A stretch of DNA of 64,000 nucleotides from Acholeplasmataceae bacterium (GTDB lineage Bacteria > Bacillota_I > Bacilli_A > Acholeplasmatales > Acholeplasmataceae): positions 1 through 64,000 of the forward strand of contig JAFGTQ010000032.1 in NCBI GenBank assembly GCA_016934015.1, given 5' to 3'. The position numbers were made by a program, and so were the translations under genes. Under the pieces are notes generated by a model. That model worked only from the letters and a program-made list of their open reading frames with translations, had not been told where the DNA came from and searched no databases. Below, piece by piece: positions 1 to 64,000 of this stretch (position 1 is its first letter; each line of letters opens with the position of its first letter).

Positions 1-351
1 GGAAAAGATTTAGAAAACTATTTAGACCGTGAATGTTGTAAAACACTCTCTTATCGTTTATGGGGAAGTGATCAAGGATTTTCTGTTTATGAAATTTATT
101 TAAGAAGAATATCTAAATCTTCCGCAATTAAATATTTACTTGAATATTATGATATGAACTATGATCAAGTCATCAGCTTTGGTGATGGCTATAATGACAT
201 TGAAATGATACGTGATGCTAGACTTGGAGTCGCAATGCTCAATGGAGTTGATGATTTAAAGAAAGTGGCGAAAGACATTACCACTTATGATCATGATCAC
301 GATGGGATTGCTCATTACTTAATTGATTATTTTAAATTAAAAAATAAATAA
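1..351 (+). CDS. HAD-superfamily (Cof-type) phosphatase, C-terminal part
   Basis: The reading frame is open from base 1 to a TAA stop, so this is the last 116 residues of a protein that begins outside the window. It carries the late motifs of Cof-type HAD hydrolases: a Lys in SKSSAIKYL (motif III region) and FGDGYNDIEMI (motif IV, GDxxND, the Mg2+-binding aspartates), followed by the usual GVAMLNGVDDLKKVA segment. Family members dephosphorylate small sugar phosphates, nucleotides or flavin precursors in the cytosol; the substrate cannot be read from this fragment. An internal ATG at 154 is not the start, because the homologous sequence continues upstream. A strong hairpin follows the stop. 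It is one of the few plus-strand genes here. Confidence 0.85.
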   Translation, partial: GKDLENYLDRECCKTLSYRLWGSDQGFSVYEIYLRRISKSSAIKYLLEYYDMNYDQVISFGDGYNDIEMIRDARLGVAMLNGVDDLKKVAKDITTYDHDHDGIAHYLIDYFKLKNK

Positions 352-374
352 AAAACCCCCGGTTGGGGGTTTTC
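352..374 (+). terminator. Intrinsic terminator after the HAD gene, probably bidirectional
   Basis: A perfect stem AAAACCCCC / GGGGGTTTT with a GGTT loop follows the HAD stop by one base. T-rich on both strands, it can also stop minus-strand transcripts coming through the tRNA gene. Confidence 0.85.
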
Positions 375-383
375 AATTTAAAG

Positions 384-460
<77 letters not shown>

Positions 461-478
461 AAATAGTCGGCATTGACT

Positions 479-506
479 ATTATAACTTAATCAATGCCGT
501 TTGTAA
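479..506 (-). promoter_or_regulatory. Promoter of tRNA-Arg
   Basis: On the minus strand, TTTACA (501-506) and TATAAT (479-484) are separated by 16 bases and lie about 20 bases before the tRNA 5' end. The segment also holds a 9-bp inverted repeat (CGGCATTGA / TCAATGCCG, 468-499) that may help end the upstream ABC transcript. Confidence 0.65.
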
Positions 507-510
507 AGGT

Positions 511-2400
511 TTAATTCGTCTCAAATTGTGAGTAATAAAGGTTTGCATAAAAGCCTTTTTTATCGAGTAATTCTTGATGTGTTCCTTGTTCAATGATGTT
601 GCCATCATTCATAACAAAAATCACATCTGCATCTTTAATCGTTGATAGTCTATGAGCAATGACGAAACTTGTTCTGTTTTCCATAAGTTTCTTCATGGCT
701 TTTTGAATGAGGACTTCAGTTCTCGTATCAACACTTGAGGTTGCTTCATCTAAGATGAGCATCGGGCGATTTGATAACATGGCTCTTGAAATGGTCAATA
801 ACTGGCGTTGTCCTTGAGAGATGTTATTCCCACCCTCTTGAAGTTCAAACTCATATCCGCCAGATAACGAATGAATAAAGTGATCGGTTTGTGCGGCAGC
901 CGATGCTTTCATCACATCTTCTTCCGTGATGTTTTTTGTGCCATAAGCAATATTATCATAAATGGTTCCTTCGAATAACCATGTATCTTGTAATACCATA
1001 CCAAATAAACTTCTGACATCATTTCTTGATAAGTTTCTCGTGTCTATTCCATCAATTTCAATGGAACCTGATTTAATTTCATAAAAGCGCATAAGTAGAT
1101 TAACCATGGTAGTCTTACCTGCACCTGTTGGACCAACAATCGCAACTAACTGACCTGGTTTAATTTCAGCACTAAAGCCTTTAATGACATCAACATCTTC
1201 GTTATAACCAAAGACAACATCTTTAAAGACAACATGTCCTTTAATCTTGCTTAAATCTTTAAGTTTATCTGTTTCAGTTGGTTCTTCATCTGCATTTAAT
1301 AAGTTAAAGATACGTTCTGAAGCTGCAGCTGTTGATTGTAAAACATTCGCAATACTACCAATTTGTTGAATTGGTTGGTTGATTTGTCTTGTATATTGAA
1401 TAAATGTTTGAATGACACCGACACGAATTGCAATCAAAGGGTTGGTCGTTAAAACTAAAAGTGCACCAACCATCGCGATTAAAATATAAGCGATATTTCC
1501 TATAAAAAATTGAACAGGGAACATGATACCAGAAATAAACTGTGATTTAACCGAACTCTTATATAAATCTTTATTAATTCGGTTAAATTGATCATAAGAT
1601 TGTTTTTGATGATTAAAAGCTTTCACAATGGTGTGACCACTATAGGTTTCTTCAATATGTCCGTTAAGTTCACCATAAGATTTTGCTTGACTTCTAAAAT
1701 AACCTTGAGAAAGTTTCACAAAACTTCTAGCGATTAGTAAACTCGATACTGTAGTAACTAAAACAATACCAGTCAAAATCGGACTTAAAAGGAACATAAT
1801 GACAAACGTCCCTAAAATTAATGCGATGGATCTAAAAATTTCAGATACGCTTTGCGTTAATGTGCCATTAATCGTTTCTACGTCGTTTGTTACACGTCCT
1901 AAGATGTCACCAAATTGTTGATCATCAAAATACTTAAGTGGTAAACGATTAATTTTACTTGAAAGTTCACGACGCATCGAGTAGGTTAAGTTTTGAGTCA
2001 TACCAATCAACATAAATGATTGGAAATAGTTAAAGAACGCTGCTAATATATAAATTCCACTAATGAGTAATGCAACTTCTCCAATCGATAGTTCAAGATT
2101 ACCGATCACTTTAACTAATCCAAGAGGAAGTGGTTGTCCAGGGACACTTTGTTTAAATGCATCTGCAACTTCTGAAGTAATGAGTCCAAGTAACCAAGGA
2201 CCTAAAACCGATAAAAGAGATGCTGTAATCGCCATGAAACCTGCAATAATAATTTTCCACTTGTACGGTTTGAGATATTGAAATAATTTCTTCATGGTAC
2301 CTTTAAAATCTTGAGGCTTTTCAATGTAACTCATTCTACCACGTCCACCCATGGGTGAACTTACAGGAGCTTTTTGATTTTTATCTTTTTGATCGTTCAT
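511..2400 (-). CDS. ABC exporter half-transporter, consensus ATPase subunit (pair 1)
   Basis: Fused membrane and ATPase protein of 629 residues. About 310 residues of six-helix exporter domain are followed by the nucleotide-binding domain: Walker A GPTGAGKT near 423-430, Q-loop VLQDTW, signature ISQGQRQ near 527, Walker B LILDEATSS with the catalytic Glu, and switch His in IAHRLSTI. The start is the ATG at 2400, preceded by AGGAGG; a longer frame upstream overlaps the previous gene and lacks a ribosome site. It begins one base after its partner ends. The partner has a degenerate ATP site, so the two likely form an asymmetric heterodimeric exporter (LmrCD / TM287-288 type). Substrate unknown; MarR control suggests drugs or toxic lipophiles. 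Confidence 0.93.
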   Translation of the reverse strand: MNDQKDKNQKAPVSSPMGGRGRMSYIEKPQDFKGTMKKLFQYLKPYKWKIIIAGFMAITASLLSVLGPWLLGLITSEVADAFKQSVPGQPLPLGLVKVIGNLELSIGEVALLISGIYILAAFFNYFQSFMLIGMTQNLTYSMRRELSSKINRLPLKYFDDQQFGDILGRVTNDVETINGTLTQSVSEIFRSIALILGTFVIMFLLSPILTGIVLVTTVSSLLIARSFVKLSQGYFRSQAKSYGELNGHIEETYSGHTIVKAFNHQKQSYDQFNRINKDLYKSSVKSQFISGIMFPVQFFIGNIAYILIAMVGALLVLTTNPLIAIRVGVIQTFIQYTRQINQPIQQIGSIANVLQSTAAASERIFNLLNADEEPTETDKLKDLSKIKGHVVFKDVVFGYNEDVDVIKGFSAEIKPGQLVAIVGPTGAGKTTMVNLLMRFYEIKSGSIEIDGIDTRNLSRNDVRSLFGMVLQDTWLFEGTIYDNIAYGTKNITEEDVMKASAAAQTDHFIHSLSGGYEFELQEGGNNISQGQRQLLTISRAMLSNRPMLILDEATSSVDTRTEVLIQKAMKKLMENRTSFVIAHRLSTIKDADVIFVMNDGNIIEQGTHQELLDKKGFYANLYYSQFETN

Positions 2401-2401
2401 C

Positions 2402-4147
2402 TTAGAGTTCCTCCTTTGATAATTGTGAGGAGGCAATTTCTTGATAAACCGGACAAGTCTTTAAAAGTTCTTCATGTTTACCTTTACCAACCATGGTGCC
2501 TTGATCTAATACAATAATTTGATCAGCATAACGAATCGTGTTGATACGTTGTGCAACAATTAATTTGGTAGCTTTTACTTTTTCGTCCATCATCTTACGC
2601 AGTTTTTGATCCGTTTGATAGTCAAGCGCTGAAAAAGAATCATCGAAAATATAGATGAGTGGTTTTTTAGCGATTGCTCTCGCAATTGATAGACGTTGGC
2701 GTTGTCCACCTGAAACGCTTGTACCTCCTTGGGCAACGTTTGTTTCATATTGATGTTCCATTTCCATAATGAAATCATGCGCTTGTGCTATTTTCGCTGC
2801 TTCAACCATATCATCTTCGGTATACTTTTCTTTTCCAAACATAATATTTTCAGCAATCGTTCCACTAAACAACACACCTTTTTGTGGCACATAGCCAATC
2901 AACCGATGCAAGTCTTCTTGACGCATTTGTTTTATGTCAATATCATCAATGGTAATAGATCCACAGCTTCTTTCATAAAATCTTGGAACTAAGTTGATTA
3001 ACGTTGACTTCCCACTACCGGTTGAACCAATAAATGCGGTGGTAGTGTTTGGTTTTATTGTAAAGTTCAAATGCGATAATACGGGTTCATCAGCATCTGG
3101 ATATTGGAAACAAACATCTTCAAATCTGATTTCACCCTTCATGTTGTTAGGAAGAATTACAGCGTTCACTGGATCTTCAATTTTAATATCCACTTCTAAT
3201 ACTTCTTTAACACGACGTGCTGATATTGTCGCTCTTGGGATCATAATAAATATCATTGTGAGAAACATGAAACTCATCACAGCACGCATGGCATATTGCA
3301 TGAGTGCCATCAGTGAACCTGGATCAAAACCATCGACTCCAACAAAATATTTAGATCCAAAATAAACGATAGTTAATGATGTGAATCCCATGATTAAACT
3401 CATGATTGGCCACATAAGGCCCATCACACGATTCACAAATACATTTAAAACCATCGAAGCTTTTGATGCATCATCAATACGCTTCGCTTGGAATTCTTGG
3501 GTATTATACGCTCTGACAACTCTTAATCCTGTTAAGTTTTCACGTGTCACTAAATTCAACCGGTCAACAAGTTTTTGAACCAGTTGAAACTTCGGTAATG
3601 TGATGGCAAAAATAATGACGAGCATAATAATGAGTGCAGTCACGGATGCGATTAAAATCATCGATAATGTTGGATGTTGTAAAATTGAAAAAGTGACGGC
3701 TCCTATGGCTAAAAACGGTTGTAAGATTAACATCCGGAGCATCATATTCACATAATTTTGAAGTTGTTGAATATCATTGGTAGTTCTTGTAATTAAAGAT
3801 GATGTTGAAAAATGATTAACTTCTCGCATCGAAAATTGTTCGATTTTGTGATAAACTGCTTTTCTTAAATCAACGGCGAATGATGCTGAAATTTTTGATT
3901 CCATGTATCCAGAAAAAATCGTAACACCAATACTAATTACAGTAATGATGAACATTAATAATGAAAACTGGTATACTTTCGCTAAATTAGGTTCAACAAC
4001 TTGACTGCCAAATCCAATTCCTTCATCGACGAGTCGACCTAAAATCATTGGGAGTAATAAATCTAGAACTGCCCGTGATGCTACCAAAATAAAAACGAGG
4101 AAAACTCCCCATTTATATGGCTTGAGAAATGATAAAATGCGTTTCAT
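2402..4147 (-). CDS. ABC exporter half-transporter, degenerate ATPase subunit (pair 1)
   Basis: A 581-residue half-transporter with an N-terminal six-helix membrane domain and a C-terminal ATPase domain. Walker A is GSTGSGKST near residue 375 and the signature VSGGQRQR is intact. The Walker B end reads IYIFDDSFSALD, with Asp where the catalytic Glu should be, and the switch region reads VAQRINTI, with Gln replacing His. Both changes are typical of the non-hydrolysing site of heterodimeric ABC exporters. It is first in the operon after marR (29-base gap) and is followed after one base by the consensus subunit. It acts in the cytoplasmic membrane; substrate unknown. Confidence 0.93.
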   Translation of the reverse strand: MKRILSFLKPYKWGVFLVFILVASRAVLDLLLPMILGRLVDEGIGFGSQVVEPNLAKVYQFSLLMFIITVISIGVTIFSGYMESKISASFAVDLRKAVYHKIEQFSMREVNHFSTSSLITRTTNDIQQLQNYVNMMLRMLILQPFLAIGAVTFSILQHPTLSMILIASVTALIIMLVIIFAITLPKFQLVQKLVDRLNLVTRENLTGLRVVRAYNTQEFQAKRIDDASKASMVLNVFVNRVMGLMWPIMSLIMGFTSLTIVYFGSKYFVGVDGFDPGSLMALMQYAMRAVMSFMFLTMIFIMIPRATISARRVKEVLEVDIKIEDPVNAVILPNNMKGEIRFEDVCFQYPDADEPVLSHLNFTIKPNTTTAFIGSTGSGKSTLINLVPRFYERSCGSITIDDIDIKQMRQEDLHRLIGYVPQKGVLFSGTIAENIMFGKEKYTEDDMVEAAKIAQAHDFIMEMEHQYETNVAQGGTSVSGGQRQRLSIARAIAKKPLIYIFDDSFSALDYQTDQKLRKMMDEKVKATKLIVAQRINTIRYADQIIVLDQGTMVGKGKHEELLKTCPVYQEIASSQLSKEEL

Positions 4148-4176
4148 ATGTAGCCTCTCTTTTTAAATCTAGAACT

Positions 4177-4602
4177 TTACTTTTTCATGTTTGAAATTTT
4201 ATCTAATAATTTCATTAAAGTTTCAGTATCTTCAGTTCCTAGATGATCTTTCAATGCTTTAAGTGGTTCATAATATGCTTCTCTAATGGATTCAACATAA
4301 GACTTTCCTTGAGGGGTTAATTTAATATAAGTCACTCGTAAATCTTTTTCAGATGTTTCTTTAATTAAATAATTTTGCTCAACTAAATCATTCACCTTAT
4401 GCGTCACTGCAGGTAACGTCACTCGTAGTGTTTTTGCAACATCTGTTAACTTAATCCGTTGATTCATATCACAAAAAGCGATACAAAATAAAACCATAAT
4501 GTCTGCATCCGATAATTTCGTTGAAGTTCTTTTATAAATACCGCTTCTGCGGAATGCTTGTAAAGATCGATCGAGTTTTTGAAGTGTTTGATATTCGTTC
4601 AT
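4177..4602 (-). CDS. MarR-family transcriptional regulator
   Basis: A 141-residue winged-helix protein. The HTH/wing region runs through KLTDVAKTLRVTLPAVTHKV and the wing LRVTYIKLTPQGKSYV, typical of MarR repressors that bind as dimers and release DNA on ligand binding. The ATG at 4602 is chosen because AGGAGGT lies seven bases upstream; a longer frame to 4689 runs through the promoter and has no ribosome site. The gene precedes the pair-1 ABC exporter on the same strand, so it probably represses itself and the exporter. A palindrome overlaps the -35 of its promoter. The ligand is unknown. Confidence 0.9.
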   Translation of the reverse strand: MNEYQTLQKLDRSLQAFRRSGIYKRTSTKLSDADIMVLFCIAFCDMNQRIKLTDVAKTLRVTLPAVTHKVNDLVEQNYLIKETSEKDLRVTYIKLTPQGKSYVESIREAYYEPLKALKDHLGTEDTETLMKLLDKISNMKK

Positions 4603-4648
4603 AGAAATACCTCCTAAAATTTTATGTAGTTCTAGATGTACATTGTTT

Positions 4649-4679
4649 ATTTTAACCAATTTTTTTACTTTAGTAAAGT
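4649..4679 (-). promoter_or_regulatory. marR-ABC promoter with overlapping palindromic operator
   Basis: Minus-strand TTTACT (4672-4677) and TAAAAT (4649-4654) are 17 bases apart, about 50 bases upstream of marR. The -35 lies inside the inverted repeat ACTTT-AGT-AAAGT (4667-4679), the size and symmetry expected of a MarR dimer site. Autoregulation is inferred. Confidence 0.6.
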
Positions 4680-4690
4680 TATTCGTCATT

Positions 4691-4729
4691 TAAAAACGTA
4701 TTTATCACAAATTTGATTGATAAATCGTT
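4691..4729 (-). terminator. Probable terminator of the phoH-trmK operon
   Basis: On the minus strand an imperfect stem (AACG, bulge, TTTATCA pairing with TGATAAA, bulge, CGTT) overlaps the trmK stop codon and is followed by TTTTT. It separates trmK from the marR promoter. The stem is A-T rich, so strength is uncertain. Confidence 0.5.
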
Positions 4730-5328
4730 ATTAATTCTTTAATTTCTTGTTTTCTCTTTTCATCGACTTGATTTAGTAATTTTGAGAGCATTTGTATTTT
4801 TTTCTCGAAATAAGGAATCGCTTCAGATTTGTGTTTTAAAAACGGGCCTAAAATTAAATCTTTAGAGTTCAGTGCCATCTTCCCCCGTTTAACTTTCATG
4901 ATGACATAAAAGAAACGATCACGTACAACAAACTCATCGGTAATCATAAACCCATGCTCCATTAAATATGTTCTTAAAATCTCCGGTTTATCATTGGCTT
5001 GTAATATATAAGTGATATCGTCTTTTGGTGCATGATTTAAGATGTCACCAATTAAATAGGCTCCCATCCCAGAAATGATTGCTAAATCAAAAGATTCATG
5101 GATATTCAAAAAACCATCCGAAAGAATGGTTTTTGCATCCTGATTTTCTAAGTTTTTTTGGGCTTGGAGTAGCGGTTCAACGCGTAAATCGCTTGCAATA
5201 CCTTTTTTGATATAACCTTTTTGTAAAGCTTCTAAAAGAACATATCCATGGTCAGATCCAATATCTAAAACCGTATGATATCCTTTTGTTAGTTCTGCTA
5301 AAAAGGTAATGCGTTTACTTCTTGCCAT
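4705..5328 (-). CDS. trmK: tRNA (adenine-22-N1)-methyltransferase TrmK
   Basis: A 207-residue Rossmann-fold methyltransferase. The SAM-binding motif I is [15 protein letters not shown] near the N-terminus and the family-specific [13 protein letters not shown] follows near residue 85. TrmK methylates N1 of A22 in tRNA using S-adenosylmethionine. The gene overlaps the end of rpoD by 14 bases, and trmK (yqfN) also lies just downstream of sigA in Bacillus, which supports the call. It is the last gene of the phoH-to-trmK run. The length fits the family (about 230 residues), slightly short at the C-terminal coiled region. Confidence 0.9.
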
Positions 5329-6580
5329 AGTAAAATTCGCGGAGTTTATTTTGTCTCGATGGACTTCTTAGCTTGCGAAGAGCTTTCGCTTCAATTTGAC
5401 GAATTCTTTCACGAGTTACGCCAAATTCACGACCTACTTCTTCTAACGTATGATTTTTTCCATCAAATAATCCATATCTTAAACGTAATACTTTTTCTTC
5501 ACGATCAGTAAGTGTTTCTAAAACTTCATCAAGCGTTTGTTTCACCATTTCTTGAAGCATGTACTCATGAGGTGTTAATGCATTTGGATCACTGATGAAA
5601 TCACCAAGTGATGAATCTTCTTCTTCACCAACATGTGCTTCAAGAGAAATTGGTTCTTTCGCAATTCGTTGAATATTTTGGACTTTTTCAACGGTAATCC
5701 CCATTTTTTGAGCGATTTCTTCTAATGAAGGTTCTCTCCCCAAATCTTGGATTAATTGACGTTGAATACGAATCATCTTATTAATGGTTTCAACCATATG
5801 TACAGGGATACGAATCGTTCTTGCTTGGTCAGCAACTGCTCTTGTAATCGCTTGACGAATCCACCATGTCGCATAAGTTGAAAACTTAAATCCTTTTTCA
5901 TAATCAAATTTATCAACAGCGCGCATGAGTCCCATATTGCCTTCTTGGATTAAATCTAAGAAAAGTAAACCACGACCGACATAGCGTTTCGCAATACTGA
6001 CTACTAACCGGTAATTGGCTTCAACAAGCTTATTTTTCGCATATTGAGCGCGTTCTATTGATGTTTTAAGTTCTAAAATATCTTCTTCAGGTAATTCAAG
6101 GTCTCCAACTTGAACTTCTTCAAGTTGTTCTTTTGCATAACGACCATTGGATACCATAACTGCATATTTCCGTTCATCTTCTTGATTTAATAAAGGAATT
6201 TGACCAATTTCTTTCAAATACATACGAACAGGATCATCAATTTTGATGTTAGATGCGATAGTTTCGATATTGATAAGTTCTTCTTCTTCAACTTCTAGTC
6301 CTGATAATGATAAATCATCAGGTTCTTCCTCTTCTTCAATATCTTCTTCGTCCTCATCTTCATCATCATCAGTGAATACTGCAGATAAAATATCAACTTC
6401 TTCCTCTTCTTCATCTTCGATGGTAATGTCAACATCGTTATTTAACAGTTCACGTTCAATTTCATAATATAGGTCTGTACCTGGTTGCGCAAATGCTAAA
6501 ACATCTTCTTGGTCAACAAATCTTTTCTTTCCTGCTTTTTTAACTAATTGTTCAACAATTTTTTCTAATTCCACACTCAT
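5315..6580 (-). CDS. rpoD: Primary RNA polymerase sigma factor SigA/RpoD
   Basis: A 421-residue sigma-70. Region 1.2 is seen in [17 protein letters not shown] and region 2 in [16 protein letters not shown] and [16 protein letters not shown] (the -10 binding helix). Region 3 follows, then region 4.2 in [20 protein letters not shown] (-35 binding HTH). The many TTGACA / TATAAT promoters in the window fit this factor. Residues 55-103 form an unusually acidic linker, mostly Glu and Asp, between the region 1.1-like N-terminus and region 1.2. It overlaps dnaG by four bases (ATGA) and trmK by 14, so the three are translationally coupled. Confidence 0.98.
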
Positions 6581-8322
6581 ACCTCCCGAGGTTTGTGTTT
6601 CAAATCTTTAATGACCTGATCCCGTTCGTTTAAATCTTTCTCTTTAGGATGGTCTCCACTTAATTTAATTTTTTCATTTAAATATTGTAATCTACGTTTC
6701 AAACTAGCTTCTTTGACCAACTTAGCATAATCGAGAATTTCAATGTCTTGCATCTCAACTTTAATTTTCCAAAACCAGTCATTCAAAATAATATCTTCTA
6801 AAAATGCACGTTCTTCTTGAGGTAGTGTATCCAAGAAATCTTCTAAAACTAAAAACTCATGATCATCATAATAATCGACGATTTTTGATCGAATAGATGA
6901 AGCTACATGATCAGCAAAATCCGTTCTCTTTAACTGTTTTTGAATCGTTTTCGCATGTTTTTTATCTCTTAACATCGCGAAAATTAAATAATATTCAGCA
7001 CGTGTATGCCGATCAATCATCATTTTTCTATCAGATTTAGGTAATGGCTTGGGTTGTGGTTTCGTTTTCGTTTGGCTTAATTCTTCAATCGGAATTCCTA
7101 GATCATCTGCTAATTTTTTGATATATATGGCGCGGATTGAAATATCGGCATATTCAATCATTTTCATGACATTGAGTTTAAAAGCTTGTATGTCATTCGC
7201 ATTTTGAAGATTCTTACCCATTTTATAATAGGCATAGCGAAATTGATATGGATCCTTTAAAAATTCTGCAAATAAATTTTCATATTGTTCTGGACCGTAA
7301 GCCTTGATGAAATCATCAGGATCCATTTTTTCTGGAATTGTTAGAACTTCAATTTTTAATCCTTCTTTTTCCAAAATAGATATGGCTTGTTCTGAAGCTT
7401 TTAATCCCGCACTATCACCATCGTAAGCAATCACTAAAGATGATGTCATATTTTTAATGAGCTTTGCATGATCTTTTGTGAGTGCAGTTCCCATGGAAGC
7501 TATCCCATTTTCAATCCCCGCACCAAAAGATGAGATGACATCAAAGAATCCTTCATATAAAATGGCTTGTTTCGATTTACGAATTGCTGAAGATGCCTCA
7601 AATAAATGATAGAGTAATGATCCCTTTTTAAAAATCACAGATTCAGGACTATTAATATATTTAGCATTTTCATTTTTATTGAGTGTTCTTCCACTAAAAC
7701 CTACAACATTTCCTTTTGGATTTGTAATTGGAAAGATTAGCCGATCAGAAAACAAATCATAATATGATCCATCATCAGATTGTTTTACCACACCAAGCTT
7801 GATCATATCGGTCGTTTCATAGCCTTTATCTTTTAAGAGTTGATAAAGTGTATTTCCAAATGGTGGAGCATAACCCAATCTAAAGTGATCAATGAGTTTG
7901 TCATTAACTTCTCTCTTGACTAAATAATCTAATACATCATGACCTTTTTCACTATGTTTTAAATTAAACTGGTAAAAATTGGTGACTTCTTCCATTAATT
8001 TAAATTCTTTTTCAAATGGTTCTTTTTTAACATTTACTTGTTTAATTTGAATACCTGCACGTTGTGCTAATTCTTGTGCAGCTTCTTCGAAACTAATGTT
8101 TTTAATTTTACGATAAAAATTAATAGGGGTGCCACCTTCACCACATGACATACATTTAGCAATGTTTTTTTCTGGTGATACAGAGAATGATGGCGTTTTT
8201 TCTTGATGGAATGGACAAAGCCCCATATAGTTTTTTCCACGCTTAGAAAGCGAAACAAATTCGCTGACTAAATCAAGGATTGGGGTTTTCTCATTGATCT
8301 CTTGAATCAATTTTTCTTCCAT
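6577..8322 (-). CDS. dnaG: DNA primase DnaG
   Basis: A 581-residue primase that makes RNA primers at the replication fork with the replicative helicase. The N-terminal zinc-binding domain has C36, H39, C57 and C60 ([12 protein letters not shown] ... CMSC). The catalytic core contains the TOPRIM signatures [10 protein letters not shown] and [12 protein letters not shown] (acidic metal-binding residues). The C-terminal 150 residues match the position of the helicase-interaction domain. It lies between glyQS (14-base gap) and rpoD (four-base overlap), the classic macromolecular-synthesis gene order. Start ATG at 8322 has a suitable upstream AAGGAG. Confidence 0.97.
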
Positions 8323-8336
8323 CGTCTAACTCCTTA

Positions 8337-9707
8337 TCAAAATTCAATCGCTTTTTCAATATATGCTTTAAGTTCGCTAATAGGTAATCTTACTTGAGCC
8401 ATCGTGTCGCGATCTCTAACAGTCACTGTTTGGTCTTTCATCGTATCATGATCAATCGTAATCGCTAAATAAGTTCCAATGGCATCTTGTCTACGATAAC
8501 GTTTCCCAATATTTTGGGTTTCATCATACGTGACATCAAAATATTTCGCTAATTCTTGATAAATTTCAAAAGCTTTTTCACCATGTTCTTTTTTAATGAG
8601 CGGCAAGATCGCAGCTTTATAAGGAGCTAGCGCTGGATGAATTCTTAACACTTGTCGAATTTCATTATTTTCCAATGTTTCTTCATCATAACTATCATTT
8701 AAAAATGCTAAGACAAGTCGTTCAACTCCAACTGCAGGTTCAACAACATATGGTAAATATCTTTCATTCGTATCTGGATCTAAATAAGTTAGGTTCTCAC
8801 CCGAATGATTTTGATGTGCTTTTAAGTCATAATCTGTTCGACTTGCAATCCCCCATAGTTCATCAAAACCCCATGGAAATTCATATCTGATATCAGTGGT
8901 TGCATTTGAATAGTGGCTCAGTGCTTCCGGTTTATGATCATCAAATTCCAAATGTTCTTTTTTAAGGCCTAAATTAGTTAACCATTCCATACAAAAAGAT
9001 TTCCAATAGCTAAACCATTCCATTTCAGTTCCAGGCTTGCAAAAGAATTCCATTTCCATTTGCTCGAATTCACGTGTTCTAAAAATGAAATTACCTGGCG
9101 TAATTTCATTACGAAATGATTTCCCAACTTGGCATACACCAAATGGTATTTTCTTTCTGGTTGTTCTTTGAATATTTTTAAATTGGATGAAAATACCTTG
9201 AGCTGTCTCAGGACGTAAATAAATCTGATTTGCTTGTTCTAAAACCACACCTTGATGCGTTTGAAACATCATATTAAATTTACGAATCGGAAGAAAATCA
9301 GTTTTTCCACATGAAGGACAAGTCACTTTATGATCAACCAAATATTGATACATTTGTTCTGTTGACCATCCATCAGGATGGACATTTTTATCATGATCTT
9401 CAATGAGTTTGTCTGCTCTAAACCGTTGATTACATGATTTACACTCCGTTAAAGGATCACTAAAACCACCGACGTGACCACTCGCAACCCAAACTTCCGG
9501 ATTTAAAAGAATCGAACTATCGATTAATACATTATATGGATTTTCACGCATAAATTTCTTAATCCATGCATCTTTAATATTCTTTTTTAATAGGCTTCCA
9601 AGGGGGCCATAATCCCACGTATTAGCTAATCCTCCGTAGAGTTCGCTACCTTGGTAAATAAAACCTGTCGATTTTGCGTATTGAACAAGTTGATCAAGAG
9701 TTGCCAT
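8337..9707 (-). CDS. glyQS: Glycyl-tRNA synthetase, single-chain dimeric type
   Basis: A 456-residue class II aminoacyl-tRNA synthetase that charges tRNA-Gly. Class II motifs are visible: motif 2 in FRTREFEQMEMEFFC and motif 3 in VVEPAVGVERLVLAFL. The N-terminus GFIYQGSELYGGLANTWDYG is diagnostic of the eukaryote/Gram-positive type GlyRS rather than the alpha2beta2 type. The C-terminal part resembles the anticodon-binding domain. The ATG at 9707 (MATLDQLV) is preferred over an ATG four codons earlier, because the AAGGA ribosome site would otherwise abut the start. It sits 22 bases after recO; no T-box leader fits in that space. Confidence 0.96.
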   Translation of the reverse strand: MATLDQLVQYAKSTGFIYQGSELYGGLANTWDYGPLGSLLKKNIKDAWIKKFMRENPYNVLIDSSILLNPEVWVASGHVGGFSDPLTECKSCNQRFRADKLIEDHDKNVHPDGWSTEQMYQYLVDHKVTCPSCGKTDFLPIRKFNMMFQTHQGVVLEQANQIYLRPETAQGIFIQFKNIQRTTRKKIPFGVCQVGKSFRNEITPGNFIFRTREFEQMEMEFFCKPGTEMEWFSYWKSFCMEWLTNLGLKKEHLEFDDHKPEALSHYSNATTDIRYEFPWGFDELWGIASRTDYDLKAHQNHSGENLTYLDPDTNERYLPYVVEPAVGVERLVLAFLNDSYDEETLENNEIRQVLRIHPALAPYKAAILPLIKKEHGEKAFEIYQELAKYFDVTYDETQNIGKRYRRQDAIGTYLAITIDHDTMKDQTVTVRDRDTMAQVRLPISELKAYIEKAIEF

Positions 9708-9729
9708 AGTTGTCCACATCCTTTTATGG

Positions 9730-10395
9730 TTATTGTAAATTTTTCAATGTTGTTTGTAAATGATATTGGTAATATTTATAAATAAATTGTTTCATTCGCT
9801 TAAATGTATGTTCATCGATTTGTTCTAATTCTTTATATGGCTTAAGATAAAGTTTCAAAACTTCTAATGCCTCTTTCGTATCAAGATCGATGATTTCCGT
9901 TTCATCTTCATAGATTAAACCACCAGATTCAATATTGATACCTTTAATTTTTCTTCCATCAGGTTTTAAATTTAATCCATAACCTAATCTTTTCAATATT
10001 TTTAATGAAAAACTTAAACTCGAAAGCTCAATGGAATTTGATGCTAAAACTTCTTTAACTTCATCATATATTTTCTCATGATCTTCACGATCAATGACGA
10101 TATGATCAATAATCTCAAAAGGAATCGAAGCCATTTTCATGGTTTCAAAATCCGACTTAATGTGTACATAGTCATCAAGAATTTTTCCTTCTTGAAGCGT
10201 TAAAAACGATTTGTTGCCTTCTTTAAAGGAAATTCTTGTCAACGTCTGAGATAAAATTCTTGAAGGATGATTCACTTTTTGAGCACCTTGGGCTAATAAT
10301 GTCTTTTTGCCAATCGGTGAATATACAAAAAGTAATCTGCCGTGTTCTTGATAGGGTTGGACGCGATATATTATCCCTTCCACATTATTCACCAT
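9730..10395 (-). CDS. recO: DNA repair protein RecO
   Basis: A 221-residue protein that loads RecA on SSB-coated DNA together with RecR. The N-terminal OB-fold segment is recognisable (EGIIYRVQPYQEHGRLLFVY, SPIGKKTLLAQGAQ), followed by the helical domain. The position next to era is typical of Firmicutes. The ATG at 10395 is used; an in-frame TTG at 10401 is less likely. It overlaps the era stop by 11 bases. Oddity: there is no cysteine in the protein, so the four-Cys zinc cluster present in many RecO proteins (for example Bacillus) is missing. Confidence 0.9.
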   Translation of the reverse strand: MVNNVEGIIYRVQPYQEHGRLLFVYSPIGKKTLLAQGAQKVNHPSRILSQTLTRISFKEGNKSFLTLQEGKILDDYVHIKSDFETMKMASIPFEIIDHIVIDREDHEKIYDEVKEVLASNSIELSSLSFSLKILKRLGYGLNLKPDGRKIKGINIESGGLIYEDETEIIDLDTKEALEVLKLYLKPYKELEQIDEHTFKRMKQFIYKYYQYHLQTTLKNLQ

Positions 10396-11278
10396 AACCA
10401 AAAGCTTTTAAATCAGAAGGACGATTACGCCAATCTTTTTTGATTTTAACCCACAGGGTAAGATGCACTTTCTTTGAGAATCGTTCATTAATTTCCAATC
10501 TCGCTTCTGTACCAATCTTTTTAATCTTTTCACCATTTTTACCAATTAATATTTGTTTTTGTGTGGCACGTTCGACAATGATTAACGCAGAAACATCCAA
10601 AGTTTTTAATTCTTTATTTTCTTCCATGGATTCAATGATGACTGCAACCGCATGTGGCACTTCTTGTTCGGTATGAAATAAAATGCGTTCACGAATAAAT
10701 TCTGCCATGAGTTGCTCTTCAGATTGATCACTTCTCATCTCAGTTGGATAAAATTGGGGTCCCTCTGGAAGATATGGGACAAGTGATTCTTCAAGACGAT
10801 TGAGATAGGTTTGATTTTTCGCAGAAATTGGATAATATCCTTCAAAATCATAACTACCTAAATAACTCATAATGATTTCATCAATTTCAGATTTTGAAGA
10901 AAGTTCATCAATTTTATTAATCACAAGAAAAACGGGCGTTTTCTGTCCCTTAAAATATTCAATAATATGTTCTTCAGCACTACCTTTTTTATGATCAACA
11001 ACAAATAATACTAAGTCTACATCAGATAAACTTGATACCGCAATTTGATCTATCGTCTGATTTAATAAATCTTTTCCTTTATGCATCCCTGGAGTATCAA
11101 CAAAAATCATTTGATAATCCTTTTTGGTTAAAATTCCGGTAATTCGATGACGCGTGGTTTGCGGTTTAGGACTCATAATCGCAATCTTTTCACCAATCAA
11201 TTGGTTTATCAGTGTTGATTTTCCAACGTTAGGTCTACCAACGATTGCGATAAATCCAGAACGATAGGATTTATTCAT
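10385..11278 (-). CDS. era: GTPase Era
   Basis: A 297-residue GTPase that binds the 3' end of 16S rRNA during 30S assembly. G1 is GRPNVGKST at residues 14-22, G3 is DTPGMHKG, G4 is NKID, and the C-terminal KH domain includes ILIGKNGEKIKKIGTEAR. The ATG at 11278 is chosen because it places the G1 loop at the usual distance from the N-terminus; it overlaps the cdd stop by eight bases, so translation is probably coupled. Upstream in-frame starts lie within cdd. The neighbours ybeY and cdd are the standard Firmicutes context. Confidence 0.95.
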   Translation of the reverse strand: MNKSYRSGFIAIVGRPNVGKSTLINQLIGEKIAIMSPKPQTTRHRITGILTKKDYQMIFVDTPGMHKGKDLLNQTIDQIAVSSLSDVDLVLFVVDHKKGSAEEHIIEYFKGQKTPVFLVINKIDELSSKSEIDEIIMSYLGSYDFEGYYPISAKNQTYLNRLEESLVPYLPEGPQFYPTEMRSDQSEEQLMAEFIRERILFHTEQEVPHAVAVIIESMEENKELKTLDVSALIIVERATQKQILIGKNGEKIKKIGTEARLEINERFSKKVHLTLWVKIKKDWRNRPSDLKAFGYGE

Positions 11279-11669
11279 GAGGTTTTTCATCGAGTACAAA
11301 TGCATAGGGCAATAATTCATCCGTATTGGTTTCTTTTATTTCGCCTTTTGTATTTGCAAGATAAATTTTAGCTGTTTTAGGGATGAGTTCATGCATCACT
11401 TGGCGACATGCACCGCATGGTGAAACAGGGCCATGATCATTCGCAATCACAGTCATTGAGACGATGTCTTTGGGATCAAACCCTTGACTGATAAGTGAAA
11501 ATAATGCACTGCGTTCTGCACAATTAGATAATCCAAAAGATGCATTTTCAATATTTGCACCATGAATAAAAGTACCATCTTTTAGTTCAATGGCTGCACC
11601 CACTTTAAAATGAGAATATGGTGTATAGGCTTTTAAGCGAGCCTTTTTTGCTTCTTCAATATTTTTCAT
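11271..11669 (-). CDS. cdd: Cytidine deaminase
   Basis: A 132-residue homotetrameric-type cytidine deaminase of pyrimidine salvage, converting (deoxy)cytidine to (deoxy)uridine. The zinc and catalytic residues are present: C50-A-E52 (NCAERSALF) and P-C85-x-x-C88 (SPCGACRQV). Length equals the usual 130-136 residues. The start codon overlaps the ybeY stop by one base (TAATG) and the end overlaps era by eight bases, so it lies within the phoH-to-trmK operon. Confidence 0.96.
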   Translation of the reverse strand: MKNIEEAKKARLKAYTPYSHFKVGAAIELKDGTFIHGANIENASFGLSNCAERSALFSLISQGFDPKDIVSMTVIANDHGPVSPCGACRQVMHELIPKTAKIYLANTKGEIKETNTDELLPYAFVLDEKPHE

Positions 11670-12085
11670 TAATTTCGCTCCAATTTCGCACGTTTTAAAA
11701 TACTTTCTTGCATCTGAATCATTTTCTCTTCATCTTCTTTTGTATGATGATCATATCCCATAAGATGTAGATACCCATGAACAGCTAGAAATCCTACTTC
11801 ACGTTCAAAACTATGACCATAACTTTCAGCTTGTTCTTTTGCTTTATCAAGTGAAATGAAAATATCACCTAATGTTTTATCTTCAATATCATCATTTGGA
11901 AAACTTAAGACATCTGTCGCTTTATCAATTTGCCGAAATGTTTTATTTAACTCTTGTATTTTATCTAGAGAGACAAAAACAATTGACATATTATTCTTTT
12001 CTTTGATTTTACGAAAAATTTTCTTAAGTAGTCTTGAGATTTTTTTAGTCTCAAAATCGGATTGATTATATATTTTGATTCTCAT
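11669..12085 (-). CDS. ybeY: Endoribonuclease YbeY
   Basis: A 138-residue metal-dependent RNase involved in 16S rRNA 3'-end maturation and ribosome quality control. The signature HGYLHLMGYDH supplies the zinc ligands H103, H107 and H113, and the preceding TDVLSFPNDD is also conserved. The ATG at 12085 (MRIKIYNQ) is preferred; a longer frame runs back inside phoH without homology. The gene overlaps the end of phoH by 20 bases and touches cdd, matching the phoH-ybeY-cdd-era order of Firmicutes. Confidence 0.95.
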   Translation of the reverse strand: MRIKIYNQSDFETKKISRLLKKIFRKIKEKNNMSIVFVSLDKIQELNKTFRQIDKATDVLSFPNDDIEDKTLGDIFISLDKAKEQAESYGHSFEREVGFLAVHGYLHLMGYDHHTKEDEEKMIQMQESILKRAKLERN

Positions 12086-13028
12086 GTGCTTCGTACCTTT
12101 CAAGAATCCGCTGAACCAGTGGATTTCTGACAACATCAAGTTTATCAAATTTGATGATTTTAACATTATCTAAATCATTTAATAACTCTAGAGCTTGATT
12201 TAAACCAGAGGGAACCCCTCTCGGTAAATCCGTTTGACTTGGATCTCCAGTAATCACCATTTTTGATGCAAATCCTAATCTTGTCAAAAACATCTTCATT
12301 TGGACTCTTGTCGTATTTTGTGCTTCATCTAAAATAATGAAGGCATTTTCCAAAGTTCTCCCACGCATATATGCAAGTGGTGCAATCTCAATGATGTTTT
12401 TTTCTAACAAACTCAGAGTTGTTTGCATCCCTAACATTTCATAGAGCGCATCATAAAGGGGAACTAAATAAGGATCAATTTTTTCTTTTAAATCTCCTGG
12501 AAGAAATCCTAAGTTTTCTCCAGCTTCAACCACCGGGCGTGTTAAAATTAATTTTTTGACTTTCCCGTTTTTTAAATCAGCAACAGCTTGTGCCACTGCT
12601 AAATATGTTTTCCCAGTTCCTGCTGGTCCGACACTCAAAATTAAATCATGTGATTCCATCGCATCTACATAATCTTTTTGATTAAATGTTTTAGGGTAGA
12701 TGGATCTCCCCATATCGTTCACAAGAATTTTTTTACGGTTTTTATAGAGTTCAAATACGCCTTCAAGTTCATTTTTTTCAGCAAGTTTGATAATGTACAT
12801 GACATCACGCTCAGTGAGTTGAACTTGATGTTCAGCTAAATCAATTAAAACCGAAAAAATAGCTTCCAACAATGGTCGGGTATTCTCTTTTCCATCGGTA
12901 ACGACTTCAGAACCGTGGACTGATACATGAATACCTAAATATTGTTTGAAAACCAAAAGGTTACGATCTTGTATGCCAACTAATCGGGCAATAGCTTCAG
13001 CATGATGAATTTGTCGATTTAATTTCAT
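12066..13028 (-). CDS. phoH: PhoH-like ATPase (PhoL)
   Basis: A 320-residue P-loop ATPase. Walker A is GPAGTGKT at residues 134-141 and Walker B is AFIILDEAQNTT; the N-terminal 110 residues carry the KH-like part of PhoH/PhoL proteins. The conserved pairing with ybeY suggests a role in RNA metabolism or ribosome maturation; the biochemical role remains poorly known in the family. It is the first gene of the long minus-strand operon, with AAGGAG upstream of the ATG and an extended -10 promoter. Confidence 0.92.
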   Translation of the reverse strand: MKLNRQIHHAEAIARLVGIQDRNLLVFKQYLGIHVSVHGSEVVTDGKENTRPLLEAIFSVLIDLAEHQVQLTERDVMYIIKLAEKNELEGVFELYKNRKKILVNDMGRSIYPKTFNQKDYVDAMESHDLILSVGPAGTGKTYLAVAQAVADLKNGKVKKLILTRPVVEAGENLGFLPGDLKEKIDPYLVPLYDALYEMLGMQTTLSLLEKNIIEIAPLAYMRGRTLENAFIILDEAQNTTRVQMKMFLTRLGFASKMVITGDPSQTDLPRGVPSGLNQALELLNDLDNVKIIKFDKLDVVRNPLVQRILERYEAHENQNI

Positions 13029-13053
13029 TAAATCCGCTCCTTATCGTGTATCA

Positions 13054-13062
13054 ATTATACCA
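13054..13062 (-). promoter_or_regulatory. Extended -10 promoter of the phoH operon
   Basis: Minus-strand TGGTATAAT (an extended -10, TGnTATAAT) lies 26 bases before the phoH start. No good -35 is seen 17 bases upstream, where a hairpin arm sits. Confidence 0.6.
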
Positions 13063-13074
13063 CATGGAGAAATA

Positions 13075-13097
13075 AAAAGAACATCACCTGTTCTTTT
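13075..13097. terminator. Perfect 9-bp hairpin upstream of the phoH promoter
   Basis: AAAAGAACA / TGTTCTTTT with a TCACC loop. It lies after the rpsU terminator and directly upstream of the phoH -10. It could be a backup terminator for rpsU, but the U-tract is poor on the minus strand. Confidence 0.45.
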
Positions 13098-13113
13098 CAC
13101 TGATTTTTTCGAC

Positions 13114-13139
13114 AAAAACGCACCCCTTGAGGTGCGTTT
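13114..13139 (-). terminator. Intrinsic terminator of rpsU
   Basis: The stem AAACGCACC / GGTGCGTTT with a six-base loop is followed on the minus strand by TTTTTG, starting ten bases after the rpsU stop. Confidence 0.85.
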
Positions 13140-13148
13140 ATTCTAAGA

Positions 13149-13322
13149 TTATTTCTTCTTCGAGCGTGCTGCACGTTGGCGATCTTTACGTTCCACACTT
13201 GGTTTAACGTAAAACTCACGTTTGCGTGCTTCTTGGAGGTTTCCTGACTTAGAAACATCGCGTTTGAAACGACGTAAAGCGTCTTCAATAGATTCTTTTT
13301 CGCGAACAACTGTTTTAGGCAT
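13149..13322 (-). CDS. rpsU: 30S ribosomal protein S21
   Basis: A 57-residue, strongly basic protein starting [19 protein letters not shown] and ending in RAARSKKK, an unmistakable bS21. It binds the small-subunit platform near the anti-Shine-Dalgarno region and helps initiation. The start is preceded by AGGAGG ten bases upstream. A longer overlapping frame in the same strand (13097-13309) is a shadow. The gene stands between its own consensus promoter and a strong terminator, so it is a separate highly expressed unit. rpsU beside phoH/rsmE-type genes is common in Firmicutes. Confidence 0.97.
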
Positions 13323-13364
13323 CGGTCTGCCCTCCTTCCACGCTATAAGTAATTAGCCTTCATC

Positions 13365-13393
13365 ATTATATATGATTTTTTATTGTTTGTCAA
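13365..13393 (-). promoter_or_regulatory. Consensus promoter of rpsU
   Basis: Minus-strand TTGACA (13388-13393) and TATAAT (13365-13370) are exactly 17 bases apart. The -35 lies within the last codons of rsmE. A full-consensus sigma-A promoter fits a ribosomal protein gene. Confidence 0.9.
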
Positions 13394-14093
13394 AACATTT
13401 AGGGATTTTCGAGTTGAGAATGCTTAACGCATAAAGTGAAGCAATCTCAGATGATAATATATTTGAACCCAACGAAATAAATTTCGCGTTGTGTTGCTTT
13501 AAATAGACTCTTTCTTTTAAATCAATTCCACCTTCAGGACCGATAATGAGAGCGATTTTTAATGACTTTAAATGTTCTGGAATTGCATCATTTAAAGTAG
13601 TAGTTTTCTCATCTTCATCTGCGAGTAATATGAGGTCATATCGATTCCATTTAACGTTTTCTAGTCCTTCAATATATTCGAGTGTAGGAATTGAAAATCG
13701 ATGAGAAAGTTCGGATGCTTCTTTCATAATCATATGATATCTCTTTTGTTTTTGCTCACTTGGCTTTCCACCTTGGATTGATCGTTTCATATCAACTAAA
13801 ACGAGATGGGCGATACCATACATGGTTGCATACTTAAGCGTGATTTCAATCTTATTGCCTTTAGGCATCCCTTGAAAAAGTGTAATGTCTAGTGTTTCTT
13901 GATTTTTAAGCGTTTTGATAATTTCATAAGAAACTTCATCTTTATGAATTGTAATAGATGATTCAAAACATGCGCCATCGACACATACAATAATGATGTC
14001 ACCCGTTTTCATTCGCATGACTTGTTTAATATGATGTGCATCTTGGCCAGTAATCAACCCTTTGTTTTCTTCTAAGAAGTAACGTTGTGGCAT
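13380..14093 (-). CDS. rsmE: 16S rRNA (uracil-1498-N3)-methyltransferase RsmE
   Basis: A 237-residue SPOUT methyltransferase starting MPQRYFLEEN. It has an N-terminal PUA-like domain and a C-terminal knotted domain with ALIIGPEGGIDLKE. It methylates N3 of U1498 in 16S rRNA with SAM. The ATG at 14093 follows GGAGGA; an in-frame start six codons earlier is rejected. Oddity: the second knot motif, usually LGxRILRxETA, reads LGSNILSSEIAS, losing both arginines and the Thr. Its start lies only 17 bases after the strong secG terminator, so its expression source is unclear. Confidence 0.88.
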   Translation of the reverse strand: MPQRYFLEENKGLITGQDAHHIKQVMRMKTGDIIIVCVDGACFESSITIHKDEVSYEIIKTLKNQETLDITLFQGMPKGNKIEITLKYATMYGIAHLVLVDMKRSIQGGKPSEQKQKRYHMIMKEASELSHRFSIPTLEYIEGLENVKWNRYDLILLADEDEKTTTLNDAIPEHLKSLKIALIIGPEGGIDLKERVYLKQHNAKFISLGSNILSSEIASLYALSILNSKIPKCFDKQ

Positions 14094-14109
14094 AAATGTC
14101 CTCCATAGC

Positions 14110-14139
14110 AAAAAAAAGTGCTTCCCTTGGAAACACTTT
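14110..14139 (-). terminator. Strong intrinsic terminator between secG and rsmE
   Basis: On the minus strand an 11-bp stem (AAAGTGTTTCC / GGAAGCACTTT, one G-T) with a three-base loop is followed by eight T. It begins ten bases after the secG stop. Confidence 0.88.
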
Positions 14140-14148
14140 ATCGTTTAA

Positions 14149-14373
14149 TTAGTGCAAATTATTCGATAGCACAACGCCCACAATTAAGATCACGCTGACG
14201 ACTGCTGTGAAACGCATTAAGAATAATTCAAGACCTCTTGTCTTACGATTCTTGAAAAGTTCTGATCTTTCTCCAGAAAATGCGTCTTTGATATCATCTT
14301 GTGAACTCATGAGTGCAACGGATGCCACGAGTAAGATGGCTGCGATAATTACGATATAGTCTACCCAAATCAT
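14149..14373 (-). CDS. secG: Preprotein translocase subunit SecG
   Basis: A 74-residue membrane protein with two hydrophobic segments (about 4-22 and 51-70) separated by a charged loop containing FSGERSELFKNRKTRGLE. This matches the SecG pattern LSGA..LFGxRKxRGxE. SecG assists SecYE during protein export. The ATG at 14373 follows AGGAGG, and there is a good promoter upstream. The usual VLMQxxK segment reads ALMSSQDD here, a modest divergence seen in distant SecG proteins. Confidence 0.88.
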   Translation of the reverse strand: MIWVDYIVIIAAILLVASVALMSSQDDIKDAFSGERSELFKNRKTRGLELFLMRFTAVVSVILIVGVVLSNNLH

Positions 14374-14398
14374 GATAATTCCTCCTAAAACCTAATTC

Positions 14399-14427
14399 AT
14401 TCTAACAAATAAATAGCTCTTTGTCAA
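14399..14427 (-). promoter_or_regulatory. Promoter of secG
   Basis: Minus-strand TTGACA (14422-14427) and TAGAAT (14399-14404) are 17 bases apart, 25 bases before the start codon. Confidence 0.85.
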
Positions 14428-14488
14428 CTATATGTTTTTCTCAAATCGAATATTGATGATTGATAATGATCTCTTGTTTCAAATCCTA

Positions 14489-14517
14489 TTGATTATGTGA
14501 TTTCAATGTGCTAAGAT
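14489..14517 (+). promoter_or_regulatory. Promoter of the riboswitch-exchanger unit
   Basis: TTGATT (14489-14494) and TAAGAT (14512-14517) are 17 bases apart. TGC before the -10 gives an extended -10. Transcription would start just upstream of the riboswitch aptamer at 14526. Confidence 0.65.
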
Positions 14518-14525
14518 TAAAACAT

Positions 14526-14638
14526 AAAGGGGAGTAGTTAGCCCTAAATTAATCGTCAAGACGGTAGTAAATATACCCGGTTAATTTCAAGTTATCTTGT
14601 AACGAGACCTTTAGGACTTTTTGTCTTAAAGGCTTTTT
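14526..14638 (+). promoter_or_regulatory. yybP-ykoY family riboswitch (Mn2+-sensing) with terminator
   Basis: The leader contains the conserved blocks of the yybP-ykoY motif: AAAGGGGAGTAG at the 5' side and AACGAGACCTTT at the 3' side, with an internal CGTCAAGACGG hairpin and ACCCGG between them. P1 would pair AAAGG (14526-14530) with CCTTT (14608-14612). The same CCTTT begins a 10-bp terminator stem (14608-14617 with 14623-14632) followed by CTTTTT. The two pairings exclude each other, so metal binding that stabilises P1 should prevent termination and switch the exchanger on. Known members sense Mn2+ and control Mn exporters. Confidence 0.9.
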
Positions 14639-14662
14639 ATTTCAATAAAGGGGCGTTATTAT

Positions 14663-15655
14663 ATGGATATTTTATTAAATCTAGGATTACTTGTTGTAGG
14701 ATTTGTGTTTCTGATTGAGGGTGCTGATTATTTTGTATTGTCATCAAGTTCTATGGCTAGAAAGCATAATATTTCCCCATTAATTATTGGTTTAACCCTC
14801 GTTGCATTTGGAACATCTCTGCCCGAATTGGCTGTTAGTTTTATTTCTTCTTTAACAGTTGCACCCGGAGCTACTGCGGATATCGCATTAGGGAATGTCA
14901 TTGGATCTAATATTGTGAATATCACATTAATTTTAGGATTAACAGCCTTGGTAAGATCTGTTCCAGTCAGTCCCACTATGCACAAAAGAGAGTTTCCTTA
15001 TTTGATTTTAACAACACTTGTGATCGCAATCTTAGTTTTCTTTTTCCAAAATGATTACATCATTACTCAATGGGAAGCATTGATCTTGTTAGTGTTATTT
15101 GCTTATTACATTTATTTAATGCTTACAAATAAAAACCAAGCCATCGATAGCATTGAAATAAAAATGATTGATTCCAAAAAAGCTATTACACTATTAGTTG
15201 CCGGTATCATAGGTGTATCTTTAGGTGGCTTTATGGTCACTAAAGGTGCTGAATTTATTGCGATTAGATTACTTGTTGATTCGTTTGGAATGACTGTTAC
15301 TAAAGCAACTACTTTAGTCGGATTATCTATTGTTGCGGTTGGTACTTCTTTACCAGAAATGGTTACTTCAGTCGTCGCTGCAAGAAAGAACGAAAACGAA
15401 ATAGCATTTGGTAACATCGTTGGTTCAAATATATTTAATGTTTTATTTATTCTTGGCTTATCAGGAGTTTTCACACCACTTGGTGTCAATATAGATGTTG
15501 CAACTGATACGTTGATTCTCATTCCAATTACATTGTTTGCCATTATATTTGCCATTAGTAAACAAAAAGTATCTAGATTTGAAGGTATTATGCTTGTTGG
15601 CATTTATATTGCATACCTCACCTACATTATTTTAAGAGCATTGAGTCTCATATAA
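14663..15655 (+). CDS. CaCA-family cation exchanger (YrbG-like), Mn2+-riboswitch controlled
   Basis: A 330-residue integral membrane protein with about ten helices and the two inverted alpha-repeats of the Ca2+/cation antiporter superfamily. The first repeat has GTSLPELAVSF and GNVIGSNIVN, the second GTSLPEMVTSVVAA and GNIVGSNIFNV; the Glu residues are the cation ligands. Family members exchange Na+ or H+ for Ca2+. The yybP-ykoY riboswitch upstream suggests that this one exports Mn2+ (or Ca2+/Mn2+) when metal is high; that is inference. AAAGGGGCG precedes the ATG. It is transcribed alone and ends at a bidirectional terminator shared with the convergent MFS gene. Confidence 0.9.
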   Translation: MDILLNLGLLVVGFVFLIEGADYFVLSSSSMARKHNISPLIIGLTLVAFGTSLPELAVSFISSLTVAPGATADIALGNVIGSNIVNITLILGLTALVRSVPVSPTMHKREFPYLILTTLVIAILVFFFQNDYIITQWEALILLVLFAYYIYLMLTNKNQAIDSIEIKMIDSKKAITLLVAGIIGVSLGGFMVTKGAEFIAIRLLVDSFGMTVTKATTLVGLSIVAVGTSLPEMVTSVVAARKNENEIAFGNIVGSNIFNVLFILGLSGVFTPLGVNIDVATDTLILIPITLFAIIFAISKQKVSRFEGIMLVGIYIAYLTYIILRALSLI

Positions 15656-15673
15656 TATTTTTATAAAAAACAT

Positions 15674-15702
15674 AAAGGTGGAGCAAATCACTCCACCTTT
15701 TT
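15674..15702. terminator. Bidirectional terminator between exchanger and MFS gene
   Basis: A perfect 10-bp stem AAAGGTGGAG / CTCCACCTTT with a seven-base loop. It has T-rich flanks on both strands and lies between two convergent genes. Confidence 0.88.
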
Positions 15703-15705
15703 CTA

Positions 15706-17031
15706 TTATATTTGATTTGATACTTTATTGTTCATATAAGCCAATACAACAATCCAAGATCCTGCAGTAGCAAATACAAACAAATATACGATTGATAATT
15801 GAGAAATAATCACACCTGCTAACATAGATCCAATTGGAATAAGAGCTTGTGATAAAACATTCATAACCGAACTCACTTTTCCTAACTGCTGCGGTTCAAC
15901 ATTTCTTTGAATAATTAGGCTCATTGGAACATTAAACCACATGATCATAAAACCAATCAAAAACAGAGAAACTGTTAAGCCGATTAATGTTAAATCAATG
16001 TTAATGATCTCAAGATAATATAAAATCATAACACATGAAATTATACTTACTACGATTACTGCACCTAAAATAGCACTTTTAAATTGTTTACCATATTTTT
16101 CTTTTGTTTTTTTAGTTGATAGGTAAAGTGCCATTAAAATCGAAGGTAACGAGAATGCAACAGAGGTAATCGAGTACCATGTCTCTCTCGTTAAAAATTG
16201 ATCCCATAAGTATGTCGGTTCATTTCCTAAACCAAATTCTATAAAATAAGGTATAGCATTGGAGAATATTGGAGTGAAAAAGAAATTAATACATAAAGCC
16301 ATAATAATTGTTGCAAAAATTGCTTTCTGTGCAAACAAATATTTCATTCCGGATTTCATATCAATTAGAACATTCTTAAACGAAATCTCTTCATCACCCA
16401 TAGTATGGATCTTATGATCATAACGAATAAACATTTCTGAAATTGCACTTAAGATATATCCAACTGCGTTGATGATAAAAATCCAAAATATGCCAAATGT
16501 TGCAAAAATTATACCGCCAAGAATCAATCCAATAATATTTTGTAAATTCCCAGAACCCTGCATATAAGCAGATGCTTGTTGTAGTTCTTCATCTTTCACA
16601 ATAAAACGAAGCAATGAACCACCAGCAGGATTAAATAGTGATGAGTTAATGCTTAGAATGATATTCATGATAAATAAAATGATTAACATTGTTTGAGAAT
16701 TATCAACAAGCAAAATTGATACTGCAACTAATCCAATTGTAAACCCACGAATATAATCGGTTATATACATGGTCCTAACTTTGTTTAGTTTATCCGCTAA
16801 AACTCCACCTACTGGCATAAATATCAGTAATATAATTCCTGAAGTTGCTAAATAACCAGCTTGAATTAATGCTGCTTTTTCAATCCCATATGCATCATTT
16901 GCAATTCTTAAAATATAAAGGCTGATAGCGAAACTAAATAAGACATGAGCAATATTTGAAACAAGTACACCTGCAAACAATAAATTGAAGTTCCGATTTT
17001 TAAAAACATTAATTTTTTTTACTTTATCCAT
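15706..17031 (-). CDS. MFS transporter, probable drug exporter type
   Basis: A 441-residue protein with about 12 hydrophobic helices. The loop between helices 2 and 3 reads PVGGVLADKLNKVR, the MFS motif A (GxxxDRxxRR type). The general sequence, starting with an FKNRNFNLLFAG-like N-terminus, resembles the macrolide-efflux branch of MFS exporters; the substrate cannot be read from sequence. GAGGAAA precedes the ATG. It is monocistronic: convergent with the exchanger and separated from cysE by a terminator. Confidence 0.85.
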   Translation of the reverse strand: MDKVKKINVFKNRNFNLLFAGVLVSNIAHVLFSFAISLYILRIANDAYGIEKAALIQAGYLATSGIILLIFMPVGGVLADKLNKVRTMYITDYIRGFTIGLVAVSILLVDNSQTMLIILFIMNIILSINSSLFNPAGGSLLRFIVKDEELQQASAYMQGSGNLQNIIGLILGGIIFATFGIFWIFIINAVGYILSAISEMFIRYDHKIHTMGDEEISFKNVLIDMKSGMKYLFAQKAIFATIIMALCINFFFTPIFSNAIPYFIEFGLGNEPTYLWDQFLTRETWYSITSVAFSLPSILMALYLSTKKTKEKYGKQFKSAILGAVIVVSIISCVMILYYLEIINIDLTLIGLTVSLFLIGFMIMWFNVPMSLIIQRNVEPQQLGKVSSVMNVLSQALIPIGSMLAGVIISQLSIVYLFVFATAGSWIVVLAYMNNKVSNQI

Positions 17032-17060
17032 ATATATTTCCTCTGATATACTTTACTCTC

Positions 17061-17090
17061 ATCATACACTTAAAAATCTTCATAATACAA
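17061..17090 (-). promoter_or_regulatory. Promoter of the MFS gene
   Basis: Minus-strand TTGTAT (17085-17090) and TATGAT (17061-17066) are 18 bases apart, about 30 bases before the start codon. Moderate match. Confidence 0.5.
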
Positions 17091-17170
17091 TATCTTTTAG
17101 TAAAAAATTGTCTTGATTTAAAAATAACAAGAGTTATTGGTCATATGTGATTGTTAATAATCAAATATAT

Positions 17171-17203
17171 AAAATAAAAAAAGTAACTCAAATTGAGCTA
17201 CTT
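17171..17203 (-). terminator. Intrinsic terminator of cysK-cysE
   Basis: The minus-strand stem AAGTAGCTC / GAGTTACTT (one G-T) is followed by TTTTTTTATTTT. It overlaps the cysE stop codon. Confidence 0.8.
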
Positions 17204-17709
17204 CTGTGTGCTGGTATGCCAATGAGTTTACTATTTTCAGGCGCATCCTTAACTACGACAGCATTAGCTGCAATAATACTATGATCACCAATATGTATGG
17301 GACCGATAATTTTAGCACCAGCAAATACAATCACATGATTCCCTAATTTGGGATGACGATCTACTTTATCAAATGTGTTAGCACCTAAAGTAACACCATG
17401 ATATAAAACACAATAATCACCAATAACTGCAGTTTCACCAATCACTAATCCCATACCATGATCAATAAATACTCCTTTTCCAATTTTAGCACCTGGATGA
17501 ATATCAATACCTGTGATTCGACGTGTTCGATAACTGATAAAACGTGCTAAATTATAAAAACCTTTATTCCATAGTTTATGGGCTCTTCGATGTCTTCTAA
17601 GCGCAATCACACCAGGATATGTAAAATAGATCATGATACAATTAGGTGCAGCTGGATCAAATTTTTTAGCAGAACGTACGTCTGCAACTGTACAGGTAAA
17701 TGGTCTCAT
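17188..17709 (-). CDS. cysE: Serine O-acetyltransferase
   Basis: A 173-residue left-handed beta-helix acetyltransferase that converts L-serine and acetyl-CoA to O-acetylserine. FDPAAPNCIMIYFTYPGV, the hexapeptide repeats, FIDHGMGLVIGETAVIGD (active-site Asp and His) and YHGVTLGA are characteristic. It overlaps cysK by four bases (ATGA), so both steps of cysteine synthesis are co-translated. It is short compared with the usual 200-270 residues: the N-terminal helical domain is nearly absent and the C-terminal tail that docks into CysK is brief. Confidence 0.93.
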   Translation of the reverse strand: MRPFTCTVADVRSAKKFDPAAPNCIMIYFTYPGVIALRRHRRAHKLWNKGFYNLARFISYRTRRITGIDIHPGAKIGKGVFIDHGMGLVIGETAVIGDYCVLYHGVTLGANTFDKVDRHPKLGNHVIVFAGAKIIGPIHIGDHSIIAANAVVVKDAPENSKLIGIPAHRSSSI

Positions 17710-18635
17710 TCAAATAGTGTTGTTGACAAATATCTTTCACCGGTATCTGCCATTATCACAACAATCCTCTTTCCTTTGTTTTCTTCTCTTAAAGCTAATT
17801 TACTCGCAGCACATAGTGCGGCTCCAGATGACATACCGACAAGTACACCTTCTGTTTTAGCAAGTAACCTTGTTGTTTCAAATGCTTCATCATCTGATAT
17901 TGTAATGACTTCATCAATAATTTCCTTATTTAGTACTTGTGGAATAAACCCTGGACCGATTCCTTGGATTTTATGAGAACCAAAAATGCCTTTTGAAATC
18001 ATTGGTGATCCTTCGGGCTCCACAGCAATCACTTTGACGTTTGGTATATGTTTTTTAAGCATTTCACCAGTTCCAGTTATCGTACCACCAGTTCCAACTC
18101 CAGCAACGAAATAATCCAAATTTGAATCTGTATCTTTCATTATTTCTAATGCTGTTGTTTTTCGATGAATTTCAGCATTTGCTAAATTCTCAAATTGCAT
18201 TGGCATGACGTAATGTGAATTTTCATTTAATAACTGTTGAGCTTTTGCAATAGAACCTTTCATACCTAACGGACCTTCAGTTAGAATCACAGTCGCACCT
18301 AAGGCTCTAGCGATTTGTGCACGTTCTTTAGAAACTGTTTCGGGCATAATGAGGATGAGTTTATAGCCTTTTGCTGCACAAATAAATGCTAATCCAATTC
18401 CTGTATTTCCACTTGTTGGTTCTACAAATACAGTGTTATCTTTGACTAATCCTTGTTTTTCAAAAGATTCAATAAGTGCATAAGCAAGACGATCTTTTAC
18501 ACTACTCATTGGATTGAAGTTTTCTAATTTTAGAATAATTTCTGCTTTACTTCCAATTTTTTCTTCATACCGATGAACTCTTAGCATCGGAGTATTCCCG
18601 ATAAGTTCTATATAACTTTGCTTGATGGACATCAT
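17706..18635 (-). CDS. cysK: Cysteine synthase (O-acetylserine sulfhydrylase)
   Basis: A 309-residue PLP enzyme of fold type II that makes cysteine from O-acetylserine and sulfide. The PLP lysine is in MSSVKDRLAYALIE, the substrate loop is PTSGNTGIGLAF, and the phosphate-binding glycine loop is GVGTGGTITGTGE. Length is normal. Two adjacent ATGs follow AGGAAG; either could be used. It forms a two-gene operon with cysE, ended by a hairpin, and is divergent from the GloC-like gene. No T-box or S-box leader fits in the short upstream gap. Confidence 0.95.
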   Translation of the reverse strand: MMSIKQSYIELIGNTPMLRVHRYEEKIGSKAEIILKLENFNPMSSVKDRLAYALIESFEKQGLVKDNTVFVEPTSGNTGIGLAFICAAKGYKLILIMPETVSKERAQIARALGATVILTEGPLGMKGSIAKAQQLLNENSHYVMPMQFENLANAEIHRKTTALEIMKDTDSNLDYFVAGVGTGGTITGTGEMLKKHIPNVKVIAVEPEGSPMISKGIFGSHKIQGIGPGFIPQVLNKEIIDEVITISDDEAFETTRLLAKTEGVLVGMSSGAALCAASKLALREENKGKRIVVIMADTGERYLSTTLFE

Positions 18636-18653
18636 ATCACTTCCTCACTCTTA

Positions 18654-18659
18654 ATTATA
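18654..18659 (-). promoter_or_regulatory. Candidate -10 of cysK-cysE
   Basis: A perfect minus-strand TATAAT lies 18 bases before the start codon; no convincing -35 is seen. It faces the divergent plus-strand promoter at 18707-18715. Confidence 0.45.
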
Positions 18660-18706
18660 CGTTTTTTAAATCTTAATTTCTTGTTTCAGGACTTGAAAAC
18701 GTTTTA

Positions 18707-18715
18707 TGCTATAAT
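18707..18715 (+). promoter_or_regulatory. Extended -10 promoter of the GloC-like gene
   Basis: TGCTATAAT (TGn plus a perfect -10) lies 17 bases before the ATG at 18732. The leader is very short, and the -35 is weak. Confidence 0.55.
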
Positions 18716-18731
18716 TGCTTGTGGTGATAGT

Positions 18732-19331
18732 ATGCATATTAAAAGATTCTCACTTGGATTACTTCGAAGTAACTGTTATGTCATATCAAATCAAGGCCAT
18801 GCCATAATCATTGATCCCGGCTATGAAAGCCTAGAAGTTATTCAATACATTGAAGGTGAAAATTTAATCGTTGACTTGATATATATCACTCATGGGCATC
18901 ATGATCATGTAGGTGGAGTTAAGCAAATGAAATCCCATTTTGATGTTTTAGTATATGCACCAAAAAAAGATATCGAATTTATGGGGAACTTTCCACTCAA
19001 TCGTTTTGGCTATCCCATACCAGTTGATGTTTGGGTCACAGAAGGCTATACATTTGATGCTCTAGGAAAATCATTTATAGTTTATGATGCTCCGGGTCAT
19101 TCTGAGGGTGGAACATTACTTTATGTCGATCATATTTTATTCACTGGTGACACACTCTTTTATCAAAGTATTGGTAGAACAGATATCCCACGTGCAAATA
19201 GTGAAATACTCTATCATACAATCAAAAAAATGTATCGCATATTTCCAAAAGAAACAATTATTTATCCTGGACATGGAAGACATTCAACCATAGGACACGA
19301 ACAGCAATTCAATCCGTTTGTAAGATTATAA
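18732..19331 (+). CDS. Metallo-beta-lactamase-fold hydrolase, GloC/YqgX-like
   Basis: A 199-residue binuclear metal hydrolase. The metal motif THGHHDHVGG supplies H54, H56, D58 and H59; later ligands lie in DAPGHSEGG, LFTGDTLF and YPGHGRHSTIG. The SIGRTDIP and NPFVRL segments match the GloC/YqgX glyoxalase II subgroup, which hydrolyses thioester conjugates such as S-lactoyl thiols. The ATG at 18732 is selected because the homology begins there and GGTGAT lies upstream; a longer frame to 18618 overlaps cysK. It is a single-gene plus-strand unit ending at a bidirectional terminator. A persulfide-related role is possible but unsupported. Confidence 0.88.
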   Translation: MHIKRFSLGLLRSNCYVISNQGHAIIIDPGYESLEVIQYIEGENLIVDLIYITHGHHDHVGGVKQMKSHFDVLVYAPKKDIEFMGNFPLNRFGYPIPVDVWVTEGYTFDALGKSFIVYDAPGHSEGGTLLYVDHILFTGDTLFYQSIGRTDIPRANSEILYHTIKKMYRIFPKETIIYPGHGRHSTIGHEQQFNPFVRL

Positions 19332-19362
19332 AAAAAGGCTCAAATTAATTATGAGCCTTTTT
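19331..19362. terminator. Bidirectional terminator between gloC-like gene and rlmD-like gene
   Basis: The stem AAAAGGCTCA / TGAGCCTTTT has a nine-base loop and A/T tails on both sides. The stop codon of the minus-strand gene lies in the loop. Confidence 0.85.
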
Positions 19363-20634
19363 GTTTAAAAATACGAGTGTCTCAAGTGATGATGTTTGAT
19401 AAAACATCTTAAGAGAATATATCGATTGAATATCGTATATATCATGAAGTGATAATAAATCACGAGCAAGTGTTTTTGCATCACAAGAAAGATAAAAGAT
19501 TTGTTGATATTTTTTAAGTAATATTTTATCAATAAACTCAGGAAGCAATCCATTTCTTGGGGGATCAACAATTAAAATATCCGCATCATAATCTTGAATA
19601 ACATTTTCAGCACGCTCTAAGATGACATCGATGTGTTGATATCCGTATTTATCTTTAGTCATTTGTGCTTGTTCACTAGCTTCAGGATTCGACTCAATCA
19701 TCGTCACATGAGATGCTTTATCTGAGAGATAAAAGCCAATGGACCCCACACCACTATAACTATCAATCACTGTTTGTCCCTTCTTTATTTGCGATTTCAT
19801 GAGTTGATAAGCTTTTTCAATCACTGGGGGATTAATCTGATAAAATGATCGATCATTTAAGTAAATTTCAATTTCTCCTAATGGCTCTTTTATGCGATTT
19901 TCACCAAGTAAAGTGTATGAGTTTTTCCCAAGTATCGATGTTTGATCATCCATGATATTAAGCGTTAAGCCTACCATATTCTTAATAGGTTTTAATAGAC
20001 GAATGATACTTTCTAAACCCGTGAAGTCAGAAGACTTCACAACCAATGTCAAAAGAATTTCTCCTTGAGGATTTGTTCGGCAAACGACATACCTTAAGAT
20101 GGTAGGATCAATCATAATTTTTGAATCATTGAGCACTTTGATCATGTCATTCGTAATTTGATCAGCGAGTGAAAATGAATCAGCTTTGATGAGTTTATAA
20201 AAATCTTTTTCATAAAGTCCTAAAGTTAAAACACGATTTTCCATGACATGAAATACTGATTTATTTCGATAATTTCTAGGCTTGTTATCGGTTAAAATAT
20301 CTTTAATTTTAAAGTCAAGTCCTGTAATTTTTTTAAGAGTTTCTTCAGTAATTTTCTTTTGCCATAATAATTGCTTTTCTTCAGTCATATGAATCATATC
20401 ACAACTTCCAAAAATGGATTCTGGATCGTCTCTTCGGTCGGGACTTCTCTTTGTGATTTCAATGATTTTAGCTTCACCAAATTTTTTTCTAAGTTTTGTA
20501 ATCTCAACAATCGCTTCTTCGTTGTCAAGCAAACCTTTAACAAAAATAACATAACCTTCGTGTTTAATAACACCTTGACCTTGATAATCTAAATCTACTG
20601 ATAAACCTTTTATTTTACTACCAACAGTTAACAT
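19345..20634 (-). CDS. 23S rRNA (uracil-C5)-methyltransferase, RlmD/RlmCD family
   Basis: A 429-residue RNA m5U methyltransferase. It has an N-terminal TRAM-type OB domain (VDLDYQGQGVIKHEGYVIFV), the SAM site VIDSYSGVGSIGFYLS and DILIVDPPRNGLL, and the nucleophile Cys in YLSCDAKTLARDL. The ATG at 20634 has AGGAGG at ideal spacing; it overlaps the end of the serine dehydratase gene by 17 bases. The usual Fe-S segment starting CGGC reads FGSC here, so a [4Fe-4S] cluster is probably absent. The choice between U747/U1939 of 23S rRNA and a tRNA site cannot be made from sequence alone. Confidence 0.9.
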   Translation of the reverse strand: MLTVGSKIKGLSVDLDYQGQGVIKHEGYVIFVKGLLDNEEAIVEITKLRKKFGEAKIIEITKRSPDRRDDPESIFGSCDMIHMTEEKQLLWQKKITEETLKKITGLDFKIKDILTDNKPRNYRNKSVFHVMENRVLTLGLYEKDFYKLIKADSFSLADQITNDMIKVLNDSKIMIDPTILRYVVCRTNPQGEILLTLVVKSSDFTGLESIIRLLKPIKNMVGLTLNIMDDQTSILGKNSYTLLGENRIKEPLGEIEIYLNDRSFYQINPPVIEKAYQLMKSQIKKGQTVIDSYSGVGSIGFYLSDKASHVTMIESNPEASEQAQMTKDKYGYQHIDVILERAENVIQDYDADILIVDPPRNGLLPEFIDKILLKKYQQIFYLSCDAKTLARDLLSLHDIYDIQSIYSLKMFYQTSSLETLVFLNKKAHN

Positions 20635-21832
20635 CTTCATCCTCCTCATAATGACTTGCAAGTCCACCTTGGGATGTTTCTTTATAAGATGTGTGCATAT
20701 CCAAGCCTGTTTGATACATTGTTTTAATCACCATATCAAGTGATATTTTTCTTGAATCTGTTAAGAAATAAGCAAGTCCACACGCATCAATCGCACGTAG
20801 TGCAGCTACTGCATTTCGTTCGATGCAAGGAATTTGGACGTATCCATTAATCGGATCACATGTAAGACCTAAATGATGCTCCATGGCGATTTCAGCAGCA
20901 TACTCAACTTGATCCATGGATAAATTGAATAATGTTGCATGCGCTGCAGCGGCCATCGAACAGGCACTGCCAATTTCAGCTTGGCATCCTGCAACCGCAC
21001 CACTAATGGAAGCGTTGTGCTTAATTAAATTCCCAATCAATCCCGCAACCGCCAAAGCACGTATCACACGTTCTTCAGTAACCACTTCATGCTTTTCATG
21101 CATATAGTACAACACAGCAGGTAAAACACCACAAGCACCACATGTTGGTGCTGTAACAATAATACCACCGCTCGCATTTTCTTCACTAACAGCGAATGCA
21201 TAACTACTAACCATTCTGTTTTCAGTAATCTCAGGTACTTCTTTTTTTGAATCTTGATTGAATAATTTAGGCGCTTTTCGTTTCATTTTTAATGGGCCTG
21301 GTAGAATACCTTCGGTCGATATACCTCGGTGAATAGCACTTTTCATAGCTTCCCATATTTCTTTCAAGAAATCATGAATTCCATTACCTTCAAATTGAAA
21401 TACATAATCTGCAAGTGTTAAACGATGAGTACGGCAATATGTTTTAATCGCTTTAAATGTGGTGTGTGGGTAAACAATTGGTTCTAAATCATCTTCATCT
21501 TTAAACACAATTCTTCCGCCACCAACACTCATCACTTCTTTTTCTATTTTTAAAACATCTTGTTGAAATCCTTTAATAATTATTGTATTTGGATGTTTCA
21601 AAGGATCAATAGACGTAAAAAAAGTCACCGCACTCGGTGCGAGTGACTCTTTGATTGCTTCTTGTGTTAAATGACCAGTACCTGTCAAGGCTAATGAATT
21701 ATAAAGCGTAACTTCATAATGATCAAGGTCATTCATCATCGTCTTCACACGACTGGCTGCTTTCGCTGGTCCCATAGTGTGTGATGATGATGGTCCATAG
21801 CCAATTTGATAAAGTGATCGTAATGAATACAT
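20618..21832 (-). CDS. sdaA: L-serine dehydratase, single-chain iron-sulfur type
   Basis: A 404-residue enzyme that deaminates L-serine to pyruvate and ammonia. The beta domain at the N-terminus has IGYGPSSSHTMGPAKA; the alpha domain carries TAPTCGACGVLPAVL, AGCQAEIGSACSMAAA and GLTCDPINGYVQIPC, whose cysteines bind the [4Fe-4S] cluster. In this class a C-terminal Cys acts as the fourth cluster ligand in the resting state; here the chain ends in DVNCW, with Cys penultimate. It lies nine bases after the M32 gene, with AAGGA in the gap, and overlaps the methyltransferase gene. Pyruvate produced here can enter PPDK-linked metabolism. Confidence 0.93.
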   Translation of the reverse strand: MYSLRSLYQIGYGPSSSHTMGPAKAASRVKTMMNDLDHYEVTLYNSLALTGTGHLTQEAIKESLAPSAVTFFTSIDPLKHPNTIIIKGFQQDVLKIEKEVMSVGGGRIVFKDEDDLEPIVYPHTTFKAIKTYCRTHRLTLADYVFQFEGNGIHDFLKEIWEAMKSAIHRGISTEGILPGPLKMKRKAPKLFNQDSKKEVPEITENRMVSSYAFAVSEENASGGIIVTAPTCGACGVLPAVLYYMHEKHEVVTEERVIRALAVAGLIGNLIKHNASISGAVAGCQAEIGSACSMAAAAHATLFNLSMDQVEYAAEIAMEHHLGLTCDPINGYVQIPCIERNAVAALRAIDACGLAYFLTDSRKISLDMVIKTMYQTGLDMHTSYKETSQGGLASHYEEDEDVNCW

Positions 21833-21841
21833 GGTTTTTCC

Positions 21842-23335
21842 TTATTTTTGACTGAATTTTTCTTTTAGATATTGAACATAATACATTGGACTAAATGGTT
21901 CTTTTGTTGCAATCAACATTAATTCTTTTGGAGTCTTGGTTCTTGCATATTTGTGAATATGTTCTTTTGTCCATGCATTGATTTGGTCAATTTGATTATT
22001 TTTAATCGCTTCTAAAACATTAAAATCTTGATTCATCGCATGATAGATTTGTGCAGCATAAGCTGAGCCTAATGCATAGGTCGGAAAATATCCCATCGAT
22101 CCACCTGACCAATGAATGTCTTGTAAAACCCCTTCGGTATCATTCTTGGGTCTAATACCAACGTATTGTCCCATGAGTTGTTTCCATTTCTTTGGAAGAT
22201 CTTTAACTTTAAGTTTTCCGCTAATCAACAACTTTTCAAGTTCATAACGTACCATAATATGAAGTGCATAAGTTAGTTCATCCGCTTCAATCCGTATTAA
22301 TGAACGTTTTGCGGTATTAATGTAACGAACAAATTCTTCTACAGAAACATCTTTTAATTGTTTTGGAAATAATTCGACAAGTTTTGCATAATGAATGTCC
22401 CAGAATTCTTTTGCTCGGCCTAGCATGTTTTCATACATTCTTGACTGTGATTCATGGATACCCATGCTTGTACCACCGTGTAAAAATGTATCATCATATT
22501 TTGGATCATTTTGCATTTCATAAATCGCATGACCCATTTCATGAATCGTCGAAAATATAGATGATACTAAATGATCCTCATGAAAATGTGTTGTAATTCT
22601 TGTATCTACTGAGGCATTACCACTCGTGAATGGATGTGCACTTTCTTTTAATAATCCTTTTGTCTTATCATAATGAAAAACATCCATCAAATAATGTGAG
22701 AATTCTCTTTGTTGTTCTCGTGGAAAAACACTGTGTGTGAGCTTACGAGAAAATTTTGCTGGTTTATCTTTTGTTACTTCTAAAACAAATGGTACAAGTT
22801 CTTCTCTTAATGTGTTAAAGAATTCATCATATTCTTTCATGCCCATGCCCTCTTCATACATATCTAAAAGGACATCATAGCCTTTGAGAGTATCTGTTTC
22901 AAGATACTTAACAAATTTTCTTAAATATTCCACGATTTTTTCTAATGTGGGCTGAAAAGAAGCGAAATCATTATTCTTTTTTGCAACTTGCCATATATTT
23001 GAACCATTTTGAGTTAAAACTTGAAAATCAATAAATTCATCTTTCGGGATCTTTTTTACCCAACGTAAATCTTTATATTCATTCTTGATTTCAACTTTTA
23101 ATTCATCATCTAGTTCATTCAAATTTTCATAAAGTTTTTCAACGGCTTCCATGAAAGCAGGATCAGAAGACAATTTATAACGTTCTTCAGCAATTACTTG
23201 AAATTGCTTGCTGCGAAATTCGTGAGAAGCGCTTGGTGCTTCTGTTTCTTGGTCCCAAGAAAACAAAAAATCCATGTAATTGAACGCAATTATCTTGCGT
23301 CTTACATCTTGATAAGTTTGTAAATATTTTTCCAT
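21842..23335 (-). CDS. M32 family carboxypeptidase (Taq type)
   Basis: A 497-residue metallo-carboxypeptidase of peptidase family M32. The zinc site HEMGH lies in IFSTIHEMGHAIYEMQ, with the family motifs HESQSRMYENM, IRIEADELTYALH and VGIRPKNDTEGVLQDIHW all present. It removes C-terminal amino acids from peptides in the cytosol. Length matches the 490-510-residue family. GGGAG precedes the ATG. It heads a three-gene run with sdaA and the methyltransferase and has no transport or secretion signal. Confidence 0.94.
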   Translation of the reverse strand: MEKYLQTYQDVRRKIIAFNYMDFLFSWDQETEAPSASHEFRSKQFQVIAEERYKLSSDPAFMEAVEKLYENLNELDDELKVEIKNEYKDLRWVKKIPKDEFIDFQVLTQNGSNIWQVAKKNNDFASFQPTLEKIVEYLRKFVKYLETDTLKGYDVLLDMYEEGMGMKEYDEFFNTLREELVPFVLEVTKDKPAKFSRKLTHSVFPREQQREFSHYLMDVFHYDKTKGLLKESAHPFTSGNASVDTRITTHFHEDHLVSSIFSTIHEMGHAIYEMQNDPKYDDTFLHGGTSMGIHESQSRMYENMLGRAKEFWDIHYAKLVELFPKQLKDVSVEEFVRYINTAKRSLIRIEADELTYALHIMVRYELEKLLISGKLKVKDLPKKWKQLMGQYVGIRPKNDTEGVLQDIHWSGGSMGYFPTYALGSAYAAQIYHAMNQDFNVLEAIKNNQIDQINAWTKEHIHKYARTKTPKELMLIATKEPFSPMYYVQYLKEKFSQK

Positions 23336-23393
23336 TTTAATTTGACTCCCTTTGCATAGTATACGTAACTTTAGTATATCATAATCTTTAGTC

Positions 23394-24728
23394 TTATAAG
23401 AACATTATGGTGGCTATCCCAAAATAAATGACTAATGAAACCAAGTCATTGATAGTGGTCATAATGGGTCCAGAAGCTGTAGAAGGATCAATTTGAATTC
23501 GATTTAAGAATATCGGTATTAATGCACCCATGGATGCCGAAACAAACATGCTTAAACTCGTTGCAAGACCAACAACAAATGCCATACTATCTGCTGATTG
23601 AGAGCCTGTTGGAATAAGTGATAAAAATCCAAAAACTAAAAAATAAGCTGCAATGCCTAATAATAGGCTGTTTAACAACCCAATTGTAATCTCTTTTATA
23701 ACATGTGTCTTCGGCATTTTCTTTCGATCAAATTCTTCACGATGAAATCCTAAAATAGTCACAGCAAGTGATTGTGTCCCAATGTTACCTGCCATCCCCA
23801 AGATAAGTGGTTGAAACAATACAAGCGCTACAACTTCAGCAATGGTAACTTCAAATATTGAAAGAAAACTTGCCATGATGAGATTTAAAACAACTCCGAT
23901 TAAAAGCCATGGCAAACGCTGTTTAGAACGAGTTAATGCTGATGATGTTGATTCATGATTATCAAGTAAAGCCATACGTTGATAGTCAAATTCGATGTCT
24001 TCAACTAACTCATCAAAAACATCATCTGCAGTCACAATGCCTAACATATGATGTTCTTCATCGAGTACTGGTATTGCATTTCTATCATAATCTTTAACCG
24101 TTTGAATTGCTAATTCAATCGAATCATCTTCATAAACAAAGTGGTAATCAGCAATCATAATATTGACGAGTTTTTGATTACTTCTAGCAATAATTAAGTC
24201 TTTTAAATCAATTACACCTACAAGCATCTTATCATCATCAAGTACATAAATAGAATCGATATAGTCTTGATCTTTAGATGTTGTGACTAGTTTATTCGTC
24301 GCTTCTTTAATCGACATATCTTGATGTATCGATATAAAATCAGTTGACATAATGGAAGCTGCTGAATCATCTTCATATTCCAATAGTAATCTGATTGTTT
24401 TGGCTTTAACGGCAGATAAAAGACTAAATACGATTGCTTGTTTTTCTTCATTAAGTGATGCCATAAATTCCTTTAAGTCATCACTTTCAAGTGATCTAAA
24501 TAATGCTTTTTTTCTTGATTCCGAGAGTAATTCAATAACTTCCCATTGTTCTTCTTCACTCAAAAGAATGAACATATCTGAAAGCTTTTGTTGGTCTAAT
24601 AATGCAATTATTCGTTGTTTTTCTAATTCATCAAATTGGGGAAAATAGATTGAAATATCAAAAGCATGCATAGTTTTTAATGTTTTCTTTAAAGAGTCAT
24701 CTGAGTGCTTAAAATTAATATGCTTCAT
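23394..24728 (-). CDS. mgtE: Magnesium transporter MgtE, second copy
   Basis: A 444-residue Mg2+ channel/transporter. It has an N-terminal helical MgtE_N domain (about 20-130), two CBS domains (about 130-255) and a five-helix membrane domain. The pore signature reads PLILGMAGNIGTQSLAV and the C-terminal segment IDPSTASGPIMTTINDL keeps the Asp of the Mg2+ site. The N and CBS domains close the pore when cytosolic Mg2+ is high. It starts one base after the end of a paralogous mgtE, with GGAGG upstream, and is last in the zip-dtxR-mgtE-mgtE operon. The first 30 residues diverge from its neighbour. Confidence 0.93.
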   Translation of the reverse strand: MKHINFKHSDDSLKKTLKTMHAFDISIYFPQFDELEKQRIIALLDQQKLSDMFILLSEEEQWEVIELLSESRKKALFRSLESDDLKEFMASLNEEKQAIVFSLLSAVKAKTIRLLLEYEDDSAASIMSTDFISIHQDMSIKEATNKLVTTSKDQDYIDSIYVLDDDKMLVGVIDLKDLIIARSNQKLVNIMIADYHFVYEDDSIELAIQTVKDYDRNAIPVLDEEHHMLGIVTADDVFDELVEDIEFDYQRMALLDNHESTSSALTRSKQRLPWLLIGVVLNLIMASFLSIFEVTIAEVVALVLFQPLILGMAGNIGTQSLAVTILGFHREEFDRKKMPKTHVIKEITIGLLNSLLLGIAAYFLVFGFLSLIPTGSQSADSMAFVVGLATSLSMFVSASMGALIPIFLNRIQIDPSTASGPIMTTINDLVSLVIYFGIATIMFL

Positions 24729-24729
24729 C

Positions 24730-26052
24730 TCAAATACCTCCTAAAAAAAGCGTTGCTAAACCAAAATATATAAATAAAGCAGCAATGTCAATGATTGTTG
24801 TAATAAAAGGTCCTGATGCAATTGCTGGATCAATCTTCAGTTTGTTTAAAGTCACAGGTATGATAATCGCAATAATCGGTGAAAAGAAAATTGTTAACCA
24901 AAGAGATAATCCAACAACGAGTGAAATTAAATAAGGTTGATTCGATAATGAAGGATTAATAAAGGCAAAAACAATAGTCATCATCACAGCAATCAATCCA
25001 ATTAAAAACCCATTGATCATGCCTGTTAAAATCTCACGAGTTGAATTCTTTATAATTCCTTTTTCATTCGATGATAACATTTTTAAGGTCACAGCAAGTG
25101 TTTGAGTTGCAACATTACCGGCTGATCCTAAAATAAGAGGTTGGAATATAATTAAAATTGCAACTGTTGCGAGTACGTGTTCGAAAAGGGATGTGACAAG
25201 TGAAATTGGTATTGATAAAGCAAGTAAAAATAGTAACCATGGTACTCGTTGCATAGCAACTTTTAAAGCATGATGGTCTTCATCAGTTTCTGGTAAAGCT
25301 GCTAACTTTTCAAAATCCTCAATCGCTTCTTCTTGATAAATATCTAAGGCATCATCAAGTGTGATCATACCAACAAGTTCGTGTTTTTCATTTAAAACTG
25401 GCATTTCATAAATATCATAATTATTAATCGATTGAATCGATTGTGTAATCAGGTCTTTATCAAAAACATAGGGTGAATCTTCAATTAATTCTTTAACTAA
25501 AAGAGGTGTCTTCGCTTTTAATAACATTTTTAAAGGTACGATACCTAAAAAATGATTTTGTTCATCCGTTACAAAAATTGTGGATATTGTTTCAACATCT
25601 GACACTTCTTTAATCACTCGTTTAGTGGCATCTTTAACATCCATCTCCGGATGGATAACAATGATTTGATTTGTCATTGCAGACCCAGTTTCATCTTCAT
25701 CATATGAAATAAGGCTTATGACTTCTGAATCTTTGCCTAAACGATTTAAAAGTTCTTCCTGTTCTTCTTCTTCAAGTTCCTGAATGACATCAACTGCATC
25801 ATCAGGTTCCATCATCTCAACAAGAGTTACCTGCTTTTCGATATCAAGCTCTGATAATAAATCAGCAGCATCATCAGATTCTAAATAACTGACAAGTTCA
25901 GCACGTTTTTCATCACTTAAAAGCGAAAAAATATGATTTTTTTCTTGATCATCTAGTTCTTCAAAAAATTCTGAAAGGTCGTGGGCATGAAGATCTTCTA
26001 AGAAATCTTTGATTTGTTTATCATTTTTCGTGCTTAATATTTCTTTAAGCAT
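24730..26052 (-). CDS. mgtE: Magnesium transporter MgtE, first copy
   Basis: A 440-residue MgtE with the complete domain set: N-terminal superhelix (LHAHDLSEFFEELDDQEKN start), two CBS domains, and a membrane domain with PLILGSAGNVATQTLAV and IDPAIASGPFITTIIDI, including the pore Asp. It is clearly homologous to, but not nearly identical with, the next gene, so the duplication is old. It lies 16 bases after the DtxR-family gene. Co-transcription and shared dimer interfaces make a heteromeric channel possible; homodimers are the rule in the family. Confidence 0.94.
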   Translation of the reverse strand: MLKEILSTKNDKQIKDFLEDLHAHDLSEFFEELDDQEKNHIFSLLSDEKRAELVSYLESDDAADLLSELDIEKQVTLVEMMEPDDAVDVIQELEEEEQEELLNRLGKDSEVISLISYDEDETGSAMTNQIIVIHPEMDVKDATKRVIKEVSDVETISTIFVTDEQNHFLGIVPLKMLLKAKTPLLVKELIEDSPYVFDKDLITQSIQSINNYDIYEMPVLNEKHELVGMITLDDALDIYQEEAIEDFEKLAALPETDEDHHALKVAMQRVPWLLFLLALSIPISLVTSLFEHVLATVAILIIFQPLILGSAGNVATQTLAVTLKMLSSNEKGIIKNSTREILTGMINGFLIGLIAVMMTIVFAFINPSLSNQPYLISLVVGLSLWLTIFFSPIIAIIIPVTLNKLKIDPAIASGPFITTIIDIAALFIYFGLATLFLGGI

Positions 26053-26068
26053 AATACCACCCCTATTC

Positions 26069-26725
26069 TTATATTTTTTTGATAAAAATCATTTTCGCAG
26101 TTTTATAGCTTAAAACTAATTTTTGTGTTTTGTTTTCAATCGTCATTAAATGATTGAATTCATCTTTGTCTATAACTAAAAATTGATCATATAACCTAAT
26201 TTTTTGTTCATTCAAATAAATCAATAATTCCTTAACGTCCAAAACTCGTACAATTTCAAAAGAGTCGCCAATTTTTACTTCTAGCATCGTGTCATGATAG
26301 GTTTGCGCGCTTTTTCCTTTAAAATTTGGTATTGGATTTCCATGTTGACAGTATTGAGGATTCCCTAAATATGTGTCAAGCTTATTTAATAATTCATCAC
26401 TTGATGCATGTTCTAACATTTCAGCATCCTCGTGAACACTTTCCCATGAAAAACCTAATTTCATGGTTAAAAATACTTCCCAAAGTCGATGTGCACGAAT
26501 CATTTTAATTGCAATATTTTTTCCTTTTTGTGTCAGTTCAACACCACGATAAGGATAAAAAGTGACCAATTTTTTTGCGTCCAATCTTTTGATCATTTCA
26601 TTTACACTTTGATCAGTGTAATTGAAGCGTTCAGATAACTCATTAGTTTTTATAAGTTCAATATTTCGTTCAACAGTGAGTTCATAAATCGCTTTAATAT
26701 AGTCTTCTTCTGCTCGATTTCTCAT
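26069..26725 (-). CDS. DtxR/MntR-family metal-dependent regulator
   Basis: A 218-residue repressor with the three-domain DtxR layout: winged HTH (about 25-70, including RFNYTDQSVNEMIKRLDAKK), dimerisation domain with metal ligands, and a C-terminal SH3-like domain. Ligands matching the Mn2+ site of MntR are seen: D8 (EEDYIKAIYEL), H79 (RAHRLWEVF), E102, E105 and H106 (AEMLEHASSDEL). It therefore probably senses Mn2+ or Fe2+. It sits between the zip gene (seven-base gap) and two mgtE genes, downstream of a palindrome resembling DtxR operators, so autoregulation of the operon is inferred. Confidence 0.92.
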   Translation of the reverse strand: MRNRAEEDYIKAIYELTVERNIELIKTNELSERFNYTDQSVNEMIKRLDAKKLVTFYPYRGVELTQKGKNIAIKMIRAHRLWEVFLTMKLGFSWESVHEDAEMLEHASSDELLNKLDTYLGNPQYCQHGNPIPNFKGKSAQTYHDTMLEVKIGDSFEIVRVLDVKELLIYLNEQKIRLYDQFLVIDKDEFNHLMTIENKTQKLVLSYKTAKMIFIKKI

Positions 26726-26732
26726 ATTTACC

Positions 26733-27557
26733 TCAACTTAACGCAACATCTAGAATCATCATGATGATAAATCCTACCATGACACCAAATGTTGCATAAT
26801 GGGCACCTTTAGGTGTTTGTTTCTGTTGCGCTTCTGGAATCAATTCCTCAACAACTACATAAATCATTGCCCCTGCAGCAAAAGCTAATGCATAAGGCAA
26901 AATTGCGCGCATTTGAAGAACAAGTAGTGCACCTAATACTCCCGCAATAGGTTCAACAAATCCTGAAGATTGACCCCAAAAGAAGGCCTTACTCATAGAC
27001 ATCCCTTCTTGTCTTAAAGGAATAGAAACAGCAGCGCCTTCAGGAAAGTTTTGTAACCCAATCCCAATGGCTAAACCAATCGCTCCAAGAGTTGCTGATG
27101 TGATATCCCCTGTGACGTACTTTAAGGCACCGAATGCGACACCGACTGCAAGCCCCTCTGGAATATTATGTAGTGTCACGGCAAATACTAGTAAAATATT
27201 TCGTTTTAATTTAGTTGGTAAACCTTCTTTATCATGATTAAATCCAAAATGCATATGGGGGACAAGTTTATCTGCAATGTATAAAAATAACCCACCTAAT
27301 GCAAAACCAATCGCAACCACAAGCCAGGAAATAACTCCTTGTTCATCTGCCAAATCAATCGCAGGTGCTAAAAGTGACCAAAAACTAGCTGCAATCATAA
27401 CTCCAGATGCAAATCCCAAAATAAGATTAAAAACATTTCTATTGACGTGCTTAAAGAAAAATACAAGTGAAGCCCCAATGGCTGTGACTGAATATGTGAA
27501 GAGTGTGGCATATAATGCTTGTACCCATAAATCAAGACCCATAAACCAATTTAGCAT
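26733..27557 (-). CDS. ZIP-family metal transporter
   Basis: A 274-residue membrane protein with eight predicted helices. The metal-binding helices carry TLHNIPEGLAVGVAFG and LQNFPEGAAVSIPL, the signatures of the bacterial ZIP (ZupT/GufA-like) family that carries Zn2+, Fe2+, Mn2+ or Cd2+, and a short His-rich loop (VPHMHFGFNHD) lies before helix 4. The second motif has Asn-Phe-Pro-Glu as in GufA-type members. It is first in a four-gene operon with the MntR-like regulator and two MgtE genes, behind a consensus promoter and palindromic operator. Import of Mn2+ is a reasonable guess from the regulator. Confidence 0.92.
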   Translation of the reverse strand: MLNWFMGLDLWVQALYATLFTYSVTAIGASLVFFFKHVNRNVFNLILGFASGVMIAASFWSLLAPAIDLADEQGVISWLVVAIGFALGGLFLYIADKLVPHMHFGFNHDKEGLPTKLKRNILLVFAVTLHNIPEGLAVGVAFGALKYVTGDITSATLGAIGLAIGIGLQNFPEGAAVSIPLRQEGMSMSKAFFWGQSSGFVEPIAGVLGALLVLQMRAILPYALAFAAGAMIYVVVEELIPEAQQKQTPKGAHYATFGVMVGFIIMMILDVALS

Positions 27558-27573
27558 TTTATTAACTCCTTTT

Positions 27574-27589
27574 TTAAGGTTATCCTTAA
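27574..27589 (-). promoter_or_regulatory. Palindromic operator, probable DtxR-family binding site
   Basis: The perfect inverted repeat TTAAGG-TTAT-CCTTAA lies between the -10 and the ribosome site of the zip operon, about +4 to +19. It resembles the TTAGG..CCTAA half-sites known for DtxR/IdeR-type repressors. A bound repressor would block initiation or clearance. Confidence 0.7.
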
Positions 27590-27599
27590 TTCTAATTTA

Positions 27600-27628
27600 A
27601 GTATAGCATGCCTCTATAATCATGTCAA
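27600..27628 (-). promoter_or_regulatory. Promoter of the zip-dtxR-mgtE-mgtE operon
   Basis: Minus-strand TTGACA (27623-27628) and TATACT (27600-27605) are exactly 17 bases apart, with TGC before the -10. A near-consensus promoter suits control by a repressor. Confidence 0.9.
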
Positions 27629-27654
27629 TAAAAAAAGAGCCAACTCGGCTCTTT
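27629..27654 (-). terminator. Intrinsic terminator of ABC pair 2
   Basis: The minus-strand stem AAAGAGCC / GGCTCTTT with a five-base loop is followed by a run of T. It begins a few bases after the ABC stop codon and directly abuts the -35 of the zip operon. Confidence 0.87.
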
Positions 27655-27659
27655 CATCT

Positions 27660-29450
27660 TTAGGAAATAGTTTTATCCTCATATTGCAATTGATACAAAC
27701 TGTGATAAATACCTTTCTTCTTTAATAATTCTTGGTGACTTCCACTTTCTTTTATCTCGCCTTTTTGCATGACAATAATTCGATCTGCGTGCTGAATGGT
27801 TGATAATCGATGGGCGACAATTAACATTGTTGAGATGTTCATCATCTTTTCCATGGAAGCTTGAATGAGTTCCTCAGTTTCACTATCAATATTTGCAGTG
27901 GCTTCATCTAATATCATCAAACTTGGTTTATAAACGACTGCTCTTGCAAATGAAATAAGCTGACGTTGTCCACTTGAAAAGTTATTACCACGTTCTAATA
28001 CAACGTGTTCATAACCATCTGGAAGTTTTTCAATAAACGTATTTGCCCCAACATATTCACTAGCTTTTTTAATTTCTGATATCGTAATCGATTCATCTTT
28101 TAAAGATATATTTTCAGCAATCGTACCACTAAATAAGAAAACATCTTGTAACATTTGACCAATAAAACGTCTAAGTGAAGATCGCTTGATATCTTTCAAA
28201 TCAATACCATCAATCAAAATTTGACCTTTTTGAATGTCATAATTTCGAACCATCAAACTTAAGATTGTTGTTTTACCTGAACCTGTAGAACCGACAAATG
28301 CAACAGTTTCCCCAGGGTTTACTTTAAAACTCACACCTTTTAAAACCCATTCATTTGGAATATAAGAAAACCATACATCTCTAAATTCAATTGATCCTGA
28401 GAAAGAATCTAATTCAACTGCATCTTCTTTATCGGTTATTTCAGGCTTAGTATCTAATACGTCAAATATTTTTTCTGCACTTGCAAAAGCATTTTGAAGC
28501 GTATTAAATTGTTCAGCAAGTTGTTGAATTGGTTCAAAGAAATCACCGACATACATATAATATGAGAATAATAATCCATAAGTAAATAAAGGAACGGTCA
28601 TAACTTCTTGATAACCAACATATAAGACGATGATAATACCAACCATCGATAATAAATAAACCGTCGGTCGATAAATACCAAACACTAGTATTTCTTTTAA
28701 GTAACTATTTCTTAATTTTTTACTATGATCTAAAAATTCAAATCTTTTCTTCTTTTCTTGATTAAAGATTTGTGTCACTTTCATCCCCGATAAATTTTCG
28801 GATAAAAATGCATTAACTTCAGATACATTCGCACGAACACGTCGATAAGATGCTCTTGAGTACTTTCTAAAAAGCACGGATGCTAGGATCACAAGCGGAA
28901 TAACAAGCATAAGCCATAACGTTATCTTGTAGTTGATAATAAACAAAACAACAATAACAACCATCAGATACAAAACATTTCTGACAAGATTGACTGCAAC
29001 CGATGTGTACATTTCACCAATGGAGTTCGTATCGTTTGCGACTCTTGTCACAAGTTTTCCAACTGGTACTTGATTAATTTGACCAATGGACAAATTTTCA
29101 ATATGATTGAATACATCATTTCTAATGGTTACAACTGTTTTTTGTCCTATTTTTTGCAACATCATACTTTGAAAGTATTGAATGAGAAATGCAAAACCTA
29201 ATGCAATCACAAATACACCAGACATTAAGGCAACTTGAAAAATCTTTTCATCTTTGGTCATGATATCACTACCGACAACATCGACAGTTCTACCAATAAT
29301 ATAGGGTGGCAACAATTGGATTCCAATCATGACAAACATGAGTAATACAACAATCATAAATTGCGATTTATACGGTTTCATATAAGCAATTAATCGCTTT
29401 AAAACCTCTTTATCGCTACGCTCTCTCGTGTTATCCTTGAAGTCCTTCAT
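27660..29450 (-). CDS. ABC exporter half-transporter, consensus ATPase subunit (pair 2)
   Basis: A 596-residue fused membrane/ATPase protein. Six helices are followed by Walker A GSTGSGKTT, signature FSSGQRQL, Walker B LMILDEATANID with catalytic Glu, and switch His in VAHRLSTI. The ATG at 29450 follows AGGAGG by eight bases; it overlaps the previous gene by 20 bases, so a longer frame from 29471 is rejected. With its partner it should form an asymmetric exporter of drugs, lipids or peptides; no substrate can be inferred. A terminator follows. Confidence 0.92.
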   Translation of the reverse strand: MKDFKDNTRERSDKEVLKRLIAYMKPYKSQFMIVVLLMFVMIGIQLLPPYIIGRTVDVVGSDIMTKDEKIFQVALMSGVFVIALGFAFLIQYFQSMMLQKIGQKTVVTIRNDVFNHIENLSIGQINQVPVGKLVTRVANDTNSIGEMYTSVAVNLVRNVLYLMVVIVVLFIINYKITLWLMLVIPLVILASVLFRKYSRASYRRVRANVSEVNAFLSENLSGMKVTQIFNQEKKKRFEFLDHSKKLRNSYLKEILVFGIYRPTVYLLSMVGIIIVLYVGYQEVMTVPLFTYGLLFSYYMYVGDFFEPIQQLAEQFNTLQNAFASAEKIFDVLDTKPEITDKEDAVELDSFSGSIEFRDVWFSYIPNEWVLKGVSFKVNPGETVAFVGSTGSGKTTILSLMVRNYDIQKGQILIDGIDLKDIKRSSLRRFIGQMLQDVFLFSGTIAENISLKDESITISEIKKASEYVGANTFIEKLPDGYEHVVLERGNNFSSGQRQLISFARAVVYKPSLMILDEATANIDSETEELIQASMEKMMNISTMLIVAHRLSTIQHADRIIVMQKGEIKESGSHQELLKKKGIYHSLYQLQYEDKTIS

Positions 29451-31209
29451 GATTGTCACCTCCTTCGACAATCGTTTCTAGTTGTTGACGACGAACCATG
29501 TCTTGATACAAAGGACTTGTCTTCATGAGCTCTTTATGATTACCAACATCAACTATTTCTCCTTGATCAAGTAAAATGATTTTATCCATTTTTTTAACAG
29601 TAGAAATACGATGTGCAATAAAAATCGTGGTTTTGCCTTTTCGGATTTGATGAAGATTACGAATAATTGATTCTTCTGTTTTTGTATCAACTGCAGACAC
29701 TGAATCATCCAAGATCAAAATTTCTGGATCTTTTGATAAAGCTCTTGCGATGCTGATTCTTTGTTTCTGTCCGCCGGATACGGTAACGCCACGCTCACCA
29801 AGCATTGTTTCAAATCCATCTTTAAATTCAATAATATTATCATAGACATCAGCTAATCTTGCGGATTCTTCAACTTTTGTTAAATCAGGTTTATCATATG
29901 CGAACCCGATATTGTTTCGAATCGTTTCAGAAAATAGAAAGTTATCTTGAGGAACATAACCTATCGCTTCTCTCACAGAATCTAATGTTAAATCCATGAT
30001 GTCGTAATTATCGATAAAAAGCTGACCTTTTTCAAGATTATAAATTCTTAAGAATAAATCAACTAAACTACTCTTTCCACTACCTGTTCTACCAAGAATT
30101 CCAACCATTTCACCTTGCTTTATCTCAAATGAGACATTTTTCAAAACAGGTGAATCTCCATCAGGATATTTGAATGTTAAATTCTTTAATGTTATTGCAC
30201 CTTTTAAACCTTTAACAGGTTTCGCATCATTTAAATCATAAACTTCATATGGATGATCCAAGAATTTTGTGATTCTTTCTGCTGAGGCTTTTGCTTGTCC
30301 TTGAATTTGCATAAATTGTGATAATGCCATGACTGGCCAAATAAGTGAGAAGAAATAACTGATGTACTCCGTTAATTGTCCTGCTGTTAAGCCTGTTTGA
30401 TCACGATTAATAACAAGTAAACTACCAAATAATACAATCGATAATATCACGAGATTAATAGCCGCACCTACAATTATGTTGATGATGACAACATATTTAA
30501 CAAATAAAATATGCTTATCATATAAATCTTCATTTTTCTTTTGAAAAAACATGTATTCTTTGATTTCTCTAACGAAAGCTTTAATGACAGTAATTCCTGA
30601 AAAGTTTTCTTGAGTAAAATCACTTAATTTTTCAAAAGCTTCTTGTCGAATTTTAAATTTCTTCGATATTTGTTTTCGTATGAAAATCATTATGACTAAT
30701 AATACAAGCATCGGTATGGACGCATATAGTGTCAATGTACTATTTAAATTAGCCATACGGTACAACGAAAAACCGCCTAAAACTAATCCATCAACAACCA
30801 TTAAAATCCCTGGTCCAAATGTCATACGGATTGCTTCCAAATCATTAATGAAATAGGTCATGAGTCCGCCAACTTTTTCTTGGCTGTAAAAACTTTGTGA
30901 GAGTTTTGTTGCGTGTGTGAACATGACATTTCTTAATCGAAACTCTATGCGTCTTGAAGCCCCAAATATCGTATAGCGCCATAAAAAGCGACCAATTGTA
31001 ATCGCTATGGCTAAAAATCCAATATTTTTAATTGATGCTAAAATAAATGCTTCGTCCGGAGTTGGTGATTTCAGTGCATCGATAATGCCACCGACAAGTT
31101 TAGGTATGTCGAGCTGTATCCAATCTACTAAAACTAGAACAGCAATCCCTAAGATAAAGAGATGCCCAAAAATAAAATAATACTTTCTAAAATGCTTACC
31201 AAATAACAT
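29431..31209 (-). CDS. ABC exporter half-transporter, degenerate ATPase subunit (pair 2)
   Basis: A 592-residue half-transporter. The membrane domain is followed by Walker A GRTGSGKSS, signature VSGGQKQRIS and switch His in IAHRIST. Walker B ends LILDDSVSAVDT, with Asp in place of the catalytic Glu, marking a degenerate site. It precedes and overlaps the consensus partner. AAGGTGGG precedes the ATG. Upstream on the same strand is a DUF2089/SHOCT operon, separated by a hairpin; a regulatory link is possible but unproven. Confidence 0.92.
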   Translation of the reverse strand: MLFGKHFRKYYFIFGHLFILGIAVLVLVDWIQLDIPKLVGGIIDALKSPTPDEAFILASIKNIGFLAIAITIGRFLWRYTIFGASRRIEFRLRNVMFTHATKLSQSFYSQEKVGGLMTYFINDLEAIRMTFGPGILMVVDGLVLGGFSLYRMANLNSTLTLYASIPMLVLLVIMIFIRKQISKKFKIRQEAFEKLSDFTQENFSGITVIKAFVREIKEYMFFQKKNEDLYDKHILFVKYVVIINIIVGAAINLVILSIVLFGSLLVINRDQTGLTAGQLTEYISYFFSLIWPVMALSQFMQIQGQAKASAERITKFLDHPYEVYDLNDAKPVKGLKGAITLKNLTFKYPDGDSPVLKNVSFEIKQGEMVGILGRTGSGKSSLVDLFLRIYNLEKGQLFIDNYDIMDLTLDSVREAIGYVPQDNFLFSETIRNNIGFAYDKPDLTKVEESARLADVYDNIIEFKDGFETMLGERGVTVSGGQKQRISIARALSKDPEILILDDSVSAVDTKTEESIIRNLHQIRKGKTTIFIAHRISTVKKMDKIILLDQGEIVDVGNHKELMKTSPLYQDMVRRQQLETIVEGGDNHEGLQG

Positions 31210-31244
31210 AATTGCGACCCACCTTGTTGTAATATTTATCGCAA

Positions 31245-31269
31245 TAAAGGCGCTTCATCGAAGCGCTCT
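31245..31269 (-). terminator. Hairpin after the SHOCT-domain gene
   Basis: GCGCTTC / GAAGCGC with an ATC loop lies 25 bases after the SHOCT-domain gene and 35 bases before the pair-2 ABC start. The U-tract (CCTTTATT) is weak, so read-through into the ABC genes is likely. Confidence 0.6.
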
Positions 31270-31293
31270 ATTGTTTTATCCTTTAAATATTTA

Positions 31294-31683
31294 TTATTCT
31301 ACGATAATTCTAACCTTATCGCCATCGGCTGAATCCACAGTGACAATTTCACCGACAACTCCACTATTGATCATATCAAGAAGTGCATCAATATCAATAT
31401 CATTGTCTGAAAGATTCACGTTAAATTTACCCGTCTTTAATAGTTTAGCAAATTCAACAGGAATTTGCACTCTAACTTTATCGCCATCTTCAGAATCTAC
31501 TAAGATTTTTAGCATTCTGAATGGAGCTTTTTTCTGATTAACGACAACCGATTCAGCTCTCATTCCTTCATCTGATTTATCCATTGCTGATAATAACTTT
31601 TCAGCTTCATCGGCAGAGATAATTCCTTTTGATAATAATTCTAACACTTTCATTCTTTCTTCTTTTAAATTTTCTTTTGACAT
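31294..31683 (-). CDS. SHOCT-like domain protein with duplicated beta unit
   Basis: A 129-residue cytosolic protein. The N-terminal segment EERMKVLELLSKGIISADEA matches the SHOCT-like / YvlB N-terminal oligomerisation helix pair. The rest holds two similar acidic beta units, VDSEDGDKVRVQIPVE and VDSADGDKVRIIVE, joined by a predicted amphipathic segment. The second ATG (31683) is chosen, as GAGGTG is spaced correctly for it. Genes of this type are found with PspC-, LiaF- or DUF2089-like envelope-stress proteins; function unknown. It is last in a three-gene operon after the DUF2089 gene. Confidence 0.75.
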   Translation of the reverse strand: MSKENLKEERMKVLELLSKGIISADEAEKLLSAMDKSDEGMRAESVVVNQKKAPFRMLKILVDSEDGDKVRVQIPVEFAKLLKTGKFNVNLSDNDIDIDALLDMINSGVVGEIVTVDSADGDKVRIIVE

Positions 31684-31696
31684 TTTCATTCACCTC

Positions 31697-32119
31697 TTAC
31701 TTATTTTTCTTTAAAGCTTCTAAAGCTTCATTCACGGTCATTTGACCTTTTTCAATAGATTCTAAGATTGTTTGTTTAATCTGATTTTTTAAATCTTTCT
31801 TGTTTTCCTTATCCTTAATTAATTCTTCATCATCATCAGGTTCTACAGAATATCCCAGACCAACGATGACTTCATCAAGCATCTTTTTAACTGTTGGATA
31901 GCTAATATTCAATTCTTTTTCAATTGTTTTAATGTTCCCACGATTTTTAACAAAAATCTCAATAAAATACAATTTTTCAGTTTCTAAGTAATTAAACTTT
32001 GAAAGTGAAAACGTCCCTGTTAATTCGGTATCACAATGTTCACAATGTAACTTAACAACATTTAATTCATGTTTACAAACAGGGCAAGTAGTTAATACTG
32101 GATGTTTTTTTTGATTCAT
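31697..32119 (-). CDS. DUF2089 protein: zinc ribbon plus HTH
   Basis: A 140-residue protein. A zinc ribbon at the N-terminus has two CxxC pairs (TTCPVCKHEL, HCEHCDTEL). A helix-turn-helix follows in EKELNISYPTVKKMLDEVI, then an acidic linker and a C-terminal SHOCT-like helix pair (ILESIEKGQMTVNEALEAL) similar to the N-terminus of the next gene. DUF2089 proteins are thought to be DNA-binding regulators; no target is known. The shared helix pair suggests that this protein and the SHOCT-domain protein bind one another. AAAGGAG precedes the ATG. Confidence 0.8.
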   Translation of the reverse strand: MNQKKHPVLTTCPVCKHELNVVKLHCEHCDTELTGTFSLSKFNYLETEKLYFIEIFVKNRGNIKTIEKELNISYPTVKKMLDEVIVGLGYSVEPDDDEELIKDKENKKDLKNQIKQTILESIEKGQMTVNEALEALKKNK

Positions 32120-32133
32120 TTTACTCTCTCCTT

Positions 32134-32487
32134 TTATATGGTTTTAATTAATACTTTCACTTGATCTTGAGTTTTGACATCCACTCTTGATCCTCTAATC
32201 ATCATAAGGTCCAACATTTCTTTGAACGTAATTGGAATTTCATCAGATAACTTTTGATTTCCACGTTTTTTTAAAACAAGTTTTACAATCCATAGAGGAA
32301 TAGGTAAGAATAATAGAATTTTTAAAAATGCATTGACACCTTTTTCTTCAGGGATTGATATGCTCATTTTCACAAAATGTGCACGTCTTGGTTTTCGTTC
32401 CTTTTGTTTTTTATATAGCATTTGGTATGCCTTCTTTAAATGAATCTTCTTTTGTTCAAGTTGATTAAGCACTTCATATTGTGTCAT
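32134..32487 (-). CDS. Hypothetical protein with one membrane segment, SHOCT/DUF2089 operon
   Basis: A 117-residue protein not recognised as a known family. The first 20 residues (YEVLNQLEQKKIHLKKAYQM) look like another short helix pair of the SHOCT kind. A very basic stretch (KKQKERKPRRAH) and a hydrophobic segment with prolines (FLKILLFLPIPLWIVKLVL) follow, then a C-terminal domain ending VDVKTQDQVKVLIKTI. That C-terminal beta strand resembles the repeat unit of the SHOCT-domain gene. It is first in the operon, behind a consensus promoter; it may place the complex at the membrane, which is inference. Confidence 0.7.
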   Translation of the reverse strand: MTQYEVLNQLEQKKIHLKKAYQMLYKKQKERKPRRAHFVKMSISIPEEKGVNAFLKILLFLPIPLWIVKLVLKKRGNQKLSDEIPITFKEMLDLMMIRGSRVDVKTQDQVKVLIKTI

Positions 32488-32527
32488 TTAATCACGACCT
32501 TTGTTTAATTTTTTAATTTACACCTTG

Positions 32528-32556
32528 ATTATATTAAACATTTTCAATATTGTCAA
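32528..32556 (-). promoter_or_regulatory. Consensus promoter of the DUF2089/SHOCT operon
   Basis: Minus-strand TTGACA (32551-32556) and TATAAT (32528-32533) are exactly 17 bases apart, 40 bases before the first gene. Confidence 0.9.
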
Positions 32557-32612
32557 TACTTTTTTTATAAAAAATTAAAAATATTTATTTTTTGATTAAT
32601 TTTTTTAACCTC

Positions 32613-32641
32613 TTGTTAAATATTTTGAATTTAAGTATAAT
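32613..32641 (+). promoter_or_regulatory. Promoter of pepT
   Basis: TTGTTA (32613-32618) and TATAAT (32636-32641) are 17 bases apart and 33 bases before the pepT ATG. It diverges from the DUF2089 operon promoter. Confidence 0.8.
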
Positions 32642-32673
32642 AGAACCGAGAAAACGAGAGGAGTTACACATAC

Positions 32674-33894
32674 ATGGATTATCTAATTGAGCGTTTCTTG
32701 CGTTATGTGAAAATCGACACACAATCAGATCATGAAACGCATACTCATCCTTCAACGGAAAAACAAAAAGATTTAAGTCGTTTATTATTAAAAGAATTAC
32801 AAGAAATGGGTATTAAATCACACCTCGACCAATTTGGTTATGTTTATGGTTTAATTCCAAAGAATAAAGAAAATGCGCGTGCGCTAGGATTTATCGCGCA
32901 CGTGGATACATCACCCGATGCTCCTGGAGCAAATGTTAATCCGAGAATTATAAAAAACTATCAAGGCGAAACCATTAAACTTAATGATTCGCTATCGATG
33001 CATCCCAATGAATTCCCAAGTTTATCACGTGTTATTGGTGATGATATCATTGTTACCGATGGAAATACCTTACTTGGTGCAGATGACAAATGTGGAGTTG
33101 CTGAAATTATGGAACTTGCACGTTACTTTGTCGAAAACCCGAATGAACCTCATGGCGATATTTATATTTGCTTTACACCTGATGAAGAAATCGGGGAAGG
33201 TGCTAATCACTTTGATTATGACTATTTTAAAGCGGATTTTGCATATACTTCAGATGGCAGTGAAGTTGGTGGTATTGAATATGAAAACTTTAATGCAGCA
33301 ACTGCAAGAATATCGTTTATAGGTAAAAGCATTCATCCAGGTTCAGCTAAACTTAAAATGGTCAATGCACTTCATTTGGCAATGGAATTTCACTCACTTC
33401 TTCCAGCATTTTACAATCCAGCATTCACCGAAAACTACGAAGGCTTTAATCACCTAACTGGTTTGAAAGGTGAAGTGGAAAAAGCGTTTAGCAATTATAT
33501 TATTCGAAATCATAATTTAAGTAAATTTGATTTACAAAAGAAAGACTTTATACGCATTATGAATTATATGAACGACAAATATTGCTACGAAGCTGTAAGT
33601 TTAGTCATTAAAGATAGTTATTTCAATATGTATGAAAAACTTAAAGATCATATGTATATCATCGAACTCGCAGAACAAGCAATAAAAAATGCAGGTGTTA
33701 CACCATTTGCATCGCCAATTCGTGGCGGTACAGATGGCGCAAGACTAACTTATGAAGGTCTTTTATGCCCTAATTTAGGAACAGGTGGTTATCAGTTCCA
33801 CGGTCGCTTAGAATTCGCATCGATTCAACAAATGCACCAAGCAGTTAAAATCTTAATTGAAATCGTAAGATTGTCTGCAACTCAAAAAAAATAA
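32674..33894 (+). CDS. pepT: Peptidase T (tripeptide aminopeptidase)
   Basis: A 406-residue M20-family dizinc peptidase that removes the N-terminal residue of tripeptides in the cytosol. Metal and catalytic motifs are seen in order: FIAHVDTSPD, LLGADDKCGVAEIME, FTPDEEIGEGANHFD, YTSDGSEVGGIEYENFNA and IRGGTDGARLTYEG. The N-terminus MDYLIERFLRYVKIDTQSD is typical of PepT. GAGGAG lies 11 bases upstream of the ATG. It is monocistronic, with its own promoter and a terminator, on the minority strand. Confidence 0.96.
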   Translation: MDYLIERFLRYVKIDTQSDHETHTHPSTEKQKDLSRLLLKELQEMGIKSHLDQFGYVYGLIPKNKENARALGFIAHVDTSPDAPGANVNPRIIKNYQGETIKLNDSLSMHPNEFPSLSRVIGDDIIVTDGNTLLGADDKCGVAEIMELARYFVENPNEPHGDIYICFTPDEEIGEGANHFDYDYFKADFAYTSDGSEVGGIEYENFNAATARISFIGKSIHPGSAKLKMVNALHLAMEFHSLLPAFYNPAFTENYEGFNHLTGLKGEVEKAFSNYIIRNHNLSKFDLQKKDFIRIMNYMNDKYCYEAVSLVIKDSYFNMYEKLKDHMYIIELAEQAIKNAGVTPFASPIRGGTDGARLTYEGLLCPNLGTGGYQFHGRLEFASIQQMHQAVKILIEIVRLSATQKK

Positions 33895-33915
33895 GGACCT
33901 CCAAAGGTCCTTTTG
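33893..33915. terminator. Terminator of pepT, bidirectional
   Basis: The stem AAGGACCT / AGGTCCTT with a four-base loop is flanked by A-rich and TTTT tracts and overlaps the pepT stop. It also faces the end of the convergent 3-TM gene. Confidence 0.83.
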
Positions 33916-33918
33916 TTT

Positions 33919-34191
33919 TCAATAATAAAGACTAATAAGTGGAACTATTATTATTCCAAGTATAAACATAATTTTAGTTGATAAATTTAACTCATTAAAG
34001 TCTTTTTTGTAGAGTCTACGTGTAAATAAAATTGATAATGAGATATAGGATAATAAAATGAATGAAACAATCGAATATAAGATTTTCATTCCAATAGGTG
34101 CAGCAAATTCAATTCGGTTATAGCTTAAATAATTGATAAACCCATACCAAACAAATCCAATACCTACATATATTTTTTTTATGATTGCCAT
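33919..34191 (-). CDS. Small membrane protein, three predicted helices, unknown
   Basis: A 90-residue protein that I do not recognise. Three hydrophobic segments are visible at about 5-20, 33-57 and 71-89, separated by short charged loops (SYNRIEFAAP, TRRLYKKDFNELN). It overlaps the end of the Sel1-repeat gene by 13 bases, so it is co-translated with it, and both are likely parts of one function. The ATG at 34191 lies within the last codons of the Sel1 gene. Composition is like its neighbours. Confidence 0.6.
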   Translation of the reverse strand: MAIIKKIYVGIGFVWYGFINYLSYNRIEFAAPIGMKILYSIVSFILLSYISLSILFTRRLYKKDFNELNLSTKIMFILGIIIVPLISLYY

Positions 34192-35441
34192 GTGCTTTTT
34201 TGCAGTTTCTCATAATTATTAATTGAATACATGAGTTTCACTGCAACCTCCAAGCCTTGATCTGCAGCTTTTTGCCACAATTCTCTCGCTTTTTCCTCAT
34301 CTTTTTCAACAACAGCACCCTCAAAATAAAGCATACCTAAATTATATTGTGCAATTGCTAAATTAGCTTGAGCGGCTTTTTCATACCAGAAGAGAGATTT
34401 CTTAGCATTTTCTTCAACACCATCACCTTTTTGATACATCACTGCTAAGTTATATTGAGCATGAGGATGATCAAGGGCTGCAGCTTGTTCTAATAGTTTT
34501 GAAACAGTATTCATATCACGATCTTCATGTTTAATTAAAATCATTGCTAAATGATACAAAGCATTTTTATCTTTCTTAAGTGCAGCTTTTTCATACCAAA
34601 AAACAGCTTGATCCAAATCTTTTTGAACGCCTTTGCCCAATTGGTAATAGAGACCTACGTAATATTCGGATTCTGTATGATGCTGTTTGGCTGCAACCAT
34701 AAACCATTCGAATGCTTTTAGAGGATGTTTATCTTCTTTTTCATGATAATAAAATGCGAGTGTATAAGCGGCGAGAGCATAATTTTGCTTCGCTGCTTTT
34801 TCAAGATAAAAAACAGCTTTTGGCCATACTTTACGATCGAGTGCATTAACTCCTAAGGCATAGAGTGCATAAGGATGATCTTGTTTAGCAGCTTGTTCAT
34901 AGTAATATTCAGCTGTTTCAGTTTGTTTCTCATCATGCCCAATGGTTTCATAAATCATGCCAAGCATATATTGAGAATCACTATAACCCAGCTTGGCCGA
35001 TTTCAAAAACCACTCAATGGCTTTAAATATATAACGTTGGACATTAAATCCATAATAATAGTAGGTACCCAGAATATGGATACTTACTGGATCTTGTTGA
35101 TTAGCTTCTGAAAGTAAAATTTCATAATTTTCTTTGAAATAAGTGCGTGCTAAATCTTCATCTCTTTCTCTTTCACTTCCACTATGAAACATGAGTCCAA
35201 CAGCGTAACCACATTTCGCGCTGCCTAAGGATGCACCTTTTTGGTATAGTTCCATTGCTTTTTCTAAGTCCAAAGAAATACCATCACCTAAACCATAAAA
35301 TCGGCCTAAGAAATAATAAGCATCTGCATAACCCTGCATGGCTGCTTGCTCAAAATGGTCAATAGCAACCATCACATTTTTATTGGGTGTATTTAAAATA
35401 TAATTTGATAAACCTGCTCGATAAAGATTCATTGCATTCAT
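34179..35441 (-). CDS. Sel1-repeat (TPR-like) protein
   Basis: A 420-residue cytosolic protein made almost wholly of Sel1-like repeats of about 36 residues, about eleven in number. Typical units are AMQGYADAYYFLGRFYGLGD, HPHAQYNLAVMYQKGDGV and ANLAIAQYNLGMLYFEGA. Such solenoids are protein-binding scaffolds; no enzyme domain, signal peptide or membrane segment is seen. GGAG precedes the ATG. It is co-translated with the 90-residue three-helix membrane protein, so it may be held at the membrane through that partner. Function unknown. Confidence 0.85.
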   Translation of the reverse strand: MNAMNLYRAGLSNYILNTPNKNVMVAIDHFEQAAMQGYADAYYFLGRFYGLGDGISLDLEKAMELYQKGASLGSAKCGYAVGLMFHSGSERERDEDLARTYFKENYEILLSEANQQDPVSIHILGTYYYYGFNVQRYIFKAIEWFLKSAKLGYSDSQYMLGMIYETIGHDEKQTETAEYYYEQAAKQDHPYALYALGVNALDRKVWPKAVFYLEKAAKQNYALAAYTLAFYYHEKEDKHPLKAFEWFMVAAKQHHTESEYYVGLYYQLGKGVQKDLDQAVFWYEKAALKKDKNALYHLAMILIKHEDRDMNTVSKLLEQAAALDHPHAQYNLAVMYQKGDGVEENAKKSLFWYEKAAQANLAIAQYNLGMLYFEGAVVEKDEEKARELWQKAADQGLEVAVKLMYSINNYEKLQKSTWQS

Positions 35442-35459
35442 ATGATCAACTCCAAATTT

Positions 35460-35468
35460 ATGATAACA
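35460..35468 (-). promoter_or_regulatory. Candidate extended -10 of the Sel1 gene
   Basis: Minus-strand TGTTATCAT lies about 18 bases before the start codon. The -35 is not evident. Confidence 0.35.
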
Positions 35469-35496
35469 TAATCTATTCTTTTTCTCATGTAAAACG

Positions 35497-35516
35497 AAAG
35501 GCCAACTTTGGCCTTT
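35497..35516 (-). terminator. Hairpin at the end of the SGNH hydrolase gene
   Basis: The stem AAAGGCCA / TGGCCTTT with a four-base loop overlaps the stop codon. The following tract on the minus strand is CGTTTTAC, a weak terminator for the Na/Pi-uvrB-SGNH unit. Confidence 0.65.
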
Positions 35517-36141
35517 AGTTTTTATTAATCATTATCCATGGTTTTAATGCTTGAAAAAAGAGTTCGTAACCCAAATCATTTAAGTGAACACCATCTGTAG
35601 TGTAATTTTCATGAAGTTGATGATTTTTGTCTTTAAGTACCTTATTAACATCAATAAACATTTCAATACCATCTAAATCTCTCATGATGTCATTTAAACG
35701 GTTTATTTTATCGTTTGTACGATTTTTAACATAGTTTTGATTTGTTTTAGGGTGATGACTTAAAACGGGTGTGATGCTCAGTAAGTAAACTTTAATTTGA
35801 TGTGTGTTAAGTTCGTTTATTATCTTATGAATATTGAGGATGATTTGATGTTCATCATGTTCTGTTAAAACTAAATCATTCGACCCAATATGTAAAAATA
35901 CAATCTTGGGTTTGGCTTGATACACATAAGACAATCGATTGATAACTCCTAACGTTGTATCTCCAGGTATTCCTTGATTAAGAATCTCTTGATACCCCAT
36001 TTTTTTTAGTGGTGCATAAGCCATCATGGAGTCTCCGAGAAAAAGGATATCGCTCGTTTCTTTTGATGTATGAAATCTTTTGATATGTCTTTCATAATCA
36101 GCCTTAATAATGGCTTTAATCAGTACTAAATCTTTATCCAT
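35515..36141 (-). CDS. SGNH/GDSL-family hydrolase
   Basis: A 208-residue esterase/lipase-fold protein. Block I is LFLGDSMMAY with the nucleophile Ser, block II is GIPGDTTLGVINRL with the oxyanion Gly, block III is FLHIGSNDL with Asn, and block V is TTDGVHLNDLGYELF with Asp and His. All four consensus residues are present. No signal peptide is seen, so it acts in the cytosol, perhaps on acyl or acetyl esters; the substrate is unknown. It starts one base after uvrB, with GAGGAC within the end of uvrB. Confidence 0.9.
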   Translation of the reverse strand: MDKDLVLIKAIIKADYERHIKRFHTSKETSDILFLGDSMMAYAPLKKMGYQEILNQGIPGDTTLGVINRLSYVYQAKPKIVFLHIGSNDLVLTEHDEHQIILNIHKIINELNTHQIKVYLLSITPVLSHHPKTNQNYVKNRTNDKINRLNDIMRDLDGIEMFIDVNKVLKDKNHQLHENYTTDGVHLNDLGYELFFQALKPWIMINKN

Positions 36142-36142
36142 A

Positions 36143-38098
36143 TTAGTCCTCAGATTTCATTTCAAAAATTAAATCCCTGAGTTCTGCAGCTCGTTCAAAA
36201 TCTAGATTTTTAGCCGCCATACGCATTTCACTTTCGAGTTCATCAATCATCTTCTTACGATCTTTCTTCGTCATCTTTTGATAATTCTTATCTTCTTCTA
36301 AAAGATCTTCTTTAATACTAATATTTGCACGTATATCTTTTTGTACTGTTATTGGTGTCACTTGATATCGAACATTAAATGTCTCTTGAATTCTTCGGCG
36401 ACGATTTGTTTCATTGATTGCGTAAGTCATCGTGTCACTTACTTTATCTGCATACATGATAACCATCCCATTTTGATTTCTAGCAGCTCGCCCAATCGTT
36501 TGAATTAAACTGCGTTCGCTTCTCAAGAATCCTTGTTTATCTGCATCTAGAATAACAACAAGTGAAACCTCTGGTAAGTCAAGCCCCTCACGTAAAAGAT
36601 TAATTCCAATTAATACATCATATTTTCCAAGTCTTAAATCTCTTAAAATAGAGATACGATCTAAGCTCTTGATTTCACTATGGAGATAGGCAACTTTAAG
36701 TCCTAATTGCTTAAAATATGCCGTTAAATCTTCACTCATACGAATGGTTAAGGTTGTGACTAAAACACGTTCGTTTTTTTCAATCCGCTTTCTAATTTCA
36801 AAGTAAAGATCATCAATTTGCCCTTCTGTTTTCCTTACTTCAATCACAGGATCTAATAAATACGTTGGTCGAATAATTTGTTCAACAACTGGAATTCCTT
36901 TTTTAAGTTCATAATCGCCCGGAGTTGCAGATAAATAAATGACTTGATTGATTTTCTGCTCAAATTCATCGAATTGGAGTGGCCGATTATCAAGCGCAGA
37001 AGGTAATCTGAAACCATATTCTACAAGCGTTGTTTTACGAGATCTATCACCAAAGTACATGCCTCTTACTTGTGGAATGGTGACATGCGACTCATCAATG
37101 ATCATTAAGAAATCTTTACCAAAAAAGTCAATCAACGTTGCAGGTGTTTCACCTGGACCGCGTAGTGATAAGTGTCTCGAATAGTTTTCAATACCGCTGC
37201 AAATACCAATTTCCTCAAGCATTTCCATATCATATCTTGTTCTTTGTTCAATTCGTTGAGCCTCAAGTAACATATTCTCGCCTTTAAAATAAGCGAGTTG
37301 TTCTTGGAGTTCATTATGAATACGTCTTAAACTTTCTTTTAATTTATCTTTATCTGTCATAAAGTGTGATGCTGGAAAAATTGAAACATAGTTAAGCTGT
37401 TCAATAGTTTGTCCAGTGGTGACATCAAAACGTTTAATCTCTTCAACATCATCACCGAAAAATGAAACACGAATACCTAAAGCTCTTTCATAGGCTGGGA
37501 TCACTTCGACAGAATCCCCTCTGACTCTAAATGTTCCTCGATGAAAATCGATGTCGTTTCGTGTGTAAGTGAGTTCTACAAGTTTGTTAATAAATTTGTC
37601 TCTACCATATGCTTCATTCGTTCTGATTGAAATCATCGAATTTTGATAATCGACAGGATCTCCTATCCCATAGATACACGAAACAGATGCCACGACGATG
37701 ACATCATCTCTTTCGAGCAAACTCGAGGTTGCGCTATGCCGCATTTCATCAATTTCATCATTAATGGATGAATCTTTTTCGATATATGTATCGGTTGAAA
37801 CGACATAAGCCTCTGGTTGATAATAATCATAATATGAAATAAAATATTCCACACGATTATTTGGAAAAAAAGCTTTAAGCTCACCATAGAGCTGTCCAGC
37901 TAAAGTTTTATTAGGCGCTAGAATCAAAGTCTTTTTTTGAATTTTTTGGATGATGTTCGCCATGGTAAAAGTTTTACCAGTACCGGTTGCTCCAAGTAAT
38001 ATTTGTTCTTTGATTCCATTATCTAGATTTATTTTTAAGGTTTCAATCGCTTGGATTTGATCCCCTTTGGGTGTATATGGTGCTTTTAAATCAAACAT
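36143..38098 (-). CDS. uvrB: Excinuclease ABC subunit B
   Basis: A 651-residue nucleotide excision repair helicase-like protein that verifies damage with UvrA and recruits UvrC. Walker A is [14 protein letters not shown], the DNA-clamping beta-hairpin is [16 protein letters not shown], motif II is [13 protein letters not shown], and motifs V/VI include [14 protein letters not shown] and [11 protein letters not shown]-terminal UVR domain ([18 protein letters not shown]) contacts UvrC. It lies eight bases after the Na/Pi gene. uvrA, its frequent neighbour, is not in the window. Confidence 0.97.
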
Positions 38099-38106
38099 AT
38101 AACTCC

Positions 38107-39810
38107 TTACAAATCACGATCGATTTCTTTTGGTTTTGGTACAATCACACTTTGAGGAACATACAATGGTTCAATCACAGATGAAGCAACGTTCATCAAA
38201 TGGTCACCAATACGTTCTAGGTTAGATAAAATATCTGGATAGTTTGCAGCTTTAACAAAAGTGACTTCTTTATTTTTTAATCGTTCAATATAACGATATC
38301 TAAATTTTTCTTCAAGTTCATCCACTAAATCTTCATCTATAACCACAAGTTTGGCTAATTCGATATCCTGATGGTTAAAAGCTTCTAATGTGTTTTTGAT
38401 CATACGATCTAATACATCATAAATCTCTTTTAAATCACTTGATCCTTCAGGTGATAATAGTTGAGACTCTAAGTAACGTTCTTGGAAAAAATCAATAATA
38501 TTGGTTAAATGATCACCAATTCTTTCAAAATCCTTAATGGTATCGAGGTCACGTGATAACTTTTTAGAGTCATGATCAGAAATACCAGCTCCTGCAATCT
38601 TAATCAAATAGTCATGAAGTTTCTGATCATATGTATCCAAAATCATTTCATGTGTATAACCTTCTTGAACTAATTTTGAATCTTCTTTAAAGCTATATGT
38701 TTTCACTATATCAAAATATTCTTGAACTACTGAACCCATGTATAATAATGCCTTTTTAACAAATTCTAGGGCTAATGCTGGTGATTCTGAAATCAACTTT
38801 TCATCAAATACTTCTTCTGGAAGTTGATTTAACCTGTGATCTTTGACAGCAAGTTTAGAAAGTTTAATCAGTTGTGGAATAAACCAAAATAGAATGGAGG
38901 TCATAATCACATTTTGAAATCCATGAGCAAACGCAATCGTCAACATAGAATAAGGTTTTAAATATTTAAGTTCAATCCATGCGATGAAATGTTCATATGG
39001 AATTAAGATGAGAATAAAGAATATTGCACTAATCACATTAAACATGATGTGAATAAATGATGCTCGTTTACTTTCGATGTTGCCACCGAGTGAAGCTAAA
39101 AATGCAGTAATCGTAGTCCCAATATTCGCACCAAGTAAAATAGGAATCGCTCCATTTAAAGTGATGGATTCAATACCTTCAGCATTAATGGCATATAGTT
39201 TTTGTAAAACCCCAATAGCTGCGGATGAAGATTGCACTAATGCTGTGAATACTGTACCAAAGATTGTCCCTAAAAACCAATTCGTAGAAAACGTGTGAAA
39301 CATGTCTTCTGCGAGTTGAGTGCTTGCTAAAGGTTTCAACCCATCAGACATCGTATTCAAACCTACAAATAGCATCCCAAGACCGACGAATACACCACCA
39401 ATATGATGAACTCTTCGATTTTTAAGAAACATCATGATGACACCGACAAATAAAATGAGTAATCCATAATCAGCAATTGGTAACCCAATAATGAATGCGG
39501 TAATAGTTGTTCCGATATTGGCACCCATAATTAACCCTACGGATTGAGGAAGTGTCATTAGTCCGGCGCGTAATAAACCAATCATTAATGCTGTTGTTCC
39601 CGATGATGATTGAATTAATATCGTCAAAACGATCCCAACCAAAATTCCTTTGAGTGGTGTATTTGTAGTTTTTTCAATTATTGATTTTAAATTGTTTCCA
39701 GCAGCAGCTTTTAAAGAATCACTCATCAAATTAATGCCAAATAAAAAGAGTGCTAGCCCACCAAAAACAAGCATCAGTGAATCAGAGTATGTGACTTGTG
39801 CAACGAGCAT
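38107..39810 (-). CDS. Na/Pi cotransporter family protein with PhoU-like domain
   Basis: A 567-residue protein. The membrane part (about 1-330) has two inverted Na/Pi repeats with the signature [14 protein letters not shown] and [22 protein letters not shown] occurs in both repeats. The C-terminal 220 residues are helical and PhoU-like ([41 protein letters not shown]). The family imports phosphate with Na+ or may export it; direction is not evident. AGTGGAGG precedes the ATG. It is first in a unit with uvrB and the SGNH hydrolase. Confidence 0.92.
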
Positions 39811-39901
39811 TACAAACCTCCACTTGAAATACTTACCATATCTATTTTACGACAAATGCGATTGAAATACCATGACAATTTTTGATGAGAACGTTCACAC
39901 G

Positions 39902-39929
39902 AAAAAAAAGAGACGCTATATGCGTCTCT
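39902..39929 (-). terminator. Intrinsic terminator of ppdK
   Basis: The minus-strand stem AGAGACGC / GCGTCTCT with a five-base loop is followed by TTTTTTTT. It starts ten bases after the ppdK stop. Confidence 0.88.
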
Positions 39930-39938
39930 AAATTTAAC

Positions 39939-42563
39939 TTATCGAGGATTCTTAATATTTGCGTGTGCAGCAGCCAATCTCGCGATTGGTACTCTGAATG
40001 GTGAACATGACACGTAATCTAATCCGATTTCATGACAGAATTCAACAGAGAGTGGGTCTCCACCGTGTTCGCCACAAATTCCAAGTTTTAAATTAGGTCT
40101 TTCTTTACGTCCAAGTTCAACAGCAATCTTCATTAATTTACCAACACCGATTTGATCGATGTGAGCAAATGGATCACTCGCGAAAATCTTCTTATCATAG
40201 TATTCTTGTAAGAACTTACCAGCATCATCACGTGAGAATCCGAATGTCATTTGTGTTAAGTCATTCGTACCAAAACTGAAGAATTCAGCCTCTTTTGCGA
40301 TATCATCAGCAGTTAATGCAGCACGTGGAATTTCAATCATAGTTCCAACGCTGTATTCAAGTTCAATACCTGCGTTTTTAATGATTTCATCCGCTGTTTC
40401 AACAACCACTTGTTTTACATATTGAAGTTCTTTTAATTCACCAACTAAAGGAATCATGATTTCAGGAACAATCTTCATGCCTTCTTTAGTCACTGCGATT
40501 GCTGCTTCAATCACAGCTTGAGTTTGCATCTTCGCAATTTCTGGATAAGTCACTGATAAACGAACACCACGGTGACCTAACATTGGGTTAGTTTCATGAA
40601 GTTCATCAATTGTATTTTGTAAAGTTTCAACTTTTAGACCCATTTCTTTAGCAAGTGCTTCGATGTCTTTTGGATCTGTCGGTAAGAATTCATGTAGTGG
40701 TGGATCTAAATAACGAATAGTTACGGCGTAACCTTTCATTTCTTTATATAAACCAATAAAGTCTTCTCTTTGCATTGGTAAGAGTTTCGCTAATGCCTTT
40801 TCGCGTTCTACTTGATTCTTAGCAACAATCATTTCACGAACTGCAGGAATACGATCTGCTTCAAAGAACATATGTTCTGTACGGCATAAACCAATACCTT
40901 GTGCACCATAACCATAAGCGACTTTCGCATCCCTTGGGTTATCAGCATTTGCTCTAACCTTTAATGCTCTATATTTGTCAGCCCATGCCATAAGTGTTTC
41001 GAAATCTTTAGAGAATGTTGCATCTTGAGTATCTACTTTTTGACCATAGATCTTACCAGTAGAACCGTCTAATGAAATCCAATCACCTTCGTGGAAGATT
41101 TCACCATTCACTTCAAATTGTTTTTTCTTTTCATTGACGTGAACTGCACCAGCTCCAGCTACACAGCATGTACCCATACCACGAGCAACAACTGCAGCAT
41201 GTGATGTCATACCACCTCTTGATGTTAAGATACCAGATGATACAATCATGCCTTCGATATCTTCAGGAGATGTTTCTTGACGAACTAAGATGACAGGAAG
41301 ACCATCAGCCTTTTTCATTTCTTTCGCACGTTCAGCATTAAATACAACACGACCAGTTGCAGCACCAGGAGATGCATTTAAACCAGTAGCAATCACTTTT
41401 GCAGATTGTAAAGCAGCTGGATTGAATTGTGGATGTAGTAAAGCATCTAATTGTGAAGGTTCAACTTTTAATAAAGCTTCTTTTTCAGTTAAAACGCCTT
41501 CTTTTACAAGATCAATGGCAATCTTTAATGCTGCTTGAGCAGTACGTTTACCATTTCTTGTTTGAAGCATAAATAACTTACCACGTTCAATCGTGAATTC
41601 CATATCTTGCATATCGCGGTAGTGTGCTTCTAGCTTCTTAGCAACATCATGGAATTGGTTGTAAAGTTCAAGATTATCTTCCTTAAGTTCAGAAATTGGT
41701 TTTGGAGTACGAATACCAGCAACAACGTCTTCACCTTGTGCATTAAATAAGTATTCTCCATATAATTCATCTGTACCATCGGATGGGTTTCTTGAGAACG
41801 CAACACCAGTACCAGAATCATCACCCATATTACCAAATACCATTGCTTGAACGTTAACCGCAGTACCCCATTCATAAGGGATATGGTTTAAACGACGATA
41901 AGTATTTGCACGTGGGTTATCCCATGATCTAAATACAGCAGTAATTGCTTCAATTAATTGCACTTTTGGATCTTGTGGGAATGGTTCGCCTTTTAATTCT
42001 AAATATTTAGCTTTGTATTGACGAACAAGTTCTCTTAAATCATTGGCATCTAGTTCAGTGTCAAGTTCAACACCTTTCTTATGCTTCATTTCTTCTAATA
42101 ATTCTTCGTAGTTGTCTTTACTAATATCCATTACAACATCAGAGAACATTTGCATAAAACGACGATATGAATCAAAAGCAAAACGAGGATTATTCGTTAA
42201 TTTTGCTAATCCTTCAACGGATATGTCATTTAAACCAAGGTTCAAAATGGTATCCATCATACCTGGCATTGATGCTCTTGCACCTGAACGAACAGATACT
42301 AGGAATGGATCGTTAGAATCTCCAAATTTTTTACCCGCTTCTTTTTCAGTTGCAACTAATGCTTCATTGATTTGCTCAATGATTTCTGGTGCGATTACTT
42401 TTTTACGACGATAGTAATCATTACATGCTTCGGTTGTTACAGTAAAACCTTGGGGCACAGGTAATCCTAACGATGTCATTTCTGCAAGGTTAGCACCTTT
42501 ACCACCGAGAAGATTACGCATGGATGCATTGCCTTCTTTAAACAAATATACAAACTTTGTCAT
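39939..42563 (-). CDS. ppdK: Pyruvate phosphate dikinase
   Basis: An 874-residue enzyme that interconverts pyruvate, ATP and Pi with PEP, AMP and PPi. The N-terminal ATP-grasp domain (LLGGKGANLAEM) is followed by the phosphohistidine domain with the catalytic His in GGMTSHAAVVARGMGTCC. The C-terminal TIM barrel has GICGEHGGDPLSVEFC and the catalytic Cys in DYVSCSPFRVPIARLAAAHA. Full length. The ATG at 42563 follows AAAGGA; an in-frame TTG two codons earlier is unlikely. It lies 42 bases after pfkA on the same strand and near a divergent PPi-PFK, which points to PPi-linked glycolysis. Confidence 0.97.
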   Translation of the reverse strand: MTKFVYLFKEGNASMRNLLGGKGANLAEMTSLGLPVPQGFTVTTEACNDYYRRKKVIAPEIIEQINEALVATEKEAGKKFGDSNDPFLVSVRSGARASMPGMMDTILNLGLNDISVEGLAKLTNNPRFAFDSYRRFMQMFSDVVMDISKDNYEELLEEMKHKKGVELDTELDANDLRELVRQYKAKYLELKGEPFPQDPKVQLIEAITAVFRSWDNPRANTYRRLNHIPYEWGTAVNVQAMVFGNMGDDSGTGVAFSRNPSDGTDELYGEYLFNAQGEDVVAGIRTPKPISELKEDNLELYNQFHDVAKKLEAHYRDMQDMEFTIERGKLFMLQTRNGKRTAQAALKIAIDLVKEGVLTEKEALLKVEPSQLDALLHPQFNPAALQSAKVIATGLNASPGAATGRVVFNAERAKEMKKADGLPVILVRQETSPEDIEGMIVSSGILTSRGGMTSHAAVVARGMGTCCVAGAGAVHVNEKKKQFEVNGEIFHEGDWISLDGSTGKIYGQKVDTQDATFSKDFETLMAWADKYRALKVRANADNPRDAKVAYGYGAQGIGLCRTEHMFFEADRIPAVREMIVAKNQVEREKALAKLLPMQREDFIGLYKEMKGYAVTIRYLDPPLHEFLPTDPKDIEALAKEMGLKVETLQNTIDELHETNPMLGHRGVRLSVTYPEIAKMQTQAVIEAAIAVTKEGMKIVPEIMIPLVGELKELQYVKQVVVETADEIIKNAGIELEYSVGTMIEIPRAALTADDIAKEAEFFSFGTNDLTQMTFGFSRDDAGKFLQEYYDKKIFASDPFAHIDQIGVGKLMKIAVELGRKERPNLKLGICGEHGGDPLSVEFCHEIGLDYVSCSPFRVPIARLAAAHANIKNPR

Positions 42564-42605
42564 GGTCAATTCCTTTCTATAATTAAATTTTTTATATTAA
42601 CCGTT

Positions 42606-43559
42606 TCATGATGAAACTCTTGTAACCAAACTATATAATTCATTTTTAGGTTTCTTTTGACCCACAACATTAGCGAATGGAAGATGAACCATTCTTGAGT
42701 CACGAACACCCACACAAACACCATAAATATCTTGGTTTAATAAATCAATCGCATATGAACCCATTCTTGAACCTAAGATACGATCTTCGGGACATGGTGA
42801 ACCGCCACGTTGGATATAACCTAAAACTGTTGCTCTTGATGAAAATCCACTTTCTTCAGAAATTTCTTTAGCAAAAGCATGAACATCGATAATTTTCTCA
42901 GTAATCACGATAATAGCATGTCTTCTACCTTGTGCTTTATGATCTTTAAGCTTTTTGATAATAGCTTTCTTGTCCATTGGATTTTCGGGTGTAATAATAA
43001 ATTCAGCCCCACCGCATATACCGGCAAATAATGCTAAATCACCTGAATATCTTCCCATCACCTCAACAATGCTGCATCGTTGATGAGAAGTTGAAGTATC
43101 TCTTAATTTATCAATGGCATCAACGATAGTTTCAACAGCTGTATAAAAACCTATCGTATAATCGGTTCCTGCAATATCATTATCAATCGTTCCGGGTAAA
43201 CCTATCGTTTTAATTCCCAGTTTTGATAATTCCATGGCACCACGATAAGTTCCATCTCCACCAATAACAATTAATGCATCAATCTCACGCTTTTTTAAAT
43301 TTTCAACAGCTTTTAATCGCACTTCCTCTTGTAAAAACTCTTGTGAACGTGCAGTTCCAAGAAATGTCCCGCCTAATGATAACATACCAGAAACACTGTG
43401 TGAATCAAGTAAATCCATTTGATCTTGAACTAATCCTTGATAACCATCTTTAATCCCGTATATTTCATGGCCACTGCTAATTCCAGCACGAACAACTGCA
43501 CGGATTGCTGCATTCATTCCTGGAGCATCGCCACCAGAAGTTAATACGCCAATTTTCAT
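42606..43559 (-). CDS. pfkA: 6-phosphofructokinase, ATP-type
   Basis: A 317-residue bacterial phosphofructokinase. The ATP site GGDGTYRGA and catalytic PGTIDNDIAGTD (Gly before Thr-Ile-Asp) are those of ATP-dependent enzymes; SGGDAPGMNAAIRAVVR and the allosteric-site arginines of the family are present. The ATG at 43559 follows AAAGGAG; an upstream frame extension to 43616 lies in the promoter. It is probably co-transcribed with ppdK. The coexistence with a PPi-type PFK 180 bases away is notable. Confidence 0.96.
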   Translation of the reverse strand: MKIGVLTSGGDAPGMNAAIRAVVRAGISSGHEIYGIKDGYQGLVQDQMDLLDSHSVSGMLSLGGTFLGTARSQEFLQEEVRLKAVENLKKREIDALIVIGGDGTYRGAMELSKLGIKTIGLPGTIDNDIAGTDYTIGFYTAVETIVDAIDKLRDTSTSHQRCSIVEVMGRYSGDLALFAGICGGAEFIITPENPMDKKAIIKKLKDHKAQGRRHAIIVITEKIIDVHAFAKEISEESGFSSRATVLGYIQRGGSPCPEDRILGSRMGSYAIDLLNQDIYGVCVGVRDSRMVHLPFANVVGQKKPKNELYSLVTRVSS

Positions 43560-43596
43560 CGTTTTATTCTCCTTTGAACAAGCGTACATCGACCAT

Positions 43597-43605
43597 ATTA
43601 TATCA
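43597..43605 (-). promoter_or_regulatory. Extended -10 promoter of pfkA-ppdK
   Basis: Minus-strand TGATATAAT (TGn plus perfect -10) lies about 38 bases before the pfkA start. The -35 is weak. Confidence 0.55.
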
Positions 43606-43694
43606 TATATAATCAATATTTTGAATGGTGTTACCTGTAAACCTATTATGAAATCGTTTTTATCGAACTATAAAAAGCACAATTTGCAAATCTG

Positions 43695-43703
43695 TGATAG
43701 AAT
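43695..43703 (+). promoter_or_regulatory. Candidate extended -10 of the PPi-PFK gene
   Basis: TGATAGAAT (TGn plus TAGAAT) lies 35 bases before the ATG at 43739. The -35 is not clear. It diverges from the pfkA promoter. Confidence 0.45.
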
Positions 43704-43738
43704 GATGATGGAAAAATGTGAAAGTATGGTGAAAAAAC

Positions 43739-44983
43739 ATGAAAAATTTAGTCGGAGCAGCACTTCTTGGACAATCGGGTGGTCCAACTTCAGTCATAAA
43801 TGCGAGTGCAGCTGGTGTATTTCTTGAAGCATTAAAACAGGAAAATATTACTGAAGTTTATGGAGCCGTCCATGGTATCAAAGGTATTTTGCATGAAGAT
43901 TTTTATGATATTAAACAAGAAGATATCGAACAATTAAAACTTCTAAAAAATACACCTTCATCTGCCATTGGAAGTGTGCGTTATAAACTTAAAAACCCTA
44001 AAGTTGATAACTCAGAGTATCAACGTTTACTCGAAGTATTTATAAAATATAATATTCGCTATTTTTTCTATAATGGCGGAAATGATTCCATGGATACTTG
44101 TAACAAAATTAGTAAATTCTTTAAAAAATCTGGATTCGATTGCAACGTCATCGGTGTACCTAAAACAATTGATAATGACTTGAATGGAACAGATCATTCT
44201 CCAGGTTATGCGAGTGCTGCAAAATATGTTGCAACCACATTGATGGAACTCTATCATGATGCAACTGTTTATGATACACAAATGGTTACAATCGTTGAAA
44301 TCATGGGACGTAATGCAGGTTGGTTAACGGCTTCTGCTGCTTTAGCTCAACTAAAAGGTCAGGGTCCAGATCTCATCTATTTACCAGAATTGCCTTTTGA
44401 TTTTGATGATTTCTTTGTTCAAGTACAAAAACTAATTGCTGAAAAGAATAAGGTTATTGTTGCTGTCAGTGAAGGAATTAAAACAAAAGATGGTAAATAT
44501 ATTCCTGAGTTATTCCAAGAACTTAAAAAAGATGCGTTTGGGCATGCACAATTAGGTGGAACTGCACAAGTTCTTGCCGATGAAATCCAAAAACGTACAA
44601 AAGCGAAAGTTCGCGCAATTGAATTTTCACTTCTACAAAGATCTTCAGCTCATTTAGCTTCTAAAGTCGATGTTGAAGAAGCATTTAAATCTGGTCAAAA
44701 AGCCGTGAGAGCAGCCATCAATGGAACCACTGATAAAATGATTGGTTTTAAACGTATTTCAAGTTATCCTTATAAGATAAAATATGTTTTACTCCCACTG
44801 AAATTAGCAGCAAACCATGAACAAAAAGTTCCGATTGAATGGATTTTACCCGATGGTAAAGGCATGACTCAAGAATACATTGATTATGCGCTCCCATTGA
44901 TTCAAGGTGAATCAAAAGCACCGCTTGTTGATGGTCTTCCTCATTTTGCAAAATTAAAGAAAATCAGAGTAGAAAAGAAATAA
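43739..44983 (+). CDS. pfp: Phosphofructokinase, pyrophosphate-dependent type
   Basis: A 414-residue PFK of the PPi group. The donor-site motif reads YNGGNDSMDT (Asp after Asn, not the Gly of ATP enzymes) and the catalytic loop is VPKTIDNDLNGTD, with the Lys diagnostic of PPi use. MGRNAGWLTASAAL and GQSGGPTSVINASAAG are typical of this clade. It phosphorylates fructose 6-phosphate with PPi, reversibly. PPi-dependent PFK activity has been reported for acholeplasmas. The ribosome site is weak (GGTG eleven bases upstream). Divergent from pfkA-ppdK; PPDK can supply or use the PPi. Confidence 0.93.
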   Translation: MKNLVGAALLGQSGGPTSVINASAAGVFLEALKQENITEVYGAVHGIKGILHEDFYDIKQEDIEQLKLLKNTPSSAIGSVRYKLKNPKVDNSEYQRLLEVFIKYNIRYFFYNGGNDSMDTCNKISKFFKKSGFDCNVIGVPKTIDNDLNGTDHSPGYASAAKYVATTLMELYHDATVYDTQMVTIVEIMGRNAGWLTASAALAQLKGQGPDLIYLPELPFDFDDFFVQVQKLIAEKNKVIVAVSEGIKTKDGKYIPELFQELKKDAFGHAQLGGTAQVLADEIQKRTKAKVRAIEFSLLQRSSAHLASKVDVEEAFKSGQKAVRAAINGTTDKMIGFKRISSYPYKIKYVLLPLKLAANHEQKVPIEWILPDGKGMTQEYIDYALPLIQGESKAPLVDGLPHFAKLKKIRVEKK

Positions 44984-44989
44984 AATATG

Positions 44990-45020
44990 AAAGCCAACCC
45001 ATTTAGGATTGGCTTTTTTT
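44990..45020. terminator. Terminator after pfp, bidirectional
   Basis: The stem AAAGCCAACCC / GGATTGGCTTT (one mismatch) with a five-base loop is followed by TTTT. It also covers the stop of the convergent CDF gene. Confidence 0.83.
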
Positions 45021-45899
45021 ATGCGGATTAACATGGACCATACAATGAATAACTTCAGGAAATAAATTTTCCACATGATGATGCACTTTCTCCGCAATAT
45101 GATGTGCCTCTTTTAAAGTTAGGCTTGACAGAACACCGATTTCAACATCTACATATTGTTGGGTCATATGATTTCTCACCTTTAAATCATCAATAGATAG
45201 AACTCCATCAACTTTAAATATTTCATCATAAACCTTTTGAACATCTTCTTGTTCAGGGGCTTGATCCGTTAAATAAGAAATAGATTCTTTCAGTATTTGA
45301 ATAGCTAATTTGAGAATAAAGCCTGCGATGACAATCGAAGCTATATAATCAAAATAAATTAGACCAAATTGTGCAATCGAAAGACCAATAAGTGAACTTA
45401 GTGTGGCATAAACATCAAGCAAATGATTTTTTACATCGGCTTTAATTGTTGGACTATTGGTTTTTCTACCCGCTTTTGTATACAGAAATACAATACCTAA
45501 TTTGATAACTAGCGATATAAATGCAATCAATACTGTGTAACGGAGTGGTACTACGATAGTCTCGCCATTTATAAAAAATTCTATGATTGACACAATACCT
45601 GAAATAAAAATCCATCCAGCGGTTACTGTAAAGATGATACCTAATAAAAAATATGCAAGGCCTTCAAATTTTTCGTGTCCATAAGGGTGATCATAATCAG
45701 GTTTTTTTGTGGAGATTCGAAGTGCCAATAACATCATGACACTAATCAATACATCGGATGCTGAGTTTAATCCATCACTAAAAAGTGCTTGTGCATTCCC
45801 AAGATAACCAAAGATTAACTTTAAAAGGGCAAGTGCGATATTCGCCACCAGCCCAATTCTAATTGCAGTTAAAATTTGCTTTCTTTGTAATGTTTTCAT
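45003..45899 (-). CDS. Cation diffusion facilitator (CDF) metal exporter
   Basis: A 298-residue protein with six membrane helices (about residues 1-215) and a C-terminal ferredoxin-like metal-binding domain (YLTDQAPEQEDVQKVYDEIF onward, ending MVHVNPH). The metal-site helices read FSDGLNSASDVL and IKADVKNHLLDVYATLSSLIG. Asn replaces the His often found in the Zn-type HxxxD site, so Mn2+ or Fe2+ as substrate is possible; this is inference. The start overlaps the stop of the unknown 174-residue gene by one base, and it is third in the dnaE unit. Confidence 0.92.
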   Translation of the reverse strand: MKTLQRKQILTAIRIGLVANIALALLKLIFGYLGNAQALFSDGLNSASDVLISVMMLLALRISTKKPDYDHPYGHEKFEGLAYFLLGIIFTVTAGWIFISGIVSIIEFFINGETIVVPLRYTVLIAFISLVIKLGIVFLYTKAGRKTNSPTIKADVKNHLLDVYATLSSLIGLSIAQFGLIYFDYIASIVIAGFILKLAIQILKESISYLTDQAPEQEDVQKVYDEIFKVDGVLSIDDLKVRNHMTQQYVDVEIGVLSSLTLKEAHHIAEKVHHHVENLFPEVIHCMVHVNPHKKSQS

Positions 45900-46423
45900 C
45901 AGTTGATTTTTTGAACCCGTATGGTAGTTTCGGCTGGTGCTTTTCCAATGCCAAAATCAAAACCGGACAAGAGTGGATACTCATTAAGATGTGTTTCGAA
46001 TTCGTCATCCAAACTTAAGTAATTATAATATTGAACACCAATATGTAAAATCAATTTAATTAATTGTTTAACATCATAAACAGTTTGTAAGCGAATATCA
46101 TAAAATTGAACGGATTCATGGTTGTTATAAAACGATAAATCTGCACTAAATTGTTCTAATTCGTTTTCTTCGTACAAATAAACATCATAATTCAATTCAG
46201 ACAAAAACATACGCTCTAAAAGTGCTTCAGCTTCAATTAAGCGTTGTTCTTGAATCACGCGAAATAGATGTATCGAAACATTTTCTATGAGTTCGTCACA
46301 TAAAATAGGATCCATTTTTGATCTGAAAAGTCGCTTTAATACACGTATTTGCCCACCAAATAATAATTTATAATCCGCTTCTAATTTTTGTTTTTGTTCT
46401 ACTGTCCAAGCATCAAAGCGCAT
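45899..46423 (-). CDS. Hypothetical protein in the dnaE-CDF operon
   Basis: A 174-residue soluble protein that I do not recognise. The first 90 residues are predicted helical and charged (LCDELIENVSIHLFRVIQEQ, RLIEAEALLERMFLSE). A second half follows with YDVYLYEENELEQFSADL, a helical stretch DVKQLIKLILHIGVQYYNYL and a C-terminal segment ending TTIRVQKIN. No signal peptide, membrane helix, Cys cluster or catalytic motif is evident. It lies 15 bases after dnaE with AAGGTG upstream, and its stop overlaps the CDF start by one base. It may be conserved among close relatives only. Confidence 0.65.
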   Translation of the reverse strand: MRFDAWTVEQKQKLEADYKLLFGGQIRVLKRLFRSKMDPILCDELIENVSIHLFRVIQEQRLIEAEALLERMFLSELNYDVYLYEENELEQFSADLSFYNNHESVQFYDIRLQTVYDVKQLIKLILHIGVQYYNYLSLDDEFETHLNEYPLLSGFDFGIGKAPAETTIRVQKIN

Positions 46424-46438
46424 AGGTTCACCTTCTTT

Positions 46439-49402
46439 TTATGTATCAATTCTTCGAATCGATACGATAATATATGATTTCTCTTGCCGATAATCATTAA
46501 CTCTCATTTTAAAAACCTGAACGTCATTTGTCAAATAATTGAGCAATTTTTGATAAGTATCTGAAAAAATTGTCGCTTCTAATTGTGTGATACCATCATC
46601 TAGTTCTACAAATGCCATGGGTTTTCCTTGTTTAGTTTTAATCATTTTAATTTTTTTTATATATGCGAGTACTTCAGCTTCTGTTTTTGTTTCAAATACT
46701 GATAAATTGTTTAATCTCTGCTTTTGAACTTCTTCTTGATAGACATTCATGGGTAAGTACTTGAGATTATAGCCTAATGCTTCTTTCTCAAAACTTGCCA
46801 ATTCTAAAAATGAATATTCTTTCGAATCTTTAATGACGAAATCTGTAATATAACTTTCATAACCAACATCATCCATGCTTTTGTGGTTCATCATCGTTTG
46901 ATGGTTCATATTAAATCCATCACATGCTCCAGCATGAATCAACATTTCAATGCTTTTCTCATTCAATATTTTTTTCATTCGACGTTTGAAATCTAAAAAA
47001 TCTTTGAATGGTGCTTTACTTCTTTCTAGTTCAAATTTATCATAAGTTGACTTTCCAATACCTTTAATTGATAGGATAGGCATGTAGATTTTATGATCAA
47101 TGACTTGATATAAGTCTGTACTGATATTGACATCTGGTGATTCAATTAAAATACCTTGTTTTTTGACTTCAGAAATGTAGTCTAGTGTTAATCCTTCATT
47201 CCCAATCACAGATGACATGAGTACTGACATGAAAATTGAGAAAAAGTTTGTTTTTAAATAAGCCATTTGATATGCTACCATAGCATAAGCGACGCTGTGA
47301 CTTCGATTAAACCCATAATCAGCAAATTTAACAATTAAATCATAAATGTTTGTTGATACTTCTTGACTATAGCCTTTGCTCATACATCGATCTAAAAATC
47401 TAAGACGCTCATTTTCCATATAGTCACGATCTTTTTTGGATATACCTCTTCGAAGTAAATCCGCTTCAGAAAGCGTATATCCGGCAAATTCATGCGCAAT
47501 ACGCATGATTTGTTCTTGATAGATGATAATCCCATAGGTGGATTTTAAAATAGGTTCTAAGTCTGGATGCTCGTAAGAAAAAGAATGACCATTTTTCCTT
47601 AAAACATAGGTATCAATATTATCCATAGGACCTGGACGATATAATGCTAGAATTGCTACAATATCTTCAAATGTTCGAGGTTTAATTTTTTTTAGAGCTG
47701 TACGCATCCCCATGGATTCAAGTTGAAAGATACCGGTTGTTTCAGCATTTGATAATAATGAATAAACTTTTTCATCTTCAAAATCTAAATTGTTTAAATT
47801 AACTTTCTTTCCACTTTTTTCAATATTTTTGATAACGTCATCAATCACTGTAAGATTACGAATACCTAAAAAATCAATTTTAAGTAGACCTAAAGATTCA
47901 ATTTCACTAGCTTCTAGTTGTGTTTGATAAAAATCATGTAGCCCCTTTTGCAGTGGAATATGAAGTGCTAAATTTTGTTTAGATAAAATGATACCTGCTG
48001 GATGTGTTCCGGTATGTCGTGGTAATCCTTCAATCGATTTAGCAACTTTTAATAGTCGAACTGTTTCAAAATCTGTTTCATCAACATCATCATTAATCAC
48101 TCTTTTTATGATACCATTTACCCTTTGTGGATCAATTTTCATAACACGAGCAATATCTCGAATTGAAGAACGAAGTGCGAACGTTCCATAAGTAATAATG
48201 GATGCTATGTGCTCTTGACCATAAGTTTTAGCCACATATCGAATCACATCATCTCTACGATTATCCGGAAAATCTAAATCAATATCAGGCATGCTAATAC
48301 GCGCTGGGTTTAAAAACCGCTCAAAAAGTAAATCATAAGTGATGGGATCAACATCCGTGATTCCCAAACAGAATGCAACCAATGATCCTGCTGCAGAGCC
48401 ACGACCTGGGCCAACTAAAATATTGTTTGTTTTAGCATACTTAACAAAATCATAGACAATTAAAAAATAATTATCAAATCCCATTTGGTGGATGATTGAT
48501 AGTTCATAAATTAATCTTTCTTGATATTGTTTTTCATCAGCTTTTGGAATTTTCTTTAAACGCTTTTTTAGTCCTAAAATGGCTAATGATTTCAAATATT
48601 CTTCTTGATTTCCACCTTTGACGGGATAAATTGGCATTTCAAATTGAGGTGGATTGAAATCAAAATCAATTTTGGTGATAATTTGACTTAAATTATCAAA
48701 AATAAACGGATAATCTGCATACATTGAAATTAAATCATGTTTATTTAAGAATTGGTGGTTACGATCAGAAGATACTTCTTCATTACTTCCACCAATTTTT
48801 AATAATGCATCATATGTTTCTTTATCTTCTGAATTAAGATAAGAGGTTTGGTGAGTCGGTAATAATTTAAGTCCTAAACGTTCAGAAAATTCATAGAGTT
48901 TAGGTGCAACCTTCATTTCTTGATCAAACGAATCTAAATCAAGTCCAATATATAAATGATTCAAAAATGATTGGTAAGTTTTTAAAGCACTAAAAGCTTT
49001 GTCTAATTGATCATTTATAATCCATTGATCGAGTGATGATTCTCTACCACCTGTTACAAAAAACAATCCTTCTTGATAATCTTTTAAATCCTGAAGTTCT
49101 AATGGTTTTTCAATCCGCAATAATTGTAATTTTAAAAGATTTTGGTAGCCTTTTTCGTTCATTACATAAATAAAAAAATGTGTAGACGATAATTCCTCTT
49201 GTATGGGTAACTTTAAACCCAAAACGGGTTTGATGTCATACATTTTGGCATACTTAAAAAGGCTCATTAGCCCATAAAGTTGGTCGTCTGTGCATGCGAC
49301 AAAATCATATTCATTTTGTTTTGCATGGTAAATCAATTGTTCCATAGGAATCGTTGATTTTAAAAGACTATATGAACTTTGAAGATTGAGTATACCAAAC
49401 AT
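46439..49402 (-). CDS. dnaE: DNA polymerase III alpha subunit, DnaE type
   Basis: A 987-residue C-family polymerase. The palm has VGPGRGSAAGSLVAF and the catalytic aspartates in MPDIDLDFPDNRRDDVI; the fingers and helix-hairpin-helix region follow (RRGISKKDRDYM, FNRSHSVAYAMVAYQMAYLK). A C-terminal OB domain contains GKPMAFVELDDGITQLEATI. It is shorter than E. coli DnaE (1160), lacking the C-terminal tau-binding part, as in low-GC DnaE proteins. The PHP domain begins FGILNLQSSYSLL, where the usual HxH is missing, so the domain is inactive as a nuclease. It likely works with a separate PolC. Confidence 0.96.
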   Translation of the reverse strand: MFGILNLQSSYSLLKSTIPMEQLIYHAKQNEYDFVACTDDQLYGLMSLFKYAKMYDIKPVLGLKLPIQEELSSTHFFIYVMNEKGYQNLLKLQLLRIEKPLELQDLKDYQEGLFFVTGGRESSLDQWIINDQLDKAFSALKTYQSFLNHLYIGLDLDSFDQEMKVAPKLYEFSERLGLKLLPTHQTSYLNSEDKETYDALLKIGGSNEEVSSDRNHQFLNKHDLISMYADYPFIFDNLSQIITKIDFDFNPPQFEMPIYPVKGGNQEEYLKSLAILGLKKRLKKIPKADEKQYQERLIYELSIIHQMGFDNYFLIVYDFVKYAKTNNILVGPGRGSAAGSLVAFCLGITDVDPITYDLLFERFLNPARISMPDIDLDFPDNRRDDVIRYVAKTYGQEHIASIITYGTFALRSSIRDIARVMKIDPQRVNGIIKRVINDDVDETDFETVRLLKVAKSIEGLPRHTGTHPAGIILSKQNLALHIPLQKGLHDFYQTQLEASEIESLGLLKIDFLGIRNLTVIDDVIKNIEKSGKKVNLNNLDFEDEKVYSLLSNAETTGIFQLESMGMRTALKKIKPRTFEDIVAILALYRPGPMDNIDTYVLRKNGHSFSYEHPDLEPILKSTYGIIIYQEQIMRIAHEFAGYTLSEADLLRRGISKKDRDYMENERLRFLDRCMSKGYSQEVSTNIYDLIVKFADYGFNRSHSVAYAMVAYQMAYLKTNFFSIFMSVLMSSVIGNEGLTLDYISEVKKQGILIESPDVNISTDLYQVIDHKIYMPILSIKGIGKSTYDKFELERSKAPFKDFLDFKRRMKKILNEKSIEMLIHAGACDGFNMNHQTMMNHKSMDDVGYESYITDFVIKDSKEYSFLELASFEKEALGYNLKYLPMNVYQEEVQKQRLNNLSVFETKTEAEVLAYIKKIKMIKTKQGKPMAFVELDDGITQLEATIFSDTYQKLLNYLTNDVQVFKMRVNDYRQEKSYIIVSIRRIDT

Positions 49403-49420
49403 ATAGAATCACCTAGTCTT

Positions 49421-49429
49421 ATTATAACA
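49421..49429 (-). promoter_or_regulatory. Extended -10 promoter of dnaE
   Basis: Minus-strand TGTTATAAT lies about 18 bases before the dnaE start, so the leader is short. No clear -35. Confidence 0.55.
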
Positions 49430-49449
49430 AGTTAAGTGTGTCAGCGCAT

Positions 49450-49474
49450 AAAAAAAATGCTCTAACGAGCATTT
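49450..49474 (-). terminator. Intrinsic terminator of the flavodoxin gene
   Basis: The minus-strand stem AAATGCTC / GAGCATTT with a four-base loop is followed by a run of T, eight bases after the stop. Confidence 0.85.
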
Positions 49475-49481
49475 CTTCTAA

Positions 49482-49910
49482 TTAAAATTTAGCGAAGCCT
49501 TCGCCGAACGCAATACAAACTTCTTCTTCATCTGAACTTGGTGTTGAATTAACTTTCAAACCAGTATCATAAAGATTTGCTCCTGCTTCTTTCGTGCGTT
49601 CGATCCAAGCATCCATCCATTCGCCTTCGCCCCAACCATAGGAACCGAATAATGCGACTTTTTTACCTGAAAGTGATCCCTCGATTTCAGCAAAGAATGG
49701 TTCAAATTCATCTTCTTCTAGAGTTTCTACACCCATCGATGGGCAACCAAATACAATTTTGTCAAAATCAGCAACTTCACCGGGTTCAACAGCGTCTACT
49801 GTACGATAATCAACGCTTGCTCCTGCATTTTCAAGACCTTCTTTAATCTTTTCAGCCATAATTTCTGTGTTACCTGTGCCACTCCAATAAACCAATAATA
49901 CATCAGCCAT
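49482..49910 (-). CDS. Flavodoxin
   Basis: A 142-residue short-chain flavodoxin, an FMN electron carrier. The phosphate-binding loop is YWSGTGNTEIMA at residues 8-19, the second FMN loop is GCPSMGVETLEEDEFEPFF, and the third is FGSYGWGEGEWMDAW. It is close to clostridial-type flavodoxins. It is transcribed alone from a perfect consensus promoter and has its own terminator, which suggests strong expression. Likely partners (pyruvate:flavodoxin oxidoreductase, ferredoxin reductase) are not in the window. Confidence 0.96.
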   Translation of the reverse strand: MADVLLVYWSGTGNTEIMAEKIKEGLENAGASVDYRTVDAVEPGEVADFDKIVFGCPSMGVETLEEDEFEPFFAEIEGSLSGKKVALFGSYGWGEGEWMDAWIERTKEAGANLYDTGLKVNSTPSSDEEEVCIAFGEGFAKF

Positions 49911-49949
49911 ATGTTAATTACTCTCCTTTAAGAACATTTTTACGTAGTC

Positions 49950-49978
49950 ATTATAATGTAATAAATGGTGTTTGTCAA
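49950..49978 (-). promoter_or_regulatory. Consensus promoter of flavodoxin
   Basis: Minus-strand TTGACA (49973-49978) and TATAAT (49950-49955) are 17 bases apart. The -35 overlaps the stop codon of the surface-protein gene. Confidence 0.92.
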
Positions 49979-52062
49979 AACATATGTTTTACTTCTTTAA
50001 AGTATATAAAAATACAAGTTGATAACCCAATGATTATTATAGTGATAACTGGGATAAAATGTTTGATGGGAATGAAGGTTTCAACAGATAAAATAGTGAT
50101 TAAGCGGTCTTTTATAACATAATTCCCGCGTTCATCACTTACAATATAAGTGACGATGACACTTCCGGCATTCGAGGTATCTACAACTTGAGGATAATAA
50201 ATAATCTTTAAATTTTGTGTGTTATCGTTGGCGTGTACACCCTCAAAAAAATCAATCGTTTCATATTGATTAACTACTAAATTATCAAAAGTAATACTCG
50301 GTGACTCATAATCTACGATAATGAACTCCAGTGTTTCTTTCGTCTCATTTCCAGTCATATCTTTTAAAACAAAAATGATTTGATATAAACCAAATTGATA
50401 TTGATCAACTTCACCTATGATGATAACATCATCTTTTGTCAGTGTATCATGATTATCGCTTACCTGATCAACATATGACAAATAATCAATTGGTAATCCT
50501 CGGTATGGATAATCGATAACTTCATTGACTTTCAATTTGATTTTAGGTGGTTCAATATCCATAATCATAACATCAACAATGAGTGTAGTTTCGTGATCAG
50601 ACGGATCAATGACTTTGACTTTTAAGGGATATATTCCGACATTTAAATAATCGACTAAAAAATCATCAATAAGAAATTTAAGATCTTCTGAATCATCGTA
50701 TTGATCTTTAATCTCAAAATATGGTCGATAATTAATCGGTTTAAACTGTGTAATCAGAATTTCTTGAATAAGTTTGATTTCTGGAACAGTATGGTCGATA
50801 ACTTCTAGATATGTTGCCAATACTGCTTGGTTTTTCGCTTCATCAGCGGCTTTTATGGTTATTAGATATTTTCCAACTTTATCCATATGAAATGATCCAA
50901 TAATCTCAAGTTTAATGTTTTCTTTAACTGAAAAATCATCTACTATCAATAGATGTTCATCAAATAAAGGGATTGGATCAAATACATTAAAAACGAGTGG
51001 TTTAATCATTATGATTGTGGGTTTTTGTTGATCAGTTACTTTGAGACTAATGTCAATCTTTGTGGTATTACTTGATGAATCCGAAACTTGATAAGTTACA
51101 AGATAAGATCCAATCACATTCGTATTAATTGAACTTAATATTTCAATGTTTTCAGTCGTTAATTGATCATAATTATCTTCAATTTTCAAAACTAACTGTT
51201 CCAAAATGTTTGAAATATCTTTAGATTGATAAGGAATATCCGGGCGTTCACTCGATATGATTAAAATTGGAGGTGTCTGATCTATAACCTCAATTGTAGT
51301 CATCATGATTTGTTCATTACCACTTTGATCAACCGCTATGATTTTTAGTGGATATATCCCAATTATTCTTTGTTCAAAAACAATCGATTGAACATTAACG
51401 GCTAGAAATGTGTCGTAGTTATCAATGACTGAAAAGTAGGTTTGCCATGAAAAAGTGTGATTGACATCATGTTTTAAAGGTTTTATCAATATAATTTGTG
51501 GTGGTACATCATCATAGAATTCAACCCATGTCATTCGACTAGTTTTATTCCCACTTAAATCTTCAACTTGATAAACAATGGGATATATCCCAATTTTTGT
51601 ATCAATAACCTTGCTTGTATCAATGTTAATCTTCAGCAAATCTTCTAGATCATAATTATCAGAAGCTCTAAACCCATTCATTAGATTGGGCATTTTTTCA
51701 CCAATTCTCACCTTCAGTTCTGGAACACTCAAAATGATTGGAGGAATGTCATCAATGATTTTGATACTAATCGTCATAATTTTTCGAATATCGTAATCTG
51801 GAAAATATGCTTCAATTTTATGTGTATATGTTTTAACAATACTTGTATTGATCGTCGATAAAAACGTTCTTTCAACGCCATCAATTCTATAAATCACTTC
51901 TGCATTATCGATATGAAAGCCATCAATAAATAAGTCCGCTTCAATTTCATTTAAAGCTGTTATAAAATCACCATGCAAAGGTACCACGATTTCAGTATGA
52001 CTCCATATCACGTTTGATGATAAAGATGTAAATAAAAATCCTAACCAAACAAAAAAAGACAT
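49975..52062 (-). CDS. Membrane-anchored surface protein with seven Ig-like repeats
   Basis: A 695-residue protein. An N-terminal hydrophobic segment (1-20) looks like a signal peptide. After a first domain of about 85 residues come seven repeats of about 79 residues, near 106, 186, 264, 347, 426, 505 and 587. Each opens with a variant of D-x-x-P-P-x-I and has a G-x-Y-P-x-x-Y-x-V-x-D-x-S-G-N-type centre; this is the Ig-like / DUF5011 pattern of surface proteins. A single transmembrane helix (about 667-688) and a short basic tail end it, giving an N-out protein with no LPXTG. It likely acts in adhesion or as a surface layer. The ATG lies inside a terminator hairpin. Confidence 0.85.
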   Translation of the reverse strand: MSFFVWLGFLFTSLSSNVIWSHTEIVVPLHGDFITALNEIEADLFIDGFHIDNAEVIYRIDGVERTFLSTINTSIVKTYTHKIEAYFPDYDIRKIMTISIKIIDDIPPIILSVPELKVRIGEKMPNLMNGFRASDNYDLEDLLKINIDTSKVIDTKIGIYPIVYQVEDLSGNKTSRMTWVEFYDDVPPQIILIKPLKHDVNHTFSWQTYFSVIDNYDTFLAVNVQSIVFEQRIIGIYPLKIIAVDQSGNEQIMMTTIEVIDQTPPILIISSERPDIPYQSKDISNILEQLVLKIEDNYDQLTTENIEILSSINTNVIGSYLVTYQVSDSSSNTTKIDISLKVTDQQKPTIIMIKPLVFNVFDPIPLFDEHLLIVDDFSVKENIKLEIIGSFHMDKVGKYLITIKAADEAKNQAVLATYLEVIDHTVPEIKLIQEILITQFKPINYRPYFEIKDQYDDSEDLKFLIDDFLVDYLNVGIYPLKVKVIDPSDHETTLIVDVMIMDIEPPKIKLKVNEVIDYPYRGLPIDYLSYVDQVSDNHDTLTKDDVIIIGEVDQYQFGLYQIIFVLKDMTGNETKETLEFIIVDYESPSITFDNLVVNQYETIDFFEGVHANDNTQNLKIIYYPQVVDTSNAGSVIVTYIVSDERGNYVIKDRLITILSVETFIPIKHFIPVITIIIIGLSTCIFIYFKEVKHMF

Positions 52063-52103
52063 CCAATCACCTCTATCTTATGATAGATAATTTGAATGTC
52101 TTT
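52050..52103 (-). terminator. Terminator hairpin of ABC pair 3 that contains the next gene's start codon
   Basis: On the minus strand a 12-bp stem (52092-52103 pairing with 52055-52066, one G-T) encloses an inner CTATC/GATAG hairpin and is followed by T. The 3' arm contains the ATG of the surface-protein gene (52060-52062), and its AGAGGTG ribosome site lies in the loop. Confidence 0.7.
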
Positions 52104-52109
52104 TACTTC

Positions 52110-53945
52110 TTAAATAATTTTTGTTTCTAATTCGTGCTCTTTTTCACGGAAAAATTGATTTCGATAGAGTTCAAAATATGAACCACGTTTTGCGAGTAAC
52201 TCTTCATGAGTTCCCATTTCGATGATTTTCCCCATATCTAAAACGATGATTTTATTCGCATTAATAATCGTAGATAAACGATGTGCTACAATAAAACTTG
52301 TTCGATCTTTCAATAATGTCTCAGTAGCTCTTTGAATGACTTCTTCTGATTCAGAATCAATGGATGAAGTCGCTTCATCCAAAATCAAAACTCTCGGATC
52401 AGCCAAAATTGCACGAGCAAATGAGATTAACTGTTTTTGTCCGACTGAAAGTAAATTACCGCCTTCACCAACATGTGTTAAATAGCCTTGATCTAAATGT
52501 TTTACAAAATCGTCAACACCCACAATTTTTGAAGCTTCAATCACTTCTTCATCGGTTGCATCCAAACGCCCATATCGTATATTTTCTAAAACATTAGTAC
52601 TAAATAAATGCGGGCTTTGAAGCACATAGCCTAAGCGCTTATGAAGCCAATGAAGATTTCTCTCACGATAGTCTTTGCCATCAATCAAAATTGATCCTTC
52701 AGTAGGCTCATAAAATCTTGATAACAAATTAATGATTGTTGTTTTACCAGATCCTGTGTGACCAACTAAAGCCACGCTTTCCCCAGCTTTTACGGTTAAA
52801 TTAAAATCAGATAATATATCTTCGTTTTCTTTGTAGAAAAATGATACATGTTTAAATTCGATGTTACCTTTCAACTCTTCCCAGTTTTCAAGTTTATCAT
52901 GAAATAAAGTTCCATAAATTTCTTCCACTTCTTTAGAATCTTTAATATCTGGTTCTGTTTCAATTAAACTAATAATCCGTTCTGCAGATGCTTGAGCATT
53001 TTGAAAATCTGAAACAATTCGTGATAGTGACATAATGGGTTCAAAGAAATTAACTGTATATGCGATAAACATTTGCAGTGTCCCAATCGTAATCAGCGCT
53101 TCAAAGAATAATAAATAATACGAACCTTGAACCATTGTAGTTGCTACTGCGGTATATGATAAAACAAGTAAAATTGATGAAAATAATGCTGAAGAAATGA
53201 CCGCTTTAATACTTGATCTTTTCAGTGATCTTGCTGTGCTTTCAAATTCTTGATAATTACTCTCTTCGATACTCAAACTTTTTGTGGTCTTAGCACCTAG
53301 AAATCCTTCGTTGTATTGAGCTGTTAATTGTGAGTTATATTTTCTAGCATTCCGATGTTGATGTAAAATCTTTTTCCTAAAGAAATAGGTTACTAAAAAC
53401 ATAAGTGGTAAAACCATCGTCACAATTAATGCAAGTTTAAAGAATGTAGCATATAAAATAATTAAGATGAAAATCATTGATAAAAATGCCCAAACAAGAT
53501 CGACTAATCCCCAAGAAATGATGAGTGATAAACGTCTTGCATCTGAAGTCATTCTTGCCATTATCCACCCATGAGGTGTTTTATCGTAATATGAGAATGA
53601 AAGTCTTTGTAAGTTTTTAAATGCTTGTCTTCTAAGTTCAAAACTTGTTTCAGCTTCAATAATCCCTGCCTGATAAATAAAACCCCAAACAGCTAAACCA
53701 AAACCTGCAGCTAATAAGATATTAGCAACAACAAAGTATGGCCATGTTCCATATTCACCTTCAATAAAGAAAGTGTCAATCGCGTAACGATTGAGTAATG
53801 GAATCATCGCATCTAAAAATGCTAATATTCCGGAAAACATCATGAGCAAAAACATCCGTTTTTTTGATTTAAAAATAACGGAAATAATTTTCTTCCATGT
53901 CCCTAATTTTACTTTATACTCATTATCTTGAACATCATCATGCAT
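52110..53945 (-). CDS. ABC exporter half-transporter, consensus ATPase subunit (pair 3)
   Basis: A 611-residue half-transporter with six helices and an ATPase domain: Walker A GHTGSGKTT, signature LSVGQKQLIS, Walker B VLILDEATSSID with catalytic Glu, and switch His in VAHRLSTI. The ATG at 53945 is used (AAGG nine bases upstream); an in-frame GTG three codons earlier is less likely. It overlaps its partner by eight bases. With the degenerate partner it forms the third heterodimeric exporter of the window. Substrate unknown. Confidence 0.92.
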   Translation of the reverse strand: MHDDVQDNEYKVKLGTWKKIISVIFKSKKRMFLLMMFSGILAFLDAMIPLLNRYAIDTFFIEGEYGTWPYFVVANILLAAGFGLAVWGFIYQAGIIEAETSFELRRQAFKNLQRLSFSYYDKTPHGWIMARMTSDARRLSLIISWGLVDLVWAFLSMIFILIILYATFFKLALIVTMVLPLMFLVTYFFRKKILHQHRNARKYNSQLTAQYNEGFLGAKTTKSLSIEESNYQEFESTARSLKRSSIKAVISSALFSSILLVLSYTAVATTMVQGSYYLLFFEALITIGTLQMFIAYTVNFFEPIMSLSRIVSDFQNAQASAERIISLIETEPDIKDSKEVEEIYGTLFHDKLENWEELKGNIEFKHVSFFYKENEDILSDFNLTVKAGESVALVGHTGSGKTTIINLLSRFYEPTEGSILIDGKDYRERNLHWLHKRLGYVLQSPHLFSTNVLENIRYGRLDATDEEVIEASKIVGVDDFVKHLDQGYLTHVGEGGNLLSVGQKQLISFARAILADPRVLILDEATSSIDSESEEVIQRATETLLKDRTSFIVAHRLSTIINANKIIVLDMGKIIEMGTHEELLAKRGSYFELYRNQFFREKEHELETKII

Positions 53946-55779
53946 GTGACTCACCTTCTTTCAAAAGTGCTTCAAACTCGTGTTCAAGTTTACCTTGGAT
54001 ATCCCAAAGTTTACGGTATAACCCACTTTGCTTACTAAGTTCTGCATGGGTTCCAATGGCTTGAATTTGACCTTGATCTAACACAATAATTTGATCCGCT
54101 TCTTTTGCTGTTGTAATTCTATGGGTGATAATAATAGTGGTTTGTTTAGACTCTTTGTTTTGTAATGCTTCGCGAATCATCGTATCTGTCTTTGTATCAA
54201 CTGCACTTAAAGCATCATCAAAAATTAAGATAGGCTTATCAGCAACAAGTATTCTAGCAATCGCTACTCTTTGTTTTTGTCCGCCAGATAAAGTCGTACC
54301 TTTTTCTCCAACAATTGTGTCATAACCTTGTTTAAATGTTTTAATATCTTTTTCTAAAGCTGCGATATTAGCTGCTCTAAATACACGATCTTTATTGACA
54401 TCTTTATGTGCAATCGCAATATTTTCAAATACTGTTTTCGAGTAAAGGAAAGGATCTTGTAATACGACACCAACTTCTTGACGTATGTGTTTCTTTCGAA
54501 TATCTCTTAAAGAAATTCCATCAATGAAGATATCTCCACCTTGATAGTCATACATCTTTAAAAGTAAATTAATAATAGTTGATTTCCCGCTACCAGTTCG
54601 ACCAATAATTGCAACCGTTTGCCCACTCTTAATGTGAAAGCTAACACCTTTTAGCAAGTGTTCATTGGTATCCGAAAACTTAAATGATACATCCTTAAAT
54701 TCAATGTCACCTTTAATTTGAGGTTCCGAAGTCCCATCAATTAAGTATTCACTAGGCATTTCAAGAATTTCATTAATACGATCTGATGCGACCAAAGCTT
54801 TGCCAAAATCGTTAATAATCCGTCCTAATCCTCTGACTGGCCATATTAACATACCAACTAGGGATAGAGATGCAATCACATCTGCAGCATCCATGGTTTG
54901 TCTTTGAACAGAAAACACGCCAATAGCGATGATGACTAAATATTGAGAGATACTCATGAAATCCATAGATCCCCAATAGATGGCAACAATTTTGTTAGCA
55001 CGCTTTAATTGGTCACGGTATTTTGTATTTTTATCTTCCATTTTAGTAATTTCAAATGCTTCATTCGCAAATGCTCTTACGACTTTTGAACCTGCTAAAT
55101 TTTCTTGAATGACATTCATCATATCTGCTTCAGTATCTTCGATTTTTTTAAATATTTTATCAACTTTGACGAAGTATATAATTGATGAAGTTGCAATAAA
55201 TGGCACAATCGAAAGTGAAATCCAAACCATTGTAGGGTTAATTCGAATCAATTGATAGGCTCCAAAAAAGAGTGTTGCTCCCAAATGGACAATATCAAGC
55301 GTACGTGTAGCTAAAAAGTTTGTCGTTGTTTCAACATCTGAGGTAACTCTTTGAATCAAATCACCAGTATCTGTATTGTTATGGTATTGATAACTTAGAT
55401 CTTGAATATGTTTATAGAGTTTCATGCGCATTCTTTCAGCCATGGATTCTAACAGTGAACCTTTCGCCCACATTTCAACAAATCGCAATGAAAATCTAAA
55501 TACTTGTAAAATTAGAAGCGATAAAGCAATTCTTAATACAATCTCCATAATGTCTGTTGATTGTTCAAAAAATGCAATTAAAAAATTTGGTAGGTGAACA
55601 ACACCGACCACTATATTTCCATCAGCAATTCCTGGATGAGAAAGTAGCGTTTTAATTAAATACTGAGTAAACAAGGGTACATTCGAGTATGTCCATTGAT
55701 GAATAATTGTTAATAATCCTGCAATGAAAAACAGCATGGAAAATCCCTTGGCTAAGCGCAATAGTTTTCTTGTTCTCAT
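53938..55779 (-). CDS. ABC exporter half-transporter, degenerate ATPase subunit (pair 3)
   Basis: A 613-residue half-transporter. Walker A GRTGSGKST and signature LSGGQKQRVA are intact, but Walker B ends ILIFDDALSAVDT with Asp instead of the catalytic Glu; the switch His in ITHRITT is kept. The ATG at 55779 follows AGGAGG by seven bases, so a GTG two codons earlier is rejected. First gene of the operon, behind a consensus promoter. The upstream gene is an XRE/TPR-type regulator separated by a terminator. Confidence 0.92.
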   Translation of the reverse strand: MRTRKLLRLAKGFSMLFFIAGLLTIIHQWTYSNVPLFTQYLIKTLLSHPGIADGNIVVGVVHLPNFLIAFFEQSTDIMEIVLRIALSLLILQVFRFSLRFVEMWAKGSLLESMAERMRMKLYKHIQDLSYQYHNNTDTGDLIQRVTSDVETTTNFLATRTLDIVHLGATLFFGAYQLIRINPTMVWISLSIVPFIATSSIIYFVKVDKIFKKIEDTEADMMNVIQENLAGSKVVRAFANEAFEITKMEDKNTKYRDQLKRANKIVAIYWGSMDFMSISQYLVIIAIGVFSVQRQTMDAADVIASLSLVGMLIWPVRGLGRIINDFGKALVASDRINEILEMPSEYLIDGTSEPQIKGDIEFKDVSFKFSDTNEHLLKGVSFHIKSGQTVAIIGRTGSGKSTIINLLLKMYDYQGGDIFIDGISLRDIRKKHIRQEVGVVLQDPFLYSKTVFENIAIAHKDVNKDRVFRAANIAALEKDIKTFKQGYDTIVGEKGTTLSGGQKQRVAIARILVADKPILIFDDALSAVDTKTDTMIREALQNKESKQTTIIITHRITTAKEADQIIVLDQGQIQAIGTHAELSKQSGLYRKLWDIQGKLEHEFEALLKEGESHA

Positions 55780-55802
55780 GCACACACCTCCTAGCCTTTA
55801 TT

Positions 55803-55831
55803 AGTATATAATGAATATAACAGAGTGTCAA
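55803..55831 (-). promoter_or_regulatory. Promoter of ABC pair 3
   Basis: Minus-strand TTGACA (55826-55831) and TATACT (55803-55808) are 17 bases apart, 24 bases before the start codon. Confidence 0.9.
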
Positions 55832-55844
55832 TGTAATAAAGCAA

Positions 55845-55867
55845 AAAGAAAAGGCTCATCGCCTTTT
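55845..55867 (-). terminator. Intrinsic terminator of the XRE/TPR regulator gene
   Basis: The minus-strand stem AAAAGGC / GCCTTTT with a five-base loop is followed by CTTTTT. It lies just after the stop and upstream of the ABC promoter. Confidence 0.8.
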
Positions 55868-55877
55868 TTTATTGAAA

Positions 55878-57119
55878 TTATGATGATTTTGTTAAAGTTT
55901 TTTGTACGATAAACCATTGATGAAGTGTTTGATGTGCTTCTTTATAATAGAAATGTTGACCAAATAAGGCAGCTGCATCTTTATAAATATAAGAAAGTGT
56001 ATGATAATTATCAGTTAATAAATATCGATTTGTTAAAAGTTCTCTAAGATAAGAAAGTACACATTTTGTGTCATTGAAATGTTTAAATTCAATATATCTA
56101 AAAATTAATCTGTCTGATCTTTTAGAAAATACAAATGATTCCTTTTGTTGTATGATGCCCTTAATATCATCTTCACGGTGAAGATGATCAAGTGACATGA
56201 TGTGAAGAATTAACCACTTCTCATGCGAATCTATATAAGATTGGGAAAGAAAAAGAGATTTCTCGTAATTACCAGAATGATAATAGCATAGTGCCAAAAT
56301 ATAGGATCTATCCATTGAATCCATGGCTGGAATTTTATTCAATCTTTCCTCGATTTTTTCAATGTTATGTTGGCTTGTTTTATATACAAAATATTCAATT
56401 TGAGTCTTATAAAGTTGATCAAATGCATGCATTATTTGTAAGTTTGACACATATTGATGGTACACTTTTTCTACTTCAGATGGCCTCATTAAACCGATGA
56501 CACATTTCAAACGATACTTTAATTTGATTGATTCAATTAATATATTTTCTTCTTCTGTTTTGGGAATAAGTTTGATCACTTCATAAGCATCTAAAAATCT
56601 TTCTTCTGAAATTAAAATGATCGTAACGCATGTGAAAAATAAAATAATTTCATCATTTAATAAATTGGGAATATATGACTTTAAGTTCTCATAATAAGGT
56701 TTAATTTTATCAAATTGATTTGAAGATACATAATGTGCCATTACAAAAAGAAAAGACTGATGATTTTGTTTTTGTTTATATTGATTAAGGAGTTCTTCTT
56801 CAATCTTTTCATCATGATGTAATGATAAAAACACTTGGTTTATTTGATGATGATAATTGTGGTCATAATTGTGTTGATCAAATTTCATTTTTAGTCGTTC
56901 TTCAAAGAGCTTTATATACTTCATATTTGGTTTAATCAAGTTATTCTCTAGTTTTGATAAGTAAGAAATGCTTATCAAATTCTCAGCGGTTTCTTCTAAA
57001 GTCATATTAAGTTCTTTTCTTCTAAACTTCATTGCGGATCCCAATGGGAGTGTCTCAAATGAACGCTGTGTTTTTCTGTAGTTCAGTTGTTTCTTAATCT
57101 GTTGTAATTGTATGTACAT
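55878..57119 (-). CDS. XRE-family regulator with TPR-like C-terminal region
   Basis: A 413-residue protein. An XRE-type HTH lies at about residues 28-78 (KFRRKELNMTLEETAENLIS, SYLSKLENN), preceded by a 27-residue basic extension. The remaining 330 residues are all helical, rich in Tyr, Leu and His, with repeat-like units (YILALCYYHSGNYEKSLFLS) resembling the TPR domain of Rgg/PlcR-type (RRNPP) regulators. Those proteins bind peptide pheromones; no peptide gene is seen here. AAAAAGGAG precedes the ATG. It lies directly upstream of the ABC pair 3 promoter on the same strand, so it may control that exporter. Confidence 0.8.
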   Translation of the reverse strand: MYIQLQQIKKQLNYRKTQRSFETLPLGSAMKFRRKELNMTLEETAENLISISYLSKLENNLIKPNMKYIKLFEERLKMKFDQHNYDHNYHHQINQVFLSLHHDEKIEEELLNQYKQKQNHQSFLFVMAHYVSSNQFDKIKPYYENLKSYIPNLLNDEIILFFTCVTIILISEERFLDAYEVIKLIPKTEEENILIESIKLKYRLKCVIGLMRPSEVEKVYHQYVSNLQIMHAFDQLYKTQIEYFVYKTSQHNIEKIEERLNKIPAMDSMDRSYILALCYYHSGNYEKSLFLSQSYIDSHEKWLILHIMSLDHLHREDDIKGIIQQKESFVFSKRSDRLIFRYIEFKHFNDTKCVLSYLRELLTNRYLLTDNYHTLSYIYKDAAALFGQHFYYKEAHQTLHQWFIVQKTLTKSS

Positions 57120-57142
57120 TGTTGATTCTCCTTTTTAAAATA

Positions 57143-57171
57143 ATTATAGCCACAAATGTTTTTTTAATGAA
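57143..57171 (-). promoter_or_regulatory. Promoter of the XRE/TPR regulator gene
   Basis: A perfect minus-strand TATAAT (57143-57148) lies 24 bases before the start. The -35 (TTCATT, 57166-57171, 17-base spacing) is weak. Confidence 0.5.
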
Positions 57172-57183
57172 CGAATACATACA

Positions 57184-57208
57184 TAAAAAAGGCGATTTGT
57201 ACGCCTTT
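57184..57208 (-). terminator. Intrinsic terminator of the plsX-rnc-dnaD-nth unit
   Basis: The minus-strand stem AAAGGCG / CGCCTTT with a seven-base loop is followed by TTTTTT, about 43 bases after the nth stop. Confidence 0.8.
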
Positions 57209-57250
57209 AACTTTGAAATTTTAATCAGTTTTTCTCAAAAAAAATATATT

Positions 57251-57886
57251 TTAAATTTTCGTCTTTTTTTCATAACCACAAATTTCATAAAGTGGACATT
57301 CTTGGCATTTGGGTACACGAGCTAAACAGTGGTATCTTCCGAAAAATATCAATTGATGATGCAACTTTGTCCATACACTTTTAGGAAACTTTTTCATTAA
57401 TTTATGTTCTATTTCTAAAACTGAATCCTCTTTTTTTGCAAGCTTAAGTCTGATTGAAACTCTCGCAACATGCGTGTCAACTGCAAGTGCAGGAATGTTA
57501 AATGCATTCGATAACACAACATTTGCAGTCTTTCTTCCAACTCCGGGCAAAGCCTCAAGCTTCGTACGTTCATTCGGAACTTCATCATGATACTTATGAT
57601 GAATCTCATTTGCAAGAGCAATAATGTTTTTGGCCTTATTTCGATAAAGTCCAATTGTTTTTAATATATGTTCAACATCACTTATGTTAGCTTCGGACAA
57701 GCTTTTTGGATTTGGATATCGTTTAAACAATGTTGGTGTCACTAAATTAACGGCAACATCAGTCGTTTGTGCAGATAACACAACAGCAACAATGAGTTCA
57801 AATGTATTTTGATGATGGAGTTCAACATGCGCATTTGGAAACATTTGATCAAGCACTTGAAGAATCTTATCTGTTTTTTGACTCAT
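57251..57886 (-). CDS. nth: Endonuclease III (DNA glycosylase/AP lyase)
   Basis: A 211-residue base excision repair enzyme for oxidised pyrimidines. The helix-hairpin-helix reads LPGVGRKTANVVLSNAF, with the catalytic Lys, followed by AVDTHVARVSIRL with the catalytic Asp. The [4Fe-4S] motif C-x6-C-x2-C-x5-C is present in CLARVPKCQECPLYEIC. Full length. Its start overlaps dnaD by four bases (ATGA), and the dnaD-nth pairing is conserved in Firmicutes. Confidence 0.97.
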   Translation of the reverse strand: MSQKTDKILQVLDQMFPNAHVELHHQNTFELIVAVVLSAQTTDVAVNLVTPTLFKRYPNPKSLSEANISDVEHILKTIGLYRNKAKNIIALANEIHHKYHDEVPNERTKLEALPGVGRKTANVVLSNAFNIPALAVDTHVARVSIRLKLAKKEDSVLEIEHKLMKKFPKSVWTKLHHQLIFFGRYHCLARVPKCQECPLYEICGYEKKTKI

Positions 57887-58494
57887 TTTATTTTTTTGAA
57901 TATTTCATCAAGTGCCTGATCGACATCTTGATCAATTTCAATTTTCTTTGGAATTTGTTGAGTCAAAATCTTTTCAACATATTTCACACTCATACGGTCT
58001 TGTGCCGAATCAATGGCTTCTATAATTGATTGGTGGGCATAAAGTTGATTATCATACCATTGTCGTATCATTTCAAGTTCATAAGGCATTAAAAGTCTTC
58101 CTAAACCTTGTTCAAACCGTTTAATTGTCGCAGAGACTTCATTTTCTGTAAGTGCACGTTTTTTTTCAAGTTCATCATTTTTAAACAATTCTTGAATTTT
58201 ATCAAATGTTAAATTAAGGTCAAATACTTCTCGCTCTTTACCGTCTTTACTTTCAAGATCGATGGTCATGAACCCTTTTGAAAGCAATTTATCTATAATA
58301 CTGCCAATTTCATTTATTGAATATTCAACACGACGATTAATCGCATTTATGCTAAATGTATGACGCTTTTTATAAATTGAAAAAAGAGCAAGTAAAACTG
58401 TCATTTCTTGCATGGTTAAATCTAACCTTTTATATTCTTTAATCAATATCCTTTCCATGGATAAATCATATTCTTCATATAATCTTTTAAGCAT
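57883..58494 (-). CDS. dnaD: DnaD-like replication initiation protein
   Basis: A 203-residue protein. The N-terminal 110 residues form the winged-helix domain of DnaD (LTMQEMTVLLALFSIYKKRH, RRVEYSINEIGSIIDKLL). The C-terminal part has the DnaD/DnaB2 motif (MPYELEMIRQWYDNQLYAHQ, IIEAIDSAQD, MSVKYVEKIL). DnaD takes part in helicase loading at oriC and in replication restart in Firmicutes. Two adjacent ATGs occur; the second, at 58494, has better spacing from GGGGAG. It overlaps rnc and nth. Confidence 0.88.
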   Translation of the reverse strand: MLKRLYEEYDLSMERILIKEYKRLDLTMQEMTVLLALFSIYKKRHTFSINAINRRVEYSINEIGSIIDKLLSKGFMTIDLESKDGKEREVFDLNLTFDKIQELFKNDELEKKRALTENEVSATIKRFEQGLGRLLMPYELEMIRQWYDNQLYAHQSIIEAIDSAQDRMSVKYVEKILTQQIPKKIEIDQDVDQALDEIFKKIK

Positions 58495-59149
58495 CATAAC
58501 TCCCCTTTTTTAAGGCATCTTCTGCAGCATGTTGTTCTGCTTCTTTTTTTGTTTTCCCTTGACCAATTCCAAGAATAATATGTTGATCTAGTTTCACGAC
58601 AGCCTCAAAAAATTTATCGTGAGATGGACCAGTTTCCTTCACAATATGATAGCTAATATTACGTTTAGCACCACTTTGAATTAATTCTTGTAAAATCGAT
58701 TTATAATCTTTGATATTCCACATCGCGTTCAAATGTGGAACAATGAGTTTTTGGAACATTTTTTGAGCGTATTTAAATCCTAAATCTAAATAAATTGCGC
58801 CAAAAAATGCTTCAAAAGCATCTGCAATCATAGCATCATTCGCACCTTTTTGTTGCTCTCCACGACCTAATCGTAAATAATCTTTTAACTTAATCTTATT
58901 TGCATAAATCACTAACGCTTCTTCACAAACAGCTTGAGCTCTTCTTTTTGTCATCGTGCCTTCATCTTTTAAATTTTCTTGATATAGATAGTCACTCATT
59001 AAAAGTTCAATGACTGCGTCACCTAAAAATTCTAAAGTTTCGTTCTTTTCAACTTGATTTTCATTCGCATAAGAAGAGTGAGTTAGAGCTCTTTCATATA
59101 ATTCAATATTTTTATAGGGAATACCCAGCATTTCTAAGATTGCAATCAT
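58487..59149 (-). CDS. rnc: Ribonuclease III
   Basis: A 220-residue double-strand RNase that processes rRNA precursors. The catalytic signature NETLEFLGDAVIELLMSDYL and the second acidic cluster (ADAFEAFFGAIYLDLGF) are present, followed by a C-terminal dsRNA-binding domain ending GQGKTKKEAEQHAAEDALKK. Its start overlaps plsX by four bases (ATGA). In many Firmicutes plsX, acpP and rnc are neighbours; here no acpP or fab gene intervenes. Confidence 0.96.
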   Translation of the reverse strand: MIAILEMLGIPYKNIELYERALTHSSYANENQVEKNETLEFLGDAVIELLMSDYLYQENLKDEGTMTKRRAQAVCEEALVIYANKIKLKDYLRLGRGEQQKGANDAMIADAFEAFFGAIYLDLGFKYAQKMFQKLIVPHLNAMWNIKDYKSILQELIQSGAKRNISYHIVKETGPSHDKFFEAVVKLDQHIILGIGQGKTKKEAEQHAAEDALKKGSYDA

Positions 59150-60153
59150 GCATGAACCTCTTCTTTTTTCTCGAGTATTTCAGCAACTTTTTGAATAACT
59201 TCTGCTTCAACCATTTCTTTTGCTTGACGAATGCCATTGTAAAAACCATTTGTTTTTGAAGCACCTTGTGCTTTAATAACAATTCCATCAAGACCCATGA
59301 GTAGTGCACCACCAATTTCAGATGCATCCATAGATTTTTTAAAGTTTGTTAAAGCTTTTTTCATAAATAAAGCTCCAATTTTTGAGATTAGTGTGCGCTT
59401 GATTTCACGTTTTAAGATCATTCCCATGCCTTTGGCTGTGCCTTCAATAGTCTTCATCACGATATTCGCCGTAAACCCATCACTAATTAAAATATCTGCA
59501 TCTGTCGTAAATATTTCTTTGGGTTCTAAATTACCAATGAAATTAATATGAGGATTCTCTTTGAACAACTTGAATGTTTCTTTATCGAAATCACGACCTT
59601 TTCCATCTTCGGTTCCGATATTAATTAATGCAACTTTAGGATTATCGCGATGAAGCACGCGATTCGCCATAATCGATGCATAAATAGCATATTCTTCTAA
59701 ATGCTCAGGCTTAAAATCAACATTAGCTCCTGCATCAAGCAAAATTCTTCCTCTTCCATCATACGTCGGTAAAATCGGTGCTATAGCTACCCTTTTCATA
59801 CTTGGCATACGTCTCACGATGAAATGGCCACCTACGACTAATGCTTGTGTAGGACCAGCACTTACAATCGCGTCCGCTTTTTTATCTTTGACAGCTTGCA
59901 TTGCGAGAAACATTGAAGCTTCTTTATTTGTCCGATATTGTTTGATGGGATCCTTTTCACCCATTTCTAAAAAATAGGGTGTATGAACAACCGTTAATCT
60001 TGGATGTTTTGCTAAATAGGGTGCCATTTTGTTCTCATCGCCAAAGAGAATGATTTCGATGTTATCAAACTTTTCTAGTGCTAGGAGTGAGCCCTTGACC
60101 ATTGGCTCTGGAGCGTAATCGCCGCCCATTCCGTCAACTGCTATTCGAATCAT
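59146..60153 (-). CDS. plsX: Phosphate acyltransferase PlsX
   Basis: A 335-residue enzyme that makes acyl-phosphate from acyl-ACP, the first step of PlsX/PlsY phospholipid synthesis. The N-terminus MIRIAVDGMGGDYAPEP, SAGPTQALVVGGHFIVRR, LLDAGANVDFKPEHL and LISDGFTANIVMKTIEGTAK are family signatures. Full length. It lies 31 bases after recG, with GAGG and an extended -10 in between, so it may start its own transcript through rnc, dnaD and nth. Confidence 0.96.
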   Translation of the reverse strand: MIRIAVDGMGGDYAPEPMVKGSLLALEKFDNIEIILFGDENKMAPYLAKHPRLTVVHTPYFLEMGEKDPIKQYRTNKEASMFLAMQAVKDKKADAIVSAGPTQALVVGGHFIVRRMPSMKRVAIAPILPTYDGRGRILLDAGANVDFKPEHLEEYAIYASIMANRVLHRDNPKVALINIGTEDGKGRDFDKETFKLFKENPHINFIGNLEPKEIFTTDADILISDGFTANIVMKTIEGTAKGMGMILKREIKRTLISKIGALFMKKALTNFKKSMDASEIGGALLMGLDGIVIKAQGASKTNGFYNGIRQAKEMVEAEVIQKVAEILEKKEEVHA

Positions 60154-60179
60154 AGTTATACCTCACTTTTATTTACTCA

Positions 60180-60188
60180 TTATATCAT
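60180..60188 (-). promoter_or_regulatory. Candidate extended -10 promoter of plsX-rnc-dnaD-nth
   Basis: Minus-strand TGATATAAT overlaps the recG stop codon, 27 bases before plsX. No good -35. Confidence 0.5.
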
Positions 60189-62149
60189 AATTTCATATCT
60201 TCATGAATGAAGCGATTAAAGTATCGATACTTTGGATTTGTTTTGAAATCTTTTTGATCAAGTAATTTTAGAACTTCTTTTTGCGCTTGTAAAAGTAATT
60301 CATAATCATGCTGAAGATCCAAAAACTTAAAATTAGGAAATCCGCTCTGTTCGATGCCGATAAAATCACCTGGACCCCTTTGTTTTAAATCAAATTCACT
60401 CAACTTAAATCCATCTTGAGTTTTCTCTAGAACTTCAAGTCTTTCATTATCTTCTCCGTTAGAGACAAGATAACATACACTCTTCAAATGACTCCGACCA
60501 ACTCTACCTCTAAGCTGATGAAGTTGGGCTAATCCAAAACGCTCAGCAGAAAAGATTGCCATCAAAGTTGCAGTTGGTAAATCAATCCCAACTTCTACCA
60601 TCGAAGTTGATATTAAAATACTACCCGGTGATTCAATGAATGATTTCATAGACCACTCATTCTTTTCTTTTGTTTGTTCGCCGTGAAGGATAAAAAATTG
60701 ATTAAATCCTTCTTTTGTTAACCATTCACTAACAGTGTCAATGTTATCCCCAATTAATTCTGAATGGATTGCAGGAACTACTAAAAAGACATGCTCTTTT
60801 TGATTAATAGCAAGTCTTATGCCGTCAATCAATAATTGAATTTGTGTTTTATCGATGAGAATGGTATCGATCAATTTTCTTTGTTTTGGCTTTTCTTTGA
60901 TTGCACTTACATGAGAATTTCCATATAAAATCATGGCTAACGTTCTTGGAATTGGAGTTGCAGTCAAATATAAAACATCTTTATGTTGAGCTTTATCAAT
61001 GAGTTGTTGTCTCGCTTCTACTCCAAATTTGTGCTGTTCATCAATAATGACTAAACCTAATGATTTGAATTTCACATCATCTTCAATCAATGCGTGTGTC
61101 CCAATCACAATATCATAGTGATTTGTTTCAAGATCATATTTTTCTTTTTCTTTATATTTGGTACTGCCTGTTAGACGTAAAATATTAAAATCTTTGATCA
61201 TATTTGAAAAAAATTGATAATGCTGATTCACAAGTAATTCAGTAGGCGCCATAAAAGCTACTTGTTCTCCTGCAGTCATAATCGCATAAGCAGCGAGTAA
61301 ACTTACAATAGTTTTCCCTGAACCTACATCACCTTGAATTAAGCGATAAGAAGCTACATTCTTTTTGAAATCTCTAAAAATATCATTTACGGTATCTTTT
61401 TGATCTTTTGTTAATTCAAATGGTATTTGATCAATAAAAGACCTAACACGCGTAATGTCATATACTTTAGGTTCGCGAAAAATTTGATTTGGCCGGTTTG
61501 CCATCCAGCGGAGTTGAAGAAAAAAGGCTTCTTCAAACTTTAACCTTGCTTTAGATAGATAAAGATCATTTTCGTTTTGAGGTAAATGAATTTTATGATA
61601 GGCTTGACTTCTAGAAATATAATTTAAAGGTTGATAAATATGTTCAGGTATAATTTCATATATTGCATCATCATTATTTTGATATATTTCATGAATAATA
61701 TGTGTGATGGTTTTATCATAGATCCCTTCGAGCCCATAAATCGGTTTTATTTCAGTTCGTTTTTCTGGTTTCGTTATCGATGAAACATTGATTTGATGGT
61801 AATAAAGATTATACAATCCTTTGATGACAACCTGATCACCCTTTTTAAAAGATTGAACTAGATATCCCTTCCCAAAAGCAACAATATCAATCATTTCATG
61901 ATCAATTTGACATTTAAATGTCACTCGTGGTGTCTTCCCATATCGATTCAATGATAAGTCTGATGAAATGACACATTCAATAGTGATGGTGTCTTTATGT
62001 TTCGCATCTTTCAAATCTGTTAATGAAAAATTTTCATAACTCTTTGGCACACACAAAAGAAGGTCATAAATTGACCAAATACCATGTTTACGAAACTGTT
62101 TTATTAATTGTGGACCGACACCTTTAATGTCTTCAAGCTTTTTTACCAT
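60185..62149 (-). CDS. recG: ATP-dependent DNA helicase RecG
   Basis: A 654-residue branch-migration helicase that remodels stalled forks and Holliday junctions. The N-terminal wedge/OB domain (about 1-180) is followed by helicase lobes: Walker A GDVGSGKTIVSLLAAY, motif II VIIDEQHKFGVEARQQ, motif III YLTATPIPRTLAMILYG, and motif VI LHQLRGRVGRSHLKSVCYL. The C-terminal TRG segment DLKQRGPGDFIG is present. It starts about 15 bases after the aroC terminator hairpin, with AAAGGA before the ATG, so it may depend on a promoter within aroC or on read-through. Confidence 0.97.
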   Translation of the reverse strand: MVKKLEDIKGVGPQLIKQFRKHGIWSIYDLLLCVPKSYENFSLTDLKDAKHKDTITIECVISSDLSLNRYGKTPRVTFKCQIDHEMIDIVAFGKGYLVQSFKKGDQVVIKGLYNLYYHQINVSSITKPEKRTEIKPIYGLEGIYDKTITHIIHEIYQNNDDAIYEIIPEHIYQPLNYISRSQAYHKIHLPQNENDLYLSKARLKFEEAFFLQLRWMANRPNQIFREPKVYDITRVRSFIDQIPFELTKDQKDTVNDIFRDFKKNVASYRLIQGDVGSGKTIVSLLAAYAIMTAGEQVAFMAPTELLVNQHYQFFSNMIKDFNILRLTGSTKYKEKEKYDLETNHYDIVIGTHALIEDDVKFKSLGLVIIDEQHKFGVEARQQLIDKAQHKDVLYLTATPIPRTLAMILYGNSHVSAIKEKPKQRKLIDTILIDKTQIQLLIDGIRLAINQKEHVFLVVPAIHSELIGDNIDTVSEWLTKEGFNQFFILHGEQTKEKNEWSMKSFIESPGSILISTSMVEVGIDLPTATLMAIFSAERFGLAQLHQLRGRVGRSHLKSVCYLVSNGEDNERLEVLEKTQDGFKLSEFDLKQRGPGDFIGIEQSGFPNFKFLDLQHDYELLLQAQKEVLKLLDQKDFKTNPKYRYFNRFIHEDMKL

Positions 62150-62165
62150 AAAATCCTTTCGAATG

Positions 62166-62187
62166 AAAAAGCCATGATTATGGCTTT
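62166..62187 (-). terminator. Terminator of the aro operon
   Basis: The minus-strand stem AAAGCCAT / ATGGCTTT with a four-base loop is followed by TTC. It overlaps the aroC stop codon and precedes recG. Confidence 0.72.
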
Positions 62188-63172
62188 ATTGGTATGCTTT
62201 TTGTTGTAAAAAAAGATCAGCTAAAACGATGGCTACAGCATTTTCTAAAACAATACCCGCACGTCTAACAATCGCGGCATCATGTCTGCCTTCAATTTTC
62301 AAACTTTCAACTTTTTGATGTTTAAAATGATATGTATCTTGATTTACACCCACTGAAGAAGCAGGTTTCATAAATACACGGATGATTAAATCGTTTCCAT
62401 TAGTTATGCCACCATTAATACCACCGCTATGATTGGTTTTTGTTTTTCCATCTTCACTGATAATACAATCATTAAATTTACTACCTAAAAGATCAATTCC
62501 TTTAAATCCGATACCAAATTCAACACCTTTAACCGCTGGTATAGAAAATAGCATTTGCCCAACAAGTGATTCGACTTTACCAAAAAATGGCTCACCTAAA
62601 CCAGGATCAACTCCTATAACTTTTAGCTCAATGATTCCACCAACAGATTCTTTTTTGGCGATGATATCTTCGAGATATTCATCTAGTTTAGATAAATCCT
62701 TACATTCACCAACTTGGATAAGGTCATGACTCAATGTATAAGGTAACATCATTTTAGCAAATGAACCTGCAATGACAAGAGGAGCTGTTAATCTTCCTGA
62801 AAATCGACCTCCACCTCGATAATCTTGAAATCCTTTATACTTGTGTTGGCTAACAAAATCTGCATGCCCAGGTCTTGGATGATGAATCAAATTTTCATAA
62901 TCTTTTGATTGAGTATCCAAATTCTCAATCATCACATGAATTGGTGAACCTGTTGTATAACCATTGAATACACCTGAAGTTATTTGATACATGTCAGGTT
63001 CTATTCTTTTTGTTGTTCCCAATTCGCGTGGTTTTCTTTTCATTAAATCTTTTTCAATTAACTCATGATCAACTTTAATACCCGCTGGCATACCATCAAT
63101 CACTATCCCAATAGCTTTTTGGTGTGATTCCCCATAAAGTGTAACCCGGTATAAAGTACCAAAACTATTCAC
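62186..63172 (-). CDS. aroC: Chorismate synthase
   Basis: A 328-residue enzyme that converts EPSP to chorismate using reduced FMN. Signatures: GTLYRVTLYGESHQKAIGIV at the N-terminus, RPGHADFVSQHKY, DYRGGGRFSGRLTAPLVIAG and KTNHSGGINGGITNGNDLI. It is somewhat short (usual length 350-390) but contains all conserved blocks. It overlaps aroE by eight bases. Presence of the shikimate route separates this organism from parasitic mycoplasmas. Confidence 0.96.
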   Translation of the reverse strand: MNSFGTLYRVTLYGESHQKAIGIVIDGMPAGIKVDHELIEKDLMKRKPRELGTTKRIEPDMYQITSGVFNGYTTGSPIHVMIENLDTQSKDYENLIHHPRPGHADFVSQHKYKGFQDYRGGGRFSGRLTAPLVIAGSFAKMMLPYTLSHDLIQVGECKDLSKLDEYLEDIIAKKESVGGIIELKVIGVDPGLGEPFFGKVESLVGQMLFSIPAVKGVEFGIGFKGIDLLGSKFNDCIISEDGKTKTNHSGGINGGITNGNDLIIRVFMKPASSVGVNQDTYHFKHQKVESLKIEGRHDAAIVRRAGIVLENAVAIVLADLFLQQKAYQ

Positions 63173-63953
63173 TATAAATCACTTCCTTTAACGCATTCAT
63201 TAATAAAGTCGTCCACTCAATTTTTCTAGAAAACCAAATTTCTTCACTTTTTAATGCCTGAATGATGAGCATATTTAAACCATTAATCCCTAATTGACTA
63301 TCCTTCATGATTTGTGTGACAGGTGGATTATATATTAAATCAATCACTATATGATTTTTGACATATTCGCTATCAAGAACTGAATCAAAAACATTAGGAT
63401 GCGTTCCAATAGGTGTTGTCTGAATATATAAATCAACTTTTTTAGGATTGATTTGGTCATAGGTTATGACTTTATGAAAGAAAGAAGTATCTTCTGCTAC
63501 CTTTCTAACAACAACCGTTACATCTGCCATTAAATCCATGAGTGCAATATAAACTGATTTTGCAGCTCCACCAGAACCTAAAATATAGACGTTTTTTCCT
63601 TTCACGTCGATATGGTGTGTAAGCAAAAGTCCAATAAATCCATCATAATCCGTATTATCGCCAATCACTTTATCGTTTTTAATATAAATAGTATTGACTG
63701 CTTGGATACGTTTAGCCTTTGGTGTAAGTTCATCCAAATATTTGCATATTAGTTGTTTATATGGCGTCGTTACATTAAATCCACGATAAATACCTGATCT
63801 TAATTGTTTCATTAATCTCGGAAGTTCTTCTTCTTCAATATCAATAAGTTCATAAATCATATCTAAATTTAATTTTTCAGCCATAAACTTATGAATTTTA
63901 GGAGATTTACTATAGGCGATATTTTTCCCAATTAAACCGTATTTATTGGTCAT
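63165..63953 (-). CDS. aroE: Shikimate dehydrogenase
   Basis: A 262-residue NADP-dependent reductase of 3-dehydroshikimate. The substrate site YGLIGKNIAYSKSPKIHKFM and GFNVTTPYKQLICKYLD (catalytic Lys) is followed by the NADP site YILGSGGAAKSVYIAL; GDNTDYDGFIGLL supplies the catalytic Asp. Full length. Its start overlaps the end of another minus-strand gene by 11 bases, indicating a longer aro operon to the right. Confidence 0.95.
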   Translation of the reverse strand: MTNKYGLIGKNIAYSKSPKIHKFMAEKLNLDMIYELIDIEEEELPRLMKQLRSGIYRGFNVTTPYKQLICKYLDELTPKAKRIQAVNTIYIKNDKVIGDNTDYDGFIGLLLTHHIDVKGKNVYILGSGGAAKSVYIALMDLMADVTVVVRKVAEDTSFFHKVITYDQINPKKVDLYIQTTPIGTHPNVFDSVLDSEYVKNHIVIDLIYNPPVTQIMKDSQLGINGLNMLIIQALKSEEIWFSRKIEWTTLLMNALKEVIYSE

Positions 63954-64000
63954 GTTGATAAGCCTTCGAAAGATTAAATATTTGATTGATGAAAAGCTCA
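63943..64000 (-). CDS. C-terminal end of an upstream gene in the aro operon
   Basis: A minus-strand frame is open from the window edge to a TAA at 63943-63945. It gives the last 18 residues ELFINQIFNLSKAYQHDQ and overlaps the aroE start by 11 bases, as the other genes here do. The fragment is too short to identify; another aro gene is possible. Confidence 0.45.
   Translation of the reverse strand, partial: ELFINQIFNLSKAYQHDQ

Follow-up and report, generated by a model that had tools for sequence, protein, structure and literature searches.

A DUF2089 operon that looks like a membrane-stress switch for a drug-type ABC exporter pair in an Acholeplasmataceae bacterium

Introduction

In the genome of an Acholeplasmataceae bacterium, three small genes stand directly before a pair of ABC exporter genes, which raises the question of what the three do and whether the exporter belongs to the same unit. 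The window analysed here is the whole 64,000-nucleotide stretch at positions 1 to 64,000 of contig JAFGTQ010000032.1 (assembly GCA_016934015.1), part of contig C30 in our numbering, from an assembly of 1.17 Mb in 77 contigs that is 83% complete. Judging by its named relatives, the host is presumably a wall-less mollicute, and to our knowledge such wall-less bacteria have almost no two-component systems. A first-pass annotation, made from the sequence alone, had proposed that the three genes encode a membrane-tethered regulatory complex.

In the analysis that follows, the three genes look like a self-regulating switch that answers membrane trouble by turning on a drug-type export pump. If this is true, it would explain the coupling of membrane damage to drug export in wall-less bacteria. 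In addition, a probable operator that is readable from the relatives and a defined pair of partner proteins make the function of DUF2089 directly testable.

Materials and methods

Homologues were gathered from 60 stretches of related genomes, aligned, and then compared as family profiles with hhalign. The label f1 denotes the window's own family, referred to below as the family, while f2, f4, f24, g11 and similar labels denote other groups. The 45 family loci include two that are halves of one genome, and one locus with no match (L103) was left out. The class sample comprises 40 selected loci, from genomes with a match, in the families f7, f9, f12, f15, f16, f19, f22 and f24. Two named relatives that carry the first gene of the trio, UBA6181 and STD2_54, are Acholeplasmataceae metagenome genomes. 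Shuffle statistics ignore the common descent of related genomes and thus overstate significance, so that independent placements of a site are given more weight here. Single-chain AlphaFold2 models of the first and third proteins (mean pLDDT 44.9 from a three-row alignment and 51.7 from a two-row alignment, respectively) are too poor for contacts and served only as a hint of secondary structure.

Three small proteins with shared parts

The trio consists of minus-strand open reading frames, here named A (32134..32487), B (31697..32119) and C (31294..31689), with gaps of 14 and 7 nt, the tight arrangement that the first-pass annotation had described. B is a DUF2089 regulator of 140 amino acids with a zinc ribbon, a helix-turn-helix (HTH) domain at residues 45-90 and a C-terminal SHOCT-like hairpin at 111-139. 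The zinc ribbon scores 49.8 bits against PF22747 (cut-off 27.6) and the HTH 76.5 bits against PF09862 (cut-off 33.4), which places B in the DUF2089 HTH family and bears out the zinc ribbon and HTH that had been read in one member of the trio. The four zinc cysteines (C12, C15, C26 and C29) are all present in 51 of 59 aligned rows, and two further rows are truncated there. At its C-terminal end the window's B has no PF22746 match at E<=1, and the B of a relative (L069) reaches 22.5 bits, below the cut-off of 27. B is found in 87 of the 160 genomes of the order, and DUF2089 also occurs outside the class, in the control genomes of Thermotoga, Thermus and Deinobacterium. The five B proteins of f4 (L110-L114) and the B of L107 have kept at most one of the four zinc cysteines, and the HTH region is retained in the three f4 sequences that were read.

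C is a protein of 131 amino acids (129 from the second ATG), with an N-terminal SHOCT-like hairpin at 10-40 that scores 34.5 bits against PF22746 (SHOCT-like_DUF2089-C; cut-off 27), followed by a small domain that contains a pair of beta hairpins with DGD turns. The motif DGDKVR occurs exactly twice, at 68-73 and 122-127, and the two hairpins match each other as profiles over 15 columns with an E-value of 6e-7, so the duplicated unit noted earlier in this protein is real. A, with 117 amino acids, has an N-terminal SHOCT-like helix pair at about 2-25, a hydrophobic hairpin, FLKILLFLPIPLWIVKLVL, at 54-72, and a C-terminal part that resembles C. Pfam finds no family on A at E<=1; the cut-off of PF22746 is not reached, and only profile comparison relates A to C and to the terminal part of B.

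These profile comparisons tie the three proteins together. Residues 111-139 of B align with 8-36 of C (E 9e-7, probability 91%), as expected from the SHOCT-type helix pairs first read at these two ends, and residues 114-136 of B align with 2-24 of A (E 5e-5, probability 67%), which gives substance to a similar pair suspected at the start of A. The second-best alignments reach an E-value of only 0.3 for B with C and 0.2 for B with A. Over 104 columns, A 4-114 matches C 13-128 (E 5e-7, probability 93%), and this match indicates that A and C are paralogues over their full length. The likeness of C's beta unit to the end of A, noted in the first-pass annotation, is thus present, but it is not confined to that end. 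In combination, the alignments indicate a SHOCT-like module common to A, B and C.

The hydrophobic part distinguishes A from its partners. In the 54-72 segment of A, the best Kyte-Doolittle mean over 19 residues is at least 1.6 in 40 of 41 family sequences, a value attained by one of 59 B sequences and by none of 49 C sequences. The segment is hydrophobic by the same measure in 35 of 37 sequences of A from other families. The membrane segment that had been assigned to one member of the trio is thereby located in A. It aligns to the stretch IPVEFAKLL of C, where A has six additional residues, and the PIP at its centre gives it the look of an in-plane hairpin more than of a simple transmembrane helix.

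A occurs in 43 of the 88 family genomes and in 26 of the 51 near-complete ones; the family genomes without it include all 29 of g12 (0.3-0.9 Mb). Among 395 genomes drawn from the class, C was found in 126 and A in 75. In 10 of the 19 f24 loci, A carries a VanZ domain fused at its N-terminus, and in the other nine VanZ is encoded separately upstream of A; one fused and one separate case were confirmed by Pfam, and the rest were assigned by BLAST cluster and size. The A frames of 265-300 amino acids in f24 had been considered as A-B fusions, a reading that was rejected for VanZ-A fusions. Seven f24 loci (L185-L189, L192 and L193) also have between one and three genes for peptides of about 32-46 amino acids up to about 420 nt upstream of VanZ-A, with Shine-Dalgarno-like sequences and mostly a common [YF]W motif (for example SPxNYW or CPxEYW); in L187 and L193 they are preceded by a predicted promoter. 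In five f4 loci, a protein of 115-130 amino acids stands in the place of A; it is A-like by eye, and the one that was scanned has no Pfam family.

Searches beyond the trio gave little further guidance. PADLOC assigned no defence family to A, B or C, and PDB searches that used the sequences of B and C, as well as family profiles for A and C, gave no convincing match, the best being a zinc-finger match of B with an E-value of 0.066.

Conservation of the gene order

The three genes stand next to each other in 36 of the 45 family loci that have any match. Among the other nine, contig ends or the split genome account for L064, L065, L098 and L109, and a small ORF call interrupts the trio in L075 and L085. 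The scan finds no A frame in L101 and L107, where a genome search recovers for L101 a weak A match with a stop, and L108 has neither A nor the ABC pair. Apart from these nine, L089 stops inside C. The genome of L103, which was left out of the count, lacks B and has a stop-interrupted remnant that resembles A. The L108 locus (G018) itself consists of B and an enlarged C of 169 amino acids.

Outside the family, the trio is contiguous in 35 of the 40 class loci, in six of the eight families sampled. A small ORF lies within it in L199 and L201, and in L221-L223 (f12 and f22) a shorter A-like protein stands directly before B. The first-pass annotation had named a lack of conserved order among relatives as the observation that would speak against its proposal; the order is kept both within the family and in six further families of the class. 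From these comparisons, the trio appears to be older than the split of the class families sampled.

The neighbours of the trio have a narrower distribution. The ABC pair, identified from BLAST clusters, comes after C in 41 of the 45 family loci, and peptidase T (pepT, 32674..33894, plus strand) lies divergently and immediately before A in 36 of the 45. Both also occur in f4, where the five loci with B and C have the ABC pair after C and pepT is retained. By comparison, pepT was beside the trio in none of the 40 loci of other families, and other genes follow C there, for example an MFS transporter (one checked by Pfam) or an rRNA methyltransferase-like gene (by eye). pepT and the ABC pair thus appear, from gene order, to be neighbours of the trio within the order only. 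In eight f2 loci, B has no A or C beside it; a Toastrack protein comes next, two of these being confirmed by Pfam and the rest assigned by BLAST cluster, and an ABC pair stands after it in three of the eight. A protein of 420 amino acids with Sel1/TPR-like repeats (34179-35441 in the window; repeat type by eye) is near pepT in many, though not all, family loci.

Promoter and candidate operator array

The most informative part of the locus is one that the first-pass annotation did not contain, namely an array of palindromes around the promoter of A. This promoter, TTGACA-17-TATAAT (32528..32556, minus strand), agrees with the consensus at 12 of 12 positions, and 40 nt separate the end of its -10 hexamer from the start of A. 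When the upstream regions of the family are read side by side, a palindrome, ATTAA-N5-TTAAT, recurs in them with a spacing of 21 bp. The window has one exact copy, GTTAAAAAAATTAAT, a candidate DUF2089 operator site at 32595..32609 (minus strand) upstream of the -35 hexamer. Three further candidate sites on the same strand have one mismatch each: one at 32574..32588, 21 bp from the exact site, one at 32524..32538, which overlaps the -10 hexamer, and one at 32503..32517, just past it. One-mismatch places that are out of register also occur at 32629-32615 and 32547-32533. Rfam at gathering scores found no family between 27000 and 34000 of the window.

The half-sites are enriched well beyond their expected frequency. 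Within 150 nt upstream, 39 family regions contain TTAA-N5-TTAA 70 times, against 5.0 in shuffles (maximum 9 in 100), and 36 of the 39 regions have it. Spacings of 8 (48 cases) and 17 (77 cases) between half-sites are also raised, since the 21-bp period of the palindrome demands them, and every other spacing between 0 and 20 stays at the background level. For other families, with 36 upstream regions, the spacing of 5 occurs 40 times against 3.0 (maximum 8 in 50 shuffles), in 21 of the 36. Fourteen of the 15 regions with no exact site belong to f24, where a wrong gene start may have been used and some regions have sites farther upstream. In these families the spacings 8, 17, 26 and 29 are raised, as the 21-bp period predicts, and so are 18 and 27, unlike that prediction. 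Four of the five f4 upstream regions have no exact site. As a control, 387 regions upstream of other genes in the same loci (pepT excluded) contained 13 copies against 13.8 expected from shuffles, with no excess.

The sites also hold fixed positions with respect to the -10 hexamer. When up to one mismatch is tolerated, a site lies at +17 in 35 of 37 family promoters, at -4 in 29 and at -55 in 14, the median over all offsets being zero; the first two correspond to the window's sites just past and over the -10 hexamer. In other families, upstream sites lie at -45 in 7 of 13 promoters (with -44 as a neighbouring position), at -66 in 6 of 13 and at -87 in 4 of 13. Downstream sites lie at +16 in 5 of 11 and at +37 in 4 of 10 (with +38 as a neighbour), and the -4 position is not kept.

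These positions bear on the sign of control. In the favoured reading, B would bind its own promoter at the array, where a period of two helical turns would let successive dimers face the same way, and it would repress its own operon through the sites over and just past the -10 hexamer. Repression is put forward as a tentative sign of control, since the promoters of other families keep the upstream sites best (-45 and -66) and the downstream sites less. An unlikely alternative that nonetheless draws on the same data is that B is an activator, whose upstream-bound sites recruit RNA polymerase while A and C act as an anti-activator pair that holds B at the membrane until stress. It would account for the upstream positions favoured in other families and for the 21-bp-spaced sites found before the -35 hexamer in many promoters and before a second ABC exporter (below), and the accessible sections of one study propose SHOCT-like domains as membrane anchors (Ravi et al., 2024; PMC11237479). 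The window's own family argues the other way, with its best-kept sites overlapping or following the -10 hexamer (29 and 35 of 37), and the hexamers of the A promoter are already consensus, as is usual for repression.

Sequence comparison links the array to the DUF2089 gene. Across the 160 genomes of the order, the exact double site occurs in at least 75 places, 23 of which are upstream of B (9 in f1 and 14 in f2). Among the matches listed, the 14 placements in f2 come from 13 genomes, with two overlapping in G118. The reversed double site, as a control, gave 35 places in the same genomes among the matches listed, so the remaining 52 listed places exceed chance only moderately. Eight f2 loci were read, four of them from the 13 genomes, and in all eight neither A nor pepT stands before B, which links the array to the B gene itself.

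Targets elsewhere are less clear. When one mismatch is allowed, the only double site in the host's genome is the one at the A promoter, with two places for the reversed control, and a three-half-site pattern has seven places, the A promoter not among them, with seven for its reversed control. As these searches do not rise above their controls, no regulon is claimed beyond the locus. When whole loci were scored for arrays, few came up. Two g11 genomes (G027 and G041), which count as one event, have the same promoter and operator layout before another ABC exporter, and in six further g11 genomes a relative of that exporter stands without the sites. In four of these six (L265-L268), a reading of the DNA places the exporter relative after Toastrack-like repeats.

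The exporter pair

The two genes after C encode the halves of an ABC exporter. ABC1 (29431..31209, minus strand, 592 amino acids) has a degenerate site, LILDDS after Walker B, while ABC2 (27660..29471, minus strand, 603 amino acids) has the canonical catalytic glutamate, LILDEA. The start listed for ABC2 is a TTG, and an ATG seven codons on, at 29450, is equally likely. One degenerate and one canonical nucleotide site are the mark of heterodimeric ABC exporters, and these adjacent half-transporters, one with D and one with E, conform to the BmrCD type. Among the listed solved chains, the best bacterial match of ABC1 is YheI, which we take to be BmrC, and those of ABC2 are 6raf_A/5mkk_A, TM_0288 and YheH, presumably TmrAB for the first and BmrD for the last.

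The spacer between C and ABC1 bears on whether the pair is transcribed with the trio. It contains a hairpin of seven pairs with a poor T run (31250..31266, minus strand), and the folding of a 96-nt stretch there has a z-score of -2.3, with 7 of 200 shuffles as good. The first-pass annotation had described a weak hairpin that separates the trio from the ABC pair; the hairpin is there, but the picture of mere neighbours is misleading, given how regularly the pair follows C. Among other family spacers between C and ABC1, 33 of 41 fold at -10 kcal/mol or better, a threshold of our own choosing applied without shuffles, with one of the 41 misplaced by a truncated C. The strict promoter scan gave no match in the family spacers, and in five g10 loci a TATAAT follows the hairpin. 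Ten loci have a spacer of only 0-32 nt counted from the most upstream start, and no hairpin is present in those of 12-32 nt (L094, L097, L100, L104 and the f4 loci L110-L114) or in that of 0 nt (L107). The hairpin may serve as a partial terminator or a processing site, which would reduce transcription and not end it. With hairpins in 33 of 41 spacers and no strict promoter, coupling of the pump to the trio may be weak.

This evidence also bears on an improbable reading in which the trio is a structural scaffold beneath the membrane, similar to PspA or Toastrack proteins, with B limiting its own amount and the ABC pair present by lineage synteny only. The hairpin-forming spacers would suit such a scaffold, as would the different genes that come after the trio outside the family, in the 40 class loci, and the presence of pepT as another conserved neighbour. 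It is harder to reconcile with ABC pairs that follow in three families of the order, including after B and Toastrack, with the very short spacers of the ten loci, and with a second ABC exporter placed behind the same operator in two genomes.

A still more remote reading, and quite doubtful, is a bacteriocin or peptide immunity and export system, in which B and the pump handle a peptide from the cell or its neighbours. DUF2089 genes are indeed reported in leaderless bacteriocin clusters with ABC exporters, in the accessible sections of three papers (PMC10707071, PMC9484092 and PMC7332713), and several f24 loci carry the small YW-motif genes before VanZ-A. In the window, the short distance from the -10 hexamer to A leaves no room for a peptide gene, and Pfam found no peptidase domain in the pump pair.

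A possible switch

The reading preferred here, given about an even chance on the basis of sequence comparison, is that A, B, C, ABC1 and ABC2 form one regulated unit, which B represses and which membrane-docked A and C release under stress. A and C would be partner proteins, each with a SHOCT-like helix hairpin and a small beta domain. A would sit at the inner face of the membrane through its hydrophobic hairpin, C would be soluble, and the SHOCT-like hairpins of both would pair with the terminal one of B. The signal may be a disturbance of the membrane, such as amphipathic compounds, peptides or wrong lipids. A disturbed membrane would cause A, C or both to remove B from the DNA, the operon with its heterodimeric ABC exporter would then be made, and the exporter would expel the offending compound or restore lipid balance. 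The membrane-tethered complex of the first-pass annotation gains from the shared SHOCT-like modules, the hydrophobic segment of A and the VanZ-A fusions, and we still infer it.

A broader proposition is held a little less firmly, at somewhat under even confidence. DUF2089 proteins may supply the DNA-binding half of a membrane-stress switch that is widespread, works without a kinase and has a DNA code of its own, the ATTAA-N5-TTAAT palindrome in 21-bp arrays. In this switch, a duplicated SHOCT-beta pair, of which one member is docked and can be fused to VanZ, would replace Toastrack and PspC as the sensor, and drug-type exporters would be the output. Such a switch would be common in wall-less mollicutes and their relatives and would predate the split of several families of the class.

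Comparison with known systems

The adjacent pair with one degenerate and one canonical site resembles BmrCD, TmrAB and TM287-288, as do its matches to YheI/YheH, 6raf/5mkk and TM_0288. BmrCD is regulated by attenuation, whereas the pair described here would be under DUF2089 control, if the reading is right.

LiaX of the LiaFSR system in Enterococcus has an N-terminal helical domain reported to bind antimicrobials and a C-terminal one that inhibits LiaFSR, according to the accessible sections of the source (PMC10269926). So far as those sections describe it, the likeness lies in an N-terminal helical module, a beta-rich second part and a link to envelope stress. However, residues 10-70 of C reach only 20.6 bits against the LiaX model NF038025 (cut-off 350), which leaves C outside the LiaX family. 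C also differs in having no Toastrack half, and the operon has no histidine kinase or response regulator, its regulator being a DUF2089 protein.

The HAAS-PadR-Toastrack systems, as presented in the accessible sections of PMC11237479, are alike in combining a small DNA-binding protein with an adaptor near the membrane, with no kinase. They differ in using another DNA-binding family and another adaptor at a separate locus. The host's own genome (G000) has, on contig C66 (L270, 471-2373), a PadR-like gene, a HAAS-like gene and a membrane-anchored Toastrack gene in a row, with PadR and HAAS assigned by eye. On the present look, this is a second locus of envelope-stress type in the host.

The closest relatives are the DUF2089-Toastrack operons. 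In the accessible sections of the study that describes them, DUF2089 is divided into zinc-ribbon, HTH and SHOCT-like parts, and its occurrence in Toastrack operons, possibly lia-like, is taken to predict a role in envelope stress (Ravi et al., 2024; PMC11237479). As described there, these operons share with the present one a DUF2089 protein with zinc ribbon, HTH and an end that is SHOCT-like here by profile comparison, SHOCT-like partners, a link to membrane proteins and a proposed transcriptional output of membrane stress. The window's operon differs in lacking Toastrack, PspC, PspA and LiaI-LiaF-TM, and it has two SHOCT-beta paralogues instead. A Pfam search of its five genes for Toastrack (PF13349), PspC and PspA found none, which sets it apart from the Toastrack/PSP-Lia operons proper, and the host genome, at 83% completeness, yielded one Toastrack elsewhere and no PspA or PspC. 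An operator array and an exporter pair were not seen among the features described in the accessible sections of PMC11237479. A search of open-licence papers found no tested function of DUF2089 and no report of this operator. The operon is best read as a variant, free of Toastrack, of the DUF2089/Toastrack envelope-stress operons that Ravi et al. (2024) predicted. Its kind is known from comparative genomics, and, as far as the searches reach, the variant with its paralogous SHOCT-beta pair, its array and its exporter output is new.
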